From NCBI RefSeq assembly GCF_000264995.1, contig NW_006767446.1:160231-224230 (forward strand): 64,000 bases of DNA. The letters are read 5' to 3'. The notes under the pieces are model-generated. The model ran no database searches. It saw only the letters and a list, made by a program, of their open reading frames with translations, and was not told the origin of the DNA. Positions 1 to 64,000 of this stretch are shown here, piece by piece; the stretch's first letter is position 1; every line of letters starts with the position of its first letter. The position numbers were made by a program, and so were the translations under genes. This DNA is from Punctularia strigosozonata HHB-11173 SS5 (lineage: Eukaryota; Basidiomycota; Agaricomycetes; Corticiales; Punctulariaceae).

Positions 1-504
1 CTGGAGGAAGCTGTGGGCGTATGTGAGCGATTCCCGGCCCGTGTCGGGGTCCGGGTCGTGCGACGGCCCCGCGCCGGACGAGGACGAGGACGCGGCTTGC
101 TGTTGCTGTTGTTGCTGTTGGCGCTCGTGGACGCTAGGCGGAAGGTACGGTGGCGAGTGGGGTCGGCGGGTCGCGCGGTCGATGACGCGCAGTTGCACGA
201 TCGGGGGCGGGTCGATGGGTCGTCGATCGGCGGTGACTCCAGGACCGACGGCGTGAACGTCAGGGACGATGCGCGGTGCACAAACGATGAAGGGAGGATA
301 CACACCACCGACGCCGCACATGCGGGCCTGCTTCGGTTCTTGGCGCATGGTGAGTTCGTATTCTCTGTCGTCGAGGGGCGCCGGGATCCAGGTGGTCGGT
401 TTGGTCGGGATCGGGAACGACGGCGAGGGCGGGGGCGACGAGTGCGAGGAGACGGAGAGCATGGCCATGGCGGGCACGGCGTCGACGAGCATGAGCGGGA
501 CCAT
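1..504 (-). CDS. velvet-domain transcriptional regulator, 5' part only
   Basis: Velvet proteins (VeA, VelB, VosA, VelC) are nuclear fungal regulators that link development and secondary metabolism through a DNA-binding and dimerising velvet domain. Read from an ATG at 504, the protein has a Ser/Pro-rich leader and then the start of the domain: REYELTMRQEPKQARMCGVG, then DRRPIDPPPIVQLRVIDR, the most diagnostic velvet block. I infer one short intron of about 70 bp between the two blocks, because splicing GTGTGT..GGAG gives CGVG-VTADRRPIDPPP, which matches the family; unspliced reading stays open but inserts unrelated residues. A run of eight glutamines and a Ser-rich linker follow, which is common in the variable loop of VosA/VelB types. 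The gene runs off the left edge, so the subtype cannot be decided. The region just 5' of the ATG is pyrimidine-rich. Confidence 0.85.
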   Translation of the reverse strand, partial: MVPLMLVDAVPAMAMLSVSSHSSPPPSPSFPIPTKPTTWIPAPLDDREYELTMRQEPKQARMCGVGGVYPPFIVCAPRIVPDVHAVGPGVTADRRPIDPPPIVQLRVIDRATRRPHSPPYLPPSVHERQQQQQQQQAASSSSSGAGPSHDPDPDTGRESLTYAHSFLQ

Positions 505-2097
505 GGTCGTGGGGTGGTGAGGAGGCGGAGGAGAGGGACGGGGAGAGCAAAAGAGGGAGATCAGTGAGCGTATTCCCAGGTACGAGGCGACACGGGCGAG
601 AACAACAGAACGAAAGAGCGGATCGGCGTTGGAACGGTGGGGGCGAGCGCGTCCCACGTACGGCAAACTCAGACTCGGGAAACGCGGGCCCGGGGGCTCT
701 CTCATCCTGCGCCCAGGTGGCCGGCCGGCGCGTGAAGAGGAAAAGGAAACTCACAGTCTGTCCCGGTCGTAGGGCTGGAGCACCATCGGCACGACCTGCA
801 GCGGCTCGCCCGCGCTCGCGTCCACGTTCGTTGCGCCCGACATCGTTGGTCTGTGGGTAGTTCACGACTGTGAGCCCGGGAGCATGTGAAGGAGGAAAGA
901 TGGGGGAGGGGGGGCCAGCCGCTGGGGTGTCTGTTATCACGCCGCCGGAGTGCGAAACCCGAGCCCACGGACCCGGCGAGCAGCGAGCAGGGGGCCACGT
1001 GACCTGCCACCCCCATCCCCGCATTCGCGCTCCGCCGCACCCTGGTCGTCGGCGATGCCCACGATGGTGGCAGCCTCATTCATCCGGCGACGTCCGCGCC
1101 CTCCATTCGGCAGTAGTGTCTGTGCTCCAACTGCTGGCCGACGTTCACGCAAAGCTCGCCCCTTTCCTTCCAACTGGCGTTTTCTCAGAGGCGAGAGTCC
1201 GGATCCCCGGCAGCCCGTCTCTCTATATCCATGAGCCGGGACTCGTCATCGCGCGCTCAATAAGGGCCAGGGCAGTCACGATCAGTGGCGCACCGCGCTC
1301 CCGGCTCGCGCTTGCCCACGTTTGTCCTTCGGCGTTGCGCAGTTCACTTCGCGTGAAAAGCTCGCTCGCACCGATCGTCCGGCACGGCGTCGATAGCCGC
1401 GTTTGGGGGGTTCAAAAAAACCAAACGAGCTATATACATATATATATAAGGAGCCGCAGCCCTTGTAATAAATATCAATCGCACGCGATGTCTAGCGTCA
1501 AATGGAAAAGCCGTGAAACGCAACTGAAACCCAATCCGTACATACCCCGCCGCCCATCAAGCAGAACGTCGCGCAATCGCATTCGCATGTACGGCGACAA
1601 ACGTGGGCCGACCCGCACGCGCAACGCCAATGCAAAAACGCAAACCCAAAAGCACGGCAGCATCAGCCTGACCGAGAATTAGAAAGAGGGGCGCGCGGGG
1701 GACGAAGAAGGAAGCAAGCCGCGTCCCCTTCGCCCACGAAGGTTCGTCAATCAATACCAATCGCCAGCGGCTTGGGGCCCTTCGATCGCCATCCCATCGT
1801 CGGCGTAAAACCGAACTCAACCGACACCAGCAGCTGACCGCCTACCGGCAACCCTCTTCTTTCGTACGCCAATCGAAAAACACCGAGCAACCAAACGACG
1901 CACCGCAATTGGAGCGCACGTTTGAGGAGAGTTTCCCCGGGAGTTCGGCGCCATTTCTCTTCATGCGTCTGAAAGTGATTCTCGAACGGCATCTCGCATC
2001 TCGGACCGCTGATAGCTCACCGTGGGGTTGATCCAAACGCTCGCAGAAGCTAAAGCGGACGGGAGCGATCCCCAACCGAACACGACCCTCAGCCCTC
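505..2097. other. upstream region of the velvet gene, no firm gene
   Basis: About 1.6 kb of GC-rich sequence with only shadow-like ORFs. On the minus strand an ATG at 843 opens a 29-codon stretch ending at a good donor (GTGAGT at 754). It could be an untranslated or alternative first exon of the velvet gene or a small upstream ORF, but no AG acceptor joins it cleanly to the ATG at 504. An AT-rich tatata tract lies at about 1428-1450. I see nothing else that I can name. Confidence 0.4.
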
Positions 2098-3415
2098 AGG
2101 CCCGGTCAAAAGTCGCACGGCGTGAGTCGGCGGTGGATAGCGCAGGGCGGCGATGTGATTATTTCGGCGGCGCAGAAAGGCGCGGCAATGCGAGGGCGCG
2201 TTCGGAGTTCCCGATTAGGTGCGGCCCTCTACTCTTTGGTACAACGTCCGTTGTCTCCTCGCTCTGAGCTGCTCGGTTCTCGTACTCTTTCAATCTAATC
2301 TCTGCAACTGTACAACGACAAGGAATCTCGCCTGATCACGTGTTCGTTTTTTTCTTTTCTTCTGAGAGTCGGAAGAGTCGACGAACTCCAATCGTCTCTT
2401 TGTCCTCGACCACATCCATCCCCTTCTGGCGACTATCGGCTCTATGTGACGGTTTGTAACCATGGTAACATGCTCTTCCCTCTATTGACCCATGGCTTAT
2501 AGGGTGCATGTGAGAGAAGATTGTCGTGTTTACCGAGGTGCCTGTGCTTGCCCAAGAAGTCTTCATGCCGCTCATATGCACCAATTCACTGAAGCCCACT
2601 TCACGCAGATTAATCGAATAGCCAGGGAACTCCCATGGATACACGGCGTTGGATTTGTGATCCTTAGATCACAAATATTAGTGCATAGTGAGTACATGTC
2701 TTTTGGTCCCTTATATGTGCTCATCTCTTGGGGCCTAGGTCAGCAAGTCAAGCAGGTACTCCCCTCGGGTCGTAAAACTCATGCATCCCAGGTTTTCCAC
2801 ATATATGCATATACACAGCTTCTCGCCGCCCTGGATCGCACTAATGCTGCAAGGAATAACACCAGCGCGTCGTACGTGCCTATTATGTTCCATTCCACTT
2901 ACCTGCTCACGTTTGCCTTTGCCACAGGCTTTTCTCCGCGGGCTGGGCATCCCATAAGGCATAAATCACAGATATCGCACAATGGTTTGCATGTACGGAT
3001 GCACCCCAGCCCGCACGAGTCGTGTGGATGAAGGCGCAGCTTCAGACACTTCCGGGGACGATATCGACGTGGGTAAGTACCCTTTGATGTCACACTGTGC
3101 ACTGTTTGTAGCCCGGTAATCGTATAGCATATATTGTAAATTGCAATATATGCGCATTATAATAATATGTGGTGGAATAATCGAGCGGCGCGAACAGGCG
3201 CATATTGGCGGATCTCGTCTACGTGGGCTGCCGCCGTTTCGCGCTGCTCTGCGCCACACCACACTGCACAGCGCCGCTGCAGACACTTTCTTATTTCGCT
3301 TTTCCGGCGCCAGCGTGCTCGAGGCAGCGCTCAGCGGCGGAATTTGCGTGCACCGCTCCACACTGCTCATCGCAGTTCTCCGCCGTTCCGCGCCGTGCGA
3401 CTTTTGACCGGGCCT
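2098..3415. mobile_element. 1.3 kb segment bounded by a perfect 25-bp inverted repeat
   Basis: Positions 2098-2122 and 3391-3415 are exact reverse complements over 25 bp; similarity fades just inside the arms. Perfect arms of this length 1.27 kb apart suggest the terminal repeats of a small non-autonomous DNA transposon. The interior has ordinary-looking ORFs of under 180 codons on both strands, none resembling a transposase. No clear target-site duplication is visible, so the exact ends and the superfamily are unresolved. It lies just past the 3' end of the polymerase gene. Confidence 0.45.
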
Positions 3416-3578
3416 CAGGGTTCAATCCTCCGTTCAATGAAAGTTTGCTGCCGAACGATGAACCGACAACACAAGACGTGCAAACCACCGAAGGATCTAC
3501 ATGCCACAAACCCCCCGGCGGTGATCATGCAGCAGCATCGACCGCGCACCCGCACATGCACGCATCTGTGCCTCCCAT

Positions 3579-6500
3579 TCAGTTCCGTACCCGCTCGTGC
3601 GGCTCCTGCCAGGGTACCCCTAAAAGCCGTCACCGCATCAACGACCCCGTCCCGCACTCGAGAAGACGGCCCGTCACCACCCACTCACCCAGCTTCTCGA
3701 AGATCTCGCGCTCCGTCGCCCCTGCTATCCGTTTCCCTGGTTTCACGATCTCGATCCAGTCGATCGGGGAGCAGTGGACGGGCGGCGAGACGTACCTTGG
3801 GTCATCTTGACCCTCCGATCCCTTGGATCGCGCACCACGTTGGCGAACAGGCCCCGCTGGTTCAGCGACCATCCCATCTTGTTCGCCTTCAGCCTCATCG
3901 AGCGGTTAAACTGCCAGAGCGACCCCGGTCGTCAATCTCCCCACACAAAAAAACGACAACAGAAATCATAACGCACGATATCATCGCCCTGCGGTTTAAC
4001 GAACGATCAACTTACCATCCGCACAGCTAGTCAACCAGACTGATCGCTCACCGTATAGTACAGCAACGCGGCTCCACGGCACTCCCAGGGCACCGTCAAA
4101 AAGTCGATCCTGCGTCGCTTTGCGCCCTCGACGTTCGGCAACCGACACAGCCCGCGGTAACACCCCTCGAGCCCGTCCAGCTCGTCGTAGTTCGGCACCG
4201 CCAAATCCTCCGTGATAATTTTCGCTGCAAAAAAATAACCACGACGTCGCACTGTGAGCACGATCCCCCCCCCCCCTGCCAATACGATGCGGGACGTACC
4301 CTCGCGCAACGCACGGAGCAGGCGGCGCAAATGCCTATAAGGTGACGTCACTCTCNNNNNNNNNNNNNNNNNNNNNNNNNNNNNNNNNNNNNNNNNNNNN
4401 NNNNNNNNNNNNNNNNNNNNNNNNNNNNNNNNNNNNNNNNNNNNNNNNNNNNNNNNNNNNNNNNNNNNNNNNNNNNNNNNNNNNNNNNNNNNNNNNNNNN
4501 NNNNNNNNNNNNNNNNNNNNNNNNNNNNNNNNNNNNNNNNNNNNNNNNNNNNNNNNNNNNNNNNNNNNNNNNNNNNNNNNNNNNNNNNNNNNNNNNNNNN
4601 NNNNNNNNNNNNNNNNNNNNNNNNNNNNNNNNNNNNNNNNNNNNNNNNNNNNNNNNNNNNNNNNNNNNNNNNNNNNNNNNNNNNNNNNNNNNNNNNNNNN
4701 NNNNNNNNNNNNNNNNNNNNNNNNNNNNNNNNNNNNNNNNNNNNNNNNNNNNNNNNNNNNNNNNNNNNNNNNNNNNNNNNNNNNNNNNNNNNNNNNNNNN
4801 NNNNNNNNNNNNNNNNNNNNNNNNNNNNNNNTGGGGGCCCCCCCCCCCCCCCCCCCCTGCCAATACGATGCGGGACGTACCCTCGCGCAACGCACGGAGC
4901 AGGCGGCGCAAAATGCCTATAAGGTGACGTCACTCTCAGGTTCCATTCTTAGCCACGCGACGACAAATAGACGAACCTCGATGGTCCCGGCGGTCGTAAG
5001 TCGGCCGAGTAATCAAAATGTCAATGTCCCCGCAATCTGCCTTGCCTCTGTCGCCGTTATGCCGTCAGCGTCTCACGGCACCGATCGTCAAAATCAAGGA
5101 GACCCCGCACCTGCGAAAACTGCCCATGATGTTGATGTCGAGCCTCATATCGAGCTGCAGCGCTGCTTCGCGTTCAGCGTAACGTTCGAAAATGCTGAAC
5201 GGGTAACGCCCGTATACGTACCGATAGGCCGAATCAAGTCAAATATAGCTTTCGCCTCCTCGCGGGGCATTCGCTCATTGATGTCTGACCGACCATCTTT
5301 AGCGACAGCTCGTCATCGACCGAGCGAGCATCGCACGCACCGTCATAGTGCTCCAGCCCGATCTTCTGCGCGTTGGTCAGCCTAACACCCCCCTTGCCCT
5401 GTCGGAGATCTTCCAACGTCCGACAGCCAGCATAATACCACTGAAACGCCGTATTCAGACCGACGCCATATATACCCATGAACAGGGACGTGACGCCGAC
5501 GTCAGCGGTTTCCTCGAACTTGATCCGCCGCAGATCGCCCGTTTCGACAATCTCCATGATCTGTACGGGGGGGTAAATGACGCCCTGATCGGGATCGTCC
5601 GTGCGAGTCCGGACGAAACGCGGGCGCTCACCTTCTGCGCCGTCTTTTCGCCGACGCCGGGCAGCTTTTTCGCCTCCTCCAGGGACTTAATCCGCTTCGG
5701 ATGGTTCTTGACCGCGCGGATGGCTGGTATCCATACTGAGGCGTCGTCATTCCGTGATCAAAGCGAAAGAAATCTACCTTTCTGGCCGCTGAACGCTCGC
5801 CAGTGAGCTTCGTCTCCTAATTTCTGTTTCTGTAGCTTGACGAGCTCCTCGAGCTACACGACGGCGTGGATTAGGGAGTGGGATTCAGAAGTTACGAGAA
5901 CATGACTCGCCTTGTCGACAATATCCTGGTTGACGCACGGACCAGTCGTGCGCGCACCTTTGTTATCGCACGTCCACGGCGACATGCCCTACTCACCCAA
6001 TTAAACGAGCCCATACCGCAACCAAAAGACCGAACGACTCACAAATATCATAGCGCTCATTTTTTCGTGTTCGTTAGGCTCCCGTTCCTCCTCGCTATCA
6101 TCGCATCCCAAGTTCTGATAGTACATGAGCATTATCTTCATCGCATCATTTGTGAATAGGGACGCACGCCGCGATCTCGGTCTCTTTCGAGTTTAGCCTG
6201 CTGATAGAATTCCGCCAGAGGATCGCCTGTCGCCGTCTGCAGGCCGGCGGTGGAAACTACAATGAGACATAAGTAACATGATAGGTAAGTTATAGGATGG
6301 CACGCCTCACCGTCCTCGCTCGGCGGCGCAAGCGCAGACGAAGATGTCAGCGCGGTATCGGTCCTGGCCAGCGCTTCGCCTTCCCTTCTGCCGCGTCCGA
6401 AACGAGCGCGCTCAAGCTCTTCTTCGGAGTCCGATGCATACTTTGAATCATTATCATCAGACGAGAGCTCGCCGTATCGGCTCCGCCCGCTGTGCACGCT

Positions 6501-8146
6501 GGTCGATCGCGACCTGGATCTGGATCTATCCTCCGTGAAGGCGCTGGGCAGAACGATCGGCTCGGACCCGCACGCGCAAAAGACGGTGATATTGCACGTA
6601 CGAGATGCTGCTCTTCTCGCTGTCCGTAACAGCGGCGGCGCCCACTGTCTTCTCACGTTTCAGAGCACTTTCTTTCTCCTGGCGCTTTCTGATCTCTTGG
6701 ATCTCGGTGCCGACCCATTGGCGGGACTCGAAGGCAGCATATTTAACCATGTTCATCCGTTCGGTCTCCGGAGCCAGATATCTCGCTGGAATCGTGATGA
6801 ACGTTCATGCACAGTAGACGGCGGTACTACAAATGTGCATTGTGCTTACGCGTTCCATCCTTCCGTTTCTCGAGCTTTAGGAACGGTGTTACGAATTCCC
6901 ATTTTACCGTCGGTATATGGTCCGGGATTACTTCGCCTTTCTTCAAGCCCAAAACACCACGAAGCATCTGTAGGATGATAATCACGGTGAGACATCCCGT
7001 CGCAAGACATGCATCTCGCCACACACCCTCATCGTGACGTTCGAAGCGACGACTATATGCGTACAACGCTCAGCGTCAAATGTCGGCAACAACGTCGCGC
7101 CCCTTGAGAGCATCTGCGAATCCTATTAATGACATTCTTCATCGGATTGACTACACGCACTAGATCCATTCTCTTCTTGGTCATGTCACATGCGGCATCC
7201 CTGTTGCCGCCATAGTAGTACATCACCTTGTCCTTCAAGGGTCCATCGGCATATTTCAGCCGCTTTGTCTCGTCCGCCAATAGCTCCGTCGTGATTTTCG
7301 TAGCGTATTGCAAAGGAGTTAGACGTTCCGTATCCTTTTTTGCCTTGCCCTTGGATGCTGTTCGTTTCAACATCGACTCGGGCATTATCTGCGGCACTCT
7401 CCGCCTCGATGTACTCGCCACTAGCTTGGAGGAGCTTGCGGATGCCGAGGTCGCCGATAATACCACGGTGTCTCCGCGTGCGAGCTTGGAGGAGCTGGCA
7501 TTTACGGACGACGAGGCTAGGTTTACGGTGGAAGATTTGGCTTTCGATATGGATGCTTTCTCGATTGGTTGCGCGGGCGGACGCTCGGTTTTTGGTTGGG
7601 TACTTGTCCTCACCTTCGCTTCCGTCGTCTTCCTGACGTCCACTTCAGACGACAACGTTGCATTTTCCGAGGAGCCAATCGCCTGATTTGCCGGTGCTTC
7701 GGATGATCCTTGAAGTTTCCGCTCGGATGAGACACCGGTTGGCATCGACGGATGAGCAGATCGAACATCCGCCAATGGCTCGGATTGTGGCACATCGCCC
7801 GCCGGCTTGGACCTCTCGGGATATATGCGTTCATTACTGTGAGTTGATTCTCGGTGATCTGGGTGGTGATGCACGTTTTCACAGGGACTGACGATGTCGT
7901 AGATTCATGTGGCGCAGTCTCAGCAACCTCTGGCTGTACATTCGGCCTGGGACGTTTTTCTTCGCTCCTGAGATCCTCATGAGAGGCTTTCCGTTTCTTC
8001 ACAGACGTGCTTGCTTCGTTCGGCTTGGCTGTGATCGATAGGATTGCTTGTCGCGACGCTGCTTTACTTGAGGTTGAAGTTGGGGTATCGCTGATTCGGG
8101 CTTGCATCTCCTCCCAAAACTTGGAGATGCTTTCGCGTGGAGGCAT
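3579..8146 (-). CDS. family X DNA polymerase (lambda/mu type) with BRCT domain
   Basis: Gap-filling polymerase of base excision repair and non-homologous end joining, acting in the nucleus. The spliced model runs from the ATG at 8146 to TGA at 3579, with about 19 exons and roughly 900 residues. N-terminal part: Ser/Lys-rich region, then a BRCT domain (RMDL, SRGATLLPTFDAERCTHIVV, IPDHIPTVKWEFV). A charged linker follows. The catalytic part has the 8-kDa lyase/HhH region (CVNQDIVDKLEELVKL, KKLPGVGEKTAQK), the fingers (GIYGVGLNTAFQWYYAGCRT), the palm with two catalytic Asp in GDIDILITRP and the third in RRIDFLTVPW, and the thumb (NQRGLFANVVRDPRDRR) ending VPWQEPHERVRN. One intron near 5915 appears to be GC-AG. 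An assembly gap falls inside the gene; removing the duplicated gap edge restores a continuous reading frame. Fungal lambda and mu types are hard to separate by eye. Confidence 0.88.
4356..4831. other. assembly gap (476 N) flanked by a duplicated contig end
   Basis: The 79 bp before the gap (4277-4355) and 80 bp after it (4858-4937) are the same sequence apart from one A in a homopolymer, and each is preceded by a long C run (12 and 20 C). This is the signature of two overlapping contig ends that were not merged at a poly-C tract, so the gap is probably not real sequence. The right-hand copy (four A) is in frame with the polymerase exon reading GILRRLLRALRE. Confidence 0.85.
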
Positions 8147-8780
8147 ATTTACAGTCCAATACGAAAGACTATGCACAGGCAGAACGTTCCGCGTCCTCGG
8201 CGTGGTGAAGATGGATAGGGTGTCGGAGAGATAGGGGTTTTAAGTCGCGCGCAAATCCAGCGTGACTCGCCGTGGGACGCGTCTTCACGTGCCTGTCACG
8301 CCGCGTTAGCCATCGCGTACGCAAACAAAAGGGACCCACAAGACTAATACAGCGGAGTTCGGTCTGCTAACGCCAGCTGTTGTCGATGGGCCATTTGCCA
8401 TCCGCGGCAGCGGGGATGGAATGGATGAACACCCTATCTGATGGGTTGCGGGAAGGAGTGTCGACGTCTTGCTGGCGACGACGAGGACGACCATCTCCCC
8501 ATTGTTCGTCTCGGACGCTCGACAGCCGCCATTGTTCGCTTGCAGGGACATCAAAATCTCTTCACAAGCGCACTTCGTAGCACGTGTAACGCACCTACTT
8601 TGCCTTACGAACACCACAGACAAACCTCATCAGCAAGGCCATCGACAGAAGATCACTCACGTCCAGACAGGACACGGGCTGCCAACTCTAGGTGGCGACC
8701 TGTGTTCTGCTTGATTGCCCTCCGATTTGCGCGGTCCGACTCGTGCGGACTGCTGAATCGTAGTGGAAGCTATAACCTCC
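8147..8780. promoter_or_regulatory. shared upstream region of the polymerase and methyltransferase genes
   Basis: The two genes diverge from this 634-bp interval, so it should hold both promoters. I see no ORF with a recognisable product and no clear core element. Confidence 0.4.
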
Positions 8781-10263
8781 ATGGCTCGAATGTCTGGCGC
8801 GTCTCCTGCCGGAGACTCGGACGGTAGATTGATGGACCCGAATGACCCTCTTCCAGCACCTGGTCGTGTCCAGGTTGCAGGCGAACGCGATCAGGCAGCC
8901 GAGGACCACGGGGTGCCTCATGCAAATTCGGACGCTCACGCCCACGGCGAAGTACGCCTATTTCCTGATGGGCCGACCTCCACGGTTGAAGCTGTGTTTG
9001 ACGGATACCGGGGCTACGTCCAGTCAGATGATGACTCAGATGCTGAGTCTACCGACTCGGACATCGAGCACTCCTTCTTCGTCGAGCGGCACGGCCGCCT
9101 CTTCCATTACCATGGTAATCTCCCGTACCCGCTCCCTGCGGATGAACTGGAGCAGAACGTGCGTCGATACTAGCTCTGACCTTTGTCAACGGCAATGACC
9201 GACTGTTCTCTGTGCAGAGACAGATTGTCCAGCATCTCTGCCTGCAACACCTGCTCGGCAGCAACTTCGTAGGGCCGGTGCCGGAACTCCTCTCTCCGGA
9301 TGGCGGAGAGGGAGATATATGTGTTCTCGATCTGGGCACCGGGACAGGGAGATGGTACGACTTGGTTGCTACGTGCCCTCGTGTGCCTCATTCGCTTTAG
9401 GGTCATGGAAATGGCGCATCAATACCCAACAGCTCACTTTGTTGGCATTGACATAGGTGTGTATCCAGTCTCTTGGTGCTGACACGCAGCTTGTTCAATT
9501 TTATTTCTGCAGTGCCGATTTATCCGGCTTCCGACTTCGAGAACGTTACTTTTCAGCTGGGCAACATCATGGAGCCTCTGAACTTCGCGAACGAGAGCTT
9601 TGATATTGTACATGCGCGATGCATCTCGACTAGCGTACGTTCTTGTTTCCCCGTGTGAAACACTGTGCATTTACTTCGGTACGCAAACAGGTTCGCGACT
9701 ATCCGGAACTTCTTCGCGAAATAGCCCGCGTACTCAAGCCTGGAGGCCTCTTCATCGGCGGAGAATGGGCCCGCCGTGCTTCGTTTGCGCCCCATCGTGA
9801 TCCTGACCGCGATCTTGCTGTGCACGCTCCAGGCATTCAGGCCATGTTCGAGGCGATCTCTAGCGGTTTGCGCGATCGCAAGGGTATTGACCGTGCCTTC
9901 GGGCCCGTCATGGCGGCGTGGCTGTCCGACACTGGCGTTTTCAATTACATCGTCGAGGAGAAATTCTACATGCCCATCGGAGATTGGCCGACGCACGCGG
10001 ACGCCAGCGCGCTCCGGGGTGTCGACTACGCTGCCCGGTTTTCTCGCATGAGTCCCGATGATATAACGGACCACCTCAAAATCGTCGGAAACTACTTCCG
10101 GGCAGTTATCGATCGGTACGCCAAGAACATGTGCCCGATGCTGCTCGAGTCTGGCAATCCTTTGCAGAGTGTCAAGGACCTTCTGCGCCGATATCGCCAC
10201 GACCTCCGCCACGTCGAGGGCATGGTCTGCGTGTATCACGCCGTCCACGCCCGCAAAATGTGA
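8781..10263 (+). CDS. SAM-dependent methyltransferase (LaeA-like class I fold)
   Basis: Predicted exons 8781-9158, 9218-9354, 9401-9456, 9513-9634 and 9691-10263 splice in frame to 421 residues. An acidic, disordered N-terminus is followed by a short FFVERHGRLFHYHGNLPYPLP segment and RQIVQHLCLQHLLGSNFVGPV, the region that precedes the domain in this fungal family. Motif I is VLDLGTGTGRW (near residue 165). Next come the acidic end of strand 2 (HFVGIDI), FENVTFQLGNI, the post-II block FDIVHARCI, and motif III RDYPELLREIARVLKPGGLFIGGEW. These are the hallmarks of a Rossmann-fold methyltransferase. The substrate is unknown; related fungal proteins include regulators of secondary metabolism as well as many orphan enzymes. 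LaeA itself works with velvet proteins, and a velvet gene lies about 8 kb away, but I would not infer functional linkage from that distance. The start chosen is the first ATG in frame. Confidence 0.85.
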
Positions 10264-10902
10264 TCGTTACAGGCTTTGTCTGCTTTTGTACAACATCCCC
10301 GTTTTTTTTATCTTGCTGTCCTGCTTTGACTCGCTTTCGCCGTTCAAAAGCCAAAAAAAAAAAAAAAAAAACGCTTTCTTGATTGCTATGGTGTCCCATA
10401 TGCCGCCCGTAGTATCCGCACTTTGATGTACGATATACGTCCAAACGCTTCGGCGACACGTAAGTCATGCTTTGTCCCTAAACGATCCCGAGTCTTCTCG
10501 TTTCGCTCATCGAGTAATTCACCAGGCCCACCCATTGCGGTTGTTCAATAGTACGCGACTAGCAGCGCTGCACGGTCGGAAACCACGTCGACTCCGTTCC
10601 GCGCCTGGCGACTAAGCGCTACCGGTCGGCGCGTCCTCCGAACTAGAAACCTACTCGCAGAGGCAAGCGAAGCAGTTCCTACGAGGGTATCGCTACGACC
10701 TGCGACTCCTGCTTCCATTTGTAATGACTGCTTTCCTTCCGTGCTGTTATCCTGCTTTGACTGCCACTTCATATCATCGCGTTACCCCGCTTTGCCTCGC
10801 TTGTTGCTACGATTCTGTGTCCACAATGCTTTCCGTAACACGCGCCAAGTCATGTACGATATCGATGGTGAAATACTTAGGCGTTCTACTCCGTAACATC
10901 TA
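10264..10902. other. intergenic region with poly-A tract and possible decayed 3'-end duplicate
   Basis: A run of about 18 A lies near 10353-10370, downstream of the methyltransferase. At about 10674-10760 the sequence reads FLRGYRYDLR on the plus strand, followed by ctgctttgactgcc. This echoes LLRRYRHDLR at the end of the methyltransferase and the ctgctttgactcgc in its 3' flank. It may be a decayed tandem copy of the gene end. No gene is called here. Confidence 0.3.
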
Positions 10903-12368
10903 TTACAGACCGAGCTCGTCGGCGTGGGGAAGGTAGGTAATGTCTCCAACTGCAACGTAGGTCGGCTTGCTCTTGAGAAGAGCGGAGGTAGCCTTCGAGA
11001 ACGCGGAAGCATCGACCTTGTCAAATGCGGACAGCGCGCCATCGAGCGAAGCCTCAGAGCCGGCCAGAACCTGGATGGCAGATGTGAGAGCAAGTCCTTA
11101 ACATGGGCACCATAAAGGCATACCTTTGCACCGAGGATGGAGACGAGTCCCTCCCTGGAGTCAACAGCGCTCGCAGCAGCGAACTTGGCCTTCGCGACGG
11201 CCTTCTTGACATCCTCCTGCTTCAAGCTACCAGCCTCCTTGAGCGCAGCAACGGCAGCTTTGCCGGCTTCCTTCACGCCCGCGGGGGTGCTGCCCTCGAC
11301 GAGAAGGCCGAAGAGCGACGCGTCCGAGTACGGAATATATACGCTCTTGACCGAAGTGCCCTCAGGTAGCGCGGCGGCGATCGGCGACGTGCCCTGCGAC
11401 CACTTGACGGCAGGCTCGACCGAGAGATGCGCAGCGAGCGCGGCGACCTCAGGCGTGGGGGCTCCGGTGGTGCCGAAACCGATGAAGACGCTCGAGGGGC
11501 CGTCCGCGGCTAAGCGCGACTCGCCACCAAAGTACTTGGTCGCACCAGTCGATGGCGCGCTGCTGGAGGAAGCGCTCGCGCCAGACAGACCCTGCTCGAC
11601 GAGCTTGGCGAGGGTGGACTGGTCGATGCCAGTGCCGAGGAAAGCGAAGTTGCCCTTGGCAAAGGCGGAAGATGCGAAAGCCTTTACCTCCTCGTGGGTG
11701 ATACCGCTGTGCGAAGGGGCGAAGAGGGGCAAGCCGAGTCCATTCCGGAAGGCAAGGGCGTGGGCGAGCTCGAGTGCCCGGGTCGCAGAATCCTGCGACG
11801 CCGCGGTAGACTCCGCCTCGACGACGGGGGCGACAGATTCGTTGAGTTCGTGACGGGTGAACTTCGAGGAGGTGATGAAAGAGGTGAGGAGGTCGACAAA
11901 GTATGACCTGCAGAGAAATCAGCACGAGTGATGGAAACATAGCAGGCGAAAACACCACATACTCGTCGCCGCGCAGGAAATCAGCAGTCACGGTGAGGTA
12001 TTCCCTGGAAAGCCCAGCGTGCAGAACACCACCATACAGTTCCGCTTCCCTCACAGTTCCCAAACCCGATCGCTTCCCGGTGCTCTACAAACACGAGAAC
12101 CGCGTCAATCGCCTCTCCCATAGCAAGCCGTAGAACAGCAGTCCGCTAGCGCATTGCTTACCTTGAAAGCAAAGTTTTTCAACGTATGCGCAACGCCAGG
12201 CTTGGGGTCGAATCGACTGCCGGCCTTAACGAGGAGGGTGACCGAGGACGTGGGCTGGCCGTGGTCGGCCGCAGCGACCTTGACGCCTGCGCTCTCGACG
12301 ACAGTGGCGAAGTTGCGCGCTACGCGTGCGCTGCGCGCCGCGGACGACCTTGCGCTGGCGGCGAACAT
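10903..12368 (-). CDS. QCR2: ubiquinol-cytochrome c reductase core subunit 2
   Basis: Core protein 2 of mitochondrial complex III, an inactive relative of the processing peptidases (M16 fold) that scaffolds the bc1 complex on the matrix side. The ATG at 12368 begins an Arg/Ala/Ser-rich presequence (MFAASARSSAARSARVARNF) fitting mitochondrial import. Then come VTLLVKAGSRFDPKPGVAHTLKNFAFK, REAELYGGVLHAGLSREYLTVTADFLRGDE and YFVDLLTSFITSSKFTRHEL, the conserved N-terminal M16 half. The C-terminal half is Ala-rich and ends in PTYVAVGDITYLPHADELGL with stop TAA at 10903. Four exons are predicted with introns of about 50-80 bp. Length is about 440 residues, normal for fungal QCR2. No HxxEH metal motif is seen, as expected for core 2. 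Confidence 0.93.
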
Positions 12369-12781
12369 GGAGATTTTGGAGGACGAAACGTGGTGAACGG
12401 TGCGTTTGGCGAGTGAGCGACTCCGGATTTGTCCGGACGCCAGCTGTACAGCCTTGGTCTGAAGTATGTACTGATGCTTCAGTGCCCTGCCAGCACACCT
12501 TCCGGCACGCTGGATGCGGAAATTATTCACGATTTGAATGGTAGGAAATGAAGCGCCTTCATGGACGCTAAAGCATGTCTTCCTTTTCAGCGAACTAGTG
12601 TTCGCGTCGCGCAGAGAGCGCCGGGTTGTTCACTGCATCAATATGCCCTTTGTGAGTATCGTCTGAACATCCCATGACAATACATCGGAGGGACATTAGT
12701 GTACATTGAGCAAACACAAGCAAGCGTGGGGCAGACATACAACACCCAAAGCAGCAATATCATACCGCGACTCGCAAGAGA
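12369..12781. other. short intergenic region
   Basis: About 410 bp between the QCR2 start and the La stop codon. It should hold the QCR2 promoter and the La 3' untranslated region. No further gene is visible. Confidence 0.4.
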
Positions 12782-14701
12782 TCATGACGACTCGCCGTCC
12801 ACCTTCGCCTTCTTCGCAACACTCTGTATCACGGGCACGGTGGCCCCCCGGGTGCCGGTAAACGGTCCACCGTCAGGCTCGACGGCACGCTTCCTCTTAT
12901 CGCCAGCCGTCTCCTCCCCGGCCTTTTTCTCGCCGCCCTCGCTCTTCTCGCCTCCCTTGCCCTCGCTCTTCTCGCCTCCCCTGGGCTTGCTGTCCCGGTC
13001 GCCTCCCCGTCCACCACCGCGACCACCACGACCGCCTCGCCCGCGGCTGCGCCCACGGCCACGACCGCCTCGAGAGCCCTTGTCGGAGCGCTGGTTACTG
13101 GAGAACAGGCGCTTCGCAGCGTGCTGCAGACGATCAACCTCGAACTTGCGCTCTTCCTCCTCTGAAAAAATAAAACGACGGAGATCAGGATGACAAGTAT
13201 CTGAAACATGTGAATATGTACGTACCGTCGCAGAGCGACCATGTCACGGTGTTGCCGTTCATGGTCTTCACGTTGTCCTTCACGTACTGGATCTCTTCCT
13301 CCGTGAGCGGTTTGTCGAAGCCGAGGAGGCCCCAATCGCTGCCCTTCTCGTATTGAATGAACGGCACACGGGCGAAGCGTTCACGCATGGGCCCCTGGAT
13401 GGCAAACCGTCAGCTGCATCCAGTAAAGGTTTATAGAGGTCCACAAACCTTGACTTCGTTGTAATCACACTCCCCTCCGCACCCCTCGAACTTCAAGGAC
13501 GCTCCCTTGACCGTTTCGAACATATCCTCGTCCGCGTGACCTTCCCCGTCCTTCTCATCCACCGGTATCTTCTGGCCCATAAATTCGATACTGACGGACG
13601 GCTTCGGCTTGGCCTTCTCCTCGCCACCTTTACCTCCCTTCTCCTTGGCCATCTCGCGGAAAGCGTTGAAGCCCTTCCGGGACGGGGTGGAGAGCATGTC
13701 CTTCCGGATCTCGGCGGCCTTGCCAGTGAGGCCTTTTTCTTTGATTTTCATCTCGCAGTACGCCTCTCTGCGACGCCCATGCATAAGAGCGCGTCGTACC
13801 CGGGGATATACTGGTGAACATACTTGGTCATGATGAGGAGAGGCTCGCCATTCCATGACGGCTTAGGGTCAGCGTTGAGGAATCTGGACACGGAGTCGAA
13901 ATCCGAGAACTCGACGAACACGGAGCCCTACGGCGATATCGTAGTTAAGGAGCGCAAAATTCGACACGATGGATCCAAGATAACGCACCTTGAACTCCTT
14001 TTCATTCGAACGGCGCATACGAACGGCGTTCGTGCGACCGTATTTCTCGAAATATTCTTCGAGTTTTGTCTGGAGATCAGGCGTTTCCGTACCAAACCCT
14101 TTCTAGAAGTGCTGACATCAGAGGTCGTAAGGCATTAGCCAAGATGGGTTGAACTCACGGCATAGATACTCCTCTCCATCTGCCCCTTCGGCTCCTGCAC
14201 TTCATTTTTCCTCCTCACGTTCGTCCCGTCCTCGCTCACTTCGAGCTGGTCGCTCTTCTTGCGGAGCGCGTTGGCAACCCATTCGACGCCTAGCGGGGTG
14301 TAGTCCCGCATGCGCTTGAAGGATGCTACGGTAGATATAGGTACCCAGTGCTCCGGGTTGGCAGTGTGAAGGGACCACATGAATCTATGGGTTTCAATTC
14401 AGTAACATCGCAAGATTATGGGAAAGGGAAGGTATACCGGTCATATGGAAGATTCGAGTCTGCGAAGTAAAACTCGACTGTTGCAGGGGAATGAAGAGAA
14501 GCTTTAGTGTCATGTTTCCAAGGCGAAACAACTCATACTCTGCCTGGCAGCCTTGAGCATTTTTGTGTCCTCATCTCCGCTTAAGGGAGCTGGAGCAGCT
14601 GCTTCAGCTGAAGCCTCCGTTACAGGAGCGTCCGTTGCAGCAGGCGCATCCTCGGTGGGTTTGTCGACGACTATGGGCTCTGGGGCGGTGGATTCCGACA
14701 T
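12782..14701 (-). CDS. La ribonucleoprotein (La motif, RRM, Arg/Gly-rich tail)
   Basis: La binds the 3' oligo-U of new RNA polymerase III transcripts such as pre-tRNAs and acts as a nuclear RNA chaperone. From the ATG at 14701: an acidic Ala/Pro-rich leader; the La motif ([51 protein letters not shown]); an RRM starting at the [22 protein letters not shown] block and including [19 protein letters not shown]; a charged linker; a second RRM-like segment ([27 protein letters not shown]); then a basic tail with [22 protein letters not shown] and DKRKRA, a likely RNA-binding and nuclear signal. About seven exons are predicted, ending at TGA 12782. The domain order is that of genuine La rather than LARP families. 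It diverges from the ubinuclein gene across a 0.5 kb spacer. Confidence 0.92.
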
Positions 14702-15197
14702 TTTGATGATGGCTGAGTCTTGAGTAGTACAAAACAGAGAGCAGGGCAACGACAAGGAGACTATAAGTTAAGGAGCTTATGACTTGGACACGGGAGCATG
14801 CAGTTGATTCAAGCTGCCGCTGCCCCTCCGTGAATTTCTATCTAATCGGGAAAATAGACTAGCCTGCGGGACTAAAGGTCGCACTTTAATCTCCGACGAG
14901 CGCACTTCGCGTGCGGCTTCGCGCGGCAATGTCCGGAGTGCCAATCATCCGAGTGGAAGTTCTGCTGGGCCCGAGCCTGGCGCGCGGCGGAAGATGGGAA
15001 TTGCGGCCAATCACGAGTTCCATTCACGACGGGTTGCGCTTCAGAAACGCAAGGGAGGAAACAAAATGACAACGGCAGATCTGGGCGCTGGTTCGAACAG
15101 CGCCACGCAACCGCACCCTCCCCCACCTGCTCCCCGTCGTCCCGCCCTTTGGCACCCCCTCAAATAAGGCTTTTCCTCGCGATTTCCTGCGCAAACG
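14702..15197. promoter_or_regulatory. bidirectional promoter between La and ubinuclein genes
   Basis: The two start codons lie 496 bp apart on opposite strands, so both promoters must lie here. No unambiguous TATA element is seen. ORFs in this stretch are shadows. Confidence 0.5.
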
Positions 15198-17845
15198 ATG
15201 TCCACGGACGTGGAAATGCTGCCTGACGTTGATAATTCGCCTCCCAGTCCACAAGAAGAAGTTATGGATGACGACAGCGCATCGAACTCGCCTTCACAAC
15301 CCTCAAGCGAAGATGAGGAACCGGGTGCAAACGAGGACGAAGACGACGAAGACGACGAGGACGAGGACGGTGACGACTCTTCTGCTAGCGAACAGGGCGA
15401 CGGCGACGGTGAGGGCGACGGCGACGAGGGCGAGCCGGAGCTCGAGCCTGAGAACGCGGAGGAATCCATCGCTGTGGAAGAGCCCGCCACCGCCGCGCCC
15501 GATATCGACGCCTCCGCTTCCGCTTCCTCTGCTCCAAATAAACCTCTTACAGTACGCAAGAAACGCAAGCCGCGTTCACCGTCGCCGGTAGCGGCGCCGC
15601 CACCCCCTCCGCCATTGGTGAGTAGTTGGTTCAGGAGTCGATTGCCTCGATTAGCCGCCGGGTGATAGACTCCACCTCGCGTCCCACGCGACTTTCCTTT
15701 CTACTCAATAACCTGAGACTACACCGTACTCTTTCGACGTCGTGCCTTCAGTTGGTTATGTGCATGCTTTGAGCTTGTGTCATCACAACGAGCCTTGTAT
15801 GATGTTATTTATCTTCATCTTTCTCCTTTGCCGGTGCATTCGTCGAGAGCACTGCTGATAACGTTCCAGCCTACTATCCGCCTGTCAATCAAATTGGGAG
15901 GGCCTTCGAAGTACGAAGTCGACGTAGTGTCGCTTGCGAAGTCCACCGGTCAATTGCCAAAGGACGAATCGACTGTACCTACCATAGTTAATGACGTCGA
16001 CGACGAGGCCGAGGACGAAGGTGCGAAGGCCAAAGATGCGGGCGTCAAAAGTGAAGCCGAAGGAGTCAAGAGTGAAGGCGAGGGTAAACGAAGGGTATGT
16101 CGACCTCATATCCACCTTCCTGCACCTTCCTGTAGTTACCGACTCCTCCGTAGCGGCGGCGGAAACCCAACAACGCGCATTACGACCTGAACGACCCCTT
16201 CATCGACGATTCGGACCTGGCCATCGACGAGCGCTCGTTCATCGCTCAGACGAAGATGCAAGGCTTCTACGTCTCCGCCGGCGAAGTCGCACTCCTCAAG
16301 GAAAAGACGCCGAAGAAGCCACACTCTCGCAAACCTCTCCTGCTGCCACTACCGCCGCCCAGTCAACCCATGCTTGGTGAGAGCTCCAGCGCGAGTGCGG
16401 CGGGTCCGAGCAGGATGAGCCCCAACGATGTAAGCTATAGCATGGGTGAGCAGCGTTCCTGTCTCGTGATGCTTTCCGGTTGCTCTTCGCTCACCTTCAT
16501 GGTTCTCAGATGGGACAAGAGATTCGCCGATCGCCGTTCCCTCTGATGGTGAAGACGACAAGCATGGGCTGAAGCGCAAGGCGAGTGATAGCGTCCAGCC
16601 AGTCAGCTGGGGCCCCAGCGATGCCAAATCCGGAAAAAAGAGAAAGGGCAACGTCGATATTGTGAGCCACCTCCAGATCGTGAGCCACAGAAGTTCCGCG
16701 CTCATTCGAGACTATCAGCGTCCATTCCACCCCGAGTTGCAAGTGATGATCGATAGGTTGAAGGTCCTCATCGCGATGGGTGCGTTACATATTTCTCATT
16801 GCTGACATGACGACGACATTGAAACGCTTGCTCCAGAGAACTGGGAGAAAAAAGGCAAGTTCCCACAGAGCCTCAAACCCCATCTTGCAGCCCTCGCTAT
16901 CAAAGCCATACGTCTGAACGAATACGACGACAACTTCTTCAACCTCATGCCGACCATATTCCCCTACAACCGATTCACCATGGCCGTAAATTATTTCTGA
17001 TTCTGTCACCGTGATCAGTCGTTGATTCTTTGTTGGTCTCGCAGAAACTCATCAAGCGTACGGTCATGCACGATCACATTCGGATACTAGTGGACCGTCA
17101 AGAGGTACTCTTGGCAGAGCTGAGGCAGATGGCTGTCGAAGGTTTCCCGAAGGCGCAAGAGGAGCATGAGCGGGCCGTTGCGAACTGGGGTACGTTACAC
17201 CTTAGCCTCCAATGACTCTTTCTCTGATGTCGACTACCCCCTTTGTCAGAGAGGAAGCAACAACAGAAACACGAAGCCAGTCACGATAGTGTCCCGGCTT
17301 CAGCAGAAGGCACGCCGGTGCCGACGCCCTCCCAAGGTCCCGGCCAGAACCCTGACGAAAGCATGAAAGACGAGAAGTCGCACCCGCCGCCGCAGAAGTA
17401 TAAGTTAACGGAGGCGATGAAGAACACGATCTGGGCGCTGGTTTGCATCAGCAACGAGTGTTGTCGGATCGAGAACGAGAAGAAGTGAGTATCTCGGCAT
17501 CCTCTACGGCAACCGACTCGCTCGGATGTGACACAACATGCTCATCACGATTCACATAACAGTCAACTGGAGGGGGTTGTGACCATGGTCAGCGATCAAG
17601 GTCTGAGGAAGGCCTTATACCAGAAGGTTCGCATTGTCTACCTTCACTTCGATGCATAGCGTAAACACTCGATCTCAGATCGTTGCTGCATTCCCGGAGG
17701 GATGGATGACCTCTGGCCAGATCTCACGAGAAAGTACGTCACTGCACAAGGTTTCGTAGCAGAGTTTTTGTCGCTGACATTCGCTCTAGTGAGCATTCTC
17801 AAGAAGAAATACGAGAAAGAGGACAAGATGGACCAGGATGATTAG
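15198..17845 (+). CDS. ubinuclein/HPC2 subunit of the HIR histone chaperone complex
   Basis: HPC2/ubinuclein proteins join HIRA-type subunits in replication-independent H3-H4 deposition. The first exon encodes a very acidic Asp/Glu/Ser-rich leader. A basic RKKRKPRSPSP stretch follows. The Hpc2-related (HRD) segment is NNAHYDLNDPFIDDSDLAID followed by ERSFIAQTKMQGFYVSAGEV, the signature that contacts HIRA-type subunits. The C-terminal half contains the ubinuclein middle domain: HPELQVMIDRLKVLIAMENW, LKPHLAALAIKAIRLNEYDD, FFNLMPTIFPYNRFTM, KLIKRTVMHDHIRILVDRQE, and ALYQKIVAAFPEGWMTSGQI. The last exon ends EDKMDQDD with TAG at 17845. About ten exons with introns of 50-90 bp are needed; frames join cleanly where I checked. 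The product is nuclear by family. Confidence 0.83.
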
Positions 17846-19645
17846 ACCTTCGGACAGGCTTCATCTCCTATGTGTAGAATGACGGGTTCGGTTCTTCGCC
17901 TATTGTGTGCTCTTCTTACCCAGTACTATCTGTATTGCCCACCTAGCTACTATACCTTATTGCCTCTATGGACGACCACTTGGTGCTCCTCTTCTGCTTG
18001 ACGTTCGTGCGCTGCGCTACGTGTACTCAACGTCGTGTATATTCTACATTGCAGCTTTTTACATCTGGAAGATCTGAAGAGAACGAATGCGACCATGACA
18101 AATCGCGTGACGCGTTTGTCTGACTTGACTGTGCCATTCGCGAAGACGAAATAGGGTTTAGGAGCCCAAAGGCCCGAAGAACATCTAGGAAAGGTCCTCT
18201 CCCCACAACATCACTGTGTTTGAGTTTAGCAGGGGCATAATAGCCCATCTTTATGTGATCGAAGTCTGTCGACTCCTTGAAGGCTGAATGGTCCCGGTAG
18301 AGGTTGCGGCACCAGCTGATGCATCACGTTTTCGTTAACCATCTCGTGTCACGATGGCTTCCATGTACCACTCAATTTTAGGATAGTCGTGGCGTACCAT
18401 ATACCTGCTGGTTTGTAGACATCCCTGCTTTATAAACTCCGTGGTTGATTGTGTTATAAGCTGGGTGAACGAGAATCGTGTATGAGCATTCCTTCTGGTT
18501 ATCATGTCCAACATACTCCATATATTCACTTCATCGATCTCTTCGCTGATTTCGGCAGGATAAAGACGGAGTGCTCGACCTTCTTCCGGAATGAACGCAT
18601 AAAACTTGGAACTGAGAATCCTGATAGCTCGCTGCTTTCATTGAGTTAGAGGCGATCCCGGTGGGCATAGATATACACAGGTTGATAGATTTGAAGTTGT
18701 CGTAGTCCCGTGCGGCCAAGCTTGAAGGCACCGCCGAGCCGGCGACGCAGACAGAAACCGAGACTATCATGCATTGCACTTGCGATGACATCTTTTGCGC
18801 AGTCTCGTGATAGCCGCTACGCCCTCGCCTCGACATATAGTGAACCAGCGGTAAAGGGCGTAATTTGTAATCCTGTTGCCCAGTAGCGTCCCTGGAGGGT
18901 GCAAAAGAGAACAGCACACATCTGTGCATGACGAATGATCGTAAAACCCTTCGTCATCTCGGGAGAAGTCGTTTACCCATGGCGTAAGGCATCCATACAG
19001 TCTGCCCCTGCGTGCGGGTTCCTATCATGCTTCTTCACCGTTATGACTGCGATCTTGGATACTTATTGCATGGCCGGCCGAGGTCTAACGATGCGGCAAC
19101 CGTGATGAGAGAGCGGATCCCATGTTAGGCAGAGCTTACTCTGCTTGTAGCAGAGTACTTGAGGCGGTCGTGGGCAGTGCGAAGCGAAACGGATCTCGGA
19201 ACGAAGCATTGCGAATAGGTCCGAAAGGACGATATCATGGCGCGCAGCCAACCGAGCTCGCTGGCGCCGGCGCGCAGTCGGCAACGGGGTCAGCGGATCA
19301 TGCATACTATATAGTCCATGTGACCTCGTCCCAGACCTACGTGTATGGCCATGTTAGGGGGTGGCAGGACACGGTGAAAGAAGACGAAGGGTACCGATGT
19401 CTGGCGCACATATGTACGTACGCGTTCGGGGTCTACGCACGCGACGCCTTCCAGTGTCGACCAAAGCGTTTTCTTGCAACTCGATGACTGGAACGCGTTC
19501 GGACGTTCCTTGGCCTCCAGCGATGGGCGTTGATACCGTAAGGCCAACGATCATGTTCCGCAATCGCGTCTTTCGGTCTATCTGTCAAGCATCAGAGCTT
19601 CACAGTGCTTTCTACACAGCATTGGTCTAGCGCTCTAGGACTCCG
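17846..19645. other. 1.8 kb intergenic region, no gene seen
   Basis: Scattered ORFs below 135 codons on both strands with no recognisable motif and no consistent splice pattern. It lies between the convergent 3' ends of the ubinuclein gene and the CBM21 gene. I see no tRNA-like cloverleaf by eye. Confidence 0.4.
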
Positions 19646-20953
19646 CTACACATTCATATCTCCCCCTGCATCATGACGACGATTGACGTCCACAAACTGC
19701 GATACTGTGCGCTTCAAATCAAAGTATCCGCGGTCCGAGGTTTTGCTGCGCTGTTTCGGGGCCGGCCTGGCAAAAGGCACGTCGTCGTCCTCCAGCGGAA
19801 CCAAGCCTGCTGTACGATAAGCATCTTCGTCCACTTCGCGAGGGGAGCCCAACGCGAGCTGGGAGAACCCTATCCCTTGCCAACCTCTGTACGATGTCGC
19901 GGAGCGACGTATCATGGGCCGGGGCATGCCGTCGAGGCTTCTGGTACGCGATGAGAAGGTGTAGTGATCGTTTGGAGAGGTGGGGCTGGATAAGGTCGGG
20001 GATGACGGCGACGGTGACAGGGATGGGCTGGTGGGACGCCAGGTCGCTCGGCTCGACATTCCGAAATTGTAGCGTTTGGATAGGGGTACGTCGCTCCTGA
20101 AGTCGAAGTTATCTTCCTTGTCGTTCTCGGTTGGTGATGGGGAATCCACCTCGGGGCCGGCCGCCCTGAAATCGGGGAGCGCGAGGGTGTTAAGTCGGAG
20201 CGTGGAACTGATGTTCGCGCTCTCGCTGTTCCTCCGGTCTCGACGCGTCTGAAGTGGAGTAGCGGCCTGAAATCTGGCCCTATAATTCTTCCCACTGTTG
20301 TTGTCCCAGATCTCCGTCCCGCCGGCTGTACACAAGACCGCCAAGACGAGCACCCTAGACTCCAGGTTACGCTCGGGGATCCGGATACGGAAGGCGTAAT
20401 GCTCGACGACGCCCAACTCGGTGGTGGCGGTAGAGATGTGGCTGCAAGCCACCTCGCTGGTTGTCGTCCAGTCGTCGAACGTGAAGCGGACGATGACCCG
20501 CTTCTCCTGCACGATGCCTCCGACGCGAACGGTGCCAATGACGTGCCCCTCTTCCTGCTCGTACGTCATCCGCATTTCCTCGAGAACCACGGGGTTGGTA
20601 CTCCTATCCCCGCCGCTCGGTCCGTCGAGGATGATCATCTGCGTCGGTCCTGAGCTCATGCCGCCGGGAGCGGTGACGGCAAGCGCTAACTTCGGACGTT
20701 CGAAGTGCGACACATGGCGTTTGCGTGAGGGCGGGCGGACGGCGTCCAAGTGCGACGAGGTGAAAGGACCAGCAGTATCTTTTCGAACGTTCGTGTGGTG
20801 GTGGTGACGCCCGTCTGAGACCGGCTGGGTATCGCCCGGAAATGTGGTACGAGACGCTGCGAATCCTGGGTTCCTAGAATCAGTGGAGACGATGTTGCTG
20901 GCGAACGGGCCAGTTGCTCCGAGCGAACGAGTAGCGTGTGTGTAGTTGGACAT
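19646..20953 (-). CDS. CBM21 protein, PP1 glycogen-targeting regulatory subunit type
   Basis: Single-exon ORF of 435 residues. A CBM21 domain occupies about residues 110-235: LEEMRMTYEQEEGHVIGTVR, VRVGGIVQEKRVIVRFTFDD, WTTTSEV, then HYAFRIRIPERNLESRVLVL and AVLCTAGGTEIWDNNSGKNY. The FTFDDW and WDNN.GKNY blocks are diagnostic of the carbohydrate-binding module that tethers protein phosphatase 1 to glycogen (yeast Gac1/Pig1, animal PPP1R3). In the usual RVxF docking position just upstream is KRHVSHF, a spaced version rather than a perfect motif. The C-terminal 200 residues are Ser/Pro-rich and look disordered, with likely phosphosites. The expected role is control of glycogen synthase and phosphorylase by PP1 in the cytoplasm. 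Confidence 0.85.
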   Translation of the reverse strand: MSNYTHATRSLGATGPFASNIVSTDSRNPGFAASRTTFPGDTQPVSDGRHHHHTNVRKDTAGPFTSSHLDAVRPPSRKRHVSHFERPKLALAVTAPGGMSSGPTQMIILDGPSGGDRSTNPVVLEEMRMTYEQEEGHVIGTVRVGGIVQEKRVIVRFTFDDWTTTSEVACSHISTATTELGVVEHYAFRIRIPERNLESRVLVLAVLCTAGGTEIWDNNSGKNYRARFQAATPLQTRRDRRNSESANISSTLRLNTLALPDFRAAGPEVDSPSPTENDKEDNFDFRSDVPLSKRYNFGMSSRATWRPTSPSLSPSPSSPTLSSPTSPNDHYTFSSRTRSLDGMPRPMIRRSATSYRGWQGIGFSQLALGSPREVDEDAYRTAGLVPLEDDDVPFARPAPKQRSKTSDRGYFDLKRTVSQFVDVNRRHDAGGDMNV

Positions 20954-22575
20954 GATGGTGATGGCGATGGTGAATATCTGTCACGCAGGGAAAATGTGAG
21001 CGACAACCGCGACAACCGAAAAACAGCAACCTACGCGCGTGTTCACAATGTAACTCTGAACGTCGAGGCTCGGAAAGACCCTGCCTGCACGTCTCAAAGG
21101 TGTTTAAATCAGAGACGTGTGTGCGCCTCCGCTCCCTGTTCCGAGTCTCTGAGCAAATCGACGTCTTCTTCCGATTTTCATACAACCGAGAAGCGAGCCG
21201 ATATGACGGTGCCAATCGCGTAAACCCAGCAGATGACACGGAAAGATAGCTATCTTAAGGCGGACGGTGTCCTGAAGTTGTTCTGTTCCGATCTTGCCGC
21301 GGCGTTGGGGAGAGAATGTCGCAACGGTGACGTATACCAAGTTTCCCTTCGCGGGCGCACGAGCCGGGAATTCGGGGTCGCTGTTGTGGTCGTCCCGGCG
21401 GTAGGTTCGAGGAGAGAGGTGTCTGGTGTCCATGATGATCCTCCCTCTTTTACTTCCAGGACGGCAATAAGGCGCCGTTCAGGGACAATCGGGAACAGAA
21501 GGATAAGAAGGTTCTAGATCTGTACAAGCTTTAGTTGTCCACTGGTGAACATATCTGAACTCATTCAGATAACCCAGGGTCCCCGCTCGTGAACAAGTGC
21601 GCCGAGTTCCTCGAGGCCGGAATTCGCATCTGTACATGTTGATGGTAGAAGATCACGATGAATGCATGAGCACGAGAGTTGACCATTATTGTGCGCCTCG
21701 CGTTAGCGTTTGCGCTCGTGTGATCAGTCACACGGCGTGGAGCCACGTCTTGATCGCGCTTGTAGGCCGAACCGAATGTCGAAATTGTGCCACCGAGACG
21801 TGAGGGATATCGATAGAGGCTCGCGAACGGCGTCACGATGGTGGCGGCGAGTCGTTGGGCAAGTCAAACGGACGATCCCATCTTGCGCGATCGATTCGCG
21901 ACGGCGTTCGTGCGTACCCCCGAGCTTGCCCAAAATATGTTCCATAGAAACACCGCACGTTCTCGGCGTGACCCTCATTGCTTACAAGCTGAGATGTGAG
22001 TTATCAGCCCGAGGTAGTCCTCGACGCAAACTGAGAACACTCACGCGACGCATTCGAGTTCCTCCCACTGCGTCAACTTGGTTTGCGTGCCCCATAACTT
22101 CTGAAGATAAGCATGTTCCCCAAGTAAAGAGCGATGTCGGTGTTGCACTCAGGCTTTCAATACAGTGCATCTCCCATGAAACGCTATCCATGGGTAGGAC
22201 TGGCGACTTCGTTACGTGTAGCGCGAGTTCTCGACCAAATCGTTATTGCCTCCCGCGCTAAGAGGCGGGAATATGGTGGACTCTTGGCAGATGGCCTGGA
22301 CGTTTCACGCGTCGAGTTCGCTCTAGGCATGACAATGGGTGAGACAACACAAGGATGGAGGTGTGCCGAGGTCGCTGGACGCTACTGAACGCCGAAGTCA
22401 TGGACTCTCGCCAACGCCCGATGTGCTCCGACGTTCACGTGATAATCAGACGATTACAGCTAGCAGCATACGGTACATGATGTTGCATTTGAACAGTATC
22501 AAAAACCTAGTTCGCGGTACTTCGTGTATGGTATTTGCATGGTCCTAGGCGGCAATCTGCACACGAACCAATCTG
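20954..22575. other. 1.6 kb intergenic region, no gene seen
   Basis: This includes the upstream region of the CBM21 gene and the 3' flank of the EI24-like gene. Only short overlapping ORFs without motifs are present. Confidence 0.4.
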
Positions 22576-23817
22576 TTACTTCGATTTTGCGGTTTCCCCT
22601 TCGAGTATATTAGCACGCGCTTCAATCTCCGCTGCCCACAGGGCTGCGCCCGCCGTATTCGTAAACGCGAACAGTAGCCCGATGAATGGAACGAAGTTGA
22701 ACAGCAGGGTCGCCGTGCCGAATCTACGGAAACGGTATCAGCATCGCATATCCATTGACATTTCACGTTAGAAAAGGGAGACGCACGCAGTGTACTCGGC
22801 CTTGCGCTCCTTGACAAAGCTGGCCTGTTGTTCCTTCGTGAACCCTTTGAGCTGGAAGTAGCGTTGATGCCAGCCGGGCCCTTGTTTGGCGCCGTTGAAG
22901 AAGAGGAAGAAGACGGTTCCGACGACAGGGATAAAATTGAAAGGTAGCGAAACCACATATCTATCACAACCAAGAAGTCTGTCAAACCATCAATGTTGGG
23001 AACGACAGAACGCGTACCTGAAGATGCCTTCGGGAGTGAAGCGTGCAAATGGCTTCACGAGCGCAGATTCGATGCCCTTCTTGCGTTCCGAGGCGAGGAT
23101 GCGACTTGTTCCCTGTGATACCAGTGTGGTTTGACCTTTGATGCGAAGCGTAGCGTCGAATAACTGTTGCACAGATAATACGTGGGTATATGCGCTTGCA
23201 TATAATTAACTCAAGCCGACCTCAGTCAATGCGGGTGCTAGGAATAACGGTCGAGCCAGCAAGTAGAGCAGTATAACGGATTCAGCAGCGACGATTGGGA
23301 AGGCCAGGATCGGACCCAGCGGGCCAGTGAAGATGGAGAGTATGGCTGTGGGCGAATTCAGCTCATGAATCCATGGGCGAGAAACTCCGTCGAACGCACC
23401 GGCTTGCGGCAAGTAAGTGAAGAACATCAATACGCCGAACGCGACTACAGATGCCAGGAGGGATTTCGCTAGTGCTGGTTTGATCTCCTTGATTAATTGA
23501 GGGTCTGTGAACAGCATGTCTGTCAGTATATGCCCTTCGTGGATCGCGTTGTGTGCTGGCTTACGTTGCACGACGAAGATTATTCCTCGTATCGGCCAAA
23601 GCCATGCCAGGCTAGTCACTGCGACTTGAACGTGCTTGAGCCCGTGCTGGGCCTCGACCTTAGCCTTCACAACGTGCGGATGTGACGCCGCCTCCGAGAT
23701 CTTCGAGGTCGCCACGTCGAGGTGTTCCTTCGCTTTGCCCTTGATATCTCTACTCTGGACTGTCTCACCGGTGGCGGGGATGCCAGTAGACGACGCGGGT
23801 GTCTCTTGCGTCGACAT
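22576..23817 (-). CDS. EI24-domain membrane protein, RRT8/LDS-like
   Basis: Multi-span membrane protein of about 330 residues in five exons. After a Thr/Ser-rich leader come HGLKHVQVAVTSLAWLWPIRGIIF; a long hydrophobic stretch in EIKPALAKSLLASVVAFGVL then MFFTYLP; a second in LGPILAFPIVAAESVILLYL then LARPLFLAPALTEV; a loop (LFDATLRIKGQTTLVSQGTS); VSLPFNFIPVVGTVFFLFFN; the family block GPGWHQRYFQLKGFTKEQQ; and a last hydrophobic segment LLFNFVPFIGLLFAFTNTAG with LWAAEIE. This order and the RYFQLKG motif match the fungal RRT8/LDS branch of the EI24 fold, linked in yeast to lipid droplets and spore wall. The role here is inferred from family only. Stop TAA at 22576. Confidence 0.75.
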
Positions 23818-24817
23818 GTTGGATCAACGTGTAGGACGAAGGTGGTGTGGGGGGCAGCAAGTCGCGTTGTGCGCCGCCGTTTTGTGAGGAGATACGGCTA
23901 TGACATCATGAGCTCGCAGCCTTATGGACGTTGTCCGGAGCATGATGAGGACGGAGACAAACCGATGACGATGGCGGAGCAACATATTGATGAGCGCTTG
24001 TTCGATTATACACGTGGCGCGTGCGGGTGGCGAACGGGCGCTTAACAGCTCGTTCACCTCACACAACTGGCAATTGCGGCTAGTCTCCCCAATCAGACTC
24101 TCGATGCGCAGTGAAGACAATCGTTTCGACTCTCGAAGACTCGCCGAGCTTATCGGAAGCCTCGACAGTGCCCACGTCTCATTAGTACTGCACGATGGGC
24201 GCATATGCGCTGTCATTGGGTTGTTTGTGTGTAAGTTAGACATATATTGGGCACTTGTGCTATCTCTCTCCCTAGATCCATTGAAAACATTGCCATACGT
24301 GCGATGGCTGTATTGCGTTTTACTGTCCAACTGCGGGCGCAACGTTGCCGATAGCAGCCTCTCGGTGTTTTCTATCCACCGGATGTCCTCGAGGGGGCAG
24401 GATCAGAAAGTCAAGGTTTACACGTGGGCTCACGTACTCATAGAAGATTGCCCAGCACAATCCAAGGCAAGAATAATGCATGGTTCCGATCAATCATGCG
24501 TACATCGTCTGTATGTAAGGTGCTTATAGGCCGGTGTTCGATGTTCTCAGGCGCTTCTAGCATGCATGTTAGAGCAATGCCATGCCATGATGATCCAGGG
24601 AGGCATACATTGTATGGCTGCAGGCGCATGTAAATATCCCCCTATCCCGAGTACAGGAAGAAGGAGTGACAATACCTCCACTCGGTCCTCCTTACTCTGC
24701 CGTGTGCTCTATCTTTCTACATCGACGAGGGGGAACAGCGCATGATGGGTCAGCAATATCCATGATCATTCTATTGACTTCGGTCTAACACAAACCCCCC
24801 AGCCCCTACAACTTCAG
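23818..24817. other. 1 kb intergenic region, probable first exon of the next gene inside it
   Basis: It lies upstream of two divergent genes. The reading frame of the membrane protein that follows has no ATG between an in-frame stop at 24775 and 24818, so a short first exon probably lies in this interval with the intron ending at the AG at 24816-24817. I could not fix its position. Confidence 0.35.
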
Positions 24818-26574
24818 GCGATCAATCCATCTTCGATGAAAAAGTTTCGGACGATTCCCCTACGAACGGGTTTTCACTCAAACAGTACCCTCATTCGGTC
24901 TTCTTCCTACTCATATGGTTGGCGTACACGATCGTGATGATCGCACTGCTCGACCACCTTGCCACAACCGGAGAAGAAAATGGTATACTGGTGTTCGATC
25001 GCCAAAGCTTGTCGGTCATGCTCGTCATATTCGCCCAAGCCCACCTTCCTATTACCGCGATGCATCTCTCGCGACTCGCGATTTCCGCATTGCACGATCC
25101 CAGAACCGCACCTCGCTCCTGGACCGAACTCTTCTGGCTCGCCGATCGGAACTGGCAGAACCCAGTTTCCCTGGGCCTCCTCGTGATGCCGATGGTCAAG
25201 AGCCGCGTTCTTCCCTCCCCAACATTCGCCATATTCTCTCTGACGTGCCTCCTTGCCACGATCACCCCGATCACCATGTCGCGAGCGTGGCCAGCACAAT
25301 CGGAGTCAATGACGGTCAACGGGACCATCACAGCCAACTGTTCGTCGCTGGACAAGCTCGGGCAGGTCGATCCCAAATCTCAGCTGTCGGTTGGCGTGGC
25401 CTTATGCACGGGCCAGACTGAGGGGGCGGACATCCAGGCCTACTACAACGAGAACTCCGATGATGAATTTTTTTCAGGGTCAGGGTCTGTCTACGGCTTG
25501 AACGTCACATCCATTCCCGGGTTCTTGTTGCGGAACCAGGGATGTTTCCCGATGAAAGGCGCATCACGTCCAGCATCCAATTCTGACGATGATCTAAAGA
25601 GATGGTGTGATGGCACAGGCCTCAACGAAACGTGGCATTCATCCACGTTGAACGGATCGAACGGCATCGTCCTCCACATGAGCTGGTGTAGCAACTTCTA
25701 CGCCAATGCTTCGTACAACGCTCGCTGGATGAGCGAACCTAATGCGTCCGCCACAGCCGCTATCGCGGTTACGGCCACGAATGGCGGCTCCCCGCTGGTT
25801 TCCGGCCTCATCCGCTGCGACCTCTCGATTTCGTCCGGAACGGCGGACGTCGTCTACCAAAGCTTTTACGACGCCGCATTCCGCAAGTTTCAGCATCACC
25901 CGCCCACAGACGCAGCATCAGTTCAATCCGATGTCCCCTATCACCCCTTGTACGCTGCGTTATATTACATCACGCAACTGGGGGGAAACAACGGCAGCGC
26001 GGACACCACCCTGAACCAGTTGAACATCGGAATCGACGACGAGGACTACGATTACACGCCCAACATCGATGATGTCGCAAGCGCAATCGACTCTGTCGCG
26101 TATTGCATGGCTGGAAGCCTCGCCTCTCTCTCCGAGGCACCGGTGCATCTGAATTATACGATGCTCGAGTCTCTGGACATCGTTCAATGGCGCCGCAAAC
26201 CGCGTTACATCGTTGCCACCCTCATCTCCATAGCCGGTTGGTTTCTTCTCCTGGTATACAGCACCGTCAAGATGTATCGCCCCACCTTCGGCGGGAGCTT
26301 GAATAGCTACGTTGCCGCGCGTCTCCTCGCCGACAGCCCCGAGCTCGTGGAGGGCCACTGCTGCGGAGAGCTTAAGAGCAACCCAAAGCTTCACGCTCCG
26401 TTCGGATGCGTCGCTGACGTTCGCGCGGACGAACCGGTCGGACACATTGGGGTGGTCGCGAGCAAAGAGCCGCGGTGTGCTCTCGACCGCAAGCGGAGGT
26501 ACGGGCGATCTCAGCGTGGCGAGCGGGACGCCATTCCCCACGCACTGAGACGGAATCACAGCGCTTCACTGTAG
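24818..26574 (+). CDS. multi-span glycosylated membrane protein, paralogue A (5' exon missing, chimeric 3' end)
   Basis: I do not recognise a named family. The ORF has a hydrophobic N-terminus (HSVFFLLIWLAYTIVMIALL), a second (LSVMLVIFAQAHLPITAMHL), a third (FAIFSLTCLLATITPITM), then a domain of about 280 residues rich in NxS/T sites (NGT, NCS, NVT, NET, NGS, NAS) and paired cysteines. A C-terminal span (IVATLISIAGWFLLLVYS) and a cytoplasmic tail with LNSYVAARLLADSPELVEGH follow. Paralogue B at 50874-53165 shares this layout. The tails agree through GHIGVV and then diverge: here the last residues, GERDAIPHALRRNHSASL, are encoded by the segmental duplication that starts at 26522. The native 3' end is therefore missing. 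A plasma-membrane protein with an extracellular domain is inferred. Confidence 0.6.
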
Positions 26575-27313
26575 GCTGAGAGTGTCTCGTGTCCGATGCA
26601 CCCTTGCATGTTGCTTTCTGGTGCCGTCTGCACGGCGATGGATCCCGCTCGACGTAGAATTACTGGCTATTGAGATTTGATGTTCTTGGTTTGGAACGGC
26701 AAGCATATGTATCTGTTCCGATAATCTTGAACACTGTGTTGGTTCAAGAGCTTTCCGTATAAGGCATTGCGACGTGCAATAGCGAGGTAAGTAACGTTAA
26801 GGTAACGTCACAGTCGTATCGCGGCACTGCTGTATCAAGCGATGCGCGGGCTCGCTTCTCCAGAGGGGCTGTGCCGTCTTGAACGCATTCACTGGAAGTA
26901 CCTTTCGGCGCTGGACTGCGAACACCCCACCCTGCTCCGATTGACAATGCCAGGAAGAAGAGCGATGGCACGTTTCCACTCACGGTTAAAGGCTGAAATT
27001 GTTAGTATCTCGACGAGAAGTCTCGTGCTGAACTGCATGATTGTATAGGGAGTACTCGCTCACTATATTGCAGATCACGACGCAAGGCCTGATCATCAAA
27101 CACTTCCATAATGTTTCTGCCCTCTTGAGTGGCATGCGCGCCGCAATCTAGGGTGAGCTGGGATCTGTAATGGGTGACTCTTACTCTCACTGAGTCGGAT
27201 CTTTGCACGACACAAAGACCTTTAGTTCTGCGGCGTTCTGCACGGGGATATTTGTCCCGGCAATATTCTCGGAACACCAGAGGACGTTCACGGGAAATCA
27301 GGGTGCCTAGTCT
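26522..27313 (+). repeat. segmental duplication, copy 1 (partner at 55406-56390)
   Basis: Near-identical in long stretches to 55406-56390 in the same orientation, for example at 26522-26780 and 26890-27313. The middle differs: copy 2 has about 200 bp more there. The left edge sits inside the reading frame of membrane paralogue A. The right part carries a FunK1 kinase fragment. Confidence 0.85.
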
Positions 27314-27519
27314 AACGTTGTACAATGCTCACGCTTTTCGTGAAGTCTATCATGGTCGGAATGAGCCCCGGTGCTCCAAACACTGGAATGTCAGACCTGT
27401 CGCTGGACCAGCTGACACCGCAGGAAGCCGTGCCATGTTTGGAACGTGCATTCCAATCCGCCAAACAGAGTCTTATTAAAGCGCGCCAAGATGATGAGCA
27501 AGACACCCGCATCAAGTAG
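27190..27519 (+). pseudogene. FunK1 protein kinase fragment with stop codon
   Basis: The sequence encodes the kinase catalytic-loop block VLHGDICPGNILGTPED, matching VLHGDICPGNILITPED at 56278 onwards. A TAG at 27223-27225 interrupts it just before the loop (HKDL-stop-FCGVLHGD). The similarity ends at about 27313. A short unrelated open frame then reads to TAG at 27519, close to the left end of the CACTA element. It cannot encode a kinase. Confidence 0.7.
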
Positions 27520-28007
27520 CCAGACTCGTTGATGGCTACATATTGTGGGAGTCATCACTGTGCTACTCGGAATGGTTGAAAGTCAACCAATATTTTACCC
27601 ACCGAAGTGGGTTGATCTCACCCAGAGCATGGGAGGTGCATCCCAGTCATGTGGATGAAGTGCGATGGATGGTTTTCATCCAGTGTATGTCCGATTTAAA
27701 CCACACGTAGTGTACGAGCGTTCGCCCATCAGGATCACCCATTCTATGGGCTGTGCGTATAGCCCACGTCTGGACACTGTACACTGGCCTCGCCGGTCGC
27801 ACGGTTTGCCCAAATTGGAACCGATCGATCGCGATCGCGCCAGCGCCGCGCTCGCGCTTGTTCCCCGCGTTTGCCTGCGCTCTCGTCCCTTTCGCACTTA
27901 CGGCCACTGTACAGGGCTCAGTTATGATTCAATGACTGTATTATCCACTCCGGAACTCTTTGTCTCGATACCACATCAAAGATCCTCGAAATATACATGA
28001 CTGGAGC

Positions 28008-28941
28008 TCATTCAGCTCTCACAGCTGCAGTGCCTGCACAGGTTGCAGGCTGCTTGCCCGCGGCCCTCGTCGATGTTCGCTTGCGGCGTAAAGCAGCTTC
28101 CGGCGCCTGACCTTCGGAAGCCTCGGATTGAACTGCGGCCGCTGGCTGCGTCTTCTTGCGCTTCGTCGACGTTGCACGAGGCTTTGGCCGTTGTGCGACT
28201 GCTGCTGTATCGGAGGAGGAAGTGCGTGAAGCTGGAAGCTCGGTTGGAGGACGATTTTCACGGTCTTCGTCATTTTGAGCCTGTCTGGCTGAATCGCGCT
28301 CGCTGTGGCATAGGGCTTCAGTGCTTGAAAAAAGATACAGTGTTCATGAAGACCTTACAGTGTCCGTCTCTTATTGCTTCGAGGATTCGTAAACCAGCCT
28401 TTTATGGTACCATATTTTCGCTTGTTTCGGAAATGCTGAGCTATGATCTCATCGACAGGCCAGCACCCATCGAACTGTTTGAGGTATTCGCATGACTCCC
28501 TCGCCTGAAGACAAGAGGTAAGCAATTGGTCAAATTGATGTGGTACAATACTGACAGTTCGGTAGATCTTTGCGATATCATCTTTAGGTTGACGCCGAAA
28601 GGGAATACGCCAATCAAGCTGGGCAGCAATGGCTAGGCCTCGCACGTTCCGCTGTGCACCATCATGCAATCAGCCGAAATGAACGACAAGAACTGACTGC
28701 TGATACTGACGCATATACCGAGATAGAGCTCGTTCTTTTCGGCGTTTCCGGTGAGCCTCATCTCTGCCTGAAGGCTGTAGCCTTTGTTTCCGGCCGTGCC
28801 TCGAGGCCGAGGTATCTTCTCCCGCAAGACCGCAGGAACGGCGCCGGCGGCACCAACCTCATTGCTTGCTTGTTTCTCAAGCTCACGACGGCGAGCTTTC
28901 TCCTTCTCCGCACGCGCTGTTAGACGATAGGTTGGCGGCAA
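28008..28941 (-). CDS. transposon accessory protein with GTAG..SLQAEM-type domain
   Basis: Read on the minus strand from 28941: a charged leader (TARAEKEKARRRELEKQ), then IPRPRGTAGNKGYSLQAEMR. After introns come LAIAAQLDWRIPFRRQPKDD with IAKIYRT, and CEYLKQFDGCWPVDEIIAQH with FRNKRK. A basic Ala/Pro/Lys-rich tail (RPKPRATSTKRKKTQ, LRRKRTSTRAAGKQP) follows, with stop TGA at 28008. I have seen this arrangement (RP.G.AG...LQE.MGL, then W..I and a closing WP...I..YL..R block) in hypothetical basidiomycete proteins, but I cannot name a function. The basic tail suggests nuclear or DNA-associated action. It is transcribed away from the tnp2 gene and lies next to the left end, where CACTA elements often have a second gene that binds subterminal repeats. 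Splice sites are predictions. Confidence 0.5.
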
Positions 28942-29469
28942 GTCAAGTCTGTGTTTGGAAATGATAAGACTCGCCGTTTGCCCGCAAATAGAGCTCCTTG
29001 TAGCTTATGTCGTCTTCGTTCGCATCTAGGTTATCTTCACCGCTGTCACTGTCGTCGCTAGCAGGGAATCAACCAATGTCAGGTGTGTATTTCTCCTTTG
29101 GGAACTGTGCTGTCCATACCTGACATTGGGTTCATCATCGATGACAGGCATGACAAGATAGAGACGTGGTGAGTCAAAGGTGAGGCGGAGTGGGGCGCAA
29201 AGCGCGGCAGGTGAAGAAAATAGTGACCGATTTGCAATCTGCAGCATGCGATTGGCTCCTGGTCGCATTTCCTTGAGGGTAGGTGCCTGCAAGGACTTTG
29301 CTCATTCTGCTTCCAGTGTGCCAAGGTGCCCTCCAGCTACGACGACACTGCAAACTACACCTACACGCACCCACAGACGTGCCGGTGCACCAGATTGTAT
29401 AGAAATCACTGGCGCCGTGTTCTGTACCTCCACCAACGCTGCTACAACTGCACTACAGCTCCTACAGGC

Positions 29470-29757
29470 GCACAGAGATCCGCCGCAGCACATATACCAC
29501 CAACGAGACAAGCCGCGAGTGCGTATCTGCGTATATCTTACAGTGTGGCTCACTTACGCACTCGCAGGCGTACAATCACGATTTTTCACCTCCAACACTG
29601 CCGTCCGCGGAGATACGCCTCCATCAACATCGCTACAGCTTCCATAAGCACCCGAAGATCCGCCACAGCATATTTACAACCAACAAGACGAGTGGCGGGT
29701 GCGGACCCACGTATATCTTACAGTGTCGCTTACTTACGCACTCGCAGGCGTCCGCAG
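29470..29757. repeat. direct repeat, unit about 178 bp
   Basis: The segment at about 29470-29575 recurs at about 29648-29753, with matching blocks agatccgcc, cgtatatcttacagtgt and cttacgcactcgcaggcgt. It lies immediately upstream of the tnp2 start and may belong to its promoter or leader. A more degenerate third unit may lie further upstream. Confidence 0.7.
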
Positions 29758-29774
29758 GCTTGGAATACTCCTAT

Positions 29775-32700
29775 ATGCTTGGTCGTCGTGGTGGTCGCAA
29801 GCCCACAACCATACGCCCAAAGAAGCACATCTGCTCTTGTGGATGTGGCAAACTCGTCGGGGATCGTGAGGATCTACGCCATCGGAAGGCAAAGACTGCT
29901 CCGCAGCCGCTAGCGCGAGTTCAGAACGTTTGGTCAGCTGTACATCATACCACAGCCCATGCCGTCAATGCTCTACGACACACTCTCAGCCGCTCATCCA
30001 GATCTATGTCTCTTGTGGACGGAGACGAAGGTGTGCCGATCGAGGAATTAGCTCAACCGCCTGGGGAGACTGCTATGGACATCGATGATCCTGCTTCAAC
30101 ATACGATGCTGTTACCGAGCAAGAGGGCATCTGGAGTCGCCGACAGCCTTGGGTTGAGGAGGTTACGGACGATGAAGATGACGAGGATGATGAGGATGAT
30201 GAGGACAATCAGGACTTTCGAATTGATGAAGAAGACGAGGATAATGATGCGGATTTCGATCCCATTACAGCGTATGAAGCCCTCAAGGAGGGTTTCGAAG
30301 ATGCAGCACGCGCCGCAGGTAAATCAGCTGCAGTACATGTTCGCAACATTTTCTCACTAGTCCTGTAGGCACCCAGCTTGATGAAGGAGATCTAGCTATC
30401 CTTCGACTGTTCGCCCTCAAGGTCACGACGCATATGAAGACAGACACATTCGAGAAACTCCCGTATGCATTCCCGACCCAGGATGTACCTTCGTGGAAGA
30501 CTACTCAAACACGAGCTGCCGTTCTGTCGGCATTAGACCCTGTCCTGTACGACTGCTGTCCGAACTCTTGCTGCTGCTTTGTCGGCCCTCACTCCACCCT
30601 CGACGCTTGTCCCTACTGTAAGGAATCAAGATATGATGCCGCCGGACGCCCACGATCACAATTCCCTTACCTACCGCTCACGCCCCGTCTCAAGGCATAC
30701 CTGGCATGCCCAAACATGGCAAAGAAGATGCAATACCGTGCATGCGAGCACTCACATGTCCCTGGAACGATGACTGACATCTTCGATGGGGATCTTTATC
30801 AAAATCTCTGCCGTACACGTGTCTCGATTCATGGTCGGAATCTTGACCATGATTTCTTCTCCGACTCAAGAGATGTTGCTCTTGGCCTCTCATCCGACGG
30901 CTTTGCACCACACAAACGTCGGAAGAAAACAGCCTGGCCCCTCATCCTTTTCAACTATAACCTACCACCCGAGGTTCGATTTCACGCCAAAAACATCATC
31001 CCTGTCGGTGTCATCCCTGGACCAAAGAAGCCCATCGACTTCGACTCCTTTTTGTGGCCATTGGTGGAGGAACTTTTGCGGCTCGAGATCGGGGTTCATT
31101 CTTACGACGCACTGTCCGGCAGTTATTTCCCTCTCCACGCATACCTAATCATTGTTTTCGGAGACATACCAGCGATATCAATGATCATGCGCATGAAGGG
31201 CCACAACGGACTTTCACCATGCCGGTTCTGTCATATCCATGGACTGAGGACACCTGGCTCTCGGGCCACAACACACTATGTCCCTTTGTCACGTAAACGG
31301 CACCCCGACGTGATTTCAAACCGGGACGCTGTCAAAGTATATAAGCCCGCGGACCTTCCATTACGCTCGCATGACGAATTCATGAACCAGGCGGAAGCGG
31401 TAGAGGGAGCGTCAACCGAAGCGGAACGCGAGCGTTTAGCAAAATCCTGTGGCATCAAAGGTGTTCCGCTCCTGAGCTGCCTCACCTCGCTCTCCTTTCC
31501 AGCGTCATTCCCCTACGACTTCATGCATTTGATTTGGGAGAACGTCATCAAGAATCTGCTTCTGCTGTGGACCGGGGAATACAAAGACCTCAACACAGGC
31601 TCCGAGGATTATCAGCTCGAGAAGAGAGTCTGGGACGCCATTGGTGAAGCTACCGCAGCATGCGGAAGTACTATCCCATCTGCATATGGCCCACGTCAAC
31701 CGAACATCGCCCAGGACAAGTCGGGATGCACAGCTGATTCGTGGTCTTTCTGGACGTTATACATTGGGCCTGTTCTCCTCAATCGGCGCTTCAAGCACGA
31801 GAAGTATTACCGGCATTTTATTGACTTGGTTTCGGTCCTCGACCTATGCCTCTCCTTCGAGTATTCTGACGCAGATATCCGGGCCATCGACGAGGGCTTT
31901 ATTGCTTGGGTAGAGATGTATGAACGGTAAATGCATTTCTGTTATTGTCCTGCTTTCCGTTCATTGATCTGAAGTCGTGTCGCATAGGATATACTACCAG
32001 GATGACCCCTCACGCTTATCGGCATGTCCTGTGACGGTTCATGGACTTTTGCACATCGCAGCCAGCATACGAGCAACTGGTCCGGTTTGGGCTTCATGGG
32101 CGTTCCCAATGGAACGCTATTGTGGCTCGCTTCAACCTGCCATCACAAGCCGTCGGTTTCCATATGCAAGCATTAACCGACATGTGCTCAACGATGCACG
32201 TTTATCACATATCATGTTGACGTATAATCTCCACGAAGAGCTCTCCCTCAGCAAGCCCAAGACGCCACGAGGTGCTATCGCATTTGACGGATGTAAGCTT
32301 ACTTCGGTCTCTCTCTCACCGGTCTATTGATAATTTCCTCGTGATGACAGATCCTACTTGTGTACTTATCCCACCATTTCGTCCGGCATCTGGAGTTCCA
32401 GCAGATGTCCACGGGAAGATTCTCCTAGCTGTAGCTACACGCTATGGCATCACGATCACAGCAGCCCGCAAGTCTGTTCCACGCAATCTCGAAGAATATG
32501 GACGCTTACGGATTCTGAACGATGGTGACACGATATCCACAAGTAACCTTTGTCTGACATTGGGAGACGATCACAGAGACGCCTCTCATGTCCGTGTGAG
32601 TGAAATCCTCATTCATGTCTGTCCGTGCGATTTACAGAATTTATACTTTAGTATCAACTCCTTGTTGACAAATACGCACACCAGCGTCGTCGGGCGCCAG

Positions 32701-33026
32701 AATATGAAGACCACACGTTTTACGGACAGTTACAGCATATTTTTGTGTTACGTCTGCCCGCCTCTCAGACCCTCGGGATCAAGAAAGACGAGACAGTGTT
32801 ATTCGCGGTAATCCGGACCTGTGACGTTACTCGTAGGCATCCCCGACTCGATATCCACTACTACGAACGAACCGGACGTCTTGAGGTCGTTGATGTCACA
32901 GCTATTCAATGCCTTGTGGGACGTATTCCGGTGCCGACTAGCAACGAATGGGCTATCATTGATCGGAGTGGGACTCTTGCTCGGGCAGTGTATGCCGGCA
33001 GCTCAGAGGACGGCAATGAAAAGTAG
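29775..33026 (+). CDS. CACTA transposase, Tnp2 family (Transposase_21)
   Basis: Catalyses excision and integration of the element. The ATG at 29775 starts a basic N-terminus with a zinc-finger-like HICSCGCGKLVG. An acidic linker with a long Asp/Glu run follows. After an intron at about 30319-30369 comes the Tnp2 core: YDCCPNSCCCFVGPHSTLDA and CPYCKESRY (cysteine-rich), then MTDIFDGDLYQNL, FNYNLPPEVRFHAKNIIPVG, VIPGPKKPIDFDSFLWPLVE, FGDIPAISMIMRMKGHNG and PCRFCHIHGLR, all typical of fungal tnp2. Three more exons complete the C-terminus (AFPMERYCGSLQP, PRLDIHYYERTGRLEVVDV, and VGRIPVPTSNEWAIIDRSG) to TAG at 33026. The first two splice junctions, checked in detail, preserve frame, and I see no internal stop, so the gene looks intact, about 900 residues. 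Confidence 0.87.
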
Positions 33027-33089
33027 CAGTACATTCCTGTATTACTGTTCTCATAGTACATACAGTGTCTCACTGAATAGAAGACTAGC

Positions 33090-33311
33090 GAGTGTCAGTC
33101 CACCGGTGCATCGTGTGGACGCAGCTCCCGGCTTTGTGCTGGCGTGCTAGCTCTGGTGAGTATTCATCGACCGACGCGTCGCGTGGACAACTCCCTGTCC
33201 ACAGCTCCCTGGCGAGCGTCTTCGGGACCTGTCGAAGCCTGTAGACCTCCGCGATGAGGGTGGGCGGACTTCGTGCTGGTGCACTAGCTCCGACGGGTGT
33301 TCGTCCACCGG
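33090..33311. repeat. imperfect direct repeats downstream of tnp2
   Basis: A segment with gtccaccgg, ggctttgtgctggcgtgctagctc at 33098-33153 recurs in altered form at 33268-33315 (cttcgtgctggtgcactagctc, gtccaccggcttt). Both encode nothing recognisable. Confidence 0.5.
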
Positions 33312-33672
33312 CTTTGATGCGCGCGGCGCCGAAGACGAGCCGGCCCCAGAGTGAGTCGTGCGTGACGAAGCCTTCAGCAAGCGCGGCGAGCTTGTGGTGC
33401 GTGGCGAGTGGGGAGGCGAGCGGGGAGGAGGAGGCGGCGGAGAGCGCGCGGGCGTGCGAGGGCGTGACGGAGAGGATGGTGGGAGAGGGGATGGGGAGGT
33501 ACATCGCAGAGAGGAGATCGGCGACGTCTAACTTTGTGGAGGAATGGGAGATGAGGATGGTGGCGGCGAGTATGGCAAAGGAGGCGCCTTTGTAGATCAC
33601 AGTGTAGGCGAGCACGAAGCCGATACCGGAGGAGAGCGCATGCGCTGAGAGGACGGTGTCGGTGGCATTGGT
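33312..33672 (-). pseudogene. captured host gene fragment, acyl-CoA synthetase-like
   Basis: On the minus strand an open frame reads SAHALSSGIGFVLAYTVIYK, GASFAILAATILISHSSTKL, DVADLLSAMYLPIPSPTILS, VTPSHARALSAA, HKLAALAEGFVTHDSLWGRL, VFGAARIKAG. It has the look of an internal piece of a fungal AMP-dependent synthetase/ligase of the long-chain acyl-CoA type, lacking start, AMP-binding motifs and end. It lies between tnp2 and the nested element inside the CACTA transposon, so it is best explained as a fragment of a host gene picked up by the element. The family call is from memory of the motif pattern and is moderate. Confidence 0.45.
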
Positions 33673-33719
33673 GCTGGCGCTTTCGATATTGAACCAGCTC
33701 AGAATGGTGACGTGCTGGT

Positions 33720-33963
33720 GAGCAGATGTCGATAGAACGGGGTGCCGCGCTCCTGCAGAACGAGGGGCGACGCGTCTTCAGCGGTGCTGGTCGAAACGGC
33801 GTGCGGCGTGGCCGGCATGCCTCCTCGGGCATTGCGAGCCCGCTGCTCGCCTGCGCGGCGCTGCTGGTGAGCGAGTGTTGATCGAACGGGGTGCCACACT
33901 CCTGAAGAACGAGGGGGGGATGTGTCTTCGGCGGTGCTGGTCGAAACGGCATGCAGCGTGGAC
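33720..33963. repeat. tandem direct repeat, unit about 150 bp
   Basis: The sequence starting at 33720 (cgatagaacggggtgccgcg ... gtgctggtcgaaacggc) recurs from 33869 (tgatcgaacggggtgccaca ... gtgctggtcgaaacggc). The two units are clearly homologous and adjacent. Confidence 0.7.
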
Positions 33964-33964
33964 G

Positions 33965-34921
33965 CGCACGCTCGAGGATTTCGAGTCCATCCTCGAGCCC
34001 GAAGCCATCGCGGTCTACGTCAACGTCGTCGTCGCCGTCGAGCCGGACCATGCGTGCGTCCGCCTCCTCGCCCACATCGAGCGTGAACACCAGCACGTTG
34101 TCCTTCGAAGGGACGAGCTCGTCGAGCCTGCCCGGCGTCGGCGGTGGCGTCAACGTGGATGCGCAGGCCTCTTCGTCCACGTCGAGGTCGAGGAAGGACG
34201 TAGGCAGGTCGCTCGGCGGACGCGGCAACAAGGCGCAAGGAGGGGCTCGACGTCCGCGCAGTGTCTGCTGCTCGTCACTCTCCGAATACGAGCATGTCGA
34301 TGACCGCGGCGCATCCGCGTCGGGCGCAGGAGAGATCTCCCGGGACGCACGGTCCTCCTCCTCGAGGGCAAGCGTGGCCAGCGGCGAGCGTGGCATCTCC
34401 CGGCGCGGGCTGAGAGGCTCTGGAGTCGCTGGAGCACGGTGCGTGCGCGCTTTCCCCCAGGCCTGAAACCGAGCGCTGAACTCGCTCGGTGGAGTGACGG
34501 GCGTGGGGTCGGCGCCGGGGTCCGTGCGCGAACGGTGTGGCCTGGCTCGGACATCCAACGGACTGTGTGCCACTTGCCACCGTACGTTGTGTGAGGGCAA
34601 AGGCAAGTGCGGGTCTGGTAGCCCGTGCGTGTATGCATACTCGGGCGGGGGCGGCACGGCCGAGCGCTCGCGATCGAGGTGCGCGCCGATGTACGGGTAG
34701 TCGACGCGAACCGTGTCTTCGGGTGTCGCGGGTTCTTTCTTGGGCCTCTCCTTCGCCTTGGACTTGCTCCGCCGGAAGCGGTTGAGAGATGCGGTGCGGA
34801 AGACGGAAACGAGCGACGTTGACGAAGGCGAGGAGGGCACGGCGAGCGGTGGCGCCGAGGTTGGCGTGGGCGGCAGTGGCTTCTTGACGACAAAGGAGCG
34901 GGTATGCAAGGGAGATTGCAA
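33965..34921 (-). CDS. ORF of unknown function, Ser/Pro-rich and acidic, possibly captured
   Basis: Long minus-strand open frame with coding character. It has a basic start (FVVKKPLPPTPTSAPP, RFRRSKSKAKERPKKEPATP), a central Pro/Ser region (TPPSEFSARFQAWGKARTHR) and an acidic C-terminal part (LDLDVDEEACASTLTPPPTP, LDGDDDVDVDRDGFGLEDGL). No domain is recognised. It has no clear ATG at its 5' end and passes into the tandem repeats at its 3' end. I read it as a piece of a host gene for a disordered protein carried in the transposon, though a resident gene cannot be excluded. Confidence 0.35.
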
Positions 34922-34946
34922 TTGAGAGTAGTGCGAGGAGGCGGAG

Positions 34947-37588
34947 CATCAGGAAACCCCCCCTCTGTGAATTAGTACAATAAAGGGAGGAAATGTCAAG
35001 TAATAACTGGACTATCTATGCAGATAAAGCCACTTTGGGGCCTTTTACAGTACATAGGAGCACATAGGAGCAAATAAGTCTAAAAAGAAGGAAATCTAGA
35101 AGGTCCCCCCTTAGCATCTGCCACATTTTGGGCAAAATGTGCACAAATTTGTTAAAATTTGTGCACTTTTTGGGCATATTTTGGTGATCTGTAGCATCAA
35201 TTGTCTCCACAATTTGGTCATATGTACAAGACATTCCATCCATTCATCATGTATAATAGTTACATTGTGCAGGATTTTGTGCACATATCTATGACTCAAT
35301 CTTGTATCCTATCTCATGTGGGTTCAGTGGAAGTGAGCATGTGAACCACAACAGATGGCATTGATATTTTAGACAAGACATTGTACAAGCTCTATGGTTA
35401 ACACTCAGTCGGTCATGGTGTACACGAGTCTGCTTCGATGAGTGTGTCGAATCGGCTGCGGCACATCCATCGAGGGTGGAGTACTGAGATGGCGTCAGGT
35501 GAGCCATGAATAAAACGGGTCGGAGTCGTCTATTGTGGCATGCGAGAGACCGGGAGTCACCAAACGCCAGGAGCGGGGCAGCTTCGAACACAGGAGACAT
35601 ACAACTGCAAAGCCGTGGGCAGGCGCGGGGGCGGGCAGGAGCAAGCGCATTGGCGCAGTCCAGAACGAACACGCGGGCGCGAGCGGGAGCGAGTGCGCTG
35701 ACGAAGCCGAGTGCAAGCGCGTTGGCGCAGTCTATGGCGGGGGCACAGCGAGGGGGGGGGCGCGTTGGCGCAGTCCAGGGCACCCGCACGAGCGCAAGCA
35801 GGAGCAAACACGTTGATGCAGCAGATGTCGGGCACGTGGGTGCAGCGGAAGAGCAGGCATTCGGGCGCATTAGTGCAGTGGAGGCGAGCGCGTTGGCGCA
35901 GCGGAGACGCCGAGCCAAACCACGCCGGCTCGCGCTCGGGGCTGGCCGAACGGGAGGGGGGACTGCGCCGAGCGAGACCGCATTTGCGGCTCCCGCTCGG
36001 GGCTGGACAGGCGACAGGTGAGCGCGAAGGGAGGAAGATACAGCGAGCGCGACCGCGTTGGCGGCTCGCGCTCGGCGATGGGCGAAAGAGGGCGGGGAGG
36101 GGAGGCGACGCCGAGTGCGACCGCGTTGGCGGCTCGTGCTCGGGATTGGGCAAACGGAGGGCAGGGGGTGGAAGCGGCGCCGAGCGCGACCGCATAGGCA
36201 GCTCGCGCTCGGGGAGGGGCGAACGGCAGGCGGGGGGTGGAAGCTGCACCGAGCAAGACCGCGTTGGCGGCTCCCGCTCGAGGCTGGGCGAACGGCAGAT
36301 GCGGGGGGTGGAAGCGGCGCCGAGCGAGACCACATTGGCGGCTCCCGCTCGGAGCTAGGCGGGCGACAGGTGAGCGCGGCGGGAGGAAGCAGCTCCGAGC
36401 GCGACCGCATTGGTGGCTCGCGTTCGGTGCTGAGCAAATGCCGGTGGCGGGGATAGAAGCGGCGCCGAGCGAGACCGCATGGGCGGCTCGCACGCCGAGA
36501 GGAGCAGATGGCAGACGCGGGAGTGAGAGCCCGCACCGAACAAGACCGCGTTGGCGGCTACCGCTCGGAGATGGGCGAACGGCAGACGCGGGGGGAAGCA
36601 GCGACGAGCGAGACCGCATTGGCGGCTCCCGCTCGAGACTGGGCGGGCTACAGGTGAGCGCGAGGATTGAGGCGGCAGGGCAAGTACCCGGGGCGGGGTG
36701 TGACGGCGGGCGCGGGGGTGGAGGCTACGCCGAGCGCGACCGCATTGGCGGCTCGCACTCGGGGATGGGTACACGGCAAGGGCAGGGAGCGGAAGCTGCG
36801 CCGAGCGAGACCGCGTTGGCGGCTCTCGCTCGGGGATGGGAAACGGCAGGGGCGGCGGGTGGAAGGGTGGCGGAGCGGGCGGGCACTTCAAGTGTCGGGG
36901 CGGGGATGAGGACGGGCGCGGAGACTTGCAAGCCCGGCGCCGGGAGCACTTGCCAGCGCAGATTGGTAACGACCAGGTCACGTGACGTGTCGCGCCGAAT
37001 CTCTAAGTCCGTGTCGGTCACTGTGTCTCTATGTCATAGCCATCCCAAATACATATACATACATACTTGAGTTGACAATGGCAGTTAAATGGGACACAAG
37101 AGAAGTCAGTTACCTGAGGATAGAGCATCACAACAGTGTTTAGCCATGACTTCATATTGAACTTAACCAGGGCACATAATTGAATTGTGGGCTACAGAAA
37201 TATCCATATTTTCAGATGCAAATGCTGGATGTGTATATGACCTAGGACTATATGGGACAATATAATATCACAGAGGGGGCCATGCAAGCGTTAGGTATCA
37301 GCAGTCAAGTATCAACCCCCAACTCCAACACTGATACCTAATTTGATTTCTAGCCCCTTGTAATGGCCCGGTGGTAATGTGGTTGATACTGCAACCACCT
37401 TCTATGTCATTAATCCCAAATTCCCTTGTACCTACAAGACAGTCCTAAAAAATGACCAGCATCTGTCATGATTTGACAGTTTTATAGGAAATTTAGGCTT
37501 TTTTGTGACAATTTGAATAGAATGTAGTTACGTTATGAACTATGTATGTATATATGTAGAAAATTGCCAGAGGGGGTGTTTCCTGATG
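34947..37588. mobile_element. nested inverted-repeat element, about 2.6 kb
   Basis: The left end begins CATCAGGAAACCCCCCCTCT and the right end is its reverse complement with one change (..AGAGGGGGTGTTTCCTGATG). The outer parts (34950-35400 and 37030-37580) are strikingly AT-rich against the GC-rich surroundings and contain a palindromic stretch near 35135-35170. The middle is filled by the GC-rich minisatellite. No transposase is visible, so this would be a non-autonomous element inserted into the CACTA transposon. I could not identify a target duplication. Confidence 0.55.
35540..36960. repeat. GC-rich minisatellite array, period about 68-75 bp
   Basis: The core gaccgcgttggcggctc recurs at 36053, 36121, 36190, 36259, 36330, 36405, 36475, 36546 and 36614 (start of ccgc.ttgg), spaced 68-75 bp, with further degenerate copies on both sides. 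Each unit continues with gctcgggg..gggc.aacgg and a ggtggaag.ggcgccgag tail. ORFs on both strands reflect the repeat rather than a protein. Confidence 0.9.
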
Positions 37589-37599
37589 AGGTGGTGAGC

Positions 37600-38227
37600 G
37601 ACGTCAGGCTGGCGCAGCTCGCGCTGGGGCTGGGTCCGAACCCGTACGATGTGCGTACTGCGACGAGATGCATTCATTAGATGTGTGCCATGCTCTACGA
37701 GATAGCGGACTCACGTGAGTCCGGGTCCGAGGTATCGCGGTCGGGATCGTGAACGTGGTGGTACGCATGAGCGAGAGGCAAGCGCGCGGGGTGGCCGTAC
37801 GGCGTGCCCACTGCTGTAGGCGGTGGAGACGTCTTGGGGGTGATCGCTGTGACGGGCGTGGGCACATGGGTGGAGGCAGCTGCGGCGACGAGCATGCTGG
37901 CGACGGCGTCCAGACGCAGGTTCAAAGCCGGATAGGAAGCTTTGGCACGCATCCCTTCTGAGCGAGCCAGGTCCTTTCTGCTTCCCGCCGAGGCCGGCGA
38001 CGGTGTTGGCGTGTCTGAGGGATGCGCCAGGTGGTCTGTCGTTCTCGTTCGGCGGGCGATACACCATCGCTGGTGGCTGGTACTGAGAGAGAGAGAGGCG
38101 AAAGGGAATGGACGGAAAGCAATTGGAGTTACGTGTTTCTTTCCAGAGGTACACACCACCGTCGGCACTGTCGATGCGAGACTCTGGAGGACCCAGTTTA
38201 CGCGTTCGCCAACCGCATCTTGACGAC
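37600..38227. other. unassigned segment inside the CACTA element
   Basis: The minus strand carries an open stretch with KASYPALNLRLDAVASMLVA and STHVPTPVTAITPKT, which could be another host-gene piece. I cannot place it in a family. Confidence 0.3.
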
Positions 38228-38420
38228 ATGGGCGAAAGAGCGCACGGCGGGCGCGGGGGTAGAAGCGGCGCTGAGCGCGACCGCATTGGCGGCTCGCAGA
38301 CAGCAAGGGCGGGGATGGAAGCTGGGAGCTGCCCCGAGTGCGACCGCGTTGGCGGCTCGCGTTCGGTACTGGGCAAATAGCGGGCGCGGGGGTAGAAGCG
38401 GCGCCGCGCGAGACCGTGGG
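38228..38420. repeat. second block of the 68-75 bp minisatellite
   Basis: Two to three units with the same gaccgcattggcggctcg core and gggcgcgggggtagaagcgg tail as in 35540-36960, but outside the nested element. Confidence 0.8.
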
Positions 38421-38849
38421 TGACGAGCATGCGGGGTTGGGTGGAACGGCACACCTGGATGAAAGTATGAGCGCATTGGTTTTACAACGGTAAGAGGAAA
38501 ACTCAGAACGTACCATGCCCTCAGAATATCAAACATGTCCGAAATGCGCACAGCGCTGCGAGGACACGTAGATTGTAGGGGGGTTGGCATGCCAGGTCGT
38601 CCGGGGGTTCATCTTGCAACGGTGGGCACGACCGCTATAGACGCACACCCCATCTCCCGACCCATACTCTCTGAGCAGGCTCAGAGAGTGGCATGACTCT
38701 ACCAAGGCCCGTGCCCTTGGCCATGGCGAGAGTAACCCTGCGTCTACCGTCTTCGCTGGCGCTGTTGCAATTGGCGGGAGATGAGTTGGACGAGGGGCTG
38801 TGCAGCTTGACCGCGCGCGTTGCCGCTGCTGTGCAGTCAGCACTGGCAC
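38421..38849. other. CACTA interior, no gene seen
   Basis: Short ORFs only, leading into the right subterminal repeats of the element. Confidence 0.4.
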
Positions 38850-39289
38850 GACCCACTGGTACAGTGGGTGAAAATCACCCATTGACTTTGCCCGACAATA
38901 GTATTTACAGATACAGTGGGTGATTGTATACAATAGACCATACCATGAGTGATCCAAGGCAATCACCCATATGGCCTCAATCAACCACATATTGACCAGA
39001 CCGTGGGTGAACGGTCGATATCCCCCATCATGTGGGTGGTAGCAACCCATTCTGGGGCTCATAGTGCATGTTGAGCCTAGGGCGCCTTAACCTCGGCCCA
39101 TGTAACTTGATATGTATTGTGGATGCCTGTGAAATCTGCATCGTGGTATCGGCTCATTGGAGCCGCCGAGGTAGCAGGTGTTTCAAAACCCTCTCACGTA
39201 CATTGGCTCCGCGATAACCGGTGTTTCGCCAGTAACCCCTTCGAATATGTTCAAACAAACACCAACGGAATAGACTTCGCCGTTTGAGA

Positions 39290-39640
39290 GTGCAGATCAT
39301 GTTTAAAACACGATTCTCAGTCTGAGATCCGTAGTAGAGAGTGTAATCGTGGGTTTAAACATGATGTCCAAACTAGAGAGCCAGGCATGTGTTAAACAAC
39401 GGCGAGAGAATGAGTTAGGATGATGTTTAAACGGAGGCGTTTGAACACAGGAGAAGTTCAAACGTCAATGTTTGAACACAATTGTCTAGAGTACGTATGA
39501 ATACACGACAGCGACACCGCGTGATGTTTAAACGGATGTGTTTGAACACAACGGGTAGATTAAACACGACACCATATACCAATGAGGTTCAAACACCAAA
39601 TATGTTTGTACGATATCAAACAGGACGTGATGCGGTGAAA
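39290..39640. repeat. left subterminal GTTTAAAC/GTTTGAAC cluster of the KDZ element
   Basis: At least ten palindromic or near-palindromic octamers of the form GTTTAAAC, GTTTGAAC and GTTCAAAC lie within 350 bp. Repeated short motifs near the ends of DNA transposons are usual transposase-binding sites. Confidence 0.7.
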
Positions 39641-39661
39641 TGAGGAGATCGTATGGTATAC

Positions 39662-41368
39662 CTATTCATCCGCTTCTTCGTACACCCAGCGTTCAGATAA
39701 TCGGCGTTTCGTTGTTGGGATAGCGACTGACTTGATGTAGTCCTTGTTCACGGGCTTTGAGCCACGCTTCGGTCGACCAGCCTCTGCGATATGAACGGCA
39801 GGGGGCTTCGGGCGGGAGCTACAACGGCGAATCAGCTTCACTTCTTTGACATGGGAGCTCAGACTTCACGTACCCACGTGCACGTTTTACCGTACCTCTT
39901 CCCTCGGAATCGGTTGCATCAATGCGGCGTTTGGGGCTGCGAGGCACCGGGGAGGGAATGGGTGCATCTCCGTGAGCTGTATTGGCCATATTAATGTTCG
40001 CCTCGTCATCCAATGGCAAAGGAGTGAGAGGAGTGATTGAACGGGGAACTTTCAATACTGATTCTCCGGTGGTACGCAGAGCAGCCGGTTGCTCTTCAGT
40101 ACCTGGCTCTGCAGTGGCACATGTAGAAGTGCTTCCCGATGCAGATATAAGCTGCGCAGCTGTTTTGCTCATGTCATTGTTTGAAGATGAGGGTGTTGCA
40201 TCCGAGGCTGGAGCGGTTGAGAGCGCCAGACTTGGTGCGGCGTCAGTGTGCATGTTTGACGGCTCCGAAGGCATGGTACTCGGGGTTGTGGCAACAGTAG
40301 AGGCTGTCCCAGCGATTCAGTGGTCATTGAATATAACAAGCACAAAGACGAACATACGGTAGAGGACCTCTTTACAATATTCGATCCACCGCTTCTTGGT
40401 AGTTTTCTGAAAGTTTGGCACCCTCTCTGTGAACGGCACTATGCTGGGGTCAGGACGAACATCTATGCTGTTATTCTGTGTGTCAGACGAGCTACGCAAG
40501 CGTATTTGAAGGAGAAACGCACACGCCACTTTTCATCATGTTGTCGGCGTCACAGTATGTGTAAAGGAGGTGAAAGGTTGCGTTTCCGATTTTCTGCGGA
40601 CCATAGCCGATCATTCCTGACAAGATCCGGCGGATCGTGTCGCTGAAGATACGCTGATTCCTGTTGAATACATCAGATTATCACATGAGCGAAACAACAC
40701 GAATATATACCTGTACGTAGCCTCAAGAGATGTGGATGTATCCGCCTGCAGCGTAGACCGAAGATCTCTGGCTGCTATTGCCCGATCCGTGAACACAGCT
40801 TGCTGATCGTCGCTCAGTGAATTCCAGGCGGCGGACAGGTGTTTGCTGTAGAGACCAGCATGTTGCTTGCTGTCCAAGCCCAGACGAGCCCGTTCTTCAT
40901 TTGCTGCAGTGTTGATGTTGAGATGGTTTTCCTGTCGAAAGAGCTCGCGCCCGGTGAAGTCGGAAGCTGCCGTGTCGGAGAACAAGAAGAACGGTCGATC
41001 ATGCTCCGTGGGAGGCTTGTACGTGGCCTTGATATTGATCCACTTGCGTTGGTACATCTAATCATCATCATAACAGTGAGCATTACACCTTCAGTCGACG
41101 TGAGTTGAACCCTCACTTTCTCCCATTCCTCAGCACGGATGTCAGTACCATCGCTATGTTTGATCATCTTCATATCGTCCCTGAAGAGACTAACAAACTC
41201 CTTCCAACGCGCGTCACGCCACTCCTTCATGTCCGCATCGTCCAGAGGCGTGGGCTCCCCGATTGCCGTCGTCTTGAACTTGCCACATTTCGCCAGATAC
41301 TCCTTCTTATGGTCGGAGAACCACTGGCTTTGCGCAGCAGTGAAGTAGCCTTTGACGCCACGAGCCAT
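39662..41368 (-). CDS. KDZ-element accessory protein, HMG-like region and AT-hook-like tail
   Basis: From the ATG at 41368: MARGVKGYFTAAQSQWFSDH and a charged helical segment (MKEWRDARWKEFVSLFRDD). After an intron an HMG-box-like stretch follows (ELFRQENHLNINTAANEERA, LYSKHLSAAWNSLSDDQQAV). A further exon reads VPNFQKTTKKRWIEYCKEVL. A long Ser/Pro/Thr-rich region leads to PKRRIDATDSEGRGTVKRAR. The last exon has AGRPKRGSKPVNKDYIKS, resembling an AT hook, and ends RRLSERWVYEEADE with TAG at 39662. Five or more exons are predicted. DNA-binding, perhaps to the AT-rich subterminal motifs nearby, is inferred from composition only. It is transcribed outward, toward the left end of the element. Confidence 0.5.
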
Positions 41369-41481
41369 GGGACCAAGTTATAGAACGCGGAGATGGAGAA
41401 TAAAGATCGTCGAGAATTTGCTTTAGCACTCCGAGCCCGGGCCCTGGTGTGTATATGTATTCTACATGTAGACAAAGCAAC

Positions 41482-42390
41482 ATGGAGACCACACTGATAG
41501 AGGCCAGGGGCTCCGACGTCTTGCATATTGAACAAGGCCACATTGCTTTGCAAGACTTCGGCGCTTTGGCTAATCTACAAGGCCATGATGATTTGACCAA
41601 CGGCCCCCGGAAAGTGTTGCTTTGTGCAAGCCATGTCGGTGCGTATGAATTAATACGATACAATCTTGGACACATATCGCTCAACCCCTTCCCAGATCAT
41701 TGTTGGCGATAGCACCTTCACACAATGTTCACCATCGCCGAGAGCATTGCCCGCGCAGTTGCATGTAGCGGTGCGGAGATGGTTCACGAGCAGATATGCC
41801 GCCGCTCTGCAAAACAGCCTAGGCATCCGCGTCGCAACAGAAATGGACATGTCTTCCAGACAACTTTGTCCTTTGGATATGATGGATACCTTCCTTTGGC
41901 CGGCTACTACTACGAACGCGTTGGTGTCAAATATCTCGATTACTCACTACTTTACTGATGGTACCACACATAGTGTGTATCGTATGAGCACCGGGATCTT
42001 GAATGTTCCTTGACGCGGGTCACCGTGTCCGCTCACCCAGGAGTCGAAGCTATACATGCAATGCAAGTCTCAGCTCTCGAAATGGCCTCATTGGGACATC
42101 GGCGCATGCTCAAGAGCTTCGAGAATTTGCCAGTCCCCGTGCTGCAAGTTGTGCCTCCTACCGCGCATCTCATCCAGAATGCTCTTTTCCTGGACGATGA
42201 AGTCAATCAATCTGACACGCCTTCCACTCCGCCAACCACATCTTCTTCCCAGTTACCTTTATCAGCAAGTTCTCAACGAACCTTGGTTTCGTCACCCAGT
42301 ACACCATCGGAGGCACTGTTACCGGGTATCCTCAAGAGGCGAAGGCTGACGACATCAAAAGGTTCAATGAAGAGGCGCCGTGTTATGTAG
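41482..42390 (+). pseudogene. gene of unknown family in the KDZ element, with probable frameshift
   Basis: It diverges from the HMG-like gene. Exon 1 (METTLIEARGSDVLHIEQGH, IALQDFGALANLQGHDDLTN) splices at about 41635 to IIVGDSTFTQCSPSPRALPA, QLHVAVRRWFTSRYAAALQN, SLGIRVATEMDMSSRQLCPL, ITHYFTDGTTHSVYRMSTGI and a TGA at 42012-42014. In the next frame the protein-like sequence continues (VTVSAHPGVEAIHAMQVSAL, MASLGHRRMLKSFENLPVPV, ILKRRRLTTSKGSMKRRRVM) to TAG 42390, ending in a basic nuclear-signal-like tail. A one-base deletion near 42010, or a sequencing error, is the simplest explanation. I do not recognise the family. The Val-Ser-Ala-His-Pro block looks conserved rather than random. Confidence 0.4.
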
Positions 42391-43890
42391 TCGTGTTATG
42401 TACCGTATCACGTCAGTCAAAGGACCGTACTTCATGTTATTATCCTTACGGTTGCACTATCCGGATCCATTGTCATCCAACACGCTCTGGGCCATTGCCA
42501 TGTAATGCCTCTTGGACTACGGAGGCCGTTTCCCGCCAGGTCTCCAGTGAGCGCCACGCGCTGTCGCGCTGCTGGCCACTCACCGCAGCAACGGTATCCC
42601 CACAGGCCACGTCGCATATTTGTGTGGTGATGAGGCGCGTGCACCTGGGCGAGCACTTGACATGACCCAGAACACGTCCTCTTTAGGTCGTGCAAGAGAA
42701 GTTTGATCACATTGACACTGCCACCATGGTATGCCGCATGGAACTCTGGACTGATACATAGAATAAGAAGCAAATGTATTCAGTCAGTTCATAAATGTGA
42801 CCCGTCAGATTTGCGAATGCGCCGTGCGACGAAGTCCTCAAATGTGGCAAATGCCACATCTCTCCCTATAGCTGTCTCGTCGTCGTCGTCACTCCCCTAC
42901 CCACCCCACTGACGCACAGCATCCTCCGCTCGTCCTTGGACTTGGATACAGCACCTGTAATTGAAGACGATGCGAAGCGATGTTGAAGAACGCGCGGAGC
43001 TCACTATTGAGGACCGCGCGAAGCTTCCCGTCGACGACTTCGCGAAGCTCGCCTTCGAAGACCGCAAAGTCCGAAGCCGTATCGAAGAACGCGCGGGCTC
43101 ACCGTCGGAGGCCATGCGGAGCTCACCATCAAAGACCGCGTGAAGCTCCCTGTCGAAGACCACGCAAAGCTCCCCAGGGATCTCAGGAGAATCGGCGCGG
43201 TTGCGTTGGCTCAGTCTGTCTCAGCTACTGATTTATCGAATGCCAAAGCGATACCACTCGAAGCCCTTGCTTGTGATGACTGCGATACGCCACAGGAATC
43301 TGCGTACAGATGATATTGCAACCTCAGAGCTCCATGCGGGATTCGGGAGTCACGATGAAACGAGGGGCAGGAGTTCGGTGGTATGAGGGCTTATGATGGG
43401 TGTCACATTATCGACAGAGGTCTCCAATCACAGCGCAGCTTTCTGCTGTCACTCAAGTCCGGTGCACACGAGGTATGCACGATGTCCATTCTGCCTGCAA
43501 CGATACACCGCTAACTGAAGATGAAAGCGATGCTTCTGCGCCTGTCATGCCTATGATTAGCTTCGTGGATGGCAATGCACGCAGAATAACCCCACCGTGC
43601 TGCAGTCATGCGCCCTTCCCAGGCGATACACGTGCGAACAGCCATCATTCAACCCCAACGAGCCCCCTCGGCGCTAATCGCGATACAAGCTATTGACAAG
43701 ACGCCGTCGAGTCGCATCTCCTTCGCTCCACCGTCTCCTTCACCCGCGCTCATACCAAACTCCATGGGTGACAGTCCGGCATCTCACAGTACCGGGGCTG
43801 CAGTCCGGCATCTCACAGTACCGGGGCTTGCCCTCCAAACCGCCTAGCCTTCGCCCTCCACAAACCCCAGCAAAGAGGCTTGCGCATTCC
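42391..43890. repeat. KDZ interior with short tandem repeats
   Basis: At about 42965-43180 a loosely repeated 20-30 bp motif (gaagaccgcgcgaagctc and variants) encodes ERAELTIEDRAKLPVDDFAK-like text; it is probably low-complexity DNA. At 43776-43828 a 28-bp unit, cagtccggcatctcacagta plus ccggggct, occurs twice in perfect tandem. No gene is recognised. Confidence 0.6.
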
Positions 43891-43896
43891 CGCAGG

Positions 43897-44401
43897 ATGG
43901 CGCTCGTGGACGCGCAGACGCTCGCGATCCACAAGCTGCTCACGAAGGTGACGGTCGAGAGCGCGTTCTCGCTGGGCCCGCCGCTCCCGAAATTGCACCC
44001 ATCGCCGGTGCTTGTGGCAAAGCTGCACCTCGAGTGCGTAGAGACCTACGCCTCCGCGCACGAGCTTGCCAAGACGCCCGGCGCATCGCACAAGCCGAAA
44101 CATCCTTTTGGACTCGGGAAGTACGACGCGGACGATGACGGCGCCGTACGGGGCAAAGTCGCGAGCGAGCTGAGATGGTATTTGGCGGACGAACACGCGT
44201 TGCACGCAGTGCTGGCGCACAAGTGGCTCGGCGTCGACGCGGGCTCGGCGCCGGGCGGGGCGCGGGCGGGCGGGCGAGGCCATCACTTTTCTGGCATGGG
44301 CGAAGCGCGAGCTGGACGAGCTCGGCGGGCGCGGGGTGAGCGTCGGCGGTGGCTCGCGGGAGGATGACATGCGCAAAAGGCGGAGGCATGCACGAGGCTG
44401 A
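43897..44401 (+). pseudogene. captured BRO1-domain (PalC-like) gene fragment, frameshifted
   Basis: The open frame reads MALVDAQTLAIHKLLTKVTV, ESAFSLGPPLPKLHPSPVLV, AKLHLECVETYASAHELAKT, then ELRWYLADEHALHAVLAHKW and LGVDAG. In another frame it resumes GEAITFLAWAKRELDELGGR to TGA at 44399-44401. The KWLGVDAG then G.A..FL.WAK.EL order is the hallmark of the BRO1 domain of the fungal pH-response regulator PalC, a partner of the ESCRT machinery in alkaline signalling. The frame break lies at about 44255-44285. Its position inside the KDZ element and lack of the rest of the gene point to capture of a host gene piece. It is much richer in GC than the transposon genes around it. Confidence 0.6.
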
Positions 44402-45605
44402 GGGTCGAGAGCAGCTCCACCGCCGCCGGCAGCTGGTCATCGACGAAGACGATGACTTCATGATCCCTTACGCAACAATTTGCAGGGTCGTGTATATGAC
44501 TGTGGTACGCGAGCGGCGCAGTCTCTGGGTTATATTCACAAGACAACGGTTGTCGGAAAGGCGCACGAGCGCACTGGTAATAGTGCACAACGGCGGTCAC
44601 ACAAATTCAACGGCATCTTTCTCGATAATCTCCTGTATCATCTCTTGTTATAATATTGTTCTACAAGAGAAATATTAAGGAGAAATTTTGCGCTGCACAG
44701 GGTCCAGTATTTAGAGGGAAAGGATTAGCCGCGATGGCCACAGGATGCCGAAGATGGCCCAGTGTGACAACAATGGCGCGTGCTCCGGACCATTATTGTC
44801 CAACGCGCCCTGGGTCTTCATTGTCCAATGCGCCCCTGGCCACCGCGAGGCAATGCGACGCCGATGGGCCACTTGATGCTTTGGCTGGAACGCAGCCCTT
44901 GAGGCAATATTCCCACGACCCGTCCAGGCTGGACGAGCACATTAGAATGGTAACTGATGCGTGATCTGAGTGTGAGAACTGGGATATCTATTGATCGCCA
45001 AAGTTGAATTTCAAGCCGCTAGGAGGGGATTTTGTGACTTCAGAATGGCATAGCATACTGTATATATTGCTCAATTGTCCATGTGAATAATATCTAGTAA
45101 TAAGACACAAAGTAGACCAGCGTAGCCAATGTAGTGATCGTTCAACGAGTTACTGACCGTGGGACCGGGAGTGGCTGAGGGCCGGAACACCGGTTGGCAT
45201 GCCGCAGTGGCCCAGGACAACAAGCACGGCGATACAACATGGCCAGTGTCCGGCGGATTGTCCGGCGACTGTCCGCCGGACTGTCCGCCGAATTTTTTTC
45301 TAGTCGATGGGATGTCCTCAGTTGTTCTCATTGCAGAGCACCGCATCACCTGTTTTCTGCCTTTCACACAATTAGGCTCCCGTGCGTGGTCTCAACGTGG
45401 AAAGGTATCTTTGTCTTTGCATTGTGCATGCACAATCGTTCACGTCTTTGTCTTTCTTCACACCTCACTGCCGCAATAGGTATCATATGCTTTGTTCAAA
45501 CAATGCAACGAGTCGCGCCGGTGTATATCAGTCACGGTAAACATAGTTCTGTGATAAGTTCTGAGCCATCTGTACCTTCAGCTTTCTTGTCCCTGGTCCA
45601 CTACC
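44402..45605. other. KDZ interior, no gene seen
   Basis: 1.2 kb with short ORFs only. A cluster of gtccggcggattgtccggcg-type repeats lies at about 45246-45292. AT-rich stretches flank it. Confidence 0.4.
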
Positions 45606-46317
45606 ATGCCACCCAGCCCCTCCAAGCTTGCTCAGATAGCTGCACGAAAGGATTGCATGCAGCGTTACGTTGCGCTCGTCCAAGAGTTAGCTAGTCCGGC
45701 TGTGCATCCCTACCCAGCAAACGCCAGCCGCTGCTGGTTCCGCCAGCCGCTTCTGTCATATGGCTGGGGAGATCGCTTCGAGTCAGTGGGCAGGTACTGG
45801 ATCAAGGTATGTTTGAACTTGCCCGATCGTATATGTTGCTAAATCGCCTTTGCAGTGCCACAGGCCCGCTCATAGGCACCAGCCGTGTGGCATTCCCCAG
45901 TCCCTATCCATGCCACTTCATCCGGATGTAGAGGCCCGGTTATCCCATGCTGCCGCAGAGCTGGCGGCCCTTGGACACCCTATCAAGAAGCATTTCCCTC
46001 GTGTCCATCCGTTCTATCCCTCGTCAACCACGGGATCGTCCCCCAGCACAAAGCGCAAGCTATCTCCGGATTGTGACACATCGGAGCGACTTCGTCGTGT
46101 TCGCCCTCGCATTAATTCTCCTCCTGCAGTGAACCTCTTCGACGGTGAGCTAGTCTCTGAGGCGGATTCAGATGAAGTAGCAACAGTGACTGCGGTGAGC
46201 AAGCGGGGTGCCACCGAGCATGCGGAGAGGATAATAATTGATCTCACCGGACCGGATGTTATTGACCTCACAATTACGGACATCATTGATTTGACTGTAG
46301 ATTCCGATGAAGAGTAA
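45606..46317 (+). CDS. KDZ-element small protein with Cys/His segment and three SUMO-interaction-like motifs
   Basis: Two exons splice in frame across an intron at about 45808-45856. Exon 1 begins MPPSPSKLAQIAARKDCMQR and ends CWFRQPLLSYGWGDRFESVG with RYWIK. Exon 2 continues CHRPAHRHQPCGIPQ, so Cys and His residues in order C..C.H..H.H..C could bind a metal, in a layout a little like GRF zinc fingers. After a disordered Ser/Pro/Arg region the C-terminus holds IIIDLT, VIDLT and IIDLTVDSDEE within 30 residues. These fit the SUMO-interaction consensus: a hydrophobic core followed by acidic residues. The total is about 220 residues with stop TAA at 46315. It lies just upstream of the transposase gene on the same strand. 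A role in recruiting SUMOylated proteins to the element or its transposase is my inference. Confidence 0.55.
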
Positions 46318-46628
46318 TTACTGTACATATCATGATATATACTTAATCTGCATGGCTGTTAAGCACGGCTGGTGTCGGCAATTGGCAAACGAGCGCAAGC
46401 CTGAATCACCGCATCTTCAAGTTGATATCGGTTTCTTGTCTTGCATTGTCCACTCACAATTGTTTGCAATGCCGTCATCTTAGTGGACCACAATAAGAAT
46501 GGACTGTGGCAAGACACCACATGATGGTCTGGCCACATATTATTATCCACTCCGCTGGCCCCTCAAATCTCTCGTTCATCCTTTTCCGTTTGTATCGTGC
46601 CACGTCCCTCTCCTTTGCAAGCCCTACA
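46318..46628. promoter_or_regulatory. spacer upstream of the KDZ transposase gene
   Basis: 311 bp between the stop of the SIM protein gene and the ATG at 46629. It probably contains the transposase promoter. No distinct motif is seen. Confidence 0.35.
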
Positions 46629-49600
46629 ATGGTGAAACAGAAACGGGCGCAGCCAGACAACAGTCACCTTGCATCTCATATGGCCTTCGACGACTGCGAA
46701 TTCACATCCACCTTCGTGTTCACCGACAGCACTCCGGACGGTTACACCCAGCGTCGCACTGAATATCTTGATTTCCATCGGCCATCCGCCCCATCTGTGC
46801 TACTGCAAGCCCAATCCGGACTTCTCGAGCCCATTTCTGGACCAGAACTTCCGCATCCAGAGGAAATACCATCCCAGAAGCGGAAATATGTGCGCATGGG
46901 GTTCCTCATCTATGGCTCACTTACATATATTGAATCCAGGGCATATCAGTGACAATGAAGAAGTTTCAGGCGCATTCCACCGACTTGCTGCACCGTATTA
47001 TCAGTCACGAAGCCCCCGACTTCGAAGTCGACCCTCAGCCTTGCCCATGCGGGAGTGGCTCATTGATGGATACACGCTGCTCACACTGTGTTCAGTATAC
47101 GACCGCATGTACTACTTGCTTCCGTGAATCACACATTCACCAACCATTTCATTGGTCGGAAACATGGAACGGTCGCTTTTTCGAGCGTATCTACGATCCC
47201 AAAGCAAGACCAGCACTGCACCTCGGGCATGGTGGACGGAAATGTCCTGAAGCGGCGGAGGAACGACACATATCGTTTACCATTGCGGATACATCAGGAG
47301 TTCATCAAATGAGTGTCGTATTCTGTCGCTGTTTCAATCATGGGGACCGAGCTGAACAGCTCATGGACGCGAAGCTATTTCCAGCATCAATGGACCAACC
47401 GACCACGGCATTTACCTTCAGCCTGCTCCGCGACTTTCACATGCATAGTCTCACTTCTAAGAAGTCAGCCTACGACTTTGTTCTTGCTCTCCGGCGTCTG
47501 AGCAACAACGCATTTCCAGACTCGGTTCCGGTGAGTTCACTTGGACTACTGTTCGTTCCAACTGTTCAACTTCCCCGCAGGATATCTATCCGCAGTTTCT
47601 CTGCGTGATTCGCGTCTGGCGATACCTCATCATGCTCAAGCGCAGTGGTCAAATGCATGCAATAGACAATTGTCTTCCAGGTCGTCCGCCTGGCAGTGTC
47701 ATTGTCCCCTGCTTTGCATGTCCCGAAAGGGGTCTCAATACCACCGACGAGTTTGATCTCTCTGACAATGATTATCGGTACGCCCATGTAGTTTACGTAT
47801 AGCCTGGCATCTTACACGACTTAGACATCTTCGATCTCTTATACTGTCGGCCGACGGCCATTTTGGTCTGCAGCGCAAGAGCAAGAAGGATGACCCCGAC
47901 GATATCTCCTTAGTTGCTGGCCGCGCATTCTTCCCTGACGAGAGCACTTTCAAATCATACCTTGCTAAGATCAAATCAAGCGAAGAGGTGAGCTGATCCG
48001 AATCTTCTCTCGAGGTGCAGCTTAACAACTTGATTCTAGAAATCTACCTGCTCCAGGTTCAACGCGATTGAAATGCAGAACAAACTCAAGTTCAAGGGAA
48101 TGGTGACCAGCGGTGTAGTTGCCGTAACGTGTGCAAGACATGGCTTGTTCCGGCATGGAGGTCTGACAGACCTCGAACGAGGAGAGAAGTGGGCTCCTCA
48201 TATTGTCTCAGCCTAGCGATGACACAACTGACTGTTATTGTTTCAGATATGCCAATACCGACTATGCACTCGCTCAGGTCTTGAAGCACTATAAAGACTA
48301 TACCGACATCTTGTTGAGCTACGACATCGCATGCCAGTACATGGTGAACCTTGTTCAACGCTTTGAGGTACAATTTCCGGAGCTTGTCAAGACTGTTCGT
48401 GGAGTCGAAGGACGGATTCCAAGCATGCATGTTGATGGGCACCTTGAAAAGTGCACGTACCGCTTTGGTTTCTCATACAACGATGGTGGTGGCCGAACAG
48501 ATGCAGAAAGTATCGAGCGTGGCTGGTCTGAACAAAAACAGGCTGGCGGAAGCACACGGGAGATGAATGCCGGCCATCGTCATGACACGTTAACAGACTT
48601 TATGAACGATTACAATTTCACAAAGATACGGAAGCTGGGTAAGTGTTTTTGTTATATAGACTCTAGTGCGATCCTGAACCCTTGTTTCAGCATCATCAAT
48701 GCATACCCGGCTGTCAGAGGCACGCGAGGCTCTTGAGGAGCACCGTGTGTACTTTCTGCATCTTTGCCGTGAGGCCGGACAAAATTTAGTCGATCAGTGG
48801 TCTGCGATATCCACGAAACCGGAGCTTAGGAATGGAAAATGGTATAGCGTGTTTCAATTCAATGAACAGCTAGGTACGTACAAGCAAGCTGTAGATCATA
48901 TGCCCTTGTGGCTCATTTCGTGCATTAGTTCCTTCTCAGAAATCTGCTTTCGCCTCATTGGTTCAATCTGAGGCAGCTACTGCCGGAGCGCTGAAAGGCG
49001 CAGCCCCCCGAGCGTTATTCCTCTATACGGGTCTCAAGCTTGAAGAACAGCAGTAAGTGGTGATCTAAATACTTTTGGTGATCTCTTGACGCCTTCCATA
49101 GGTTGGCTCTCAGAAATAAGGTCTCGAAACTCTCATCCCAACCGACAGCAGCCGATCTGCTGAGTATAGACAAGGAACGGCAAAAATTGCGATATGGGAT
49201 CAAGCAATGGCGTAGCCAGCAGTGTTCGCTCATGCCTCTGATATTGCCGCTCATTGTTCAGTCACATTTCGCGGAGCCTGAGAATGAGGTGCTGTATCTT
49301 CCATCCGACATTGACGGCACGGACAAGCGAGAGGCGTATGGCCTTTCTCAGCTGGCTGACGAGGAGATGTCCCTGCACGTTGGAGAGGCACACGACTACC
49401 TTCAAAATGTCCGCCATGCCGTACGGTATTATTCCTGTGTCTATCGCCACAAAGTCAGGCATGCTCAGGGTATTGCGCAAAACACTCGAGCAGGTAAACT
49501 TGTCCAGTCTGCTAACGAGGCCAAGCTTGCATGGATAGCTAAGTACAATCATGCACGAGACCGCATGATCAAGCTTGGTCGCTCACCAAGTGATCCTCTC

Positions 49601-50304
49601 TTCCCCGCACTGAAGGAGGAGGACACATGGATGAAGGATGTAATTGTCCCTCATACCCTCGGAGATGGATCCAGGCAGCCTGGATGGATCTGGCGAATAG
49701 GCCCTCGAGGCAATCTCTCCGAAGGCGAACAATCAGCGTTCACTGCTGAAGGTCAATGATTTTCGTCTTCTTACAAGCAGGATCTAATGTTTGCCTTGGC
49801 AGTGGCACGTGTTGAATGGTATCGAGCTCGCGCACTCATGCATCGATGGTTGGAGGAGGTTGAAATACTGGAGCAAGAGTTTTGCCGTACCATCTGCGGG
49901 TTCAAACGGATGGTTCAATTTTGGGATGACCTCGCGAATGGCGAAGCATCTCCTGGCCCAAAGGCCTATGCATACCGCCAATCCGCTATGTATGCAAAAT
50001 TTGCAGCCGAGGCCCACGAGAAGTTCTTGAAATGCGGCGGAACTTGGCCAGCTGAAGGTGTATCAAGTTGGCAGCATGCGGCTTCTCGACGACCACCTCT
50101 GATGGTGAACTGGGATGCTGATGAGGCCGAGTTGTCGGGCTCCATCGAGCCCCCCCGGAACGAGTCACGAAAACGCGGTCGATCACGGTGAGTCGCAAAA
50201 CTATACGGCGAAGCTTGATTCAATAGCTGATGTTTAAACACTCTAAACACAGCAAAACCGCTGACGATGGAATAGAGCCACAGAAGCGGCCTCGACGACG
50301 CTAG
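46629..50304 (+). CDS. KDZ transposase with CxC2-like cysteine cluster
   Basis: Transposase of the Kyakuja-Dileera-Zisupton superfamily. From the ATG at 46629 a short exon ends KRKY and joins GISVTMKKFQAHSTDLLHRI. The cysteine cluster (CPCGSGSL, CSHC, CTTCFRESHIHQPFH) leads into ETWNGRFFERI, LHLGHGGRKCPE and the SGVHQMSVVFCRC block. Then AYDFVLALRRLSNN, DIYPQFLCVIRVWRYLIMLK, CFACPERGLN, ILSADGHFGLQRKSKKDDPD, the catalytic-core motif LLSYDIACQYM, IPSMHVDGHLEKC and GGGRTDAESIERGWSEQKQA follow, all typical of KDZ transposases. The tail is basic (SRKRGRSR, QKRPRRR, stop TAG 50302). About ten exons are needed; the junctions I checked keep frame and I found no disabling stop, so it appears intact at over 900 residues. 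Confidence 0.88.
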
Positions 50305-50535
50305 CTCAAACGGTTCGAACGAGGTTCGAACGACTGGGCGCTGTTTAAACGGACTACGTGCTCGCGTGCAGTGTTTGAACAGTATTTTACGAGTTCCGTT
50401 CGACATGTTTGAATATCGGTTTAATTGGGTATCGTTTAAACAATATATATTCTCGCGGAACGTACTACAGGGATTCGCAGAAGGAGGCTCGTTTAAACCT
50501 ATACGCCTATCGGCCTGGCAAATGTTTGAACAAAG
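50230..50535. repeat. right subterminal GTTTAAAC/GTTTGAAC cluster of the KDZ element
   Basis: Mirror of the left cluster, with GTTTAAAC at about 50231, 50343, 50434 and 50489 and GTTTGAAC variants between them. The first lies in the last transposase intron. Confidence 0.7.
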
Positions 50536-50873
50536 TTGGGGTGGTGTTAGGTTTCGCTACATTCTTCTTCGATTTACGTGTCACGGTTTGGACAGTGCAC
50601 TGTATCGTGTGTAGGGTCTCTCCACTTCAACGGGTTCCGTGTGCCAATTGTCGCTGCATGGTGCACTCAGCATGCTCTTGTTCTATATAAGCTTCACAGT
50701 CATATCTTAGAAACACCGGGGTTGACTATTATTGAACTCCTTATCATGAAAACCAGCTCATTATGGGCGTCAATCTATGAATCTAATACCAATGCCTCGC
50801 GGAATGGAACATACAAGAGCTTTCTTGGCACGCCTCGTGCAGTCCTCGAGGAGTCCTATTCCAGTAATATTTC

Positions 50874-53165
50874 ATGCCGTTGTGTTGTTCGAAGCTCACC
50901 ATGTGCATGTGCTTTGGAAGAAAACCGTTTACTTATCAATCCGAATCAACAGAGCCATGTCCTCAAAGTCTACTTGTTCACCTCACTCCCCAAGACCACC
51001 GTGTACGGGACACCAAGTGCATAGCTGGCATGCGTGAGCAGCGATTTGCAGCATCTCAAGATACAGTATTAATTTGTGCTACAGGATTCTCTCTCTTCTC
51101 AGCGTGTAAAGCATGGTTTAGTGCCAACACACCAAACAACGCCGAAGAATCTGGTGCTCAAGCTCCACTGAAGTACCATACTCGCTCCCATTGCTTTCTC
51201 ACCCTATGGCTAGCGTATATCATCACAATGATTGTGATACTGGAGCGGCTAGTTTCTACAGGAGCAAACAACATCTGGTATTTCGATAAAGAAACGGTGC
51301 AAGTGATGTTTGTCGTCTTCGCTCAAGGTCATCTACCGATAACGACGATGTATCTTTCACGTCTTGCAATATCTGCGTTACAAGATCCGCAGACCGCCCC
51401 TCGCACCTGGGTAGAGCTCTTCTGGCTTGCAGACCGAGATTGGCAGAATCCCTTCCCCTTTGCAGTTAGGACAATTACAATGGTGAAGAAACGCTTTCGC
51501 CCTTCCTCTACGTTCCTCGTCTTTTTCATTATCTCCTTCGTGGCTTTGATTACACCAGTTTCCTTCTCCCGTGCATGGTCTTCCCAGCTGCTTTCGAGAC
51601 TGGTATCAGGCACAACTTTCGCCAATTCCACCTCCCTGGCGTTACTCCCACAAGTCAGAGGCAGCTCGCAGCTGTCCAACGGATCCTTGATGTGGTTCAA
51701 TGGGTTGTGGACAGGAGACTACTATGACGCTGATGCAGGGCTGGATTTCTTCTCCGGCGGCTCCGAGCCGATCGTCAATCTGAATGTTACCTCCATGCCT
51801 GGTATCTTATTTACAGATCAAGGATGTGACGCTCAAAAAGGGAGTGGTGGATGGTCTGAAGAGGATCTTGAAAATATGTGCGATGATCTGAAGCCAGGCG
51901 CTACTATTCAGAAATCGGATCTAGCCTCTTCGAGCGGCGTCATAACTCTGCACATAGCTTGGTGCAGCAGCTTCTATGCCAACTCCACCTATAATACCGC
52001 GTGGATGCAAGAGGCAAATCAGTCAGATGTAACAGCTTTTCTCGGAATCAAGGTTTCCTTCACAGGTTCAAGCTCTGCTTCGATTCCGGACGGTATCATC
52101 TACTGCGACACCTCGTTTCAGACAGGTACCTCGGATATTATAATTGTGGACGACGACTCGGAGTGGCCAAGCTTCATGAACTTCCAACCGCATGCAGTTC
52201 CTAACATCACGGTTTCTCAATCACGCCATGCCGATGTGTCGTATCACCCACTCTATGCCGTGTTGTACTACATGACATTGCAGTCGAACAACCCAGGGCC
52301 CACCGTGGATAGCATCCTGGAAGCTCTGGGCTTTGACACGAATGCCGATAAGCCACCCACTATATCAGAGTTCGCGCTAAATCTTGGTTGGGGTGCAGCC
52401 TTCATGGCCAATAGTCTCTCTTCTCTCGCCCAAGAATCCACGAATCTCACCTATACGCGACTCGAGTATCTGGGTGAGGTGACATGGAAAAAGAATACCC
52501 CATACACTACACTGACGTCGACATTCCTGTGCATGTGGTTTGTCTTGATTGTCTACAGCACGTTCCGCATGCACAAACCGACGTTTAGCGATAATCTGAA
52601 TAGTTACACCGCCGCACGGCTTCTTGCCGACAAGCCGGAACTTGTCAAAGGATATTGCTGTGGAGGACTCGCGAACAATCCTCTCCTCTTCCAAAAATTC
52701 GGCCAAGTCGTCGACGTAGTGACGGCCGACTCGACACCTAACATCGGGCACGTAGGTGTGGAGAAGAGCGAGTCCACGGTGCAACCGCTTAGTCGTGGCC
52801 GTCTATATGGATGCGCAAATTGCCCACTGGCCCCCGCTTCCGTTGTCGATTCCACATCGCGCAACGATAACAACACGACCCGTGATAACTCCAACATGAC
52901 GGAGTCAGGTATCCTCATGATTACCTGGCCGGGTGGTTTGCGCAACAACGACCTTCAGACCATATCCTCCATCGTCCTTGGTCACGTGCCGGGTTTTGAC
53001 CACGGGCGAACCCTGGCAGTAGCGGTCAACGATAAAGTCCGTCTTACCATGCCAACTGTAGAGCACGCTCGTCAGTTTGTCGACGAGTGGCTCAATAAGC
53101 CGCGTCCCTTGGGTCTGGAGGACGTCGCTGTCGAGTGCCTGAACATCTCCGAGGCGTTGGCATAG
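50874..53165 (+). CDS. multi-span glycosylated membrane protein, paralogue B
   Basis: Uninterrupted ORF of up to 763 residues; an inner ATG at 51031 (MREQRFAASQDTVLICATGF) is an equally plausible start, since the N-terminal 50 residues have no counterpart in copy A. Hydrophobic spans are HCFLTLWLAYIITMIVILER, VMFVVFAQGHLPITTMYL, FLVFFIISFVALITPVSF and, near residue 560, LTSTFLCMWFVLIVYSTF. The domain between spans three and four has many NxS/T sites and paired Cys, so it probably faces outside. The tail shares LNSYTAARLLADKPELVKGY with copy A and continues about 170 residues further, including GILMITWPGGLRNNDLQT and a final globular-looking stretch. The family is unnamed to me. It begins about 280 bp beyond the KDZ right end. 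Confidence 0.65.
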   Translation: MPLCCSKLTMCMCFGRKPFTYQSESTEPCPQSLLVHLTPQDHRVRDTKCIAGMREQRFAASQDTVLICATGFSLFSACKAWFSANTPNNAEESGAQAPLKYHTRSHCFLTLWLAYIITMIVILERLVSTGANNIWYFDKETVQVMFVVFAQGHLPITTMYLSRLAISALQDPQTAPRTWVELFWLADRDWQNPFPFAVRTITMVKKRFRPSSTFLVFFIISFVALITPVSFSRAWSSQLLSRLVSGTTFANSTSLALLPQVRGSSQLSNGSLMWFNGLWTGDYYDADAGLDFFSGGSEPIVNLNVTSMPGILFTDQGCDAQKGSGGWSEEDLENMCDDLKPGATIQKSDLASSSGVITLHIAWCSSFYANSTYNTAWMQEANQSDVTAFLGIKVSFTGSSSASIPDGIIYCDTSFQTGTSDIIIVDDDSEWPSFMNFQPHAVPNITVSQSRHADVSYHPLYAVLYYMTLQSNNPGPTVDSILEALGFDTNADKPPTISEFALNLGWGAAFMANSLSSLAQESTNLTYTRLEYLGEVTWKKNTPYTTLTSTFLCMWFVLIVYSTFRMHKPTFSDNLNSYTAARLLADKPELVKGYCCGGLANNPLLFQKFGQVVDVVTADSTPNIGHVGVEKSESTVQPLSRGRLYGCANCPLAPASVVDSTSRNDNNTTRDNSNMTESGILMITWPGGLRNNDLQTISSIVLGHVPGFDHGRTLAVAVNDKVRLTMPTVEHARQFVDEWLNKPRPLGLEDVAVECLNISEALA

Positions 53166-53399
53166 CACGCGCACGCACGACTTGCATGAGGCATCAATGC
53201 CTATTTTCGGTCTCGTCTCTCCTGTATAACTTGTTGCACGTTTCTTGTTCCCGAGTGTTATTCTCACTAGCTTCGAGTCCCTACGTCCATCCATCCCCTG
53301 CAGGCCGTCTGTCCGTCTCTTGATTTGATGATACCTTCAATCCCTAAGTTTGTGTTGCCGTTTCCGAGTAGGAGACTAGTATAGGATCGCGCGTAGCTC
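53166..53399. other. 3' flank of paralogue B
   Basis: Short interval between the membrane-protein stop and the GH79 relic. Nothing is recognised. Confidence 0.3.
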
Positions 53400-53995
53400 A
53401 CATGAAAGCTGAGAATGTACGCCGGGGAATAGCAGTGACACAGGCGGTGGTTGTATGCCCACAGAAACCAACGAATAGTCGTAATCCCCCAGCCAAGAAA
53501 ACGATCACCCAAAACGCCGTCGTGACGACTGTAGCGAGCGCAGACGGGACTGTCGATCGCGGCGTCACCCGAGCTGGAGCCTTTACGGGTGTTCCCTTGC
53601 TTGCGATATTTGTCGATATGCCCATTTCAAGTTGCGAGCACGCTCGCGTCAATTAGCGCCGTGTTCGCTGTCTTTATAGCCGCGGTCGTCGAGGACGTGC
53701 GCACAGTCGACGCTTGGCCCGCATCAGTGGGCGCGGCGTCTCCTATGTAAGGAGGACGAGCGAGGCCTGGCGCATTCTTTGATCCCACGTAGGTTATTGT
53801 CCGTATCGCATTTGACGGCTTCGCTGCCGACGTCGCCAACCAAGATGACTGTGAGGCTCAAAGCAACCGTGGAATGTCTGCAAGGCGAGTAATCCAATCC
53901 AATCCGCATGAAAACGCGCCGACAGGTGGAGGAAACAATCACTGACAAATGTGATTTATGACGGACATTTCCATCGAAAACATCATGAACGTTCC
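53400..53995 (-). pseudogene. GH79 pseudogene, internally deleted
   Basis: Minus-strand pieces match the intact GH79 gene at 59399-61987. From 53995 down: MMFSMEMSVINH, like GFSIEMSVINQ of its first exon. Then, in shifting frames, VGDVGSEAVKCDTDNN (compare VGDLDIETVNCDTGNN), DAGQASTVRTSSTTAAIKTA then NTALIDASVLAT (compare DADQASTVQTFSTTAVTKTV then NTATIDASVLAT), and a C-terminal hydrophobic stretch SALATVVTTAFWVIVFLAGG. The whole catalytic domain between is absent, and several frameshifts and stops separate the pieces. Confidence 0.75.
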
Positions 53996-54042
53996 ACTGA
54001 GCGCGGTACCGGCCCCGTCAGGGCGCTTTGATGAACTGCGTG

Positions 54043-54603
54043 TCAGGAGGCAACTTCGACAGACACAACGGGTGCGTTGAGCACGGCCAGGGCATGGTCA
54101 GTGTACGACATTATGGCGGCAGCGACGCGACTGTCATGGGGCTTAAGTCCACTGCTGAACGGTTCAGTTGAGAATATAAATTCAGAGGTGCATGACAGAG
54201 AGCAATGCACCGCGGTGGTCGGCGCACCACGCGTGAACAACGTGCCGCTCATGAAGGGCACACCATGGTCATCTTCAGTGAACTTCACTGGACTATGAAC
54301 ACAGAAGGTAAACGTCGGCGCAGCCCCAATGGACAGAATATGTGTTACCGGTTTCGCATATTTGGGCTCCGCCGGCAGTAGTCGGAAGACCAATGCTCTC
54401 CCCTCCGGCAATTTCAGCATTAATGACACGGTGTCCGCATTCCGCGTCCAGTCTGCGGCGGTTAGGATGAAGCGGTTATCCTCTGCACGGGGGAGCCAAA
54501 TGTAACGCTGAGCGAATCTGCAGCGTAGGAAGTCGCGCCGCTGGGTTGACGCGCACTCGAGCGCGAGCAGGGTTCCGTCGTCGGGGTCCGAAAGTATGAG
54601 CAT
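54043..54603 (-). CDS. hypothetical protein
   Basis: 186-residue open frame from an ATG at 54603 with even coding character (LALECASTQRRDFLRCRFAQ, LPRAEDNRFILTAADWTRNA, LKLPEGRALVFRLLPAE) ending VVSVEVAS. The frame extends upstream of the ATG through PRNIV, and an upstream ATG at 54697 (MAHLKCQDQ, donor after it) could be a first exon, though I could not make the phases agree. No domain is recognised. It may be a partial gene, given the relics on both sides. Confidence 0.4.
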   Translation of the reverse strand: MLILSDPDDGTLLALECASTQRRDFLRCRFAQRYIWLPRAEDNRFILTAADWTRNADTVSLMLKLPEGRALVFRLLPAEPKYAKPVTHILSIGAAPTFTFCVHSPVKFTEDDHGVPFMSGTLFTRGAPTTAVHCSLSCTSEFIFSTEPFSSGLKPHDSRVAAAIMSYTDHALAVLNAPVVSVEVAS

Positions 54604-54889
54604 GACGATATTCCTGGGCCTTGGATTAGGAAAGAGAGTTCAGGAGGGGGACTCGGTGTATAGCGAGACCTGATCTTGGCATTTGAGGTGCGCCATGTTG
54701 ATGCCGACTTGCAGCTCCGCGCAGCCAACGCAATCCGCTACCGATCGACCGCAAATGCGAGGCGCAGCGCGGTAACCTGCGCAAGTATCAGTCATCGCCG
54801 TGAAGCAAGGGGAGTGATAGGAGTAATCGGTGGGGGGAGGGGAGGAGGGATTGGGCGGTCAGAGACAAAAGTCTCGGCGTTTTCAGTTG

Positions 54890-55275
54890 GTGGGCGGCCA
54901 TGTCATCCACGAGGGGCTAGGGGCACACCCGAAATCAGTAATCGTGATGGACAACGCGTCCATCCACAAGTCGCTCTCAGAGACTTAGTTCAAGCGCGGT
55001 AAGTGGATGGACCTTGTTTCCCGCTACACAGGGCCTTACAAGCGTCAGCGGCATGCGCATCGAGTTCTTACCTCCGTACTCGCCTGACTACAACCCAATC
55101 GAAGAGTTCTTTTCCGCGATGAAGGCCTCATTACAACGTGATATGGATGTTGTCCGAGCTCAGCTTGCGGGCGACCATGCTTGTCACCCTTATCGTGTTA
55201 TTTGGGAAGCCGTGTTCGAGGCAGGATCCCCGAGAATGCGGAGGAATGGTTTAGGCACTCCGGATATGTGTAGCG
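54890..55275 (+). pseudogene. Tc1/mariner-type transposase relic (DDE C-terminal half)
   Basis: It encodes HPKSVIVMDNASIHKSLSET, then after a stop GMRIEFLPPYSPDYNPIEEF and FSAMKASLQRDM, the strand with the second catalytic Asp and the PPYSPDYNPIE motif of DDE_3/Tc1-mariner transposases. In a shifted frame it closes with ENAEEWFRHSGYV, the usual C-terminus of fungal members. A stop after SLSET and a frameshift near 55230 show it is dead. The N-terminal half is not visible. Confidence 0.75.
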
Positions 55276-55405
55276 CATCAACATACCATGCTTTCTCGAG
55301 TTGACGATACTGCAGCATCGCACAGCGGCGAGAGAGCAGGTTTAAATTCAGAGATGCCAGCCAGGAGAAGGTCGTGGGTTGTAGGCACGGTCGGCGCATC
55401 ACGCC

Positions 55406-56390
55406 AGCGGGACGCCATTCCCCACGCACTGAGACGGAATCATAGCGCTTCACTGTAGGCTGCGAATATCTCGTGTCCGATGCACCCTTGCATGTTGCTT
55501 TCTAGTGCCGTCTGCCCGGAGATGGATCCCACTCGATGTAGAATTACTGGATATTGAGATTTAATGTTCTTGGTTTCGAACGGCAAGCATATGTATCTGT
55601 TCCGATAAGCTTGAACTCTGTGTTGGTTCAAGAGCTTTCCGAGTAAGACATTGCGACGTGCAATAGGTAAAGTCAAGGTAACGTCACACTCGTATCGCGG
55701 CACTACCACATCTAAAATCCGTGGGTAACATATTTTGAAGGACTCTTTGGAAAATGGTTTACAGGCCTTGGAAGAATATAATTCGTTGTTGCGAAGCCGG
55801 ATCAGAGCATATAGACCCTTGTCTTCGAGAAGGTATGTTACCCACGGATTGGGTATTAGGTGACGAGCGGGATCAGCCAAGCGGAAGGCAACAATTCGTG
55901 AGAACCGACAATATTTGGGCATTGTGATTGGCCCGCTATGACCAACACGTGATCTCAGATCTACCACAGTTTGCGCTTACCTTTCGGCGCTGCACTGCGA
56001 ACACCCCACCCTGCTCCGACTGACAAGGCCAGGAAGGAGAGCTAGGGCACTTTCTAACTCACAGTCACAGGCTGAATCGTTAGTATCTCGACGAGAAGTC
56101 TCGTGCTGAACTGCGTGATTGTGTAGGGGAGTACACACTCACTATATGGCAGATGACGACGCAAGGGCTGAGTATCAAACATTTCCATAATGTTTCTGTT
56201 CTCTTGAATTCTATGCGTGCCGCAATTGCGGGTGAGTTGGGATCTGCAATGGACAACTCTGACTCTCACTGAGTGATCTCTGCAGGACACAAAGACCTTT
56301 GGTTCTGCGGCGTTCTGCACGGAGATATTTGTCCCGGGAATATCCTCATCACACCAGAGGACGAGAACAGGAAATTAGGGTGCCTGGTCT
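55406..56390 (+). repeat. segmental duplication, copy 2 (partner at 26522-27313)
   Basis: Same orientation and order as copy 1, beginning agcgggacgccattccccac at both sites and ending within the FunK1 catalytic-loop exon. The middle, about 55696-55978, is longer here and includes a small inverted-repeat insertion. Confidence 0.85.
55716..55850. repeat. 135-bp segment with perfect 17-bp inverted repeats
   Basis: Positions 55716-55732 and 55834-55850 are exact reverse complements (aatccgtgggtaacata and tatgttacccacggatt). The segment is absent from copy 1 of the duplication, so it looks like a small MITE-like insertion made after or during duplication. Confidence 0.6.
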
Positions 56391-57595
56391 ATCATGATCA
56401 GGAGAACTCGTACAAGAGATGGATCACACCCTCCGCCATGCAGACGGACGACGCGAAGATAGCTCGACTCATCCAGTGCGCCAAAGAGGATTATGACTTG
56501 GATATCACAAACGCCACCGCGCTGAAACTCTTAGCCTACTTTCGCCTAAGTGAATCGCTGGGAGTCTTAGAAGAAGCCCTGAAGATTTGGAAGGAGGTAG
56601 TAGGTATTCAGCCTTCTTGAGCGCGCATAAAAGCCTAATGTCGACTTGCACAGATTCCCGACATCGTCGTAACCGTACCTGAGCCTAATGTGAGTGAAGG
56701 ACATACTCAGAGGCGCGTGATTATTGAAACACTGATAGCTTTCCTGGCCTAATTGCGATGACGTGTCGAGGGACATTGATGTGCACACCGTAGGATACAT
56801 CATTATACAAGTAAGGCTAATGTCATTGATCTTCACCGGTGATCCTCATAGGGTACAGCGGCGTTCACGAGTGGCGAGTTATCAGGAAGATTTCGAAGGC
56901 CGTACGAGTATGGCTTCGGACGAGGTCACATCATCCACGGCGTCATCCATGACATTGAATCGTTCTTCTGGGTTCTCGTCTATCTCTGCCTCACGCGCAC
57001 GGGTGAAGGCCGGTTGCGCCCCGAATTACTTCAGGATCCGCCCGAGGACGACACCACTAATAGGATTTTGCATACCATTGTTTACTACCTGTTCGACATG
57101 TCGGACGACGACGTAGTCAAGAGCAACAAGACCGACTTCTTCCAACAACCTGGCCAGATGAACGAATATATCATTGCTTCCTTTCATCCCGATATGGCAT
57201 GCTTGAAACCGCTCATGCTGAGATGGTGGGACCTGCTTGTTTTCACCTACAGGACTTACAACCACCTCACCTCCGGAGTCATACATTCACAAGTTCTGAA
57301 ACTCTTCGACGATACACTGAAAGACGTCCAGCAGCAGTTTGGGACCGGACCACCCGATGGACCTCTCACCGGCGGACATGACCAGCCCGCCTCCGCCGCT
57401 GAGGGGAGGGATGACAATGACTTGCTGCTCGAGCCAGCGGCAGCGAGGGGCATCAACCTTCAAAGATTGCTACCAATAGACGGATATCCGAAGATGAACT
57501 TCCTCTCGATATCCGGCGAATATCTACCACGCCAATGGGACGCCCGCTCCACACTTATTCCTGCACTCAAGGAGGCGACACGGAGAAATCCTTGA
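56278..57595 (+). pseudogene. FunK1-type protein kinase, probably broken
   Basis: FunK1 kinases are an expanded fungal family. The first piece has the catalytic loop CGVLHGDICPGNILITPED and GCLVYHDQ at the metal-binding strand, where the usual pattern is LIDFD.A. It then continues for about 75 residues not typical of the family (IARLIQCAKEDYDLDITNAT) to a stop near 56620. The second piece begins after an AG at about 56850: GTAAFTSGELSGRFRRPYEY, GFGRGHIIHGVIHDIESFFW, VLVYLCLTRTGEGRLRPELL, then ILHTIVYYLFDMSDDDVVKS, ending with TGA at 57595. The FunK1 C-lobe is well preserved, but the link between pieces is disordered and the N-lobe lies in duplicated, gene-poor sequence, so a working kinase is unlikely. 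Confidence 0.6.
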
Positions 57596-58008
57596 GGTTC
57601 AGTCAGGATACAGAAGTAGCCGCCGTTGGTTGAGCTGAGAAATTGGCTTTCGTAGCGCTTATTGAAGCCTGTCGCGTCAGACTATATATGCAGAACCTGT
57701 GCGCTCTTGTCACGACCATCAATGTTACCGGTATAGGGCCGTGCCAACTCAGACTGGGGCCCTTGGTTCGAATTGGGATGCAGACTAGAGGAAGATTATA
57801 TCTGATTTAATACAAGAACAATGGCAGTGAACAAAACACGGACTCAGCCGAGTCCCGGGATGAGAGACATAACACACCAGTCATTACTGCGATGATACAA
57901 CCACAAGGCATCGAGTACGCGAACAGGGACGCGAGGATAAAAGCGATATAAGCATCGAGATGTTATATCCAGCTGGTTCAGGCAATCAAGTAATTGCAAC
58001 GTAGACAA
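57596..58008. other. intergenic region, no gene seen
   Basis: About 400 bp without a convincing ORF. Confidence 0.4.
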
Positions 58009-58689
58009 TCATGCAGCGGACGAGAAACGAACATCAGTGGGAGCTATGTCAAGCACTCTCGCCACGTCCTCCAACCCAGCACGGATCAATGCGCGCTCTT
58101 CCGCCGTCATCGGCGGCGTCTCTAACAACGACACCTCACCGAAGCTCGCCCGACTCGCATAATCAGGAGGTAATGAGCCACTTTCGTCCGCGCGACTTTG
58201 CTGGGAGTGATACCGCGGTAGCGTACCGACGTCACTCGTGTAGTCCGGCGCATCCGTATTCCCGAACTGCGGCCGTGACCTGAACCAGCGTTCCGTGGTC
58301 GTCGCGCGGGCGTGCTCGAGGCCCTCAGGGTCGATGGTCTGACCGATGCCGTTCCGCCGCATCATGGGGTCAAAGACGTGTCGAAAGGTTGGGGGCACAA
58401 CGAGGGGGAGCTGACGAGGGGTGACGAGCAGGATGGCGGGTGCGGGCCCGCCGTACTCTGCGTCGGTCGAGACGAGCCGTTGCTGTCGCGCCGACTTGCT
58501 CACTTCGCGTCTGATCCGGTTCCAGATTTCTTTGCCCACAGGGCTTGTTACTGTGCGCCTCAGTGTGAGAGCGGTAAAGGTGAAGGAAAGGTCTGGATGA
58601 CTCTCACCAGGTGCTACACCGAGCCTGCCTCCCCCTGCCGCAACCTCGAGCGCGATGACCTTGAAGACATCACGCCCAAATGATAACAC
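58009..58689 (-). CDS. hypothetical protein, possibly partial
   Basis: 226-residue open frame. The N-terminal half has mixed composition (LSFTFTALTLRRTVTSPVGK, PAILLVTPRQLPLVVPPTFR). The C-terminal half is Pro/Tyr/Ser-rich (DAPDYTSDVGTLPRYHSQQS, GSLPPDYASRASFGEVSLLE), with PPDY and LPRY motifs like those that recruit WW-domain ubiquitin ligases in membrane adaptors. It ends ALIRAGLEDVARVLDIAPTD. No upstream exon was found, so it may be a 3' remnant of a larger gene. Confidence 0.4.
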   Translation of the reverse strand: MLSFGRDVFKVIALEVAAGGGRLGVAPGESHPDLSFTFTALTLRRTVTSPVGKEIWNRIRREVSKSARQQRLVSTDAEYGGPAPAILLVTPRQLPLVVPPTFRHVFDPMMRRNGIGQTIDPEGLEHARATTTERWFRSRPQFGNTDAPDYTSDVGTLPRYHSQQSRADESGSLPPDYASRASFGEVSLLETPPMTAEERALIRAGLEDVARVLDIAPTDVRFSSAA

Positions 58690-59398
58690 CCTCGTGCGAC
58701 CGCTAAGAAGTCATAGTCCACCATGAGAAAGATATTGGGTATATGCAATAACGGCCTCACGTCACACGCAGATATATGCATAGATAATGGAGTTTCTGCA
58801 AGACGTGAGGGCAGCTGTGTCCCTTCAAGAACTTCCTATCGAGCACCGTGGCCAACATGATACGTGTCGTAGAACATCGAACATCCTGCACTCACCAGAT
58901 CACATACGCACTCAGCACCTCTTCGATCGCAACCAGTTCGTCACCACATTGTTCCAGATACGTCGCAGTTTCCGCCTGACCAAGCATAAGAGTCGTCGAT
59001 TCCCGTCTCTTTCAGATGCGCGCGGTGACGGCAGCAAACAGTGGAAGCTATGTCGTGGGCCGGGAGAGCATGTTACATACAATGCAGCGTCATATTCAGG
59101 GCTGCGTATAGGAGGGAAGCCACACCTTACGAGTGCATAGTCTCGTGATTCACACACTACACACTGACAGTGACACCATAGCCCCTGGCATTGGGAGATC
59201 CAAACTGAGTTGGAGCGAAAGAGGGTGTAGTGGATGGGTATATACATGTAACGGATTAAATGTCTGGTCCAGAGACGTAGATGTAAAGATACATGCGTGA
59301 ATCCGAGTCGTTGCTCAGACGAAACTTTTGTCCGTAAAGAGCGACGATGAAAAGGAGAGGGGTACTAAGCTGCGCGCAGAAATCCAAAGAAACGGTCC
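58690..59398. other. intergenic region, no gene seen
   Basis: About 700 bp with short ORFs only. Confidence 0.4.
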
Positions 59399-61987
59399 TT
59401 ACATCCACGTCCTGCCAACGAGAACGATGGCGCCGAACGCCATCGCGGCCACTGCAGCGAACGCAGACGTAGCGGTGGACCGCGGCGCATCCGAACTGGA
59501 CCCTTTACTCGTGCTGCCAAGCTTGCGGTCCTTGCCGCTGTGCCCGTTGCTCGTCGCGAGTACGCTCGCGTCGATCGTCGCCGTGTTCACCGTCTTCGTG
59601 ACCGCGGTGGTCGAGAAGGTCTGCACGGTGGACGCCTGGTCCGCGTCTGTGAGCGCGTCGTCTGAGAGGAAGACGAGCGCGAAGCCCGGCGCGGGCACGC
59701 TGATCTGGCACACGTTGTTGCCGGTGTCGCAGTTGACGGTCTCGATGTCGAGATCACCCACGAGACGGCCATCGGACTCGAAGCTGCCGCCGAAGGTCTA
59801 CAGGGAAGGATGGTGAGTCGTGGGGTCCGATATGTGTAAATAGCACCACGTACCTGGCCAGCCCATGTGATGTTGCTCTTGGTAGAGACGGACTCGGCGC
59901 TCAGACGCTTCACCTTGACCGAACTTGGGACAGTTGCACCGTTGATAGACACAGCAACGTTGAGGTTGCTCGCGCCGGACGAGTCGGTGATGTAGTTGAA
60001 CAGCGCTACTTTGGACGGCGAGCCTATGATCGATGTGAGAGTTGATCATAGCGCTAAGATGGCTCAAAGCATACCGTTGTCGTAAATCGCGTATGCGGGC
60101 GTGTACATGTTGGCATCGTTCGCGAACATATCAATGATCTGCGACTGGTTCGAGTTGCCGAACGCCTCGGCGATGATCATCGAGGCGTAGTAGATAGGGC
60201 CGATGGTCCATTGGTGGAACGTGGACTGGTTAGTCGGAGGAGGGGTGAAAGGCTATACCACATATCATCGATATCAGACAACTGTAGTGCGCGACGAATG
60301 AGAGGAACATACGTTGTAGTAAACGTTCTGTCCACCGATGTGCACGTGAGCACCCGAGAAGTTCGAGTGAGCCATCTGCATCCCATAATCCAACATCCAG
60401 AGCGCGCTGCCGTAACTGTTGCTAACTCCGGGGAAACCACCGCAAGAGGCAGAGTTGGTTTCGAACATGATGAAGGGTTTACCTGCTCCCTATATCCAAA
60501 GCCGGGCCCGTGAACAACAAGGGTAGCAATTGCAAAAGGGTTCATACCTGAGCGATGCCGGTAGAATTGAGGTACGGTTGCACAAGCAGCTGGCCCGAGG
60601 TGTGATTGAGGTAGTCCGAGAAGACGGTCTGCGGATCCTTTGCCTGGGCATCGGTACCGAATTGGGCCGCGCAGTTGTTGTCGGGGTAGCTTCATAGCGG
60701 GCTCAGATCAGCGTTCGGGCGGCACGAGGGGGGGGGGGCATTATGCAAAAGTATGATATACGCACTGTTCGACGCCCAACGCGCCCAAGGAGCTAGAGTA
60801 GCTAGTGATGAATCCGGTATCCCAGACCATCTCGGGCGTCCAGTCGCCGGTAGCCAAGTTCGGACCTACAATGAAGACGAAAATCAGAAAATTTCGCCCA
60901 TGCAACCAGCTCCATGGGAGGCGTACCGATGAGGTTGTTCTTGACCAGAATCTGGTCGTTCGACGCTATGGCGGCGATAACACTGCCGAACTCGCCGAAG
61001 TAGTCGAATTGACTGTAACCCGGAGCACGATGTCCGTGACTATACCAGAACGATCAGCTAATCATCGCGTCGGCCCCAGAGGCGAACTACTGGAGACATA
61101 CTCGGCGTAAAGATCCGGTTCGTTGCCGACCTGGAACCCGAGAAGATTGTCTCCCAGAATCTGTTCGGCAGCCTCCGCGATGCCGAGACGAAGGTTCTGA
61201 CTGTCGTTGAGCGGGATGCCGAGGTACCACCGAACATTGACGAGGCTAGAAATATTGTTCATGAGGTAGAGGACGTCGGGAGTGAAGAGCAAGGGCGGCG
61301 TTTGTGTCTAGCATCGAACTTGAGAGTCAGCAGGAAGGCCGCCAGGACCATGGGAGCAAATGACGCACCGGGTTAGAGACCCCCTCCAAATCCTTCTCCA
61401 TCATCTTGCCATCGGCAAGGCTGTCGACGAGGGTGGCAAAATCTTGTGTATTACCACCAACACGAACGTTTACGTGACCTCCGCGAGTGGCAAGGTTGGA
61501 CATCAAGTTGAGGAATGGAACTTGTACGAAGGATCTTCATGCGAGAATCGAGATGAGCGATCTATTCTGCGGAACATGAACGAACAGTATTGCATATACT
61601 CACGAGTTGCTCCCAACTGCGTTCGAGGAAAGGATCGGACACACCGCTCAGCCAAAGCCGTCATCCAGGCGCAGACAACGGTTACTCACGGATTTGGTTA
61701 ATGACGGACATTTCTATCGAGAAACCTAGGAATGAGCCGCTCTGCGGGATGCTCAGCCCCTGAACCGCGCTAGCCTGGCTCTGCAGCTGCACGCTGAATT
61801 GAGTGGCGGGGGCCGGGTTGGGCACGGCGGGTGCGTTAAGGACGGTGGGGTCATAGGCGGCGGCTCCAGTGTACGACGCGGCGGCGGCAGACGTGGTGGC
61901 AGCACCGAATGTCTGCTGAGAGTAGACGGTGACCGCGCGGACTGAGGAAGCGAGCCCGGCGGCCAGGATGGCCAGGAAGGGCAGCAT
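59399..61987 (-). CDS. glycoside hydrolase family 79 (beta-glucuronidase type), secreted, likely GPI-anchored
   Basis: GH79 enzymes release glucuronic acid or 4-O-methylglucuronic acid from glycans such as arabinogalactan side chains. The ATG at 61987 starts a signal peptide (MLPFLAILAAGLASSVRA). Then come GFSIEMSVINQ, LATRGGHVNVRVGGNTQDFA, LGIPLNDSQNLRLGIAEAAE and FQVGNEPDLYAEY, where NEP supplies the acid/base Glu. IMFETNSASCGG holds the likely nucleophile Glu. IGPIYYASMIIAEAFGNSNQ and a beta-sandwich C-terminal region (GSFESDGRLVGDLDIETVNC) follow. The tail is Ser-rich and then hydrophobic (TATSAFAAVAAMAFGAIVLV), as in GPI-attachment signals. About ten exons and 630 residues; introns are 50-65 bp. 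Stop TAA at 59399. A decayed relative lies at 53400-53995. Confidence 0.87.
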
Positions 61988-63617
61988 TGTGGTAGCGGAG
62001 GTGAGGGAGGACGGTTGCGAGGACAAGGCTTGACGCGAGCTTTCGGGCAAACTGACCGTGGGACGAATGCCGTCACTGCCCATCGTGGTCGCCTCTTGCC
62101 GTGACGCCCTCAAAGTCGAACCTCAGCCTGCCTCCCTGGCCCTGAACCCGATACCTTGCGATACATCGCCGACTCGGATATACTGCAGCAAGGGCAGATA
62201 TGGACCTATGACCGACGAGAAAATCTATGGTAGGTCGCCATCAGGAACAATCTTGGCAGACAACCCCTCCGGAGCTGCTCAAGCTGAGTCAAGACGTTGG
62301 AAACACAACAGATACCAGTACATGCCTTGTTGTTTGAACCATAAACCTCGTCGTGGACCGCATTTACAACACCATCGAGGCGGATCGCCCCATGTTCGCG
62401 ACGATACCCTGAAAATCCGGGACTGGCTATACGGGATCGATGCGATTGGATGCCTTGGGGTTGGGAACCCGAAATTCGACTGCGGGACAACATCGTACCT
62501 GGATTAGGAGGTGTTACTTGCAACGCCCTCCTATACCCTTGGCCACCCACCCTCGCGAGGTCGTCCTAGGTGCCCGGCTTGACCAGGGTACGCTGTTTGC
62601 ATATATGCAGTCTAAGATCTTGAAGGTGGTGGAAGGAGAAAGCGACAGGATATACGCGATGCTCGAGGAGGGACCGCGCTGGCTACCGGCTCCCATGCAA
62701 AGTCGGCCTTCAGTGCGAGCTAAATTAAGACCACGGCGGCCCCGTCGACTGTCGCTGAATATAGGTGCAGGTTAGTATCTCTGTATAGATCCTCAAGAAC
62801 GTCTCTCCGCGCGGTAGTGCTGCTCAAATGCATATCTGTTATATATAGTGCTTCTGTACTTGGGATGCTCGTCAACTTCGACTCAAGTTATTACTCGACC
62901 CGGTCGCCGAACAAATCCAACTCGAGAACGCCCGTTAACTGGTATGTTCGGTAATTGTATGTATATGAGATGCTTGCATTTACCTGTACATGAAAAAATG
63001 ATTCCGCTTCATCGTAAAATACCGTTCTGCAGCTGCCGGCGTTGGCTGATGTCACGCTACACCGCCGTTCGAGGGTGAGCTCACGACGAGATCAACGCGA
63101 CGATGCAAACTTATCACCTGGTCGATGTCACGAGGCGCTGCGATGAGATCCAACAGGCAACACAATCGAAGATATGCGAGTCTCATTTGAGACGGCCCTC
63201 CTGCGAGATCCGACGTGTTGTGACATGGAGAATGGAGATGAGCTGTTGCGGAGTACACTCAAACAATGTTCGCGCAGCGTTGTTGTGGTCCTTACGATAT
63301 GTAACGTACCTCAATCAAATAACGATGTCTGCATTCACGTTATATCATGTCTGTGGTAAATATGCCCTCACTCGTGGTGACTATCTGTTATGCGAGGAGC
63401 AACAGGTCATCGTCAATTCAGAGATGGCTGAAGGATCATAGTGGGCTTGCTGAATCATCCAACAAGATGACAATCTGCTGAGAAGGCAACCTCACACACG
63501 GAACATTAAAGTGAGCAGATGCAGCACATGCGACGCGAACTGAGCATAAACAATGATATTTCGTGACTGACACGGTACGGAAAGTATGGGTGAACATTAG
63601 ATCCAGAGTTGTAATGT
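61988..63617. other. 1.6 kb upstream of GH79, no gene seen
   Basis: Short unrelated ORFs on both strands up to about 150 codons, with no motifs. The GH79 promoter should be at its left edge. Confidence 0.4.
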
Positions 63618-63727
63618 AAACTTCGATGCGAAGACGAGAAATGCGAGTGTTTGCGCCGGAAGGAGTGTACGAGTGAGCGATGCGGGGTATACTTCGATGC
63701 GAAGAGGGAAAATGCGAGTGTTTGCGA
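63618..63727. repeat. direct repeat of about 37 bp, offset 72 bp
   Basis: acttcgatgcgaaga followed by aatgcgagtgtttgcg occurs at 63619-63654 and 63690-63726 with only a few differences. Confidence 0.7.
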
Positions 63728-63918
63728 AGGAGTATACGAAGGAGTAATGTAGGGGGTGTGTGCAATCAGTCGTCTGAACCGTCTGTGCCAGCGGACCCGA
63801 CGGCGATGATGGTGGTGAGGTGGGGGGCTTAGTGGTCCGAGTCATCCGTGCCAGCAGGACCGGTGGCGACAACGGCGGCGGCAGCAGCAGCGGCAGTGGT
63901 AGCAGCATCGAGAGCTGC

Positions 63919-64000
63919 CTTCGGCGGCTCGGGCTCGCGGCTGGTCATAGGCGGGCGCGGGGGCGGAATGCGACGCCGAGCCCGACCGCGTTGGCGGCTC
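63919..64000. repeat. third locus of the 68-75 bp minisatellite, cut by the window edge
   Basis: The sequence ccgagcccgaccgcgttggc with its ggcggctc continuation and the preceding gggcgcgggggcgga match the units at 35540-36960. At least one full unit is present and the array runs off the right edge. Confidence 0.75.

What the first reader, a model, noticed from the sequence alone, without database searches (positions are those of the whole stretch)
45606..46317. KDZ-element protein with a Cys/His module and three tandem SUMO-interaction-like motifs
IIIDLT, VIDLT and IIDLTVDSDEE within 30 residues at the extreme C-terminus are close to textbook SIMs, in the style of SUMO-targeted ligases and PML partners. 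A transposon-borne multi-SIM protein beside its transposase suggests the element uses or evades host SUMO control of chromatin. I know of no description of this for KDZ elements.
Basis: partly seen in the sequence, partly recalled or inferred. Interest (0 to 1): 0.75.

Follow-up and report, generated by a model that had tools for sequence, protein, structure and literature searches.

The report
Orphan SUMO-motif gene beside KDZ transposase
A wood-rotting fungus carries, right next to an intact-looking transposon gene, a small protein of no known family whose tail has three copies of a motif that usually binds the cell's SUMO tag; whether the transposon really owns and uses it is not yet shown.

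Summary
Window 45606-46317 is a two-exon gene (220 aa, deposited as PUNSTDRAFT_137808 of Punctularia strigosozonata). Its last 28 residues hold three [IV]IDLT motifs in an 8-residue repeat and an acidic end. Shuffles, the genome-wide pattern count (100 of 123 matches listed) and codons (motif kept, DNA diverged mostly silently) speak against chance. At sequence level this is a good tandem SUMO-interaction array, and the host has a SUMO-like gene. The Cys/His part matches no known domain and did not fold with confidence.

The gene lies 311 bp upstream, same strand, of a divergent CxC2-KDZ transposase gene that splices to a long open frame. Of 18 other strong CxC2-KDZ loci in the genome, 14 were examined further upstream: none has such an array; 10 carry an upstream same-strand gene with an RNase H1-N/viroplasmin-like motif, but farther away (about 1.3-2.6 kb). 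No homologue, second copy or transposon ends were found. So membership of the element is circumstantial, and conservation among KDZ elements could not be shown.

Best reading: an element-linked nuclear accessory protein that reads host SUMO. A host orphan gene beside a transposase is nearly as likely.

The parts
45606..45806 (+). exon 1 of the orphan gene (residues 1-67)
   Evidence: identical to P0001; its frame scores best of six in a rough codon score
45807..45855 (+). 49-nt intron, GTATGT...TTTGCAG
45856..46317 (+). exon 2 (residues 68-220 and stop)
   Evidence: best-scoring frame of six
45856..45888 (+). Cys/His patch C68-H69-x3-H73-x-H75-x2-C78, possible metal site, no known domain
   Evidence: positions; no Pfam family over its cut-off
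46051..46104 (+). bipartite NLS-like basic stretch, residues 133-150
   Evidence: pattern only
46231..46314 (+). three [IV]IDLT motifs (24-nt units from 46234, 46258, 46282) plus acidic DSDEE end: SUMO-interaction-like array
46629..50191 (+). KDZ transposase gene with CxC2 domain; start taken at the first ATG of the frame; eight GT..AG introns, chosen as the best of 16 combinations, give 905 aa without a stop up to 49756; the open frame 49760-50191 is a likely last exon
   Evidence: domains; intron candidates; splice test

Best explanation
A nuclear accessory protein linked to a divergent CxC2-KDZ transposon. Its C-terminal tail binds host SUMO or SUMO chains through three tandem SIMs (the acidic DSDEE end, perhaps phosphorylated, strengthening the last one), while the N-terminal part binds DNA, the transposase or another partner. 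By this bridge the element would be brought to, or shielded from, SUMO-marked chromatin or repair factors. Shown: the open gene structure, the array, signs of protein-level constraint on the motif, the neighbouring transposase gene, a SUMO-like host gene. Inferred: SUMO binding, nuclear location, ownership by the element, and the effect on transposition.
For: Array and non-chance tests. In the three motif cores 8 nucleotide changes suffice and 7 are synonymous (counted by hand from the units, the Leu change taken through CTG); P about 3.3e-4 for random changes from an ancestral core that I assumed. Spacer codons changed at all three positions. Host SUMO-like gene at C10:1384934-1385190 (recognised by eye). 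Same-strand KDZ gene 311 bp downstream with an open 905-aa splice product. Upstream same-strand companion genes are frequent at this genome's CxC2-KDZ loci: 10 of 14 flanks examined hold an RNase H1-N-like motif in sense, 0 of 14 in antisense.
Against: No established element ends. No second copy found in the genome. None of the 14 flanks examined has the array or a credible match to the protein (best E 0.057 over all loci compared). The companions at other loci are a different protein and lie about 1.3-2.6 kb from the transposase start (read by eye) against 0.3 kb here, so the slot is not strictly the same. No homologue among 5.8 billion proteins by shared words. No binding data, no transcript data.
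Confidence: 0.4

Rival explanations
1. A host orphan (lineage-specific) nuclear gene with a SIM array that happens to lie beside a KDZ insertion; it serves host SUMO biology such as chromatin or repair and has nothing to do with transposition.
For: One copy found; no homologue or array in the 14 upstream KDZ flanks examined; no established boundary enclosing it with the KDZ gene.
Against: 311-bp gap on the same strand and frequent, though farther, companions at other KDZ loci. On the left lies another repeat that appears to end at 44781, not an obvious host gene.
Confidence: 0.35
2. The [IV]IDLT array is a linear motif for something other than SUMO (for example an acidic activation or adaptor-binding tail).
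For: No binding test was possible; the tail matches no solved SIM peptide by sequence (one match, E 1.2, a sliding clamp).
Against: A parallel-SIM pattern recalled from ELM matches only at the three DLT sites in this protein. The form is that of RNF4-type SIMs (recalled).
Confidence: 0.15
3. The gene model is spurious and the repeats are a DNA-level accident in transposon debris.
For: The deposited protein may be a prediction only; no transcript data seen; orphan.
Against: Synonymous divergence between the repeat cores, a canonical intron, and the annotated frame scoring best of six in both exons (rough, trained on seven long frames of the window, some of which may be antisense).
Confidence: 0.1

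Closest known systems
Multi-SIM proteins such as RNF4 and other SUMO-targeted ligases (recalled)
   Same: Several [IV][IV]DLT-type motifs closely spaced in a short acidic stretch
   Different: No RING or other ligase domain found by Pfam; N-terminal part is an orphan sequence
Fungal KDZ transposons with TET/JBP companion genes (PMC12730594, passages read; Iyer et al. 2014 recalled, not held)
   Same: A companion gene next to a KDZ transposase
   Different: Here the neighbour matches no TET/JBP family in Pfam and bears a SIM array; element ends unknown. The word SUMO does not occur in the main text of PMC12730594
CxC2-KDZ loci of the same genome with RNase H1-N/viroplasmin-like companions
   Same: A gene upstream of a CxC2-KDZ transposase on the same strand
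   Different: Unrelated companion protein, farther upstream; KDZ exon 28-39% identical to this one over the aligned stretches

Membership tests
SUMO-interaction motif (SIM) proteins | Short hydrophobic V/I-rich core with adjacent acidic residues | tested here: met
   Three sites within 193-214 plus VDSDEE; pattern recalled from ELM
SUMO-interaction motif (SIM) proteins | Binds SUMO | not testable with these tools
   Needs pull-down or NMR
SUMO-targeted ubiquitin ligase | RING domain | tested here: not met
   Only a sub-threshold IF-2B match, E 0.049, at E up to 1
GRF zinc finger | Zn_ribbon_GRF profile match | tested here: not met
   No match for residues 35-107 at E up to 10; the three genome matches lie elsewhere
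KDZ transposon (the neighbouring gene) | KDZ catalytic domain with CxC cluster | tested here: met
   KDZ E 1.1e-30, CxC2 E 5.1e-31; catalytic residues not checked
KDZ transposon (whole element including the orphan gene) | Ends with TIRs, or CA..TG, and a short target-site duplication enclosing both genes | tested here: inconclusive
   No long TIR within 38000-60000. Left 44700-45599 against right 50150-51199: no 7-9 bp repeat with CA..TG or 10 of 15 matching terminal bases; two 6-bp ones, of which 45431-50903 (CA..TG) encloses both genes but is about as frequent as chance gives

The most novel reading that the evidence does not exclude
CxC2-KDZ elements carry variable accessory genes upstream of the transposase. 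Many here have an RNase H1-N-like protein, whereas this lineage has recruited a SUMO-chain-reading adaptor that tethers the element to, or hides it from, SUMO-controlled chromatin: a transposon-encoded SUMO reader.
Probability: 0.22. Interest if true: 0.75.

Novelty: new variant of a known kind. Interest (0 to 1): 0.4.

Why it matters
SUMO marks silenced chromatin and repair intermediates (recalled). A transposon-encoded protein that reads it would be a direct handle on how elements deal with host control, parallel to the TET/JBP enzymes of other fungal elements. In the held library I saw no paper linking KDZ elements and SUMO: one search returned none; (SUMO-interacting motif + transposase) listed all 12 papers, none on this by title and start of abstract; two searches listed 20 of 1,579 and 15 of 80, none on this; SUMO has 0 occurrences in the main texts of PMC12730594 and PMC12810828.

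Tried and rejected
GRF-like zinc finger: the spacing C43...GRYW..C68 suggested it to me, but the profile does not match. Structure prediction from one sequence was too poor for a fold search, so none was run. Searches by N-terminal and C-terminal region found only the protein itself (2 candidates, 23 candidates). Viral contigs gave no relative. Solved structures gave one match each at E 2 and 1.2, dismissed as chance. Element ends: 19 pairs of 8-bp and 4 of 9-bp direct repeats were listed, all without CA..TG or matching termini; one 6-bp pair with CA..TG (45431-50903) would enclose both genes, but about one such pair is expected by chance (my arithmetic on the ranges), and an 8-bp repeat at nearly the same place lacks the TG end; the other 6-bp pair (45570-50952) has 10 of 15 matching terminal bases. 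No long TIR. The left repeat was examined as an empty-site marker, but its missing right end was not found right of the KDZ gene. The Pfam IF-2B match (E 0.049, below cut-off) was dismissed as chance.

Companions at other KDZ loci: the 10 of 14 count rests on a pattern I made from those very sequences; a first, tighter form gave 8 of 14. Pfam support is thin: Cauli_VI matched 4 of 7 upstream frames given, all four below cut-off; of 20 Cauli_VI matches in the genome 5 lie in these flanks, 2 of them over the cut-off, while the family also matched in 3 of 14 control genomes.

Full report
What is there. The window is contig C14 160231-224230 of a 33.6-Mb genome, identified as Punctularia strigosozonata HHB-11173 SS5 through its deposited protein. 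The gene has two exons, 45606-45806 and 45856-46317, split by a 49-nt canonical intron. The 220-aa product equals PUNSTDRAFT_137808. The C-terminus reads IIIDLT-GPD-VIDLT-ITD-IIDLT-VDSDEE. There are five Cys and ten His, with a patch C68-H69-x3-H73-x-H75-x2-C78, and a bipartite basic stretch at 133-150.

Is it more than chance? Of 200000 shuffles of the protein 161 had one or more motifs and none had two. The DNA pattern RTHRTHGAYYTNACN, which covers [IV][IV]D[LF]T apart from Val codon GTG, has 123 matches in the genome against 51 for the reversed control. Of the 100 listed, the only same-strand pair within 100 nt is in this gene; 23 matches, including this gene's third, are not listed. In 2461 stop-to-stop ORFs (60 aa or more, window plus loci then held, six loci over the target or its transposase left out) a strict SIM triple within 35 aa occurred once, here. 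A looser SIM pattern gave two, the other in a 171-aa frame starting near 59301. Most of these ORFs are not genes, so this is a background, not a proteome count.

The three units are 24 nt each and differ pairwise at 9, 11 and 13 sites; the cores differ nearly only at silent sites and the spacers at all codon positions. Counting by hand, 8 changes explain the cores and 7 are synonymous; random changes from an assumed ancestor would do so with P about 3.3e-4. This argues for translation and selection on the motif. The annotated frame has the best codon score of six in each exon, by a rough score.

Relatives. Three protein searches (whole, residues 30-95, residues 179-220) returned only the protein itself out of 938, 2 and 23 candidates at E up to 10. 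They need shared exact 5-residue words, so remote relatives can be missed. In the own genome one copy was found.

Neighbourhood. 311 bp downstream begins a transposase gene (first ATG of the frame, 46629) with CxC2 (E 5.1e-31) and KDZ (E 1.1e-30) domains. Eight GT..AG introns, the best of 16 combinations tried, give 905 aa without a stop, and a further open frame follows to 50191. So the gene looks intact; its catalytic residues and activity were not checked. The genome has 48 KDZ matches and 23 CxC2 matches, of which 19 are strong (E 4.3e-30 or better), this one the weakest of the 19. Its KDZ exon is 28-39% identical to those of the 18 others over the aligned stretches, so it is a divergent lineage. 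On the right a 765-aa open frame runs from 50868 to 53165.

None of the 14 flanks has [VI][VI]DLT in any frame, nor a credible match to the orphan protein. In the KDZ loci with 1.5-kb flanks (L002-L031, window locus included) one isolated VVDLT was seen, in L017, in a six-residue frame between two stops. The nine loci of another KDZ type fetched at about 10 kb (L034-L042) have none either.

Ten of the 14 flanks have, in sense and none in antisense, a W/F/Y-Y/I-x-V/I-x2-G-x2-VG motif that Pfam partly recognises as RNase H1 N-terminal/viroplasmin (4 of 7 frames, below cut-off; 5 of the 20 genome matches, 2 over cut-off). These motifs lie about 1.3-2.6 kb upstream of the likely transposase start (read by eye), not 0.3 kb. 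So upstream companions are frequent, but this one is neither the usual protein nor at the usual distance.

Element limits. On the left, 42515-44781 appears to belong to another, right-truncated repeat with copies on C1, C3 and C12. No long TIR or convincing target-site duplication encloses the orphan gene and the KDZ gene. The one candidate with CA..TG ends, 45431-50903 with a 6-bp repeat, is what chance would give about once in the ranges searched. In Cryptococcus, KDZ elements have 139-241 bp TIRs and 4-8 bp target-site duplications (PMC12810828, passages read), and two Kyakuja families of Laccaria have CA..TG ends without TIRs and 7-bp duplications (PMC12730594, passages read). With a single divergent copy the ends cannot be set by comparison.

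Mechanism. The most economical reading is a nuclear adaptor with a SUMO-binding tail. The host has a SUMO-like gene (recognised by eye). That SUMO can matter for a DNA transposon may have precedent: a paper on HMGXB4, a host factor of Sleeping Beauty, was listed for transposase, SUMO and SUMOylation (PMC10138897; search listing and the start of its abstract only). On KDZ and SUMO, one search returned no paper; one search listed 12 of 12, 20 of 1,579 and 15 of 80, none on it as far as titles and abstract starts tell. One search (companion genes of KDZ elements; 643 papers, 12 listed) showed none either. Iyer et al. 2014 is not held.

Verdict. SUMO binding is the best sequence-level reading.

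Noticed in passing
L043, L046-L050, L052, L053, L055, L056 (upstream flanks of other KDZ loci): 10 of 14 CxC2-KDZ flanks carry an upstream same-strand frame with an RNase H1-N/viroplasmin-like motif: a recurrent KDZ companion; one search listed no paper on it (12 of 643 shown).
   Followed up: partly
window 42515-44781: Apparently right-truncated repeat whose left end (42515-42543) matches, inverted, the right end of related copies on C1, C3 and C12; the C3 copy holds a 0.7-kb insertion bounded by 26-bp inverted repeats.
   Followed up: partly
window 45248-45281: Inverted repeat of 15-nt arms built from CCGGCGGA-like units, about 325 bp upstream of the orphan gene; could be a binding site or terminus.
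   Followed up: no
G000:C6:2020033-2025873: Cluster of six Cauli_VI (RNase H1-N) matches, five of them strong, not near the one KDZ match listed on C6.
   Followed up: no
L047/L020 (C13) and L048/L021 (C2): Two KDZ loci 93.7% and 97.3% identical over stretches of 3.5 and 3.0 kb, a likely recent pair.
   Followed up: no
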